Shown here piece by piece: positions 1-32,613 of a stretch of DNA of 32,613 nucleotides. The translations under genes were made by a program, and so were the position numbers. Under the pieces are notes generated by a model. It searched no databases. It had not been told where the DNA came from and worked only from the letters and a program-made list of their open reading frames with translations. How positions within the stretch are numbered: position 1 is the stretch's first letter; every line of letters begins with the position of its first letter. The stretch comes from an uncultured Caryophanales bacterium (GTDB taxonomy: Bacteria; Bacillota_I; Bacilli_A; Acholeplasmatales; Anaeroplasmataceae), in contig CAMJFY010000015.1 of NCBI GenBank assembly GCA_946405105.1, forward strand, positions 1-32,613, written 5' to 3'.

Positions 1-18
1 AATGGGAAAGAGCTTAAT

Positions 19-588
19 ATGAATTATTATAAGGAACATAGTAAAGAGTATATTTTAAAAACTAAAGATGTAGATATGTCTGAAATATATGAATTTTTTT
101 TGAAACATGTAACATCAAAAGGAAAAATACTGGATATTGGCTTTGGAAGCGGAAGAGATTTGATTTATTTTAAATCAGTTGGATTTGAAGTTGAAGGTAT
201 AGACTTAGAACTTAAGTTTGTCAATGAAGCATTAAAATTAGGGTTGAATGTATCGTGTTTAAGTATATTAGATTGCAATAATAATATAGAAGAATATGAT
301 TATATATGGGCTTCTGCATCATTGCTTCATATAGAAAAAGGACTACTAACTAAAGCATTTCAAAACTGCAGTTATATGTTAAAAAAAGAAGGTATCATGT
401 ATTGTTCTTTTAAATATGGCGATTTTGAAGGGATTATCGATGATAGATATTACATATATTTAACTGAAGAAACGATTAATAAGTATCTTGAAGGAACTAG
501 TTTAAAAGTATTAGATATTAAAGTTACAAATGATAAATTAAACAGAGGCAACAATTGGATCAATATAATTTTGAAGAAAAGGAACTAG
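19..588 (+). CDS. Class I SAM-dependent methyltransferase
   Basis: Small (189 aa) Rossmann-fold methyltransferase. The SAM-binding motif I is clear at residues 38-46 (ILDIGFGSG), followed by an acidic residue after the second strand (GFEVEGIDLE) and the later WASASLLHI segment typical of motif IV in this group. The start MNYYKEHSKEY...DMSEIY resembles the usual N terminus of these short bacterial methyltransferases, so I accept ATG 19, although the frame stays open to the window edge. The stop codon overlaps the AGGAGG of the next gene, so translation is probably coupled. The substrate cannot be told from sequence. The pairing with a nuclease-helicase could mean an accessory or defence locus, but that is inference. 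Confidence 0.8.
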   Translation: MNYYKEHSKEYILKTKDVDMSEIYEFFLKHVTSKGKILDIGFGSGRDLIYFKSVGFEVEGIDLELKFVNEALKLGLNVSCLSILDCNNNIEEYDYIWASASLLHIEKGLLTKAFQNCSYMLKKEGIMYCSFKYGDFEGIIDDRYYIYLTEETINKYLEGTSLKVLDIKVTNDKLNRGNNWINIILKKRN

Positions 589-598
589 GAGGATGATT

Positions 599-2686
599 AT
601 GGAACCACGTTTGAGAAAAACTCCAGGAAGAACATATTATGAATCGACAATAGAGGATTTTGCATTAAATCAAAAAGCTCGTGATATTGTTGATTTTTTG
701 ACTGAGAGTGATGAATATTCTGATCCATATTCACTACATCTTCAACAAAATGCATGGGCAAATCAAATAAGTATTTTAAAAAAATATTTAAGTGATAAAA
801 AAGGGTATATTTTTTTTGAATATGTATTGTCTAGAGTTAATATGAGAATTGATGTTGTTTTACTTATGGATGATATAGTATATTCACTTGAATTTAAAAA
901 CAATGAAATATCTTTCTTAGAAGATGACATTGATCAAGCAGAAGGATATGGATACGCATTAAAGAATTTCTATGAAGTAAATAGAGATAAGTATGTTGTT
1001 CCTATTTTAATTGCTACAAAAGCTCCAGATATTGCATGTTCAGATGGGGCTGATTTGGGAATAGATAAGCTTTTTTCTTTATTCAAAGCAAACACAAATA
1101 AAATGGAACAATATATTGATACTATAAGGGCTAAGTATGGTTCAGAGGTAATCTATACTGAAGATGACTTGGAACAATGGATTAATTCACCATTTAAACC
1201 AAATCCCACAATCATTCAAAGTGCCAGGTCAATTTATATGAATAACCAAGTTGATGAATTCTTTAAATTTGATGCTGGCGAAGAAAATTTAAAAATAACT
1301 GAAAATACTGTAGAGGAAATAATTAAAGAAGCGAAGAACAATAAAAAGAAAATTATTTGTTTTGTTTCTGGTGTTCCTGGTGCTGGTAAAACTTTAGTTG
1401 GATTAGATCTTGCAGGGAAAACAAGAAATGATATAACCAAGGATTTACCAGATGCAATTTTTTTCAGTGGTAATGGTCCTTTAATTAACGTTTTAACCGA
1501 AGCACTAGGAAGAGATGCTTATAAGATTAATCCTGATAAGTATTCAAGTAAATATAGAGCAGTTAATGATGTGAAAGCTTTTATTCAGGATTTACATGCA
1601 TTTAAGCAAGATATTATTGCATCTAAAAAGAAAAATAAAATTGATGAGAATGTATTAATATTTGATGAAGCCCAAAGAGTATGGGATGAAGACCAGCTTG
1701 AAGCTTGGCTTACAAAAAAAGGTGCTGATAAATCTTATTTTGGTATTTCTGAGGCTGATTTATTATTAAGCACTTTCGATGAAAAAGAATGGGGAGTAAT
1801 TGTGGCTTTAGTTGGATTAGGTCAAGATATTCATACTGGAGAAAATGGTCTTGGAGTATGGTTTAAATCTTTGTTAGAGAAAAATATTGCTTGGGACATT
1901 AGATTATCTAAAGAAATTTTTAATCAAAATGCTGATATATTAGATGGATACAAGGATAGAATACTTAATTGCCCTAGAGTAATGGAGAATTCTGGTCTAT
2001 ATTTGAAAACATGTATTAGAACTCCAAGAGCAAAGAATTTATCGGAATTCTCAGAAGCTTTATTACATAACGAACCTGAAAAAGCTCGAAATGCTATAGA
2101 AAAATTTGATAACTATCCAATTTGTATTACTAGAGACTTAAGAGAAGCTGAACAATTTATTTTAAGTAATACAAAAAGAAAAGAAAGATGTGGCAAATTA
2201 TGTAGTAGTAACAGCAAAATATTAGGTAGAACTAGTCACTGTTTTGATAATATTGATAACTGGCATTTTGCAAATTGGATGTTGGACGAGAATGGAAGAG
2301 ATTCTTCAAATTCTATGATTTTTTCAGCATCGGAATTTAATATTCAAGGCCTTGAAATCGATTGGGCATTATTAGGTTGGGATATGGATATGTATTATTC
2401 TAATGGTAATTGGCATGAACAAAAAATGCTAACTCCTAAAAGATTTAAAGAAAGTACAGAAATACAGAAAAAACATATACTTAACTCTTATCGTGTATTA
2501 TTGACACGAGCAAGAAAGGGAATAATTATTTATATACCAAAAGTTGGTGATTTTGAAGATAAATATGATGTTAGTAAGTATTTAGATTCAACATATGAAT
2601 ATTTTAAGTCTTGTGGAATAAAAGACATAAATGAAACAACTAATATATTTAAGAGAATTCCTGATGCAATTAGGTTGCCATTTTAA
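599..2686 (+). CDS. PD-(D/E)XK-like nuclease fused to DUF2075 (Schlafen-type) helicase
   Basis: A protein of 695 aa when started at ATG 599. The upstream ATG 593 directly abuts AGGAGG (587-592), too close for initiation, while 599 lies 6 nt after it. Residues about 80-125 read RIDVVLL...YSLEFKN...QAEGYGYAL, the D...ExK pattern of a PD-(D/E)XK nuclease-like fold. A P-loop NTPase follows: Walker A GVPGAGKT near 258-265, Walker B LIFDEAQR near 353-360, an IQGLEID segment near 580 and a C-terminal LLTRARKG motif VI near 635, as in DUF2075 proteins related to the Schlafen helicase domain. It likely acts on DNA or RNA. It is coupled to the methyltransferase upstream. The nuclease assignment is by motif only; the helicase fold is more certain. 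Confidence 0.82.
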   Translation: MEPRLRKTPGRTYYESTIEDFALNQKARDIVDFLTESDEYSDPYSLHLQQNAWANQISILKKYLSDKKGYIFFEYVLSRVNMRIDVVLLMDDIVYSLEFKNNEISFLEDDIDQAEGYGYALKNFYEVNRDKYVVPILIATKAPDIACSDGADLGIDKLFSLFKANTNKMEQYIDTIRAKYGSEVIYTEDDLEQWINSPFKPNPTIIQSARSIYMNNQVDEFFKFDAGEENLKITENTVEEIIKEAKNNKKKIICFVSGVPGAGKTLVGLDLAGKTRNDITKDLPDAIFFSGNGPLINVLTEALGRDAYKINPDKYSSKYRAVNDVKAFIQDLHAFKQDIIASKKKNKIDENVLIFDEAQRVWDEDQLEAWLTKKGADKSYFGISEADLLLSTFDEKEWGVIVALVGLGQDIHTGENGLGVWFKSLLEKNIAWDIRLSKEIFNQNADILDGYKDRILNCPRVMENSGLYLKTCIRTPRAKNLSEFSEALLHNEPEKARNAIEKFDNYPICITRDLREAEQFILSNTKRKERCGKLCSSNSKILGRTSHCFDNIDNWHFANWMLDENGRDSSNSMIFSASEFNIQGLEIDWALLGWDMDMYYSNGNWHEQKMLTPKRFKESTEIQKKHILNSYRVLLTRARKGIIIYIPKVGDFEDKYDVSKYLDSTYEYFKSCGIKDINETTNIFKRIPDAIRLPF

Positions 2687-2720
2687 TAAATAATTGATAC
2701 ACTTTAGAGTGATTAAAAAG

Positions 2721-2765
2721 ATAAGGCTTGACTCATATATTAGAGTCAGGCCTTATTTTATCTTT
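2721..2765 (+). terminator. Rho-independent terminator after the helicase gene
   Basis: A 14-bp stem (2721-2734 with 2743-2756, one G-U pair) with loop ATATATTA is followed by a T-rich run. It ends the methyltransferase-helicase operon. Confidence 0.85.
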
Positions 2766-2894
2766 GCGTTCTAATAATTATTTTAATTATTAACAGCTTT
2801 CAAATATGGAAAAAATATAAAAAAAGTAATATAATAATAAAACATAGAGTTATAGTTCATTACTAAGTTGTTTTGTTAGGGGATGATTTATAAT

Positions 2895-3977
2895 ATGGAA
2901 TTATTTAAAGATTATTTATTGTACAACTGGGCAATGATATTAGTCTTATTAGCTTTCATTATTATGCTAATAATTACTGTCTTCTTAGATAAAAGAACTA
3001 TTATGAGAATGTATATTTTAATAGCTTCTGTATTCATTTTATCTATTGTAGTATTTGTTGAATTTTATTTAGGAGATATAAATGAATATAATGAAGTAAG
3101 AGTCGTCTTAACCGCAATTAGGTATAGTTCAACCCCAATAATAATCGCGTTGATATTATTAACTTTAGTAAAAAAATCAAGGTGGTTTGTATTAATTCCA
3201 GCATTCATATTAACTATAATTAATATTATTTCTATATTTACAGGAATAGTATTTAGTGTAAATGCGTTTGGTGATTTAAAAAGAGGTCCACTAGGTTATC
3301 TTCCATATATAGGCGTAGGTGTATATAGTGTTGCGTTAGTTATTACTTTAGTTAGACAAGCTAATAAGCAACCAACAGAAATAATACCAATTATATTTTT
3401 AGCTTTCTCATTCTCAACTGGATTAGTATTCCCATTTATAATTGGTAAAGATTATTCAAAATTATTCACTACATCTTTAGCGATAGCTTTATTCGTATAT
3501 TATGTATTCTTAATATTACAATTAACTAAAAAAGATGCCTTAACAGGTTTATTAAATAGACAAGCATATTATTCATTTATTAGTGCAAATGCTAAAGATA
3601 TTACTGCAATAATATCAATAGATATGAATGGATTAAAGGCTATTAATGATACTCAGGGACACCAAGCAGGTGATGATGCTATATCAAGTGTTGCAGTAAG
3701 CCTACAAAGAGCGACAAAATATAGACAAACTGCTTATAGAATTGGTGGAGATGAATTCGTAATAATTTGTTATAAAACTAAAAAAGAAGATCTAGATGTT
3801 TTATTAACAAGAATTAATAATAATTTATCTAGCACAACATATAGTTGTTCAATTGGTTATTGTTTTGATAATAGTGATGATAAAAATATTGATGATATGA
3901 TAAAAATATCTGATGATATGATGTATCAAGATAAAGCTAACTATTATGAAAAGAATGGCTTAAAAAGAAGAAATTAA
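2895..3977 (+). CDS. Membrane-bound diguanylate cyclase (GGDEF)
   Basis: A 360-aa protein that makes cyclic-di-GMP from GTP at the membrane. About seven hydrophobic helices occupy residues 12-210 and are followed by a C-terminal GGDEF domain. That domain shows DALTGLLNR at about 214, DMNGLKAINDTQGHQAGD at about 243-260, and an intact RIGGDEFV with GGDEF at 284-288. The position of the inhibitory I-site (RxxD five residues before GGDEF) reads KYRQ, so product inhibition is probably absent. The start is ATG 2895 with AGGGGATGAT upstream; ATG 2883 lies inside that ribosome site. It stands alone between two terminators. The N-terminal sensor is not a family I can name, so the signal is unknown. 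Confidence 0.9.
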   Translation: MELFKDYLLYNWAMILVLLAFIIMLIITVFLDKRTIMRMYILIASVFILSIVVFVEFYLGDINEYNEVRVVLTAIRYSSTPIIIALILLTLVKKSRWFVLIPAFILTIINIISIFTGIVFSVNAFGDLKRGPLGYLPYIGVGVYSVALVITLVRQANKQPTEIIPIIFLAFSFSTGLVFPFIIGKDYSKLFTTSLAIALFVYYVFLILQLTKKDALTGLLNRQAYYSFISANAKDITAIISIDMNGLKAINDTQGHQAGDDAISSVAVSLQRATKYRQTAYRIGGDEFVIICYKTKKEDLDVLLTRINNNLSSTTYSCSIGYCFDNSDDKNIDDMIKISDDMMYQDKANYYEKNGLKRRN

Positions 3978-4005
3978 GAAAAAGCATTAAAAATATTACA
4001 TTTAT

Positions 4006-4030
4006 AACAGCTAGCAATAGCTGTTTTTTT
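4006..4030 (+). terminator. Terminator after the GGDEF gene
   Basis: Stem AACAGCTA (4006-4013) pairs with TAGCTGTT (4018-4025), with loop GCAA and a trailing T run. Confidence 0.85.
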
Positions 4031-4142
4031 AATAAATATGGCATATTTATCTTTATATTATATCGTGGTAAAATTATTAAAAAGGATTATCTATATAGAT
4101 ATTTAATGTCTCATATTATAAAAAATAAAGGATGTGATTTTT

Positions 4143-4610
4143 ATGATGCTAGCACAAGCTATTGAAATGCAAAATGAATTAGCTAAAAAATATTGTAATA
4201 AAGAATATTTTAAAATATCACTAGAGCATTTTAATAATGAATCAAAATCAAATAATGTTAAGATATCTGAAATGATAATGTATATTATAGATATTATTTG
4301 TAAAGAAACAGAAGAATCTATATCTAAAGGTTTATTAATAAATATTAAGACAGCTAAATTAACTGATATTCAAAATAATCGAATAATTAATATATCTAAA
4401 AATGCTGATGATTATTTTGGTGGAGTAATAGTAACAGGTGCTGGCGTTGCTTACAGCCTTGGTGGCGTTATTGGAGCTGTAATAGGAGCTAATTATGCAG
4501 CTAGTCGCAATAATGAAGAGGATGCAATAAATAAATTTACTTCAACATTAAATAATTGTATAAAAGCATATACAGATTGTCTATTTGAAAACAATTATAT
4601 GTATATGTAA
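4143..4610 (+). CDS. Small glycine-zipper protein of unknown function
   Basis: A 155-aa protein I do not recognise. The first two-thirds is helical and charged. Near residues 93-121 there is a Gly/Ala stretch (GGVIVTGAGVAYSLGGVIG... GANYAASRN) with repeated GxxxG spacing, typical of glycine-zipper membrane-associated helices. A further helix with two Cys residues follows. The start ATG 4143 sits after AAGGATGTGAT; the GTG at 4134 belongs to that ribosome site. It is a single-gene unit with its own terminator. It may be a membrane-associated or pore-like small protein, which is inference from composition. Confidence 0.6.
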   Translation: MMLAQAIEMQNELAKKYCNKEYFKISLEHFNNESKSNNVKISEMIMYIIDIICKETEESISKGLLINIKTAKLTDIQNNRIINISKNADDYFGGVIVTGAGVAYSLGGVIGAVIGANYAASRNNEEDAINKFTSTLNNCIKAYTDCLFENNYMYM

Positions 4611-4637
4611 TTAAAAAAATTTTATGTTAAAAATAAG

Positions 4638-4669
4638 AGTAATCAATCCAAAATTGATTACTTTTTTTA
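4638..4669 (+). terminator. Terminator after the glycine-zipper gene
   Basis: A perfect 10-bp stem (AGTAATCAAT, 4638-4647, with ATTGATTACT, 4653-4662) and loop CCAAA, followed by seven T. Confidence 0.9.
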
Positions 4670-4718
4670 TTTTTTAAATACTTTGTATTTAACAAAAAAT
4701 ATTTATAAAAATATCCCA

Positions 4719-4741
4719 ATTCCTATTGACTTAGTAGGAAT
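4719..4741. promoter_or_regulatory. Operator 1, Rrf2/CymR-like palindrome
   Basis: A perfect inverted repeat ATTCCTA-N9-TAGGAAT that covers the -35 hexamer of the sulfhydrylase promoter. The architecture fits Rrf2-family sites known to control cysteine genes in Bacillota. An Rrf2 regulator is encoded 1.6 kb downstream. Confidence 0.7.
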
Positions 4742-4754
4742 AGAAATGTATAAT
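4726..4754 (+). promoter_or_regulatory. Sigma-A promoter of the leader-sulfhydrylase unit
   Basis: TTGACT (4726-4731), a 17-nt spacer, and TATAAT (4749-4754). The expected start of transcription is near 4761. Confidence 0.85.
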
Positions 4755-4760
4755 AAGGCT

Positions 4761-4783
4761 AATCCTACCAAACAGATAGGAAT
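4761..4783. promoter_or_regulatory. Operator 2, second copy of the palindrome
   Basis: AATCCTA-N9-TAGGAAT has the same half-site and spacing as operator 1 with one mismatch, and covers about +1 to +23. Its centre is 42 bp from that of operator 1, close to four helical turns, so both sites face the same side of the DNA. Confidence 0.65.
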
Positions 4784-4812
4784 TAAAAAATAATAAATGA
4801 AGGAGTGATATT

Positions 4813-4917
4813 GTGGCAAAATTAAATATTAAACGATGTTTGGGTTTATCCCGAATGTGTAGCTTGAAGAATTGGAGTCGCAATGTCATGTGCTGTGGCT
4901 CAGTAAATAATAATTAA
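4813..4917 (+). CDS. Cysteine-rich leader peptide upstream of the sulfhydrylase
   Basis: A 34-codon reading frame with a strong ribosome site (AAGGAGTGAT, 4800-4809) and GTG start at 7 nt. The peptide begins VAKLNIKRCLGLSRMC and ends NVMCCGSVNNN, with Cys at positions 9, 16, 27 and 28 (12% Cys). It lies between a good promoter and the homocysteine/cysteine-forming enzyme. A Cys-codon-rich leader in this place suggests translation-dependent sensing of Cys-tRNA, as cysteine attenuators do elsewhere. A bioactive small protein is the alternative. The frame and ribosome site are seen directly; the regulatory role is inferred. Confidence 0.65.
   Translation: MAKLNIKRCLGLSRMCSLKNWSRNVMCCGSVNNN
4875..4901 (+). 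promoter_or_regulatory. Hairpin containing the Cys-Cys codons of the leader
   Basis: GAGTCGCA (4875-4882) can pair with TGTGGCTC (4894-4901), giving 8 bp with two G-U pairs and an 11-nt loop. The tandem Cys codons (4891-4896) overlap the 3' arm. No poly-U follows; instead 4902-4979 contains no C at all, so any attenuation would not use a standard terminator. Confidence 0.45.
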
Positions 4918-4974
4918 TTTATAAAATATGAAAGAAGAAAGAAAAAAATAAAAGAAAAGTTGAGGAAAGAAAAA

Positions 4975-6258
4975 ATGAGCAAGAATTATAAATTTGAAAC
5001 ATTACAATTACATGCAGGTCAAGAAAATCCAGATTCTGCAACAGGAGCTAGAGCAGTTCCTATTTATTTAACATCATCATATGTATTTAACAACAGCCAA
5101 CATGCTGCTGATAGATTTGGTTTACGTGATGCAGGAAACATCTATGGTAGATTAACAAACCCTACTCAAGGTGTATTTGAAGAAAGAATTAGAGCACTTG
5201 AAAATGGTTCTGGTGCTTTAGCAGTAGCTTCAGGTGCTGCAGCTATCACATATACTATCCAAGCATTAGCATTCTCAGGTGATCATATTGTTGCTGCTAA
5301 CAATATTTATGGTGGATCTATTAACTTATTACAACATACATTACCTAATTATGGTATTACAACAACATTTGTAAAGCCTGAACCAGAAGATATTGAAAAG
5401 GCAATTAAGGAAAATACTAAGGCAGTATTCATTGAAACATTAGGAAATCCAAATTCAGATGTTGTAGATATTGAATCAATTGCTAAAGTAGCACATAAGC
5501 ACAATATTCCACTTGTTGTAGATTCAACATTTGCTACACCATTCTTAGTTAGACCACTAGAATATGGTGCTGATATTGTAGTTCATTCAGCTACTAAGTT
5601 CATCACTGGTCATGGTACTGGTCTTGGTGGTGTAATTATTGAAGGTGGTAAATTCGATTGGAAGAAGAGCGGAAAGTTCAAGCATTTAGTTGAACCAAAT
5701 GTATCTTACCATGGTGTATCATTCTATGATGCAGTTGGACCACAAGCATTTGTTACATATATTAGAGCAATTTTACTTCGTGATACAGGAGCAGCTATTT
5801 CTCCAGTAAATGCATTCGTTGCATTACAAGGATTAGAAACTTTATCTCTACGTGTTGAACGTCATGTTGAAAATGCACTTAAGGTTGTACAATTCTTAAA
5901 TAAGCATCCAAAGGTTTCTCGTGTAAACCATCCATCTATTTCAACAGATAAGAAGCAACAAGAATTATATAAGAAATATTATCCAAATGGTGGAGGATCA
6001 ATCTTCACATTTGATGTTAAGGGTGGAGAAAAAGAAGCTAAGGCATTTATTGATAATTTAAAGATTTTCTCATTACTTGCAAATGTTGCAGATGTTAAGT
6101 CTTTAGTTATTCACCCAGCTTCTACAACACATTCAGAAATGACTGCAGATGAATTAGCATCAGTAGGAATTTATGGTAGTACAGTAAGATTATCAATTGG
6201 TACAGAACATATTGATGATATTATTGATGATTTAGAGCAAGCATTTAAGGCAATCTAA
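4975..6258 (+). CDS. metY: O-acetylhomoserine sulfhydrylase (PLP enzyme)
   Basis: A 427-aa cytoplasmic PLP enzyme of the Cys/Met metabolism family. It converts O-acetylhomoserine plus sulfide to homocysteine, and some homologues also make cysteine. The cofactor lysine is K208 in SATKFITGHGTGLGG. Other family marks are NIYGRLTNPT near residue 55, an SGAAAI segment near 86 and the C-terminal STTHS...VRLSIGTEH. The start ATG 4975 follows GAGGAAAG (4962-4969); the in-frame TTG at 4960 has no ribosome site. It is controlled by the twin operators and probably by the leader peptide. Full length for the family. MetY is preferred to cystathionine synthase or lyase by its length of about 430 aa and overall pattern. 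Confidence 0.92.
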   Translation: MSKNYKFETLQLHAGQENPDSATGARAVPIYLTSSYVFNNSQHAADRFGLRDAGNIYGRLTNPTQGVFEERIRALENGSGALAVASGAAAITYTIQALAFSGDHIVAANNIYGGSINLLQHTLPNYGITTTFVKPEPEDIEKAIKENTKAVFIETLGNPNSDVVDIESIAKVAHKHNIPLVVDSTFATPFLVRPLEYGADIVVHSATKFITGHGTGLGGVIIEGGKFDWKKSGKFKHLVEPNVSYHGVSFYDAVGPQAFVTYIRAILLRDTGAAISPVNAFVALQGLETLSLRVERHVENALKVVQFLNKHPKVSRVNHPSISTDKKQQELYKKYYPNGGGSIFTFDVKGGEKEAKAFIDNLKIFSLLANVADVKSLVIHPASTTHSEMTADELASVGIYGSTVRLSIGTEHIDDIIDDLEQAFKAI

Positions 6259-6333
6259 AAGATATAAGTTATATACTGGGAGAGTTTTAGTAGCTTATGT
6301 CTATTGTTAGTAACAAAAACTATTTATTATTCT

Positions 6334-6361
6334 TTGAATAATTACTTAAAGATGATATAAT
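6334..6361 (+). promoter_or_regulatory. Promoter of the Rrf2-cysK operon
   Basis: TTGAAT (6334-6339), a 16-nt spacer, and TATAAT (6356-6361). A single TAGGAAT half-site (6378-6384) lies in the 5' leader; its partner position does not match, so autoregulation through the same operator is possible but weakly supported. Confidence 0.7.
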
Positions 6362-6396
6362 AAACATAGTAAGTTGCTAGGAATGGAGTGATTATA

Positions 6397-6831
6397 ATGA
6401 TATCTACAAAAGGAAGATACGCTTTACGATTAATGATTGATATATCTTCATATTCAAACGGTAATCCTGTTACATTAAAGGATATATCAAAAAGACAGGA
6501 CATTTCAATCAAATATTTAGAACAGGTTGTATCATTATTAGTAAAAAGAGGATATTTAATCAGTGTTAGAGGTAATAATGGGGGTTATTTACTTGCTAAA
6601 GACGCTAAAGAGTATACTGCCGGAGATATTATTAGATGTGCCGAAGGTACATTAGCTCCAGTATCATGTCTTCAGACAGATTGTAATGTCTGTCCAAGAA
6701 AGGATATTTGTTCTACAATAGAATTCTGGAAAGGATTCTATAATGTAGTTAACAATTACGTTGATAGCGTAACATTAGAGGATTTAAAGAGTGAAGAACT
6801 ATTAAAAATAGGAAATGATTATAGTATATAA
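6397..6831 (+). CDS. Rrf2-family regulator with four-Cys cluster (CymR/IscR-like)
   Basis: A 144-aa winged-helix repressor. The N terminus MISTKGRYALRLMIDI and the recognition region ISIKYLEQVVSLLVKRGYLISVRGNNGGYLL are characteristic of Rrf2 proteins. It carries SCLQTDCNVCPRKDIC (CX4CX2CX5C), a cluster that could bind Fe-S as in IscR, whereas B. subtilis CymR lacks it. The gene is immediately upstream of cysK; in Bacillus and Staphylococcus the CysK protein is the corepressor partner of CymR, so the pairing is meaningful. The likely targets are the palindromes at 4719-4783. The start is ATG 6397; the GTG at 6388 is part of the ribosome site GGAGTGAT. Whether it senses Fe-S, cysteine or O-acetylserine through CysK cannot be told here. 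Confidence 0.88.
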   Translation: MISTKGRYALRLMIDISSYSNGNPVTLKDISKRQDISIKYLEQVVSLLVKRGYLISVRGNNGGYLLAKDAKEYTAGDIIRCAEGTLAPVSCLQTDCNVCPRKDICSTIEFWKGFYNVVNNYVDSVTLEDLKSEELLKIGNDYSI

Positions 6832-6847
6832 GAGGAAGGTAAAAAAT

Positions 6848-7783
6848 ATGAGCAATATTTATAAATCAATTACAGAATTAATCGGAAAAACTCCATTAAT
6901 CGAATTAGTTAATTTTAACAGTGAGAACAATTTACAAGCAACTATTATCGCAAAGATTGAAGGCTTCAATCCTGCTGGATCTGTAAAGGATAGAGTAGCA
7001 AAATCAATTATTGAGGATTATGAGGCTAGAGGTTTATTAAAGAAGGGTTCAACAATTATTGAACCAACAAGTGGTAACACAGGTATCGGTCTTGCCGCTA
7101 TAGCAGCAGCTAAAGGATATAGATTAATTATCACATTACCAGAAACAATGTCAGTTGAAAGAAGAAACCTAATTAAGGCATATGGTGCTGAATTAGTATT
7201 AACTGATGGTTCTAAAGGTATGAAGGGTGCAATTGCCAAAGCAAATGAATTAAATCAAGAGATTCCAAATTCTATTATTGCAGGACAATTCGTAAATCCT
7301 GCAAATCCAAAAGCACACTATGAGACAACCGGCCCAGAGATTTGGAATGACACTGACGGTGACATTGATATCTTCGTTTCAGGTGTTGGTACTGGTGGAA
7401 CTATTTCAGGTGTAGGTAAATATTTAAAGGAAAAGAATAAAAACATTAAAATTGTTGCAGTAGAACCAGCAACATCAGCTGTATTATCAACTGGAGTTGC
7501 AGGACCACATAAAATCCAAGGTATTGGTGCAGGATTCATTCCTGATACATTAGACACATCAATTTATGATGAAATTATTACAGTACCTAATGAAGAAGCA
7601 TTTAAGGCTGGTGCTGAGGTTGCAAAGACTGATGGTGTATTCGTTGGTATTTCATCAGGTGCAGCATTATATGCAGCTAGATTATTAGCACAAAGACCTG
7701 AAAATAAAGGTAAAAAGATTGTAGCATTATTACCAGATAATGGTGATAGATACTTATCAACTCCTTTATTTAATAACAATTAA
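6848..7783 (+). CDS. cysK: Cysteine synthase A (O-acetylserine sulfhydrylase)
   Basis: A 311-aa PLP enzyme that makes cysteine from O-acetylserine and sulfide. The cofactor lysine is K47 in PAGSVKDR. Also present are the substrate loop TSGNTG near residues 72-77, the phosphate-binding GTGGT near 180, and the C-terminal PDNGDRYLST. It starts 16 nt after the regulator stop, with ribosome site AGAGGAAGG, and is clearly in the same operon. Full length for CysK. It may also act as the corepressor subunit for the adjacent Rrf2 protein, by analogy with CymR-CysK. Confidence 0.93.
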   Translation: MSNIYKSITELIGKTPLIELVNFNSENNLQATIIAKIEGFNPAGSVKDRVAKSIIEDYEARGLLKKGSTIIEPTSGNTGIGLAAIAAAKGYRLIITLPETMSVERRNLIKAYGAELVLTDGSKGMKGAIAKANELNQEIPNSIIAGQFVNPANPKAHYETTGPEIWNDTDGDIDIFVSGVGTGGTISGVGKYLKEKNKNIKIVAVEPATSAVLSTGVAGPHKIQGIGAGFIPDTLDTSIYDEIITVPNEEAFKAGAEVAKTDGVFVGISSGAALYAARLLAQRPENKGKKIVALLPDNGDRYLSTPLFNNN

Positions 7784-7808
7784 TAATAAATTATTAATAA
7801 TGCCCTAC

Positions 7809-7837
7809 TTGTCAATGACTTATATTTAATATAAAAT
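7809..7837 (+). promoter_or_regulatory. Promoter of the NCS2 permease gene
   Basis: TTGTCA (7809-7814), a 17-nt spacer, and TAAAAT (7832-7837), followed by the strong ribosome site AAGGGGG. No purine riboswitch fits in the short leader. Confidence 0.65.
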
Positions 7838-7868
7838 ATAAGTATATTATTCAAGGGGGCATTTTAAT

Positions 7869-9542
7869 ATGGACGAAGAAAAAGTAGTAAAAGAAGATGC
7901 TGTCGAAGAAAAGGCTGTAGAAGCTACTGAAGCTCCAGCTGAAGAGGCTGAAGCTGAAGAAATTCCCGAGGGTGGTCATTTAGACGAAGAAGGAATCGTG
8001 GAATTTGATGAATCAAAGGCTAACAAATTCGATAAATTCTTCGGAGTAACTCGTTATGGATCTTCAATTAAAGTTGAAATTATTGCAGGTATCGTAACAT
8101 TCCTTGCAATGTGCTATATCCTAACAGTTAATCCAAACAACATTTTATGGAGCGGAACAGCAGATCCACACTGGGCAAGCTTGTTCATCGCAACAGCAAT
8201 TGGTGCAATTATTGGTACATTGTTAATGGCTTTATTAGGTAAGATGCCATTTGCTCAAGCACCAGGATTAGGACTAAACTCAACAGTTGGTACGCTAATT
8301 GGTGGTGGAATAGGAGCATATAGTGCAGCCTATGGTAATTACCATTTTGGTTTTGGTAATGCAATGTTCTTAGTATTAATTTCAGGTATTATTTTCTTAA
8401 TTGTTTCAATTATTCCTGTAGGAAAAGATAGAAAAACAGGTAAATGGACTACATTAAGAGAGAAGATATTTGATGGTATGCCAGTTGCAATTAGAAGATC
8501 TATTTCAGTTGGTCTTGGTTTATTCATCGCATTCATTGGTTTAAAAAATGCTAACATTATCGTTGATAATGAATTTACATTTGTTTCATTAGTGCAATTA
8601 AATACAGCAGAGGCATGGAAGCTTGGTGGACCAGCATGTAATGCAGTTGTATGCTTATTTGGTTTCATAGTTATTGGCGTATTATCTCATTTCAAGGTAA
8701 AGGGCTCAATTATCTTTGGTATCCTTGCTGCAACAGTATTAGCATTAATTTTACATGTTACTACATTTGATATTTTACAAGGTAAGGCTGATGGTATTAC
8801 TTGGAAGTTCTGGGAGAATTTCTCTAAGTTCTTTAAGCCATACAACGAAGGTGGAGTTGCCTTTGCAGCATTTACAGATAGCTTCCCATTCCCTGAAGGA
8901 TCAGCAATGACAGCAGTAATGGTAGTAATTACATTCTGTATGATTGATATGTTCGATACAATGGGTACAGTTGTTGGTTGTGCTACAACTGCAGGCTTAG
9001 TTGATAAGAATGGTAAGCCTCATAATTACAATAAGATTATGATTTCTGACTCTGTAGCAACAGTTACAGGTGCAGCATTTGGTACATCTACAGTAACAAC
9101 ATTCGTTGAATCAGGTTCTGGTATTGCAGCAGGTGCAAAAACAGGCTTAGCTTCATTAGTTACAGCAATTTGTTTCTTCCTAGCTATATTCTTATTACCA
9201 ATCTTCGCATTTATTCCTAATGCAGCAGCGGCTAGTGCTTTAGTATACGTAGGTGTATTAATGATGGGTAATGTTAAGGGTGTTGATTTCAAGAATCCAT
9301 TAAATGCTATTCCAGCATTTGTTACTATTATTATGATGCCACTTACATTCTCAATTACAACTGGTATTGGTCTAGGTATCATTACATATGTAATATTACA
9401 TGTATTAGCTTATCTAGTTGGCTTAATAGTTCATGCTATTAAGAAGGATTCAGAAAAGCCTAAGTGGGATATATCAGTTGTATGTCTCGTAATATTCGCA
9501 TTATTCTTGGTATACTTCTTAGTACCAACATCATTTAAATAA
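7869..9542 (+). CDS. NCS2-family purine permease (AzgA type)
   Basis: A 557-aa integral membrane transporter with about 12-14 helices, likely for hypoxanthine, guanine or adenine. Family signatures are EIIAGIVTFLAMCYILTVNP at about 75-95, the MIDMFDTMGTVVG segment at about 357-369, and the TVTTFVESGSGIAAGAKTGL motif at about 411-430, equivalent to the substrate-binding ESxxGxxxGGRTGL. AzgA proteins are usually 430-480 aa and begin near the FDKFFGV segment. Here an extra acidic, Ala/Glu-rich tail of about 55 residues precedes it. The tail is in frame with a strong ribosome site and looks like part of the protein. Monocistronic, closed by a terminator. Confidence 0.88.
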   Translation: MDEEKVVKEDAVEEKAVEATEAPAEEAEAEEIPEGGHLDEEGIVEFDESKANKFDKFFGVTRYGSSIKVEIIAGIVTFLAMCYILTVNPNNILWSGTADPHWASLFIATAIGAIIGTLLMALLGKMPFAQAPGLGLNSTVGTLIGGGIGAYSAAYGNYHFGFGNAMFLVLISGIIFLIVSIIPVGKDRKTGKWTTLREKIFDGMPVAIRRSISVGLGLFIAFIGLKNANIIVDNEFTFVSLVQLNTAEAWKLGGPACNAVVCLFGFIVIGVLSHFKVKGSIIFGILAATVLALILHVTTFDILQGKADGITWKFWENFSKFFKPYNEGGVAFAAFTDSFPFPEGSAMTAVMVVITFCMIDMFDTMGTVVGCATTAGLVDKNGKPHNYNKIMISDSVATVTGAAFGTSTVTTFVESGSGIAAGAKTGLASLVTAICFFLAIFLLPIFAFIPNAAAASALVYVGVLMMGNVKGVDFKNPLNAIPAFVTIIMMPLTFSITTGIGLGIITYVILHVLAYLVGLIVHAIKKDSEKPKWDISVVCLVIFALFLVYFLVPTSFK

Positions 9543-9553
9543 TTAATAAATAG

Positions 9554-9585
9554 AGAGGATGTTTCCACGAACATCCTCTTTTTTT
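9554..9585 (+). terminator. Terminator after the purine permease
   Basis: Stem AGAGGATGTT (9554-9563) pairs with AACATCCTCT (9570-9579), with loop TCCACG and seven T. Confidence 0.92.
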
Positions 9586-9597
9586 CACCCAAAAGTA

Positions 9598-9628
9598 TGA
9601 TTTTTTCTCATTCTTTTTTTTATATAAT
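9598..9628 (+). promoter_or_regulatory. Promoter region with a shared 17-nt box, copy 1
   Basis: The 17-mer TGATTTTTTCTCATTCT (9598-9614) is followed by a -10 TATAAT at 9623-9628. The identical 17-mer lies in front of the other large InlB/MucBP-type lipoprotein gene (21483-21499), so it may be a shared control site. Confidence 0.5.
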
Positions 9629-9657
9629 TAAGGTGTATAAAATTGGAGGAGACAATT

Positions 9658-12432
9658 ATGAAAAAGAAAAATATTATTCTGGGAGTAATGATTGCGGGAG
9701 TTAGTTTGCTATCATTATCATCTTGCGGAGGCAAGAAAAAAGATGAATCAAATGTAGGGAGTGGTTCATCTACTACAACAGTTGAGGGAGGACAAACTGT
9801 TGAAACAAAATACGAAGTAACATTTAATTCAAATGGTGGTACAGCTGTTGATTCCATTGAGGTATCTGAGGGTGGCAAGGTTACAAGACCAGAGAATCCA
9901 ACAAAGGCCACAACAAACACTGAAATTTTTACATTTGCAGGCTGGTATAAGGATTCATCATTTGCAGAAGTATTTGATTTTGAAAGTGATACAATTACTG
10001 ATACCACAACATTATATGCAAAATGGGATGTTGCAACTAGATTATATGATGTAACATTTGTTGTTAATGGAATTGAGACTACAACTTCGTATGAATATGA
10101 TTCAAATATCACATTACCATCAACACCATCTCTACCAGTAGAGAATAATGGATTATATGAAATTACATATAATTTTGTTGGTTGGGCTGATGAAAATAAT
10201 ATTGAAGTCACATCAGCATCAAAGGTACAATCAGATATTGTTATTCATCCTGTATTTGAAATCGCAAGCATAAAGCTTGATACAAAGGTAACCGCATCAG
10301 TAGATGTTACAAAAATAATTAATGAAAACAATCTTTCAGATATTATGGCACCTAAATATGACATGGTATCATTTTATTATGTTTCTTCAGATAAGCGATT
10401 CGTATTTACATATTATATTGATTCAGATGATAAAATAATTCCAGCATATCAATCAACTTCAAGTATAAAAGAAATAGATGTTATTTTAGGTAAGAATACA
10501 ATTAGTAAAAGCTATATTTATTTACCTGAGGTAATTAAGAGAAATAAAGAAAATAAAATTAACTTTAAACTTGAATATGATGGAACAAGCTTTAGATACA
10601 CTGAGGATAATGTAGTATATGTTTATAGTATTGAAGGTTATATAATCAGATTTGATAAGATTGATGCAGTATATGATTCTATTTATGAATATCAACCAGA
10701 TCCAGTATTAATTGGAAAAGAAAAAACTGCAACTTCATATGTTTTATATGATTCTAATAACCCATCTAGAGGATTTACTGCTAATCTTGTTGGAAAGGAA
10801 TGGGAATATACTGCTCCATATAAAAATGATGATGCAGAATTTTTAGTAAGATTATTACCATTAGATGCAGTGTCAATTATAAAGACAATAATGAAAACAG
10901 GAGATTATAGATTTGATTGTATAAAGAAGAATAATTTCTATTATTTACAATTTGAAAATAAAACTACATCAATAACAATTCAATTAGATGAATTAGGCTA
11001 TGTTAGAACAATTACTATTAATAGAGTTGGCAATCAATATGAAAATGTATATATTTGTGAGCCTGTTGGTTTAGATAAAGTTCAATTAAAGCCTGCTGAT
11101 TTAATTAATGCATTATTTAATGCTACTGAAAAGCCAGTAGGATATATTAATGTAGAAGCATCTGCTGATGGTCATACAGAAATTATTGATTATTATAATG
11201 TTAATGGTAAATTTGCATGTATAAATAATCCTATTTTGGCTAAATATATTACAGAGTTATATGATCCAAATAAAAAATTAGATATTATTTATATTTTATC
11301 ATTATCATCTGACTTCGAATGCTATTTTGATGTAAATAAGAATGTTTATGTTTTATCTGGAAAATATGGTGAATATAAACTTACTTCAAAATATGATACA
11401 TATGGTCAAATAGTAGAAGCAATACTTTTAAATAAAAATAATGACCCATTAACTTCTAAAGCAACATATGATTTAGGAGTATACGCACCTATTAGAATTA
11501 TTAACGCAGATGATGAACAAGTATTACTTCCAATCGATAGACCACTTGATTATATTCCTACTAAGGAAGGCGAATTAAATGGTGATGGTAGCGTATATAA
11601 AGGATTTGTATTTGATGGTTACTATATGGATGAGAATTTTAAGCTACCATACGACCCTAATAAGGTGGTATTAGAGCCTAACATGGTGATTTATGCTAAA
11701 TTCAATGAAGAAAATCAACAAAAGATAATTTGGCATACAAATCCAAATAATCCAAAGGATGTAATTATTAATTATCAAAATGTGCAAGGACCTATCACAC
11801 CAATTGATAAACCAGTAGTTGATGGATATACATTCGTTGGTTGGTTCATTGATGAACAATATAAAGAGCCTGCTCAATTTGAAAAAGGTAAATTTGCAGA
11901 ATATTTTGCATATTTCATACCAGATACATATTATAATTATGAAATTGTAGGTGCTGGTAAGCTAGTTGATATTGATAAATCATTAGATTCAATTAGCTCA
12001 TTTGATGGATTTACTTATGAAGGTTGCTTAGGTATTTTGGGCGAAATTAACAGAGTAGATTCAGAAAATGGATTTGAAACAGTTATTGCAAAAAAAACAT
12101 GTATTCAGTTTAGTGTAACAGAAGGAGCAACAATTTCATATGCTAGTAGAAATCTAAGTGATGTTTCAAGTGTAGTTTTATTTGCATATGTTGGAACTTT
12201 TAGTGAAGGTACTAAGCTAAATTCTAACTATTATTATTTTAAAGGTGTTGATTTAGTTCAAGTTCCAACTAATGCAACCGCTATAGCCGGAGTTGAATAT
12301 TGGTACTTACTAGGTGGTGACACATCAAGTTCTGGAAAGCCTTTAATATTTGAAGAAAGTGTTAAGCCTGGAAAATATATAATTTTACAATTGAATGAAG
12401 CCAACTTACTTGATTTCTCAGTAAGATATTAA
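9658..12432 (+). CDS. Large surface lipoprotein with InlB-type repeats
   Basis: A 924-aa predicted lipoprotein. The signal peptide ends in lipobox LSSC with Cys23, followed by a short Ser/Gly/Thr linker. Listeria-Bacteroides (InlB B) repeats lie at about 51-123 (YEVTFNSNGGTAVDSIEVSEGG...FAGWYKD...LYAKWD) and about 130-200, with two more near 625-740 (FDGYYMD...IYAKF; YTFVGWFIDEQYKEPA). The middle (about 210-600) is a beta-rich region I do not recognise. The last 165 residues look like a jelly-roll ligand-binding domain. The start is ATG 9658 after GGAGGAGA. It is probably an adhesin or substrate-binding surface protein of the neighbouring pectin system. No catalytic motif is visible. Confidence 0.75.
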   Translation: MKKKNIILGVMIAGVSLLSLSSCGGKKKDESNVGSGSSTTTVEGGQTVETKYEVTFNSNGGTAVDSIEVSEGGKVTRPENPTKATTNTEIFTFAGWYKDSSFAEVFDFESDTITDTTTLYAKWDVATRLYDVTFVVNGIETTTSYEYDSNITLPSTPSLPVENNGLYEITYNFVGWADENNIEVTSASKVQSDIVIHPVFEIASIKLDTKVTASVDVTKIINENNLSDIMAPKYDMVSFYYVSSDKRFVFTYYIDSDDKIIPAYQSTSSIKEIDVILGKNTISKSYIYLPEVIKRNKENKINFKLEYDGTSFRYTEDNVVYVYSIEGYIIRFDKIDAVYDSIYEYQPDPVLIGKEKTATSYVLYDSNNPSRGFTANLVGKEWEYTAPYKNDDAEFLVRLLPLDAVSIIKTIMKTGDYRFDCIKKNNFYYLQFENKTTSITIQLDELGYVRTITINRVGNQYENVYICEPVGLDKVQLKPADLINALFNATEKPVGYINVEASADGHTEIIDYYNVNGKFACINNPILAKYITELYDPNKKLDIIYILSLSSDFECYFDVNKNVYVLSGKYGEYKLTSKYDTYGQIVEAILLNKNNDPLTSKATYDLGVYAPIRIINADDEQVLLPIDRPLDYIPTKEGELNGDGSVYKGFVFDGYYMDENFKLPYDPNKVVLEPNMVIYAKFNEENQQKIIWHTNPNNPKDVIINYQNVQGPITPIDKPVVDGYTFVGWFIDEQYKEPAQFEKGKFAEYFAYFIPDTYYNYEIVGAGKLVDIDKSLDSISSFDGFTYEGCLGILGEINRVDSENGFETVIAKKTCIQFSVTEGATISYASRNLSDVSSVVLFAYVGTFSEGTKLNSNYYYFKGVDLVQVPTNATAIAGVEYWYLLGGDTSSSGKPLIFEESVKPGKYIILQLNEANLLDFSVRY

Positions 12433-12446
12433 TAATAAAAAAAATT

Positions 12447-12472
12447 GAGGATGATATTCATCCTCTTTTTTT
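12447..12472. terminator. Bidirectional terminator between convergent genes
   Basis: Stem GAGGATGA (12447-12454) pairs with TCATCCTC (12458-12465), flanked by A8 and T7, so it can work on both strands. Its right arm overlaps the last codons and TGA stop of the AraC gene. Confidence 0.85.
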
Positions 12473-13285
12473 GTTTATATAAGCTTTTTTATATTTTAAT
12501 GGAGATATTCCATAATGCTTTTTAAATGCATTACTAAAATGCTCAATAGAAGAATAGCCAACTAAATCTGATATTTCAGCAATTGATTTATTAAAATATA
12601 ATAGCAGGTTTGAAGCATATGACATTCTAAATTCACTTTTTAATTGCATAAATGTCATTTTATAGTTTTCAAGTAAATATCTTTGAAGTTCCCTTTGACC
12701 AATATATAATCTTTTAGCTAATTCATCTAATGTAATAGTTTGAAATTCATTTTGCATTATTTTGTCGATTTGAAATTGAAAATTATCTAAATCCCAATGT
12801 GATAATCTTTCACCTTGGATTTTTTCACTTCTAAGTATTGTTACAATAATAGTTTTAAACATTGATACAATTATTTCATTATAGCCAAATTGTTTATTCT
12901 TTAGTTCCTTTAAAACAGTGCTAAAGAAGTAACTTAGTGAAGCATCACTACCTACATATTTTTTATCTAATAGATACATGAATTTTTTATATGCAGTAGA
13001 CTTATCTACTGTATAGTAAATAGAATAATATTTTATTGAATCGTTAGGAATGATTTGATATTTTGAAAATTGGCTTATAACAAAATATGATGATGGATTT
13101 ATTTCAAATTCCTCATCATTTATTATTACTTTTCCAGAGCCTTCTTCAATATAGTTTATTATTATAATATCTGCCCCACATATTTTTGATATGGTAGCAT
13201 CATTTATTTTTTCATATGAAAACTCTGCCAAATTTAAGAAAATTTTAGCCATCATAAATTTAATAGAATCATTACTTTTAAACAT
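12458..13285 (-). CDS. AraC-family transcriptional regulator
   Basis: A 275-aa regulator with an N-terminal cupin-like ligand domain (about residues 1-150; GSGKVIINDEEFEINPSSYFVI) and a C-terminal double helix-turn-helix (about 175-272). The HTH contains ITLDELAKRLYIGQRELQRYL and the hallmark IAEISDLVGYSSIEHFSNAFKKHYGISPLKYKK. It is divergent from the rhamnogalacturonan acetylesterase-pectinesterase operon, so it is likely the sugar-responsive activator of that operon. Start: ATG at 13285 on the minus strand, with ribosome site AAAGGAGTGAT; the GTG at 13294 is inside that site. It is the only clear TGA-terminated gene here. Confidence 0.88.
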   Translation of the reverse strand: MFKSNDSIKFMMAKIFLNLAEFSYEKINDATISKICGADIIIINYIEEGSGKVIINDEEFEINPSSYFVISQFSKYQIIPNDSIKYYSIYYTVDKSTAYKKFMYLLDKKYVGSDASLSYFFSTVLKELKNKQFGYNEIIVSMFKTIIVTILRSEKIQGERLSHWDLDNFQFQIDKIMQNEFQTITLDELAKRLYIGQRELQRYLLENYKMTFMQLKSEFRMSYASNLLLYFNKSIAEISDLVGYSSIEHFSNAFKKHYGISPLKYKKAYINKKRG

Positions 13286-13306
13286 TTTTATCACTCCTTT
13301 AATGTA

Positions 13307-13334
13307 TTATATCATTTTTGCGAAAATGCGTCAA
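13307..13334 (-). promoter_or_regulatory. Promoter of the AraC gene
   Basis: On the minus strand, TTGACG (complement of 13329-13334), a 16-nt spacer and TATAAT (complement of 13307-13312). It lies back to back with the pectin operon promoter. Confidence 0.6.
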
Positions 13335-13347
13335 AATCTGTCTTAAA

Positions 13348-13387
13348 TTGACATATAAAACGGTTTCACGAGCAAAAAATATATGAT
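13348..13387 (+). promoter_or_regulatory. Regulated promoter region of the pectin esterase operon with cre-like box
   Basis: TTGACA (13348-13353) has no good -10 at 17 nt; the best is TATGAT at 13382-13387, 28 nt away, as expected for an activator-dependent promoter. ATAAAACGGTTTCA (13355-13368) matches the CcpA cre consensus TGWAANCGNTNWCA at all fixed positions except the first two. A direct repeat, TTTTGCGAAAATGCG, lies upstream at about 13316-13330 and could be the AraC site. Confidence 0.4.
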
Positions 13388-13418
13388 ACATTTTATTTAG
13401 AAAGGAATGAAAAAAGAA

Positions 13419-15629
13419 ATGAGAAAAGGAATGTTTAAGTTTTTCACAATTGGTGCTAGTGCACTAGCACTTTTAGGTTTAGCAGCTTGTACAGATGCTA
13501 AAAAAGTAGATGCAGATAATACAGGTGATGCTAATAACAGTAATCAAAATAATCAGGTTACTAATACTGATCCAGTAGAAAATAATGAGGGTAATATTAC
13601 AACTCATGATGGTTACTTCAAGGTTTCATATGATGTTCAATCACATGGTAGTGCCCCTAAAACTCAAGCAGTTGATGCTGGTGGTAAGGCAGTTATTCCT
13701 GCAACACCTAAGGCTGATGGTTATGCATTTAAGGGCTGGTATACTGATAATCAATATACACAAAGATATGATTTTACTAGTGAAGTAACACAAGATATTA
13801 CTTTATATGCAAAATGGAAGGAATATAGTGGTGTTGAATATGATACATCTTTAGCTCCAACTATTTATTTAGCAGGTGATTCAACAGTTCAAACATATGC
13901 TGATTCGCAATACATTGGAGGCTGGGGACAATATTTAAGTTGGTTTTTTGATGAAGAAGTAAATGTTGTTAACGCAGCTAGAGGTGGTAGATCATCTCGT
14001 TCATTTATTAATGAAGGAAGACTATTTGAGGGTGGTTCATACACATTCTCTGAAAATGGTGGTAAATCAATTGAGGAATCAATTAATACAGGTGATTATT
14101 TATTTATTCAATTTGGTCATAATGATGATGATACAAAAGCCCAAGATAACACTGGCTATATGTATGAAAGATTCGTAACTCTTGGTACACCAGATAATAA
14201 TGGTATTTATCCAACTATTAAGCCAACAACTAAGGTAAGTACTTCAGAAAATTTACCTAGTGATATGACTAGTGCGACAAAAACTGAAATTTTAAAATAT
14301 GGTCAAGAATATTTTGCATATGATTCAACAGGTGCAAATGGAACATATAAAGGATATTTAAAGGAATATGTTGATTTAGCAAGAAGTAAGGGTGCAATAC
14401 CTGTTTTATGTACACCAGTGGCTAGAGTATCTTTTGATTCAGAAGGCCATATTCAAGGTGGACCTGGTCGTCATGGTGATGATTTTGCATACGTTAAGGC
14501 AGTTAGACAATTAGCTGAGGAAGAAAATTGCTTATTAATTGATAATTTTGATTTCTCTGTAAGAATGCTAGAAACAGCTACTAAGGATTTCTCTGATTTC
14601 TTAATGGCAATTGTTCCTAATACATTAGATAACGGACCTTGGCCACAAGGATTTGATGATGCATACAAGAATTCAGGTGCTGGATATGAAAAGATGGAAG
14701 GTACACACTACAATAAATATGGTGCATATTTAACTGCAGCATATATTGCAGAAGCAATTAAAGAAAATGATATTGATGGAATAGTTAAGGGTAGCACAAG
14801 CTCACCTGAATATTTCAATTTCGTTAGTCATATATTGGAAGAACCATTTAATTATATTGAACCTTCTAATAGATTAAGTATTTCTAAAGCAAAGGAAATT
14901 GAATTCCTATTAGAAAATGTTAATCCTACAGATCCAGATAGAGAATATGTTCAACCAGATGTTGCGATTGCAGCAATTGAGGAATTAAAGGCAAGAGGTC
15001 CAATTTCTTCAATTAATGCTGATAACTGGGAAACTTGGGTTGAATATTGTGCTATCGCAAGAAAAGCATATGAATCATTAAATTATGATTTAAGAGATAA
15101 GGTAACTAATTATCAGGATTTAGTTACTTATGAGCAAGCATCAAAGGCTGCTAGACCACAAGCTATTAAGACAGCAGTATTATCTGCAGGTGAATTTGAT
15201 TCAATTACAGCTGCAGCAAGCCTTGGTGGACAGGTTGTTACAGATAATGACCATACATTTACATTTGTTGATAATACAACAGATAATAAGCTTGCAAAGC
15301 AAACTAAGAAGGCAGCAGGCTTTGAATTTAACCTAGTTGAATATGGTAATACAAATTCTAGTATTTTATTAGGTGGTAATAAGGATTATTACATTGAATT
15401 TGAAGTAACTGGAAAATGTGAAATTACTGTTGTTGGTGTAAGTGGTGGATCTGATACAAGAACAGTTCTAATTACAAGTGTTGCTAATGCTAATGAAAAA
15501 TATGCATATTCTATGGGTGCTTCACAAACATTAGAAACATTAGAAGTAGAAAATGCTGGTAAATATAGAATTAAATCTGGTGGCTCTAACATTCATGTAT
15601 TCTATGTAATTATTGAATATTATGAATAA
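13419..15629 (+). CDS. Lipoprotein rhamnogalacturonan acetylesterase (SGNH hydrolase) with InlB repeat
   Basis: A 736-aa lipoprotein (lipobox LAAC, Cys24). An InlB B-repeat occupies about 65-135 (FKVSYDVQSHG...FKGWYTDNQYTQRYDF...LYAKW). The SGNH esterase domain at about 147-450 is of the rhamnogalacturonan acetylesterase type. It has the nucleophile motif LAGDSTVQ (Ser155), block II GGRSSRSF, block III FGHND (233-236) and block V EGTHYNKYGA (His430). The block V acid is Glu427 where the family usually has Asp. The C-terminal 120 residues form a beta-sandwich, possibly carbohydrate-binding. It removes acetyl groups from pectin backbone. ATG 13419 has AAAGGA 12 nt upstream; ATG 13407 abuts it. 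First gene of an operon with the pectinesterase, 18 nt apart. Confidence 0.83.
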   Translation: MRKGMFKFFTIGASALALLGLAACTDAKKVDADNTGDANNSNQNNQVTNTDPVENNEGNITTHDGYFKVSYDVQSHGSAPKTQAVDAGGKAVIPATPKADGYAFKGWYTDNQYTQRYDFTSEVTQDITLYAKWKEYSGVEYDTSLAPTIYLAGDSTVQTYADSQYIGGWGQYLSWFFDEEVNVVNAARGGRSSRSFINEGRLFEGGSYTFSENGGKSIEESINTGDYLFIQFGHNDDDTKAQDNTGYMYERFVTLGTPDNNGIYPTIKPTTKVSTSENLPSDMTSATKTEILKYGQEYFAYDSTGANGTYKGYLKEYVDLARSKGAIPVLCTPVARVSFDSEGHIQGGPGRHGDDFAYVKAVRQLAEEENCLLIDNFDFSVRMLETATKDFSDFLMAIVPNTLDNGPWPQGFDDAYKNSGAGYEKMEGTHYNKYGAYLTAAYIAEAIKENDIDGIVKGSTSSPEYFNFVSHILEEPFNYIEPSNRLSISKAKEIEFLLENVNPTDPDREYVQPDVAIAAIEELKARGPISSINADNWETWVEYCAIARKAYESLNYDLRDKVTNYQDLVTYEQASKAARPQAIKTAVLSAGEFDSITAAASLGGQVVTDNDHTFTFVDNTTDNKLAKQTKKAAGFEFNLVEYGNTNSSILLGGNKDYYIEFEVTGKCEITVVGVSGGSDTRTVLITSVANANEKYAYSMGASQTLETLEVENAGKYRIKSGGSNIHVFYVIIEYYE

Positions 15630-15647
15630 TCTTGGAGGTAAATTGAT

Positions 15648-18600
15648 ATGAAAAAGAAATTATTAAGTATAACAGCTTTATTAGCTGGAATCGTGGGTAT
15701 TATGGCTTTAGGTAGCTGTGATGGTGAAGTTGATGATTCAGCTTCAACTGATGCAGCATCTAATAATACTATTCAAGAAACTCCAAGCGATAATGAGAAT
15801 GTTGATAACAGTGGAAATGACAATGTTAATGTATCTCATGAGTGGGAAAATGATTGGGATCATGATGAGAAGAATCACTGGCATAATTGTAGTGCCGTAG
15901 ACTGTGATTTAATTTATGGTGTTGAAAAGCATACATTCGGTGCTGATGGAGCATGTACTGTATGTGGTTACAAGCCAGAAAAGGCACATGTTGATGCAGA
16001 TACAATTAAAGAGATACAGGTGTTTGATTATATTCAAGCATCAAGTAGAGAATCAAAGGTATTACAAAGATTATTTAATGTAGGTGATACATTTAATACT
16101 ACAAATTTAGCATTAAAGGTTGTTACAAATGTTAATAGAGTAGAATCTACAAGTATTTTAAGTTTAGATGATGTAACAATTGAAGCGCCTGATATGTCAA
16201 CTGCTGGTGTTAAAAATGTTAAGATTACTTATGAAGGAAAAGAAGTTTCTTATACAATAACAGTATTAGATTTTAGTGGTGTTAATAAGGAACAGGCTAA
16301 GGTTTATGTTAATCCTACTGCAACACCATCTGTAAATGGTAATGCAATTACTGTAAATAGAATTAATGATGCTGTAATGGCATTTAAGCTATTAGGTACA
16401 TCAGAAAATGCTGATAAGGAAATCAATGTAAGCGAAGGTAAATATGTTGAAAAGGTTGAATTTGATATTCCAAATATTAGATTAAAGGGAGCTAATACAG
16501 ATGCATCTAAGACTTTAATCGAATATAACCTATTTGCTGCCAATAAGGCACCAAATTCAATGACTACTGAGCATTCAACAGATGGTTCAGCATCTGTTTC
16601 AATTAGAAAAACAGCTCAAGGCTTCTATGCTGAAAATATTACATTCCAAAATTATTGGAATACTAATAGGAGATTTAACGAATCAAAGACACTTGCACAA
16701 GCAGAAGGCTCAGGAAATACTCAAGCAGTTGCCTGCCTTGTTCAAGCTGATAAGTGTGTATTTGAAAATGTTAGATTCTCAGGATACCATGATACATTAT
16801 ATTCTCAGGTAGGAAGACATATTTATAATAATTGCTATATTGAGGGTAGAACTGATTATATCTTTGGTACAACTGCAACTTCATATTTCAAGGATTGTAC
16901 TATGAAGACAATTGGTGCTAATGACACTAAGAATGGTGGTTATTTATGTGCAACAATGGGTTCTGACAATAATGGTACAACAGGAAGCTTAATTAATTAT
17001 GGTTACGTTTTTGATGGCTGTACAATAACTGCAGATGAAGCAACAATGGATGGTACAGTATCATTAGGTCGTTTCTGGAAGAATAACATGCATTTAGCAT
17101 TTATTAATTGTAATATTTCTAGTGCATATTCCAAGACACCCTATGGCACAAAAGAGGATGGCAAAAATGAGCGTTATTTATTAATGTCATCTGCTGATAC
17201 ATATTCACCACAATTCTTAATTGAATATGGTAACACAGGTGCTGGTGCATTAACAGAAACAACACCAGGTGTTATTGAAAAGAAATGTAGTATTGTTGAT
17301 AAAGCAACAGCTGATACATATAGTGATTATTCAGTTATATTTGCTAAGGAAAATGGTAATTTTAAATATGCAAATGCATGGGATGGCTCAATTGGTTCAT
17401 TAGTACCAGTAAGTTATACATTTGAAGACTTACCTGAAAGAACAATGTCTGCTAGTGCAGCCGAAGGAGATCAATTATTTAATGGTGATATAACAATTAA
17501 AGGAAGCTATCGTGTTGAACAAGCTAAGCATTTAATGCAAGTTAATGTTGGTACTGTAATTGAATTCAATAAGCCAGGTACAGTAACTGTAGATTGGTTT
17601 GGTGGTGGATATGGTTGTAGTGACAACGCAACTATTACATATAAGAATGGTAAAGCAATTATTACAATTGATGACTTAGCTGGTCAATCAGGTATCTATT
17701 TTAGAGGATTTGATTTAGATGCAGCAAATCCAGGTGTTCATGATCATACATTTGGTGATTGGCAATATGAGGTACCTACTCTAGATGCAGCTGGTAAGGC
17801 ATATAGAGAATGCAGTGATTGTGAAACTAATCCTGCATATAAAGAAGAAGTTGTTTTACCTGCCTTAACTGATGATAGTTACACAATTAAGCAATACACT
17901 ACACCTGCAACTACTACAACAAAGGGTGTTGCAATATATAACATTACAATTAATGGAGTTACTTATGAATTTAGTGGTGAGACTCCATTGTTAGAGGAAG
18001 GAGAGCATGTTCATGTTTATTCTGATTCATGGACAATAACTTCACCTACATTTGAATCAACAGGCTTAGCTGTTAAGGAATGTATTGCTGCTGGATGTAG
18101 TAATCCAGTAGAAAAGATTGAGGTTATATTACCTGCCTTAACTGATTCAAATTATGTTATATCAAATGATACTGCAACATATGATAATGATGGAACTGCA
18201 ACATATACAATCACAATTGATGATTATGAGATTTCATTTACAGCAGTATCAAAGAAAAAAGAGATTAAAGCAATTACTACATCTAAAACATATACATATG
18301 CTCAAAATAGCAGAGAAAATGGTGCTTTAGAGGATTCAACAGAATATTTCCAATTTGATGGATGCTATGTAAATGGTAGCTATTTAGCATTTAAGAATGA
18401 TAATTCAATTAAGCTTACTGTTAAAAAGGATGCAGTTATTACAATATCAGGTATTTATTCAGGTTGGGCAACTGGATTAAATATTAATGGTGAGGATGTT
18501 GAAGGTGTTGTAGATAATGGACATGCAACTGTAACATATGTTGCAGCAGCAGATGGCGAGATTGTCATTAAGGCTATGTCAGGCACAAATGGCTCACTAA

Positions 18601-19337
18601 AGAAAATAGAGGTAGTAAGCCTAAAGCAAGTTGATGTTTATTATTCATATTCTTACGCAAATAGCCAAATGAATGATGATGAATACATTAATTTCATTAA
18701 TTGTGAGGATAACCAAAATAGACAAGTTATCCTAAAAACTAGCAAGAATAGTGTAATTAAGCTAAATGTTCAAAAGGGATCTGTAATCTATGTTCATACT
18801 ACATATGTTAGCGGAAGCTGGGGTGGAGTTTCTATCGAAGGCGTAAGCTATGATGCTAGAGATATTAGCCATACAGTAACAGGAGATAGTGGAGTTATTG
18901 AAATTATTACATCTACAAATGAAGGTATCACTCAATGCGCTATCGATGCAATAACTGTAAGTGCTCCTCTAAAAACAATAGAAGAAAATATGGCATATGT
19001 TTATTCACAAGATGGTAGAACAAATTCTACATTAGAATCATCAACAGAATATTTCCATTTCGATGGATGCTATGTAAATAGTAATTATTTAGCATTTAAA
19101 AATGATAATTCTATTACATTAGATGTAAAAGAAGGTGCTACAATAACAATCTCTGGAATCTATTCAGGTTGGGCAACATCTTTAAATATCAATGGAACTG
19201 ATGTTGCAGGTGTTGATGAAAATGGTCATACAACAGTTACATATACTGCAACAGCTGATGGAGTAGTAACAATAAAAGCTCCAAGTGGAAGTAGTGGCTC
19301 ATTAAAAAAGATAGAAGTCACTTATGAAAATGAATAA
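15648..19337 (+). CDS. Multidomain lipoprotein pectin methylesterase (CE8)
   Basis: A 1229-aa lipoprotein (lipobox LGSC, Cys24) that demethylates homogalacturonan at the cell surface. Order: a His/Cys-rich segment with two CxxC-like pairs (about 64-108), an Ig-like domain (about 120-208), and the pectinesterase beta-helix (about 215-570). Catalytic marks are Q359 in QAVAC, D382 in GYHDTLY, D403 in YIEGRTDYIFG, and R475/W477 in LGRFW. The usual Gln next to D382 is His381. A jelly roll (about 588-690) follows, then two HTFG/HVY...C..C repeats (about 692-850) and three related C-terminal beta-sandwich modules (about 880-1229). Ribosome site GGAGGT. No LPXTG or dockerin, so anchoring is by lipid. 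Confidence 0.88.
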   Translation: MKKKLLSITALLAGIVGIMALGSCDGEVDDSASTDAASNNTIQETPSDNENVDNSGNDNVNVSHEWENDWDHDEKNHWHNCSAVDCDLIYGVEKHTFGADGACTVCGYKPEKAHVDADTIKEIQVFDYIQASSRESKVLQRLFNVGDTFNTTNLALKVVTNVNRVESTSILSLDDVTIEAPDMSTAGVKNVKITYEGKEVSYTITVLDFSGVNKEQAKVYVNPTATPSVNGNAITVNRINDAVMAFKLLGTSENADKEINVSEGKYVEKVEFDIPNIRLKGANTDASKTLIEYNLFAANKAPNSMTTEHSTDGSASVSIRKTAQGFYAENITFQNYWNTNRRFNESKTLAQAEGSGNTQAVACLVQADKCVFENVRFSGYHDTLYSQVGRHIYNNCYIEGRTDYIFGTTATSYFKDCTMKTIGANDTKNGGYLCATMGSDNNGTTGSLINYGYVFDGCTITADEATMDGTVSLGRFWKNNMHLAFINCNISSAYSKTPYGTKEDGKNERYLLMSSADTYSPQFLIEYGNTGAGALTETTPGVIEKKCSIVDKATADTYSDYSVIFAKENGNFKYANAWDGSIGSLVPVSYTFEDLPERTMSASAAEGDQLFNGDITIKGSYRVEQAKHLMQVNVGTVIEFNKPGTVTVDWFGGGYGCSDNATITYKNGKAIITIDDLAGQSGIYFRGFDLDAANPGVHDHTFGDWQYEVPTLDAAGKAYRECSDCETNPAYKEEVVLPALTDDSYTIKQYTTPATTTTKGVAIYNITINGVTYEFSGETPLLEEGEHVHVYSDSWTITSPTFESTGLAVKECIAAGCSNPVEKIEVILPALTDSNYVISNDTATYDNDGTATYTITIDDYEISFTAVSKKKEIKAITTSKTYTYAQNSRENGALEDSTEYFQFDGCYVNGSYLAFKNDNSIKLTVKKDAVITISGIYSGWATGLNINGEDVEGVVDNGHATVTYVAAADGEIVIKAMSGTNGSLKKIEVVSLKQVDVYYSYSYANSQMNDDEYINFINCEDNQNRQVILKTSKNSVIKLNVQKGSVIYVHTTYVSGSWGGVSIEGVSYDARDISHTVTGDSGVIEIITSTNEGITQCAIDAITVSAPLKTIEENMAYVYSQDGRTNSTLESSTEYFHFDGCYVNSNYLAFKNDNSITLDVKEGATITISGIYSGWATSLNINGTDVAGVDENGHTTVTYTATADGVVTIKAPSGSSGSLKKIEVTYENE
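18270..19325 (+). repeat. Intragenic triplicate of CBM-like module in the pectinesterase
   Basis: Modules 1 (about 18290-18620) and 3 (about 19000-19325) are closely alike: both contain STEYF.FDGCYVN..YLAFKNDNSI and ITISGIYSGWAT.LNING. Module 2 (about 18635-18960) is a diverged relative. This looks like duplication of a carbohydrate-binding domain. Confidence 0.75.
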
Positions 19338-19368
19338 TAGTTTTAATGTTATAATTTCTTTTTGAGTT

Positions 19369-19436
19369 TCTTAAGTTTGTGAAACTTAAGATATTCCTTC
19401 TTGGGACCTGCCTAGCAGGTCCTTTCTTTTTATTGA
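19369..19436 (+). terminator. Tandem hairpins ending the pectin esterase operon
   Basis: Hairpin 1: TCTTAAGTTT (19369-19378) with AAACTTAAGA (19382-19391). Hairpin 2: GGACCTG (19404-19410) with CAGGTCC (19416-19422), followed by TTTCTTTTT, the actual terminator. Confidence 0.85.
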
Positions 19437-19497
19437 TTTTGCTTTTAATTTAATTAATTATGATATATAATTAATAAGATTTTTGGAAGTGATATAA

Positions 19498-20622
19498 ATG
19501 GGAAAAGATAACTTAATATTTATTCATAAGCTATTAAAAGCAATAGCTGACGCTATTATTATAGTATTTATACCTTTATATATTTTAAAGACAACAGAAG
19601 ATATTAAGCTATCAATGGCCTATTTAATTATATTTTCTCTATTTGTAATATTTTATATGTTTGTCTTTAAAAAGATAATTCAAAAATATGGAGTAATATG
19701 TATAATTGTCCATTTTATTCCAATAATAGCTACAGAAGCTATATTATCTTTTGCTAAGATTAATATATACACAGTAATAGCATCTGCAGCTCTAATGGGA
19801 TTATCTCAGGCATTATATTCAATTCCATTGAATCTAATATTTACATTTGGTGATAAAAAGACAAATGTAGGTAAATTCATGATCGCAACTAATATAGGTA
19901 AATTAATATTTATATTAGCTTCAGGATTAATACTTGCAAATATAGATAATTCATTTGTATTTTTATCTATTGCTTCAACTGTTTTCTATATAAGCTCTAT
20001 ATTCCCTATTATTTTTGCATATAAGGAATTAATGAATAATTATAATAATATTGATAAATCCATTAATCCTGTTAAAATGGATAAATGGTTTATCATTTTC
20101 CATATTACATTTGGCTTATTCCAGCCAATAATGGATAATGTAGTACCATTATATTTATACATTAACAATTTATCTTTCCAATCTGTTATAATATTTATAG
20201 TACTAATAGAAGCATTAAAGGTTGTAATTAATTATGTAAGTCAATTATTAGTTAGATTTAATAAAGCGATTATTTGTGTTATAATAAGTTATATATTCTT
20301 TATGGTAAGTATAATAATTATTTTATTTATTAAGGTACCTGTCGTTTTATACATTTTTAGTACAATATGCTCATTATCATTCCCATTGACATTTGTCCCT
20401 ATGTTTGGACTATATTGTAATTATATTAAACAAAACAATATTATTTTTAAGGGAATGACAGAAAGAGATTTTGAATTATTCTCATTAAGAGCTCCAATGT
20501 ATGCCTTGTCATATATTGGATTTGGATTATATCCATGCTTGATTGTAGGTGTGGTTGCGGTACCTATAATGTTTATTTCTGAAATTAAATTAATAAATAA
20601 AAATAAGAAAGGAGTAGAGTAG
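19498..20622 (+). CDS. MFS-like membrane permease
   Basis: A 374-aa polytopic protein with about ten to twelve hydrophobic helices spread over its whole length. It shows an MFS-type layout with short cytoplasmic loops (FKKIIQKYGV, TFGDKKTNVGKFMIATNIGKL) and a central hydrophilic loop near residues 180-195. The substrate is unknown; the position after the pectin esterases hints at a sugar or oligosaccharide, but this is inference. ATG 19498 follows GGAAGTGAT. A -10 TATAAT is present at 19466-19471 without a clear -35. It is followed after 2 nt by the alpha/beta hydrolase gene, so the two form an operon. Confidence 0.65.
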   Translation: MGKDNLIFIHKLLKAIADAIIIVFIPLYILKTTEDIKLSMAYLIIFSLFVIFYMFVFKKIIQKYGVICIIVHFIPIIATEAILSFAKINIYTVIASAALMGLSQALYSIPLNLIFTFGDKKTNVGKFMIATNIGKLIFILASGLILANIDNSFVFLSIASTVFYISSIFPIIFAYKELMNNYNNIDKSINPVKMDKWFIIFHITFGLFQPIMDNVVPLYLYINNLSFQSVIIFIVLIEALKVVINYVSQLLVRFNKAIICVIISYIFFMVSIIIILFIKVPVVLYIFSTICSLSFPLTFVPMFGLYCNYIKQNNIIFKGMTERDFELFSLRAPMYALSYIGFGLYPCLIVGVVAVPIMFISEIKLINKNKKGVE

Positions 20623-20624
20623 AT

Positions 20625-21428
20625 ATGAAATTTATGATGGTTGCGATAATTGTTTTAGTATTAGCATTATTTATTGCCGTTGCGACAACTATATTACTTA
20701 ATTTAATATTTAAAAAGAAATTAAATATATATGTTAATTTAATGCTTACATTATTTCTTTTTGTAGGAGTTTTATGTATTTCCTTCTTTACTTATTTCAA
20801 TAATTCATCTAAAGCTAATGATGAGGCTAAGGGCTATTTAGAATCAACTGCTGATGTAGAGGTTAAAGAGACTGATTTTGGCTATTTCTTTGATGGGGAT
20901 GGTACAAGTAATGCACTTATATTCTATCCAGGCGCTAGAGTGGAAATTGAGGCATATGCGCCAATATTATTTATGCTAGCTGAAAGAGGAGTAGATACAT
21001 TTATTGTAGAAATGCCATTTAATTTCCCATTATTAGGTATAGATGGTGGTAATAAGGTAATAGATAATTATGAATATGATAATTATTATTTGTGTGGTCA
21101 TTCACTTGGTGGTACTATGGCAGCTGATTATACATCTAAAAGTGAGATTGTATCAGGTATAATTCTTTTAGCTTCATATCCTACTGTAAAGCTTCCTGAT
21201 AGAGTTAAGGCATTATCAATTTATGGATCAAATGATAAAATATTAACTATGAAGCAATATGAGAAAAATAAAAAGAATTTCCTAGGTGATTTCCAAGAAG
21301 TAATAATTGATGGTGGTAACCATTCTCAATTTGGTTCTTATGGACTTCAAAAGGGAGATGGAGAGGCAACAATTTCTGCCCAAGAACAACAAGAAAAGGT
21401 AGTAGATGAAATTTTCTATTTCATTTAA
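20625..21428 (+). CDS. Membrane-anchored alpha/beta hydrolase
   Basis: A 267-aa protein with two N-terminal membrane helices (about 5-28 and 37-60), then an extracytoplasmic alpha/beta hydrolase domain. It has the nucleophile elbow GHSLGGTMAAD (Ser near 164), the acid in YGSNDKIL (Asp near 206) and the His in DGGNHSQFG (near 231). An oxyanion-type FYPGARVE segment lies near residue 103. The family resembles small Abhydrolase_5-type enzymes; the substrate is unknown, possibly an ester on a surface or imported glycan. It is translated from an AAGGAG inside the end of the permease gene. Confidence 0.82.
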   Translation: MKFMMVAIIVLVLALFIAVATTILLNLIFKKKLNIYVNLMLTLFLFVGVLCISFFTYFNNSSKANDEAKGYLESTADVEVKETDFGYFFDGDGTSNALIFYPGARVEIEAYAPILFMLAERGVDTFIVEMPFNFPLLGIDGGNKVIDNYEYDNYYLCGHSLGGTMAADYTSKSEIVSGIILLASYPTVKLPDRVKALSIYGSNDKILTMKQYEKNKKNFLGDFQEVIIDGGNHSQFGSYGLQKGDGEATISAQEQQEKVVDEIFYFI

Positions 21429-21433
21429 TTAAT

Positions 21434-21464
21434 AATCGTCAACAGCTATGTTGGCGATTTTTTT
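21434..21464 (+). terminator. Terminator after the permease-hydrolase operon
   Basis: Stem AATCGTCAAC (21434-21443) pairs with GTTGGCGATT (21450-21459), with one G-U pair, followed by a T run. Confidence 0.9.
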
Positions 21465-21482
21465 ATTTATCATCCTTTTAGG

Positions 21483-21516
21483 TGATTTTTTCTCATTCTA
21501 ATAATGATAATATAAT
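21483..21516 (+). promoter_or_regulatory. Promoter region with a shared 17-nt box, copy 2
   Basis: TGATTTTTTCTCATTCT (21483-21499) is identical to 9598-9614, followed by TATAAT at 21511-21516 (alternative GATAAT at 21506-21511). Distance from box end to start codon is 48 nt here and 44 nt in copy 1. Confidence 0.5.
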
Positions 21517-21546
21517 AACGTATTATATTAGAGTGGGGGAATAATT

Positions 21547-24500
21547 ATGAAAATTAAAAGATTACCTTTCTTATTATTAATGTTTTTTGCGTTGTTTTTA
21601 TTTGCATCATGTGGAAATAAAAAGGATGCAGACGAAAATAAATCAGGTACAATAACTGAAACAATTGATGAGGTTGAGCCTGATGTAGAAGAAAAAGAAA
21701 CTACATATAAGGTATTACATTTCTTAGAAAAGCTAGAAAATAATGAATATAAATGTGATACTGAAGAAGAAATCCCTGCAGTTTCTAATCATCCAACAGA
21801 AGCTGCCCCTAAAACTTATGAAGGATTTACTGCAAAAGAATTTAAACAAAAGAAGATTATGCCTGATGGTTCAACTGAAATAAAAATTTATTATGATAGA
21901 AATAGATTTAATGTTTCTATTAATAATTTTAATAAAGGAACAACTACAGGTGCTGGTACATATAAATATGGACAACAAGTAACTTTAAATGCGACTCCTA
22001 ATACAGGCTTTAATTTCTTAGGCTGGTATGTTAATGATCATCTTGTTGAAAATAATTCAGAATATAAATTTACAATTGCTTTAAGCGATGTATCTGTAGA
22101 AGCTAGATTTGAAGCAAAAGATATAGAATATACAGTTAATCATTATCAACAAAATCTAAATGATGATGGATATACAATTGTAACTAATGATACACGTGTT
22201 TTAAGTGGAAAAGCATTTGATGATACAAACGCCACAGCTAATAATTATGAAGGATTTAGTGTAAAACCATTTGAACAAAAAGAAATAAATCCAAATGGTA
22301 GTACTGTAATAAATATTTATTATGAAAGAGATAAGCATACAATATCTATTTCAAATTCTAATCCATCAATGGGTTCTGCAACTGGTGCTGGTACATATAA
22401 ATATGGACAAACAGTTACATTAACTGCTACCCCTGGTGATGGAGTAGAAATTGATGGTTGGTATGTTAATGGAATAAATATCTGGGATAAATGTGAATAT
22501 TCATTTGTTATGGGCACAGAAAATATTTCATTTAATGTCAAATTTAAATATAAAACAATTAATTATAGTGTAGAACATTATCAACAAAACCTAAATGATG
22601 ACAATTATACAATTGTTTCAAATGATACACAAATTTTAAGTGGTCCAGCTTTCTCACAAACTCAAGCAGAAGCTAATGATTATACAGGATTTAGTGCTAA
22701 AGCATTTGAGCAAAAAGAAATAAATCCTAATGGAGAGACTGTAGTTAAAATTTATTATGAAAGAGATAAGCATTCAGTAGCTATTACAAATTCTAATCCA
22801 GAAATGGGTTCTGCAACTGGTGCTGGTACATATAAATATGGACAAACAGTTACATTAACTGCAACCACTGGTGATGAATATTTAATTGATGGCTGGTATG
22901 TTAATGATGTATCTAAAGGTAATTCAACTGAATATACATTCGTTATGGGAACAAATGATGTTACAGTAGAAATTAGATTTAATTATAAATCTGTAAATTA
23001 TAAGGTAGAACATTATCAAGAAAATGCAAATGATGATGGTTATACAATTGTATCAAAGGATACAGAAACTAAAACTGGAACACCTAACACTTTAACACAG
23101 GCTACAGCTAAATCATATACAGGATTTAATAAGCCAACAAATATTAGTCAAGAGACTATTAATGCTGATGGAACAACTGTAGTAAAAATATATTACAATA
23201 GAATTAAATATCAATTAAATATTTCATATAATGATTCAAAGGCTGGTACAGTTTCTGGTGCTGGTACATATAAATATGGTCAAACAGTAACAATTTCAGC
23301 AACACCTAATGAAGGATATGGATTTGGAGGATGGGCATCTTCATCTACATATGTTAATATAATAGATAGAACAAATCCAAAACAGGTTACAATAACAACT
23401 ACAAATACATATTATGCTAAATTTATATTAAATGCACATGATATTAATCTAAATGTTACTGGAACAAGCACTAACAATGTTTCAATTGTAGGAGAAACAA
23501 GTAATTCTCAAGGATATTATGGTAAAACATATACTGTAGTAGTAAATGATAAAAATATCGTATCAATGAAGCTTAATAGTGGTACTGCAGTATTAACTAA
23601 ATCACTTACTTTTACAATGCCAAATGATGATGTAACAATTTATATTAATGTATCTACATATGTAAGAGAAGATAATGAAATTTATTTTGGATTCTATCCA
23701 CAAACAGAAATTAAATCTAGTACTAATGCAGCATTAGTTGCAGAATTAAATACACTTTGTGGTTCAGCTCGTCCATCAGCTTCAAATCTAAATGGATGGG
23801 TAGATTATAAATATTATATAAGTAGTAGTGTAACATCATATATGTATTATAAGGATGTACAATATAATGGTGATTATTATAGAGCAGTATATTTCACTCA
23901 ATATAGACCATATGTTATTACATTATCATCTACACAAGGTAATTCATTCCAGGATGAAAATGGTTATAATACTAATAATGTTTATTGGTTTAAATTTGAT
24001 CCTATTAAATGGACAATTTTAGAAGAGAATAGCACTCAAGCATTAATTTATGCTGATTTAATCTTAGATGCTAAAGATTATTATTTTGATTCAAATAGTG
24101 GTAAAACAAACCATTATTATAAGGGCTATTTGTTAGGAAATGGATATAGTAATAATTATGAATTATCTACAATAAGAAAATTCTTAGCTAATGATTTTGC
24201 TATAAAATTCTCATCAGATCAAATCGGTTTATTTGTAACAACTACAGTAGATAATTCAGCTGATTCAACTCATTCTGGATCTAATCCATATTATTCTAAT
24301 AATACAAGTGATGAAATATTCTTATTATCACATAGGGAAATTAATACATATTTAAATTCACCTCAACTTAGAACTACTACAGCAACAGATTATGCGAATA
24401 GCCAAGGCTTTAATGGCTTTTATTGGTTGAGATCTCCATATCTTCAATCAGGTAATCATGTTGAGGCTATAACAGCTGCCGGTGAGTTCTCTGCAACATA

Positions 24501-24552
24501 TAACACTCATACACGCTGTGGTGTAAGACCAGCTTGTTGGATTAGATTGTAA
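21547..24552 (+). CDS. Repeat-rich surface lipoprotein with DUF6273-like C terminus
   Basis: A 1001-aa lipoprotein (lipobox FASC, Cys22). Four tandem units of 141-145 aa start near residues 54, 195, 340 and 485. Each has a MucBP-like half (VEHYQQNLNDDxYTIV ... IYYERDKH) and an InlB-like half (TGAGTYKYGQTVTLTATP ... GWYVND ... FVMG). A diverged beta domain lies at about 630-705. The C-terminal 290 residues resemble DUF6273, with YFGFYPQTEI, WFKFDPIKWTILEE, YELSTIRKFLAN and the ending FYWLRSP...GVRPACWIRL. It is probably an adhesin or cell-surface binding protein; no catalytic residues are recognised. Ribosome site GAGTGGGGGA. Confidence 0.82.
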   Translation: MKIKRLPFLLLMFFALFLFASCGNKKDADENKSGTITETIDEVEPDVEEKETTYKVLHFLEKLENNEYKCDTEEEIPAVSNHPTEAAPKTYEGFTAKEFKQKKIMPDGSTEIKIYYDRNRFNVSINNFNKGTTTGAGTYKYGQQVTLNATPNTGFNFLGWYVNDHLVENNSEYKFTIALSDVSVEARFEAKDIEYTVNHYQQNLNDDGYTIVTNDTRVLSGKAFDDTNATANNYEGFSVKPFEQKEINPNGSTVINIYYERDKHTISISNSNPSMGSATGAGTYKYGQTVTLTATPGDGVEIDGWYVNGINIWDKCEYSFVMGTENISFNVKFKYKTINYSVEHYQQNLNDDNYTIVSNDTQILSGPAFSQTQAEANDYTGFSAKAFEQKEINPNGETVVKIYYERDKHSVAITNSNPEMGSATGAGTYKYGQTVTLTATTGDEYLIDGWYVNDVSKGNSTEYTFVMGTNDVTVEIRFNYKSVNYKVEHYQENANDDGYTIVSKDTETKTGTPNTLTQATAKSYTGFNKPTNISQETINADGTTVVKIYYNRIKYQLNISYNDSKAGTVSGAGTYKYGQTVTISATPNEGYGFGGWASSSTYVNIIDRTNPKQVTITTTNTYYAKFILNAHDINLNVTGTSTNNVSIVGETSNSQGYYGKTYTVVVNDKNIVSMKLNSGTAVLTKSLTFTMPNDDVTIYINVSTYVREDNEIYFGFYPQTEIKSSTNAALVAELNTLCGSARPSASNLNGWVDYKYYISSSVTSYMYYKDVQYNGDYYRAVYFTQYRPYVITLSSTQGNSFQDENGYNTNNVYWFKFDPIKWTILEENSTQALIYADLILDAKDYYFDSNSGKTNHYYKGYLLGNGYSNNYELSTIRKFLANDFAIKFSSDQIGLFVTTTVDNSADSTHSGSNPYYSNNTSDEIFLLSHREINTYLNSPQLRTTTATDYANSQGFNGFYWLRSPYLQSGNHVEAITAAGEFSATYNTHTRCGVRPACWIRL
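21706..23434 (+). repeat. Four tandem intragenic repeats of about 435 bp
   Basis: Unit starts are near 21706, 22129, 22564 and 22999. A short DNA core, GGTGCTGGTACATATAAA, is identical in all four units (near 21951, 22386, 22821 and 23260), so recombination between units could change the length of the protein. Confidence 0.8.
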
Positions 24553-24615
24553 TTCTAATTTAAAATATGCTAAAATAAAAAATATAACAAGCATTTAAAG
24601 AACTAGGTGATATTT

Positions 24616-24789
24616 ATGGAAATGACTTATGAAAAATTCAAAAAGGAAGTAGAATTTAGTTTAAGACAATTAAATGTTTTACCAATTCGTATTAAATATT
24701 TAATGACTGAATGCGAAGAATATTTAAAGGAAGCATATGAGAAGGAATGGAATCCAATGGTAACAGCTATTCCTATGTCTAAAAAGTAG
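24616..24789 (+). CDS. Small acidic/helical protein, unknown
   Basis: A 57-aa protein beginning MEMTYEKFKKEVEFSLRQL, with a ribosome site (AGGTGAT) before ATG 24616, an extended -10 (TGCTAAAAT, 24568-24576) upstream and a strong terminator after it. It appears entirely helical and amphipathic, with one Cys, and I know no family for it. The complete expression signals argue that it is real. Confidence 0.6.
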   Translation: MEMTYEKFKKEVEFSLRQLNVLPIRIKYLMTECEEYLKEAYEKEWNPMVTAIPMSKK

Positions 24790-24799
24790 ATAACAAATT

Positions 24800-24828
24800 A
24801 ATTTGGGTATTCGTACCCAAATTTTTTT
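24800..24828 (+). terminator. Terminator after the 57-aa gene
   Basis: Perfect stem AATTTGGGTA (24800-24809) with TACCCAAATT (24814-24823), tetraloop TTCG, and a T run. Confidence 0.93.
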
Positions 24829-24865
24829 AACTTAACTCAATGAGTTAGCTTTAATTGGAAATAAT

Positions 24866-24900
24866 TCTCACGTTGAAAGTGATACTCTTTTAGTCAAACG
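24866..24900. repeat. Degenerate copy of the short hairpin module (CAC..GTG-TACTCTTTTAG)
   Basis: The segment ...GAAAGTGATACTCTTTTAGTCAAACGA matches 26234-26259 (GAAAGTGTTACTCTTTTAGTTAAACGA). Its left arm is lost here. TTCTCACGTTGA within it recurs near 29090, after the Fic gene. It forms part of the gene-free stretch 24829-25331, which is filled with such repeats. Confidence 0.5.
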
Positions 24901-24933
24901 AGACTAACATAAAACAAGTCTACATGGTAACTA

Positions 24934-25089
24934 TTGAATAATCATAAAAATATGTTATACTATAAGTGTCTTGAGGGACAACTTTAAGTTAAGAAAACGA
25001 AAAGGGATGACGCCAATCATCCCTTTTCTCATTTTAGAGGAAACAACTTTAAGTTAAGATACTATCTATCGATAGCTATTCTTATTAAT
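24934..25089 (+). ncRNA. Candidate structured RNA element, copy A
   Basis: A promoter (TTGAAT 24934-24939, 16-nt spacer, TATACT 24956-24961) precedes a short transcript. Elements in order: hairpin UGUC..GACA (24968-24980); ACAAC plus variable sequence V (TTTAAGTTAAGA, 24983-24994); terminator-like hairpin AAAAGGGATGA/TCATCCCTTTT (25000-25027); TCATTTTAGAGGAA; an exact second copy of ACAAC+V (25043-25059); and hairpin CTATC/GATAG (25062-25075). Copy B at 27492 has the same order, with a different V duplicated at both places. No protein is encoded. The function is unknown. Confidence 0.5.
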
Positions 25090-25231
25090 AATAATGATTA
25101 ATACCATTATCACAATAAGAATTATTAGGTATTCCACCTAATACCTCCTAACTACCCGTTGTTCCCTCCAGGTAGAAGTTTATTCATTCTGTTGTCTCCT
25201 CTTAAAATGAACCATATAAATATGGCATTTT
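25085..25231 (-). ncRNA. Diverged, inverted relative of the RNA element (copy A')
   Basis: Read on the minus strand this shows AAAATG-CCATAT/ATATGG-TTCATTTT (25231-25204), then AAGAGGAGACAAC (about 25204-25192), a hairpin loop TGGAGGGAACAAC closed by CTACC/GGTAG (about 25177-25153), hairpin TATTAGGT/ACCTAATA (25143-25123) and ATTCTTATTG. The order hairpin-TCATTTTA-GAGGARACAAC-hairpin-TTCTTATT matches copies A and B, with stems of different sequence. Direct repeats ATACCATTATCA at 25101-25112 and 25236-25247 bracket it. Confidence 0.35.
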
Positions 25232-25331
25232 AATGATACCATTATCAAGGTATTAATTCAATATATTTTGTAGATTTGTTGATTATTTATATTAAATACA
25301 TTATAATTGATTTATAAGGATGTGATAATAA

Positions 25332-26207
25332 ATGGATAATAAATTTGGTGAAAAAGTAAAAGAAATAAGAAAAAAAGCTGGCTTAAATCAAGATGAATTT
25401 GCAAAAGAATTAGGTTATACATCTAGATCTACTATTAATAAGATAGAAAAAGGCGTAAATGATATGAGTCATGATAAGCTCGAACTATTAATTAGAAAGT
25501 TTGATGTTGAGGTAAATGATCTATTTGATTCTTTAGCTACTTCATCAGGTGGTACAATTATAGACGAAAAAGGTGTAAGAAATATAAAAGTGCCAGACCC
25601 TGATTTTACATACCCTAAAGCTGGTTACTATAATATGAAAAATATAAAACCAACTATTACAAGAAAGAATATAATAGTTGGAGATTATTCATATTATAGT
25701 GGAAAAGATTTCGAATCTAGAGTTACACACCATTATGAATTTTTAGGTGATAAATTAATCATTGGTAAATTTTGTCAAATAGGTAATAATGTAGAATTTA
25801 TTATGAATGGTGCTAACCATCAAATGAATGCAGCTACAACTTTCCCTTTTTATGTGATGGACGGCTGGAAACAAGAAGCACCTAAAATAGATGACTTACC
25901 TTTTAAAGGTGATACAGTAGTAGGTAATGATTGCTGGATTGGACAAAATGTAACTATACTACCTGGAGTTCATATTGGTAATGGAGTAATAATAGGTGCA
26001 AATTCTGTAGTAACTAAAGATTTACCATCATATTCAATATGTTGTGGTAACCCATGTGTAATTAAGAAAATGAGATTTAGTGATGAAATAATTAAAATCT
26101 TAGAAGAATTAAAATGGTGGGATAAAAGTGTTGATGAAATACAAAAAATTATTCCTATAATTACTAAAGCCAATCCAACAAAAGAAGAATTACTTTATTT
26201 ATTATAA
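25332..26207 (+). CDS. Fusion of Xre-type HTH with a Vat/CatB-like acetyltransferase
   Basis: A 291-aa protein. Residues 8-62 are a classic HTH_3 domain (VKEIRKKAGLNQDEFAKELGYTSRSTINKIEKG). From about residue 90 to 270 there is a complete left-handed beta-helix acetyltransferase of the xenobiotic (Vat/CatB) group. It has IGKFCQIGNNVEFIMNGANHQMN, with catalytic His163 in the expected NH motif, then hexapeptide turns VVGNDCWIGQNVTILPGVHIGNGVIIGANSVVTKD and the C-terminal CGNPCVIKK. Stand-alone enzymes of this type are about 210 aa, so both parts are intact. The substrate could be a streptogramin-like drug or a sugar. ATG 25332 follows AAGGATGTGAT. The enzyme may regulate its own gene or sense its substrate. 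Confidence 0.85.
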   Translation: MDNKFGEKVKEIRKKAGLNQDEFAKELGYTSRSTINKIEKGVNDMSHDKLELLIRKFDVEVNDLFDSLATSSGGTIIDEKGVRNIKVPDPDFTYPKAGYYNMKNIKPTITRKNIIVGDYSYYSGKDFESRVTHHYEFLGDKLIIGKFCQIGNNVEFIMNGANHQMNAATTFPFYVMDGWKQEAPKIDDLPFKGDTVVGNDCWIGQNVTILPGVHIGNGVIIGANSVVTKDLPSYSICCGNPCVIKKMRFSDEIIKILEELKWWDKSVDEIQKIIPIITKANPTKEELLYLL

Positions 26208-26289
26208 TCGTTTGACTGAATAAGAAACACTCGAAAGTGTTACTCTTTTAGTTAAACGAAAAGGGATGACGGCTAATCATCCCTTTTTT
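26208..26289 (+). terminator. Compound hairpin and terminator after the fusion gene
   Basis: The outer stem TCGTTTGACT (26208-26217) with AGTTAAACGA (26250-26259) encloses AACACT-CGAA-AGTGTT (26226-26241). Terminator AAAAGGGATGA (26259-26269) / TCATCCCTTTT (26277-26287) follows at once. It lies between convergent genes and also serves the minus strand. The core matches that in RNA elements A and B. Confidence 0.8.
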
Positions 26290-26306
26290 GTTGGTATTAT
26301 GTTTAA

Positions 26307-27203
26307 TTATACAAGTATATTTAAATTAACTAATATAGATATAATTGCAAATCCGCCTAAGAATGATACTAAATTAGCAATTAAAGTATATATTAATATT
26401 CTTGGTATAGATATATTATTTTCTCTACCAAATTTAAATTTTCTATATATGAATATATATGCTAATGATTCAACTAATAATATTCCTAGCTCAAGTGGAA
26501 TATATGCATGTGTTAATATATTCATCATATTAAATCCATTATTGTATATATCAATTGCTAGTATAACATTTAATAATATTTGTGTTCCTAGATTTACAAA
26601 TAATATAGGTAATAATTCTTTTTTTCTAAAACCGAATGCTAAAGCAATTAATACCTCTATAGATAAACATATTGTAAATCTAACAAAGAAAGAAGCTATA
26701 TTTCCTCCTACACTTTTAGTTTCTTTAATAGCCATAAATGTTAGATTTTCAGGTTCTAGTATTACTTTATAAATTGTAGCAAATTCTTTTTTTTCATATA
26801 TTTTATTATCTGTTATAAAATTATCATTTATAGAATCATATATTAATATTTTAAATGTATCAGGTGGCATATAGTTCCAACTATATTCATTTTTTTGTAT
26901 TAAACTAAATGTTTGTAGATAATAAAAACCATCAGAATCTTCATATTCAATAAATTTCTTATTAACTTTTTGAATTGTTTCATCTTCAGAAGAATAATCC
27001 CTTTCGTATTCACTATATGCTTCATGTGGTCCTGAATGACTCTTTTTACTTAATAGAGTCATATACATTCCTTTAGTATCACCATTAATACTAATTTTAG
27101 TATATGCATGTGGTCCTGTATCAGCTTTAGTATTTATTGTGCAAAAGCAAATAGTTAATGTAAATATAAACAATAATATAAAGAATTTAATTATTTTTCT
27201 CAT
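26307..27203 (-). CDS. Secreted-domain plus membrane protein, conserved hypothetical
   Basis: A 298-aa protein with a signal peptide (about 1-27), an extracytoplasmic beta-rich domain (about 28-165; TGPHAY, YMTLLSKKSHSGPHEAYSEY, DGFYYLQTF, YSWNYMPPDTFKILIYD) and four to five membrane helices (about 180-298). It resembles an unnamed family seen in gut Bacillota whose role is unknown to me. The conserved YSWxYxPPxxFKILxY segment is its best mark. Start at 27203 on the minus strand with a purine-rich GAGGGAGAG; the upstream start in the same frame has no ribosome site. A -10 TATAAT lies at the complement of 27237-27242. Confidence 0.7.
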   Translation of the reverse strand: MRKIIKFFILLFIFTLTICFCTINTKADTGPHAYTKISINGDTKGMYMTLLSKKSHSGPHEAYSEYERDYSSEDETIQKVNKKFIEYEDSDGFYYLQTFSLIQKNEYSWNYMPPDTFKILIYDSINDNFITDNKIYEKKEFATIYKVILEPENLTFMAIKETKSVGGNIASFFVRFTICLSIEVLIALAFGFRKKELLPILFVNLGTQILLNVILAIDIYNNGFNMMNILTHAYIPLELGILLVESLAYIFIYRKFKFGRENNISIPRILIYTLIANLVSFLGGFAIISILVNLNILV

Positions 27204-27283
27204 ATTTTTTCTCTCCCTCTTTTTTTTACACCCCAATTATATAAAAAAATGCAATTGCAAACTACCATATTACACTTTGAAAT

Positions 27284-27312
27284 TTGACAAGTAGTACTTG
27301 CAATAATAAAAA
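27284..27312 (+). promoter_or_regulatory. Orphan promoter with palindromic operator
   Basis: TTGACA (27284-27289) and TAAAAA (27307-27312) at 17 nt enclose the perfect palindrome CAAGTA-G-TACTTG (27288-27300). No gene follows before the terminator at 27408, so it drives a small RNA or is a leftover of a lost gene. A second palindrome TGCAATTGCA lies at 27250-27259. This is part of the gene-free stretch 27204-27946. Confidence 0.35.
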
Positions 27313-27407
27313 TATGTCATATATTTCATATTTTAGCATATTTTAAGTCTTTTTTTGAAATAATGATTAAATACTTGATATAAATATAAAAAATCAATAT
27401 AAAGCAA

Positions 27408-27433
27408 AAAAGGGATGTTGTAGCATCCCTTTT
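27408..27433. terminator. Terminator, stronger in the minus direction
   Basis: AAAAGGGATG (27408-27417) pairs with CATCCCTTTT (27424-27433). On the minus strand it is followed by six U, directly after the stop codon of a truncated minus-strand frame. Confidence 0.75.
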
Positions 27434-27437
27434 AAGT

Positions 27438-27491
27438 TTAAATTATGTTTTCAGGTACAACTAATGTTGCAACTAGTCCACTCAAATAATC
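27438..27491 (-). pseudogene. C-terminal remnant of an unidentified minus-strand gene
   Basis: The minus-strand frame reads DYLSGLVATLVVPENII and stops just before a terminator in the right orientation. It has no ribosome site or upstream body; the frame runs straight into the promoter of RNA element B. It looks like the tail of a gene whose 5' part is gone. The protein is not identifiable from 17 residues. Confidence 0.35.
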
Positions 27492-27650
27492 TTGAATTAT
27501 CATAAAAATATGTTATATTATAAGTGTCTTAAGAGACAACGGAATTATTTGGTAAAACGAAAAGGGATGACTGCAATCATCCCTTTTCTCATTTTAGAAG
27601 AAACAACGGAAAAATTATTTGTATGCTATCTAACGATAGTTTTTCTTATT
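27492..27650 (+). ncRNA. Candidate structured RNA element, copy B
   Basis: Promoter TTGAAT (27492-27497), 16-nt spacer, TATATT (27514-27519). Then: hairpin TGTCT-TAAG-AGACA (about 27525-27538); ACAAC+V, where V is GGAATTATTTGGTA (27541-27554); hairpin AAAAGGGATGA/TCATCCCTTTT (27560-27587); TCATTTTAGAAGAA; a second ACAAC+V (GGAAAAATTATTTGTA, 27608-27623); and hairpin CTATC/GATAG with a following T5 (27626-27644). Same order and spacing as copy A, but V is different. It sits between two gene remnants. An 84-codon open frame across it is not a real gene. Confidence 0.5.
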
Positions 27651-27746
27651 GATAAAATGGCAAAGCTAGGTGCTGATTTAATACAGGGATATTATTATGA
27701 TAAGCCATTAGAAAAAGAAGAATTTAGAAATAAATATATTGAATAA
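27651..27746 (+). pseudogene. C-terminal remnant of an EAL-domain phosphodiesterase gene
   Basis: The frame reads DKMAKLGADLIQGYYYDKPL followed by EKEEFRNKYIE and a stop. This is the standard end of EAL (cyclic-di-GMP phosphodiesterase) domains, whose QGYY.xKPL motif is highly conserved. No catalytic part of the domain is present upstream; RNA element B abuts it. The fragment is not expressed as a functional enzyme. Confidence 0.65.
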
Positions 27747-27853
27747 AGTTGAGCACTTCTAAATACTTTGTAGCTCACGATGAGTGTGTAGTGCTACTAA
27801 ATAAGAAAAAATAATTAATACATAGTATTAAAAGTATGAAGAATAAGTCTACA

Positions 27854-27927
27854 AGGAACAATCAAAACAAAATAAGGAACGAATAGGGAACTAAAATATT
27901 GCAATTAGTTCCTTATTTTGTTATAAT
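27854..27927 (+). promoter_or_regulatory. Promoter of the fic gene with GGAAC operator array
   Basis: TTGCAA (27899-27904), a 17-nt spacer and TATAAT (27922-27927). The spacer is the right arm of a perfect 15-bp inverted repeat, AACAAAATAAGGAAC (27866-27880) with GTTCCTTATTTTGTT (27908-27922). GGAACTAA (27887-27894) can also pair with TTAGTTCC (27905-27912), so the two pairings exclude each other. A further AGGAAC sits at 27854-27859. This suggests repression by a DNA-binding protein, perhaps Fic itself. Confidence 0.6.
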
Positions 27928-27946
27928 AAGATTGGGATGTGATACA

Positions 27947-29053
27947 ATGAAATTATCATTTAAATACACAAATAATTTAGTTGATTCATTACTGAAAATT
28001 GAAAAATATAAGACTGCATTAGATTATTTGTTATTACCTACTAGAGAAAAACAAAAATTAATGTATGAGGCTAAATTAAAGAAAACACATTTTTCAACAA
28101 GTATAGAAGGTAATGTTTTATCATACAATCAAGTTGAAAGAGTTATAAATGAAAAAAAAGATATTAGGAAATTAACAGCAGAGCAAGAAGTAAAGAATTA
28201 TTGGGATGCATTAACTTTTCTTGAAGAAGAAAATTCTAAGAATACTAGAATTGATAAAGAGTTTATATTGAAATTACATGATATAATTCAAAAGAATGGT
28301 AAGCTAACTAGAATACCGTTTAGGGGACAAACTGCTCCTGGTGTTTTATTTGCTGTTTATGATTCTGTGACAAAGCAACCAGAATATATACCACCAGAAT
28401 GGGTTGATATTGATCCTTTAATTGATGAATTAATTATTTGGTATGATAATAATCAAAATCTACCAGCACCAATTTTATCTGCAATAATGCATTATGCACT
28501 TGTAACAATTCATCCGTTTAATGATGGTAATGGAAGAACATCAAGAGCATTAGCTACATATGTTTTGATGCAACATAATTATGATTTTAAAGGGTTTAAT
28601 TCGTTTGAAGAATATTATATGTCTGATTTAAATGGATATTATGAGTCAATTCAAATGGGACTTCCTGCGTTATTTTATTCCGGAAGAGAAAATCCACCAC
28701 ATCTAGAAATATGGATTGAGTATTTTTGTAAAATAATGTCTCTTAATGCGGAAAAAATATATGACCAAGCACTTGAGGCATCAAAGAAAGAATCAAATGA
28801 ATTGTTAAAAGGATTAAATAAGAAAGATTTAACCTTGTTAAGATATTGTCTTGAAAATGGAATTAAGGTTATCAAAAATAAAGAAGTTGCTGATTTGTTT
28901 GGTGTTACGCCAAGGGCAATATCTAAGTGGATGAATGAATGGGTTGAAAAAGGAATATTAGTTCCTAACTCAGGAGTAGAAAGAATCACTAGTTATACTT
29001 TAGCTTTTAAGTACGAAAAACTAAAAGTATCGGATTTGGGTTTCACAAATTAA
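27947..29053 (+). CDS. fic: Fic-family protein adenylyltransferase with winged-helix domain
   Basis: A 368-aa class II Fic protein that transfers AMP (or similar) from a nucleotide to target proteins. The catalytic motif is complete: HPFNDGNGRTSR with His189. The N-terminal inhibitory motif [S/T]xxxE[G/N] is present as STSIEG with Glu54, so the enzyme can self-inhibit and needs no separate antitoxin. The C-terminal part (about 290-345; LLRYCLENGIKVIKNKEVADLFGVTPRAISKWMNEWVEKGIL) is a winged-helix DNA-binding domain. The start is ATG 27947 with GGGATGTGAT; the earlier TTG-type start lies inside the promoter. Probably autoregulated through the GGAAC array. Confidence 0.92.
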   Translation: MKLSFKYTNNLVDSLLKIEKYKTALDYLLLPTREKQKLMYEAKLKKTHFSTSIEGNVLSYNQVERVINEKKDIRKLTAEQEVKNYWDALTFLEEENSKNTRIDKEFILKLHDIIQKNGKLTRIPFRGQTAPGVLFAVYDSVTKQPEYIPPEWVDIDPLIDELIIWYDNNQNLPAPILSAIMHYALVTIHPFNDGNGRTSRALATYVLMQHNYDFKGFNSFEEYYMSDLNGYYESIQMGLPALFYSGRENPPHLEIWIEYFCKIMSLNAEKIYDQALEASKKESNELLKGLNKKDLTLLRYCLENGIKVIKNKEVADLFGVTPRAISKWMNEWVEKGILVPNSGVERITSYTLAFKYEKLKVSDLGFTN

Positions 29054-29149
29054 CTCGACTTATTTTAAAGAAAAAATCCGCGAACGAGTTTCTCACGTTG
29101 AGACAGTATGCTGCTTATCTAAGAAATAAATTTTTGAGGAGCTGATATA

Positions 29150-29194
29150 ATGCTTCATTTAATTAAAGAAGGAAAAGTAAAAATAGGAGATTAA
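29150..29194 (+). CDS. Very short open frame with strong ribosome site
   Basis: ATG at 29150 is preceded by GAGGAGCTGAT and codes MLHLIKEGKVKIGD, then stops just before a terminator. It could be a microprotein, a leader, or the remains of a deleted gene. The upstream segment (about 29086-29110) shares TTCTCACGTTGA with the repeat at 24866. Confidence 0.3.
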   Translation: MLHLIKEGKVKIGD

Positions 29195-29199
29195 AAAAG

Positions 29200-29227
29200 G
29201 AGTAGAATCGTCGATTCTACTCTTTTT
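29200..29227. terminator. Bidirectional terminator
   Basis: GAGTAGAATCG and CGATTCTACTC (29200-29222) form a stem flanked by A6 and T5. It serves the plus-strand fic region and the convergent DUF1275 gene, whose 3' end it overlaps. Confidence 0.85.
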
Positions 29228-29936
29228 CATTTTTTAATTCTATATTTTCTTCCATTTCATCAGGAATTCCATTGAAGTCTTTATCTTTACATAAATATCT
29301 TAATACGAAATATATTCCACCCACTATAATATATATTCCAGATATAATAAAGAATATTACATTATTTATTAGACCATATAATAAGATACCAGCAATTCCA
29401 CCTAATATAAAGCTTACTATAGCTAAGAAAGGAATTATACCTGTAATAGGTAATTCGTTTTTATTTCCTCTTATTTTATATCCTATATATACACCTAAGT
29501 CTGTTATATTTCCTGTCATATGTGTCATTCTAACTACAACACCCTTAAATGCAACTACCATACCATTTTGTAGTCCCATTGCGAAAGCTAGAATTAATAT
29601 ACTATATTTAGCTTCTAAGAAATATGGAATTATTAATAATCCACCAACACATAAAATGATAATTCCATATCTTTTATGTAGGTAGAATGCTCTTTCTCCT
29701 GTAACAATTCCAGATACGATAGCTCCTGCAAAGAATAATAATATTACTCTTAAGAATGCCCATACAGCATTTAAGTCGCCTCTTGAAATACCTGCAGCCA
29801 TATTAGATATTAATCCTGTAACATGTGATACAGTAGTACCACTTACATCTCTATACCCAAATATTGATACAGCATTAATGGCTCCAGCTAATAATGTTAA
29901 TATACACATCCATAGCAATAATAATTTTCTATCCAT
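29217..29936 (-). CDS. YoaK/DUF1275-family membrane protein
   Basis: A 239-aa protein with about six membrane helices. The signature segments are the N-terminal VSIFGYRDVSGTTVSHVTGLISNMAAG and the internal KGVVVRMTHMTGNITDLGVYIG, which are the two matching halves of DUF1275. Its function is unknown; some homologues are linked to small-molecule transport. The C terminus is charged and acidic (DKDFNGIPDEMEENIELKNEKE). Start is at 29936 on the minus strand after AAGAAGGTG; the GTG at 29945 belongs to that site. Confidence 0.85.
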   Translation of the reverse strand: MDRKLLLLWMCILTLLAGAINAVSIFGYRDVSGTTVSHVTGLISNMAAGISRGDLNAVWAFLRVILLFFAGAIVSGIVTGERAFYLHKRYGIIILCVGGLLIIPYFLEAKYSILILAFAMGLQNGMVVAFKGVVVRMTHMTGNITDLGVYIGYKIRGNKNELPITGIIPFLAIVSFILGGIAGILLYGLINNVIFFIISGIYIIVGGIYFVLRYLCKDKDFNGIPDEMEENIELKNEKE

Positions 29937-29963
29937 TAATAACACCTTCTTTATTAACGTTTA

Positions 29964-29983
29964 TATTCTATCAAAATAGAATA
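29964..29983. promoter_or_regulatory. Palindrome upstream of the DUF1275 gene
   Basis: TATTCTAT-CAAA-ATAGAATA is a perfect 8-bp inverted repeat about 30 bp upstream of the gene, and a possible operator. The regulator is unknown. Confidence 0.35.
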
Positions 29984-30047
29984 AATTTTTAAATGTTTTT
30001 TATATTTTTTATATAGTTTTAGCAATATTGATAACGTTTTTCACAAA

Positions 30048-30169
30048 TTGTCTTGTTAAAACAATGTTGTTATAATCAAATAAGAATAAATATAACCAAT
30101 AGAATGAAAACAGGATTATTGATTACTTTAGGTATTTATATAATATTATCAATATTCATATCTTTTTAA
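30048..30169 (+). promoter_or_regulatory. Promoter and possible small hydrophobic peptide frame
   Basis: TTGTCT (30048-30053), a 17-nt spacer, and TATAAT (30071-30076), with TTGTT-AA-AACAA between them. The first frame after it (30104-30169) codes MKTGLLITLGIYIILSIFIS plus F, a single membrane helix, but has no ribosome site. It is either an untranslated leader of preA or a leaderless-like micropeptide. Low confidence as a gene. Confidence 0.3.
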
Positions 30170-30183
30170 TGTTTATATTTTCA

Positions 30184-30192
30184 TGTTATAAT
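30184..30192 (+). promoter_or_regulatory. Extended -10 promoter of the PreA-like gene
   Basis: TGTTATAAT, a TGn-extended -10 without a good -35, 36 nt upstream of the start codon. Confidence 0.5.
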
Positions 30193-30227
30193 TAGTTAAA
30201 GATATCGATTTATTAGGGGATGATAAA

Positions 30228-31691
30228 ATGAATATTCCTATTTTACAAAAAGATTTAATCTCATGTCTTTTATGTAATGATCCTTTATGTACTAAAGGAT
30301 GTAATAAAGGATTAGATCCTGGAAAAATATTAAGATCATTAAGATTTAAAAATTATGTAGGGGGAACACAATCTTTAACAAATGCTTGTATTGATTGTGA
30401 TGCCAAATGTGAAGAATGCTGTGTTATTCCACATGAGGTTAAAATTAAATCTATATTATCTAATTTTTATAATAAAAAGATTAATTCAAATTATAAATAT
30501 AAAAGAATGAGCTTAAAAACTGATATTTGTGGTATTCCAATTGAAAATCCATTTTTATTAAGCTCATCAGTTGTATCATCTAATTATGAAATGATTAAAA
30601 GAGCTTTTATAGCTGGCTTTGCTGGAGCTTCTATTAAAACCATATCTATGATAGATATGAAAGAAGCTTCACCTAGATATTCAGCTATAAAAGGTGTAGA
30701 TGGTACAATTGAATCATTTAAAAACATTGAACAATTAAGTGATCAATCTGTAGAAGAAAATCTAGAAATGATTAGAAAATTAAAAAAAGAATTTCCTACT
30801 AAATTTTTATTAATATCTATTATGGGAAATGATGAAAAGGAATGGGCATTTCTAGCTAAGAGTGTAGAAGAAGCTGGTGCTTCAGCTATTGAGCTTAATT
30901 TCTCTTGTCCTAATATGACAAAAGAACATACAGGAAGTGATGTAGGACAAGTACCAGAATTAGTAGAAAAATACACTAGGGCTGTTACTAGTGTAGTTAA
31001 TATACCAGTAATAGCCAAATTAACACCTAATGTGGGCTCAATGTCGTCAGCAGCATTAGCGGCAAAGCGTGGTGGTGCTAGGGGTATTGCGGCTATAAAT
31101 ACTATTAAATCATTAACAGAATTAGATGTAATAAAGAATGTAAATGATAATAATAGAAATATTGCGGTTGGAGGATTAAGTGGTAAATCTGTAATGCCTA
31201 TCGCATTAAGATTTATTTCTGAATTATCACATAATAAAGAATTAACAGATATGCATATATCTGGAATGGGTGGTATTTATACATTTGAAGATGCAATTAC
31301 TTATTTATCTCTTGGAGCTAAGTCATTACAAATAACTACAGCTATTATGGAATATGGATATAGAATAATAGAAGATTTAATAGATGGCTTAGAATTATTC
31401 TTAGGAGAGAATAATATTAGTATTGATCAATTAAATGGCTTTAATAAAAATAAAGTAGTAGATGTTAAGGATATAAATAGAGATTATATTATATATCCTA
31501 AAATTAATCGCACAACATGTGTTCAATGTGGTAGATGCTATATATCTTGTAGAGATGGTGGACATCAAGCAATAGAATTAAAAGATAGAATGCCTAATTT
31601 TAATCCTAATAAATGTGTAGGATGCCATTTATGTGTAATTGTTTGTCCTACAGGATCAATTACATCAAGTGAAGTAGAAGTGAAAAAATAA
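30228..31691 (+). CDS. preA: PreA-like dihydropyrimidine dehydrogenase with N- and C-terminal Fe-S domains
   Basis: A 487-aa flavoprotein. An N-terminal Cys-rich part (CLLCNDPLCTKGCNKGLDPG...CIDCDAKCEECC, about 13-65) resembles the Fe-S segment found at the start of PreT and mammalian DPD. Next comes the FMN-binding TIM barrel (about 95-400), with the catalytic-loop cysteine C227 in NFSCPNM and the IAKLTPN and GIAAINT segments. Two 4Fe-4S motifs close it (CVQCGRCYISC; CVGCHLCVIVCP). It likely reduces uracil or thymine. No preT or NAD(P)H-oxidising partner lies beside it. Length is about 75 aa more than E. coli PreA because of the N-terminal part. Ribosome site AGGGGATGAT. Confidence 0.87.
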   Translation: MNIPILQKDLISCLLCNDPLCTKGCNKGLDPGKILRSLRFKNYVGGTQSLTNACIDCDAKCEECCVIPHEVKIKSILSNFYNKKINSNYKYKRMSLKTDICGIPIENPFLLSSSVVSSNYEMIKRAFIAGFAGASIKTISMIDMKEASPRYSAIKGVDGTIESFKNIEQLSDQSVEENLEMIRKLKKEFPTKFLLISIMGNDEKEWAFLAKSVEEAGASAIELNFSCPNMTKEHTGSDVGQVPELVEKYTRAVTSVVNIPVIAKLTPNVGSMSSAALAAKRGGARGIAAINTIKSLTELDVIKNVNDNNRNIAVGGLSGKSVMPIALRFISELSHNKELTDMHISGMGGIYTFEDAITYLSLGAKSLQITTAIMEYGYRIIEDLIDGLELFLGENNISIDQLNGFNKNKVVDVKDINRDYIIYPKINRTTCVQCGRCYISCRDGGHQAIELKDRMPNFNPNKCVGCHLCVIVCPTGSITSSEVEVKK

Positions 31692-31703
31692 TATATTTAT
31701 AAA

Positions 31704-31738
31704 AAAATCAGTCTCTAAATTGGAAGAGACTGATTTTT
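31704..31738. terminator. Bidirectional terminator after preA
   Basis: AAAATCAGTCTC (31704-31715) pairs with GAGACTGATTTT (31726-31737). T5 on the plus strand, U7 on the minus strand where it follows the tRNA fragment. Confidence 0.88.
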
Positions 31739-31747
31739 CATTTTAAC

Positions 31748-31791
31748 TGGCACCCCAAGCGGGAATCGAACCCACAATTATGCCTTAGGAT
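31748..31791 (-). tRNA. Displaced 3' half of tRNA-Arg(CCU), attachment-site remnant
   Basis: On the minus strand: anticodon loop ATCCTAA (anticodon CCT, 31789-31787), 3' anticodon stem GGCAT, variable loop AATT, T-arm GTGGG-TTCGATT-CCCGC, acceptor 3' strand TTGGGGT, G73 and encoded CCA. The 5' half is missing: the expected ATGCC and ACCCCAA are not found upstream. The break is at the anticodon loop, a usual crossover point of tyrosine integrases. The fragment is what remains on the chromosome side after an element integrated into the tRNA gene. Confidence 0.75.
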
Positions 31792-31912
31792 TCAAACAAA
31801 TCCTGAAAAATATCGTTTTGTTTGTCTATAGCGTTATAAATTGTCCAGTTTGTTGCGATATTTCGTACAAAACGTCTATTTCATACAGTTTTTACAGTTC
31901 TTCGATATCATT

Positions 31913-31981
31913 TTGTTGGCAAATTGTTGGCAAATTTGTTTGTGGCGTAAACTACATCCACCAAAATGGCTTATTGGCAAA
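31913..31981. repeat. Direct repeats TTGTTGGCAAA, integrase-arm-like
   Basis: Two exact tandem 11-mers (31913-31923 and 31924-31934) and a third with one mismatch, TTATTGGCAAA (31971-31981). Such repeats beside a tRNA junction fit arm-type binding sites of a tyrosine recombinase. The stretch 31792-32056 otherwise has no gene. Confidence 0.55.
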
Positions 31982-32056
31982 TTTTTTATTGCTTTATGAT
32001 TGATAATCAATGTGATAAAATAAGGATAATGAATTACGATTTTTGGAGGTGAAGCT

Positions 32057-32613
32057 ATGCCGAGAAAAAATGCCGATGAATTTAAGGGACCAGTAAAAAA
32101 TAAGACAGCATTTAGAGCTGGATATCGTTGTTGCTTTCGAGGATGCAATAAAGTATTGATTTCAAAAGCTGACAATGAAAAAGGATATACTAATGATGCA
32201 GAATACTGCCATATTGAAGCGGCTGCACCTAATGGTCCAAGATATAATGCTAATATGTCATCAGATGAACGTAGTGGTTTCGATAACTGTATAATAATGT
32301 GTAGAAATCACGCTAAAGCAATTGATAGCGAACCAAACAAATACACTGTTGAAATTCTTAAAGAAATGAAGAATGAAGCTGAAGAAAGAACCTATAAAGA
32401 AAGAATAGGAAATCAATCTTTTGATGAACCATTTAAAATGGAAGCTGCATTCGATTCATTAATAGCATCAGGAGAATTTGAAACATTAAATTTTTATTTG
32501 AATAATTATATTTCAAATTCTATTTATTTAGATGAGATAGTTTTAAGGTTCAAGATAAAATTAGATTACTTTTTTGGTGTAAATAATTTAGACAATTTGG
32601 ATTCATATTTAAA
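32057..32613 (+). CDS. HNH-nuclease-domain protein, cut by the window edge
   Basis: The first 185 codons are visible. Residues 23-90 form a zinc-type HNH domain: YRCCFRGCNK, then CHIEAAAPNGPRYNANMSSDERSGFDNCIIMCRNHAKAID. This matches the AH(I)xAAxPxGPRYxxxMxxxERSxxxNxIxLCxxCxKxID pattern that commonly leads multidomain defence effectors. A helical region follows from about 100 onward and runs out of the window (FKMEAAFDSLIASGEFETL). Strong ribosome site TGGAGGTGA. It lies just inside the presumed integrated element, so it is probably cargo. The C-terminal partner domain (NTPase, repeats or other) is unseen. Confidence 0.75.
   Translation, partial: MPRKNADEFKGPVKNKTAFRAGYRCCFRGCNKVLISKADNEKGYTNDAEYCHIEAAAPNGPRYNANMSSDERSGFDNCIIMCRNHAKAIDSEPNKYTVEILKEMKNEAEERTYKERIGNQSFDEPFKMEAAFDSLIASGEFETLNFYLNNYISNSIYLDEIVLRFKIKLDYFFGVNNLDNLDSYL

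What the first reader, a model, noticed from the sequence alone, without database searches (positions are those of the whole stretch)
24934..25089. Candidate new structured RNA element with an internally duplicated, copy-specific sequence
Copies A (24934-25089) and B (27492-27650) share a promoter, three hairpins and the ACAAC motif in the same order. In each copy a 12-16 nt sequence V follows ACAAC at two places about 65 bp apart. The two V copies inside one element are the same or nearly so (A: TTTAAGTTAAGA twice, exact; B: GGAATTATTTG / GGAAAAATTATTTG), yet V differs completely between elements. This pattern, fixed scaffold plus swapped, duplicated insert, is what a guide-like or target-matched RNA would show. 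It is not an ordinary terminator or a transposon end. The function is unknown; the guide idea is speculation.
Basis: partly seen in the sequence, partly recalled or inferred. Interest (0 to 1): 0.85.

Follow-up and report, generated by a model that had tools for sequence, protein, structure and literature searches.

The report
New RNA-controlled toxin-antitoxin gene family
The repeated element looks like the antidote half of a small poison-and-antidote gene pair in a gut bacterium: an antisense RNA recognises the message for a tiny membrane peptide through a short password that is written twice in each copy and differs between copies.

Summary
Copy A is half of a predicted type I toxin-antitoxin locus. 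Read on the minus strand, the locus has a promoter, a leader ORF and a 23-residue hydrophobic ORF (MEYLIILIVIMVLIIIINKNSYR, 25066-25137). The plus-strand RNA (~24967-25035) is the predicted antitoxin, and the middle hairpin is a bidirectional terminator. V1 and V2 flank it, so V1 is antisense to V2 as transcribed in the toxin mRNA. This is the layout of par of pAD1, with a toxin that matches no family searched.

In 44 loci from relatives, V1/V2 match best within the locus in 37. Paralogues in one genome are predicted orthogonal in 52 of 54 comparisons, but two later-found duplicate pairs share V. The ORF evolves as coding DNA, and its start codon lies in a hairpin with compensatory changes. 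The mRNA leader can pair with the V2 region, so leader and antitoxin would compete for one site. Copy B is a decayed locus with an intact antitoxin part.

The guide idea is partly right: V is an antisense recognition sequence, but its evident target is the toxin mRNA of its own locus. Expression and toxicity are untested.

The parts
24934..24961 (+). Antitoxin promoter (TTGAAT, 16 nt, TATACT, TG before the -10)
   Evidence: a promoter-like site scoring 9 or more lies at the matching place in 39 of 40 loci against 33% of shuffles
24967..25035 (+). Predicted antitoxin RNA, about 69 nt (ends inferred)
   Evidence: Promoter and terminator; fold z-score -4.74 for 24966-25034; no transcript data
24983..24994 (+). 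V1, first copy of the direct repeat (antitoxin recognition arm)
24999..25028 (.). Bidirectional intrinsic terminator shared by both RNAs
   Evidence: Terminator-like on both strands, 2 found against 0.1 expected
25048..25059 (-). V2, second copy; its complement lies in the toxin mRNA 3' UTR
24993..25227 (-). Predicted toxin mRNA (ends inferred), folding with a 5'-3' closing helix
   Evidence: Fold of 24992-25227, z-score -9.96
25066..25137 (-). Toxin ORF, GTG start, 23 aa: MEYLIILIVIMVLIIIINKNSYR
25124..25142 (-). Hairpin that holds the toxin start codon
   Evidence: Compensatory changes over related loci; absent in a narrower alignment
25152..25187 (-). Leader ORF with Shine-Dalgarno: MNKLLPGGNNG
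   Evidence: A leader ORF in 13 of 14 loci
25233..25261 (-). Toxin promoter (TTGAAT, 17 nt, TATCAT, TG before the -10)
   Evidence: 35 of 39 loci score 9 or more against 36% of shuffles, one of the 39 rows being an artefact
27492..27595 (+). Copy B: antitoxin promoter, V1 (27541-27552) and terminator (27560-27587)
27608..27622 (-). Copy B: V2
27630..27653 (-). Copy B: last seven codons and stop of the toxin ORF; the rest is gone

Best explanation
Copy A belongs to a chromosomal type I toxin-antitoxin locus. Two promoters face each other. The minus-strand RNA carries a leader ORF and then a 23-aa membrane peptide (the toxin); the plus-strand RNA is an antisense antitoxin of about 69 nt; both stop at one bidirectional terminator. 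V stands on each side of the terminator, so the antitoxin's V1 is complementary to V2 as read in the toxin mRNA 3' UTR. V1 and V2 are therefore kept alike within a locus, while the sequence itself is free to drift, so most loci carry their own password and most paralogues should not cross-react. Inferred steps: the full-length toxin mRNA is locked by pairing of its leader to the V2 region; its start codon is hidden in a hairpin that a ribosome finishing the leader ORF would melt; the antitoxin pairs through the complementary terminators and V1:V2' and the duplex is degraded; when antitoxin supply stops, surviving mRNA is activated and the peptide damages the membrane. Shown by sequence: layout, V matching, coding constraint, start hairpin. 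Not shown: transcription, toxicity, the lock, degradation.
For: Convergent promoter-like sites and a two-way terminator, recurring over the loci. Toxin ORF: differences 371/127/60 at third/first/second codon positions over 12 loci, no stops in frame; 31 of 33 further model hits have a short hydrophobic ORF; 41 distinct peptides, M1 and L4 in all, K/R near the end in 39. V1/V2: 13 of 13 and 37 of 44 best with own partner; no permutation but the true one (of 40320) and none of 100000 as good. Predicted antitoxin-arm:3'UTR duplex -24.9 own, -10.3 other families. Same-genome paralogues: own pairing stronger in 52 of 54 comparisons. Start hairpin covariation: 210 of 259 cells paired, shuffles at most 196; covariation score above 500 of 500 shuffles. 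Leader ORF in 13 of 14 loci.
Against: No RNA or toxicity data. 7 of 44 loci fail the strict V test. In the held-out set only 3 of 9 scored loci beat every other locus outright, and two pairs of near-identical paralogues (G007:C39/C83, G047:C7 x2) share V and would cross-react. dN exceeds dS slightly in 1 of 9 pairs printed. The lock is only moderately specific: own pairing beats all 6 shuffles in 25 of 40 loci and all 6 swaps in 17 of 40, and the start hairpin dominates the predicted fold in 26 of 40. The antitoxin imitates the leader and would displace it from V2', which by itself would open the lock.
Confidence: 0.9

Rival explanations
1. A trans-acting guide-like or riboregulatory RNA: V targets sequences elsewhere (phage, plasmid or mRNA) and is doubled to give two binding arms.
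For: V sits between two predicted hairpins or in a hairpin arm of a short RNA with its own promoter; V differs between most copies. Orphan antitoxins exist whose V fits another locus: B fits the toxin of G008 (-26.8) and not A (-11.4).
Against: The second V copy follows a conserved coding ORF on the other strand, and its complement is in that ORF's mRNA, which explains the doubling without a distant target. No nuclease or effector gene was seen beside the loci read. I did not search V against phages or whole genomes for other targets.
Confidence: 0.05
2. A true member of the Fst/par family with a much diverged toxin.
For: Convergent promoters, shared two-way terminator, direct repeats transcribed in opposite directions and variable between loci, small hydrophobic toxin with GUG start: as described for par of pAD1 (PMC7472228, passages).
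Against: 0 of 41 toxins has PxxxG/C; no Fst model among the matches and no PDB chain matched the profile at E up to 10. The repeat in the toxin RNA lies after the ORF, whereas in par the repeats act at the Fst start site.
Confidence: 0.1
3. A cis-acting attenuator leader of the downstream acetyltransferase gene (antibiotic-sensing leader RNA).
For: The locus lies directly upstream of the HTH-acetyltransferase gene in 8 of 10 gene starts read, and the plus RNA has a terminator.
Against: The gene has its own promoter-like site at 25279-25307. Many loci have no such gene next to them, for example RGIG6760 and G021. The plus-strand ORF is not conserved: reading frames end differently in each locus.
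Confidence: 0.03
4. Doubling produced by insertion (target-site duplication) or a degraded mobile-element end with no RNA role.
For: B is joined to unrelated sequence, and inverted-repeat-like stretches flank A.
Against: Scaffold is conserved on both sides of each V in all of the close loci aligned, V recurs with independent sequences in several genera, and the ORF is under coding constraint.
Confidence: 0.01

Closest known systems
par of plasmid pAD1 (RNA I/Fst and RNA II) and chromosomal par-like loci
   Same: Convergent RNAs, bidirectional terminator, direct repeats (DRa/DRb) on both sides that vary between loci and are presumed to prevent cross-talk, short hydrophobic toxin with GUG start (PMC7472228, passages).
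   Different: Unrelated toxin without PxxxG; the repeat copy in the toxin RNA lies in the 3' UTR instead of at the toxin start; a leader ORF precedes the toxin; the leader is complementary to the repeat region.
hok/mok/Sok of plasmid R1
   Same: A leader ORF before the toxin (mok), whose translation is required for hok (PMC4147584, passages).
   Different: Here the dependence is only inferred; the antitoxin is antisense to the 3' UTR and terminator and resembles the leader, whereas Sok is complementary to the mok region.
aapA/IsoA of Helicobacter pylori
   Same: Full-length toxin mRNA with predicted 5'-3' long-distance pairing that covers a Shine-Dalgarno; start region in local hairpins (PMC6733600, passages).
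   Different: Convergent layout with shared terminator and direct repeats; leader ORF; different toxin.
txpA/ratA of Bacillus subtilis
   Same: Convergent RNAs that meet at their 3' ends; the antitoxin acts at the 3' end and promotes RNase III decay (PMC4147584, passages).
   Different: RatA/txpA overlap by about 75 nt of plain antisense; here recognition is by a separate repeat beyond the terminator, with a shorter toxin.

Membership tests
[quoted passage not shown]
Type I toxin-antitoxin system | Antisense RNA gene with complementarity to the toxin mRNA | tested here: met
   By sequence and predicted duplexes only
Type I toxin-antitoxin system | Both RNAs are made; the peptide is toxic; the RNA protects | not testable with these tools
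   Needs RNA-seq and expression tests
par/Fst family | Convergent promoters and bidirectional terminator | tested here: met
par/Fst family | Direct repeats transcribed in opposite directions by the two RNAs | tested here: met
par/Fst family | Repeats positioned over the toxin translation start | tested here: not met
   V2 follows the toxin stop codon
par/Fst family | Toxin with PxxxG(C) motif or an Fst/Ldr profile match | tested here: not met
   0 of 41 peptides with the motif; no Fst model among matches
hok/mok-like control | Toxin translation depends on a leader ORF | tested here: inconclusive
   Leader ORF present in 13 of 14 loci, stop 0-22 nt before the toxin start; dependence not testable here
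Rfam RNA families | Match at a family's gathering score | tested here: not met
   0 matches at gathering score; 14 matches at E up to 10, all below gathering, best E 0.012
CRISPR-like or transposon guide RNA | Associated effector or nuclease gene and distant V-matched targets | not tested
   No such gene seen in the loci read; V was not searched against phages or genomes

The most novel reading that the evidence does not exclude
A three-part RNA code: the toxin mRNA leader, the antitoxin arm and the shared 3' target V2' co-evolve, the antitoxin being a mimic of the mRNA's own leader. Antitoxin and leader would compete for V2' at similar predicted energy (A: -29.6 and -29.7), so the antitoxin would act by strand displacement on a locked mRNA; I did not meet this mode in the passages I read on type I systems. 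Most loci have their own code, with up to six mutually orthogonal loci in one genome (G154), and new codes arise after duplication, passing through orphan and tandem antitoxins.
Probability: 0.35. Interest if true: 0.72.

Novelty: new variant of a known kind. Interest (0 to 1): 0.6.

Why it matters
It adds an apparently undescribed family of type I toxin-antitoxin loci in Acholeplasmatales-like bacteria (named relatives come from sheep rumen and goat reticulum), found only within the window's order in the genomes sampled. With dozens of natural loci whose most freely varying part is the recognition repeat, it makes a general question testable: how can an antisense RNA and its target change specificity together without killing the cell? 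Orphan, tandem and duplicate copies (B, G018, G002:C97, G007:C39/C83) look like steps in that process. It also shows how reading one strand can hide a two-strand gene.

Tried and rejected
Rfam, Pfam, NCBIfam, PHROGs and PDB gave no convincing match for the RNA or the peptides. Best E-values: Rfam 0.012 below gathering score; Pfam 0.0078; NCBIfam 0.0013; PHROGs 0.0087 (4 peptides given); PDB none up to 10. The commonest weak Pfam hit was YxzE (13 of 39 peptides, best E 0.016); Ibs_toxin matched 1 of 39 at E 0.12. I did not pursue them, as hydrophobic composition alone can give them. Phages and plasmids: no blastn match of 24930-25260; viral contigs: none for one pattern. Plus-strand reading frames across the element were rejected as not conserved. 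Target-site duplication was rejected because the flanks of each V are conserved scaffold. An integron-like reading of the flanking inverted repeats was not pursued beyond. The start-hairpin covariation failed in the first, narrow alignment (0 pairs with two-sided change) and passed with the broad one, where two of the five measures (pairs with a change on both sides, 188/500; further pair types, 451/500) were not exceptional.

Rows dropped before counts. From the 13-locus test: G005 and G009 (contig ends), G003 (toxin ORF cut), G014c (no matching terminator and V); for G014a, a rearranged locus, only the first 35 nt of the 3' UTR were used. Of 33 further hits, G045:C8 and G014:C11 (no hydrophobic ORF called by my script) before the 44-locus test. 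G149 before the 41-peptide count. G014a, G149, G028:C26 and G042 before the folding and promoter tests; one toxin-promoter row (G152) is an artefact of a contig end. G149, G028:C26 and G042. V clusters are chained by single linkage, one holding 18 loci, so between-cluster tests leave out many pairs; the V families were assigned by eye. In one search, 1 of 10 loci was not scored (its toxin ORF did not fit my start pattern) and one ORF was miscalled.

Full report
What the finding is. All of that is in the sequence. The exact repeat in A is 17 nt long including ACAAC; 12 of 2000 letter shuffles of the surrounding 221 bases held an exact repeat of 12 nt or more.

First relatives. A search of 40 related genomes with copy B found matches in 12 (some are only fragments), and a pattern scan of named genome contigs found three: Bacillales bacterium UBA7004 and two Acholeplasmatales MAGs, from sheep rumen and goat reticulum.

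The other strand. In that extra stretch the minus strand reads promoter, 5' hairpin, Shine-Dalgarno, a short ORF, a second Shine-Dalgarno (AGGAGG), GTG and a 23-codon hydrophobic ORF that stops just before V2, followed by the terminator hairpin. The scan finds the terminator on both strands (2 found, 0.1 expected) and, among 8 promoter-like sites (3.1 expected), a pair that face each other at 24934-24961 (+) and 25261-25233 (-), both with TG before the second hexamer. This is a convergent two-RNA locus.

The ORF is coding. Over 12 loci, pairwise differences fall 371 at third, 127 at first and 60 at second codon positions; in frame there are no stops, while the other two forward frames meet stops. 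Of nine pairs printed, dN is below dS in eight; A/G018 is the exception, 0.100 against 0.095. A covariance model of the start region found 50 matches in 31 of 160 genomes of the order, 5 of 28 genera. Of the 33 matches not already in hand, 31 have a short hydrophobic ORF at the expected place. The 41 distinct peptides (the incomplete G149 left out) all have M1 and L4, 33 have E2, 36 have Y3, 39 have K or R in the last six residues, and none has the PxxxG(C) motif of Fst.

V is the antitoxin's password. V1 lies in the plus-strand RNA before the terminator and V2 after it, so the minus-strand mRNA contains the complement of V2. For 13 loci of the genus, the own V1/V2 match beats all matches to other V families in 13 of 13, and of 40320 assignments among eight family representatives only the true one scores as high. 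Predicted duplexes of the antitoxin arm with the toxin 3' UTR average -24.9 kcal/mol own and -10.3 with other families. With 44 loci the mean own score is 25.5 against 11.8; 37 of 44 are best in row and column; none of 100000 permutations of 19 cluster representatives reaches the observed sum. Of the seven that fail, G018, G148 x2 and G150:C13 have short exact matches of 8-9 nt, and in G028:C26, G042 and G149 my script found no matching second half.

Held-out loci. Ten loci found later with a second model of the toxin start only were read. Nine could be scored; they score 16 to 31 (eight at 20 or more) where pairings with other loci average 11.6 to 13.2. Four of the nine repeats are only 8-10 nt, one toxin ORF was miscalled, and only three of nine beat every one of the 44 other loci outright. 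Two pairs, G007:C39 with C83 and the two G047:C7 loci, are near-identical paralogues in one genome that share V.

Paralogues. In 11 genomes with several loci (27 loci, three others left out), the own pairing is stronger than pairing with a paralogue in 52 of 54 comparisons; the exceptions are G148:C61 and G150:C13, and G014b, G041a and G148:C293 are near-ties. The shared-V pairs are not in that count. I read this as drift apart after duplication.

Copy B and other odd copies. B keeps promoter, V1, terminator and V2, but the toxin ORF is cut to its last seven codons and joined to other sequence. Its antitoxin would pair with the G008/UBA7004 toxin (-26.8) and not with A's (-11.4). G018 has an extra antitoxin copy upstream whose V1 fits the resident V2 better (-28.2) than the resident V1 does (-19.4). 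G002:C97 is a lone antitoxin with the V1 of the complete G002:C74 locus. The tandem antitoxin at G007:C65 fits no toxin in the set well (best -16.7).

Translation control. The toxin start codon lies in a hairpin formed with codons 3-5. Across 37 distinct sequences the start base and the third base of codon 3 change together (A with U 18, G with C 12, other combinations 7); 210 of 259 cells are paired against at most 196 in 2000 shuffles, and with 30 rows the covariation score exceeds 500 of 500 shuffles. An earlier 12-row alignment, dominated by close relatives, showed none. In whole-mRNA folds the hairpin is likely in 26 of 40 loci. In 13 of 14 loci a leader ORF with a Shine-Dalgarno sequence ends 0-22 nt before the toxin start, so a ribosome leaving it could melt the hairpin, as translation of mok is required for hok (PMC4147584, passages).

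The lock. The A toxin RNA folds with z-score -9.96 and a closing 5'-3' helix between the leader and the V2 region. Leader and V2' match better within loci than between: 2 of 40320 permutations as good, though only 3 of 13 loci beat every other family, and in the 44-locus set 0 of 44 are best in row and column although no permutation of 100000 reaches the sum. All 40 loci folded show 16 or more expected leader-3'UTR pairs, but controls temper this: own 21.1, swapped 3' UTR 15.9, shuffled 11.3; own beats all 6 shuffles in 25 of 40 and all 6 swaps in 17 of 40. The reason I infer is that a Shine-Dalgarno/anti-Shine-Dalgarno core is shared by the loci. A comparable lock is described for aapA (PMC6733600, passages), and a review in another paper's introduction calls such locking, with processing before translation, usual for type I systems of Gram-negatives (PMC11228461, outline page with abstract and start of the introduction).

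How it most likely works. Both RNAs are made continuously; the mRNA is born locked; the antitoxin pairs through the complementary terminators and V1:V2'; the duplex is destroyed. Loss of the locus stops antitoxin supply and the remaining mRNA yields the membrane peptide. Layout, V matching, coding constraint and the start hairpin are shown by sequence; everything about expression, toxicity and decay is inferred. One point I could not settle: the antitoxin imitates the leader and competes with it for V2' (A: -29.6 against -29.7), so binding alone would open the lock.

Comparison. The layout is that of par of pAD1: convergent RNAs, shared terminator, direct repeats that vary between loci and are presumed to prevent cross-talk (PMC7472228, passages). 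By the tests made it is not a member of the Fst family: no PxxxG, no Fst model among the matches, repeat after the ORF instead of at its start. txpA/ratA resembles it in 3'-end contact. Type I systems were said in 2025 to be known from Proteobacteria, Firmicutes and Tenericutes, with one then reported in a cyanobacterium (PMC12390103, passages). Library searches for type I toxin-antitoxin with Acholeplasma, Mollicutes or Tenericutes listed 1, 3 and 2 papers, none of which by title or start of abstract describes this family; the T1TAdb paper is not held, so an earlier listing there is not excluded.

Range. With the second model, 13 of 395 genomes of the class (2 of 192 genera) and 8 of 392 of the phylum (2 of 154 genera) match, all of them in the window's own taxonomic family; these are samples, and the stricter filters used there lose weak matches. 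No match in phages, plasmids or, for one pattern, viral contigs.

The neighbour. The gene after A (25332-26207) is an HTH domain fused to a Vat-like acetyltransferase (HTH_3 and Hexapep above cut-off; Vat family model 268 bits, below its cut-off of 300). The toxin-antitoxin locus lies directly upstream, transcribed away from it on the toxin side, in 8 of 10 gene starts read (G000, G015, G009 cut by the contig end, G007, G040, G041, G018, G008), and was not seen in the 223-230 nt before the start in G013:C151 and G001. Other loci of the family have no such neighbour, so the pair is a frequent linkage, not part of the system.

Noticed in passing
window 25332-26207: HTH domain fused to a Vat-like streptogramin acetyltransferase (268 bits, below the family cut-off of 300), found next to the toxin-antitoxin locus in 8 of 10 gene starts read in the genus: a resistance-like gene linked to an addiction-type module.
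   Followed up: partly
window 24879-24901 and 26209-26259: Inverted-repeat-like stretches (…TTTTAGTCAAACGA / TCGTTTGACTGAATAAGAAACACT…) bracket the toxin-antitoxin locus plus acetyltransferase gene; the left stretch recurs before the locus in G008, G015 and G041 (5 places in 4 of 27 genomes), and a similar right end follows the gene in G015. Possibly the ends of a mobile cassette.
   Followed up: partly
window 26253-26288: A third copy of the terminator scaffold (AAACGAAAAGGGATGA..TCATCCC) after the acetyltransferase gene, without V or ORF.
   Followed up: no
window 27648-27746: The sequence joined to decayed copy B reads KMAKLGADLIQGYYYDKPLEKEEF, which from memory resembles the end of EAL-domain proteins; a Pfam scan of the piece found nothing.
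   Followed up: partly
L015 and L038 (G007:C65:2275-2705): A tandem second antitoxin whose V fits no toxin of the set well (best predicted duplex -16.7, own-locus -13.1).
   Followed up: partly
L098 (G045:C8): A distant relative with V repeats and an open hydrophobic frame that seems to begin at GTA instead of a normal start codon (read by eye).
   Followed up: no
L035 (G014:C13): A rearranged locus: the V2 region is followed at once by an antitoxin-promoter-like stretch, and the terminator with V1 lies about 180 nt downstream.
   Followed up: no
window 21547-24552 and 27941-29050: Neighbouring genes: a large protein with InlB-type B repeats and DUF6273, and a Fic family protein.
   Followed up: no
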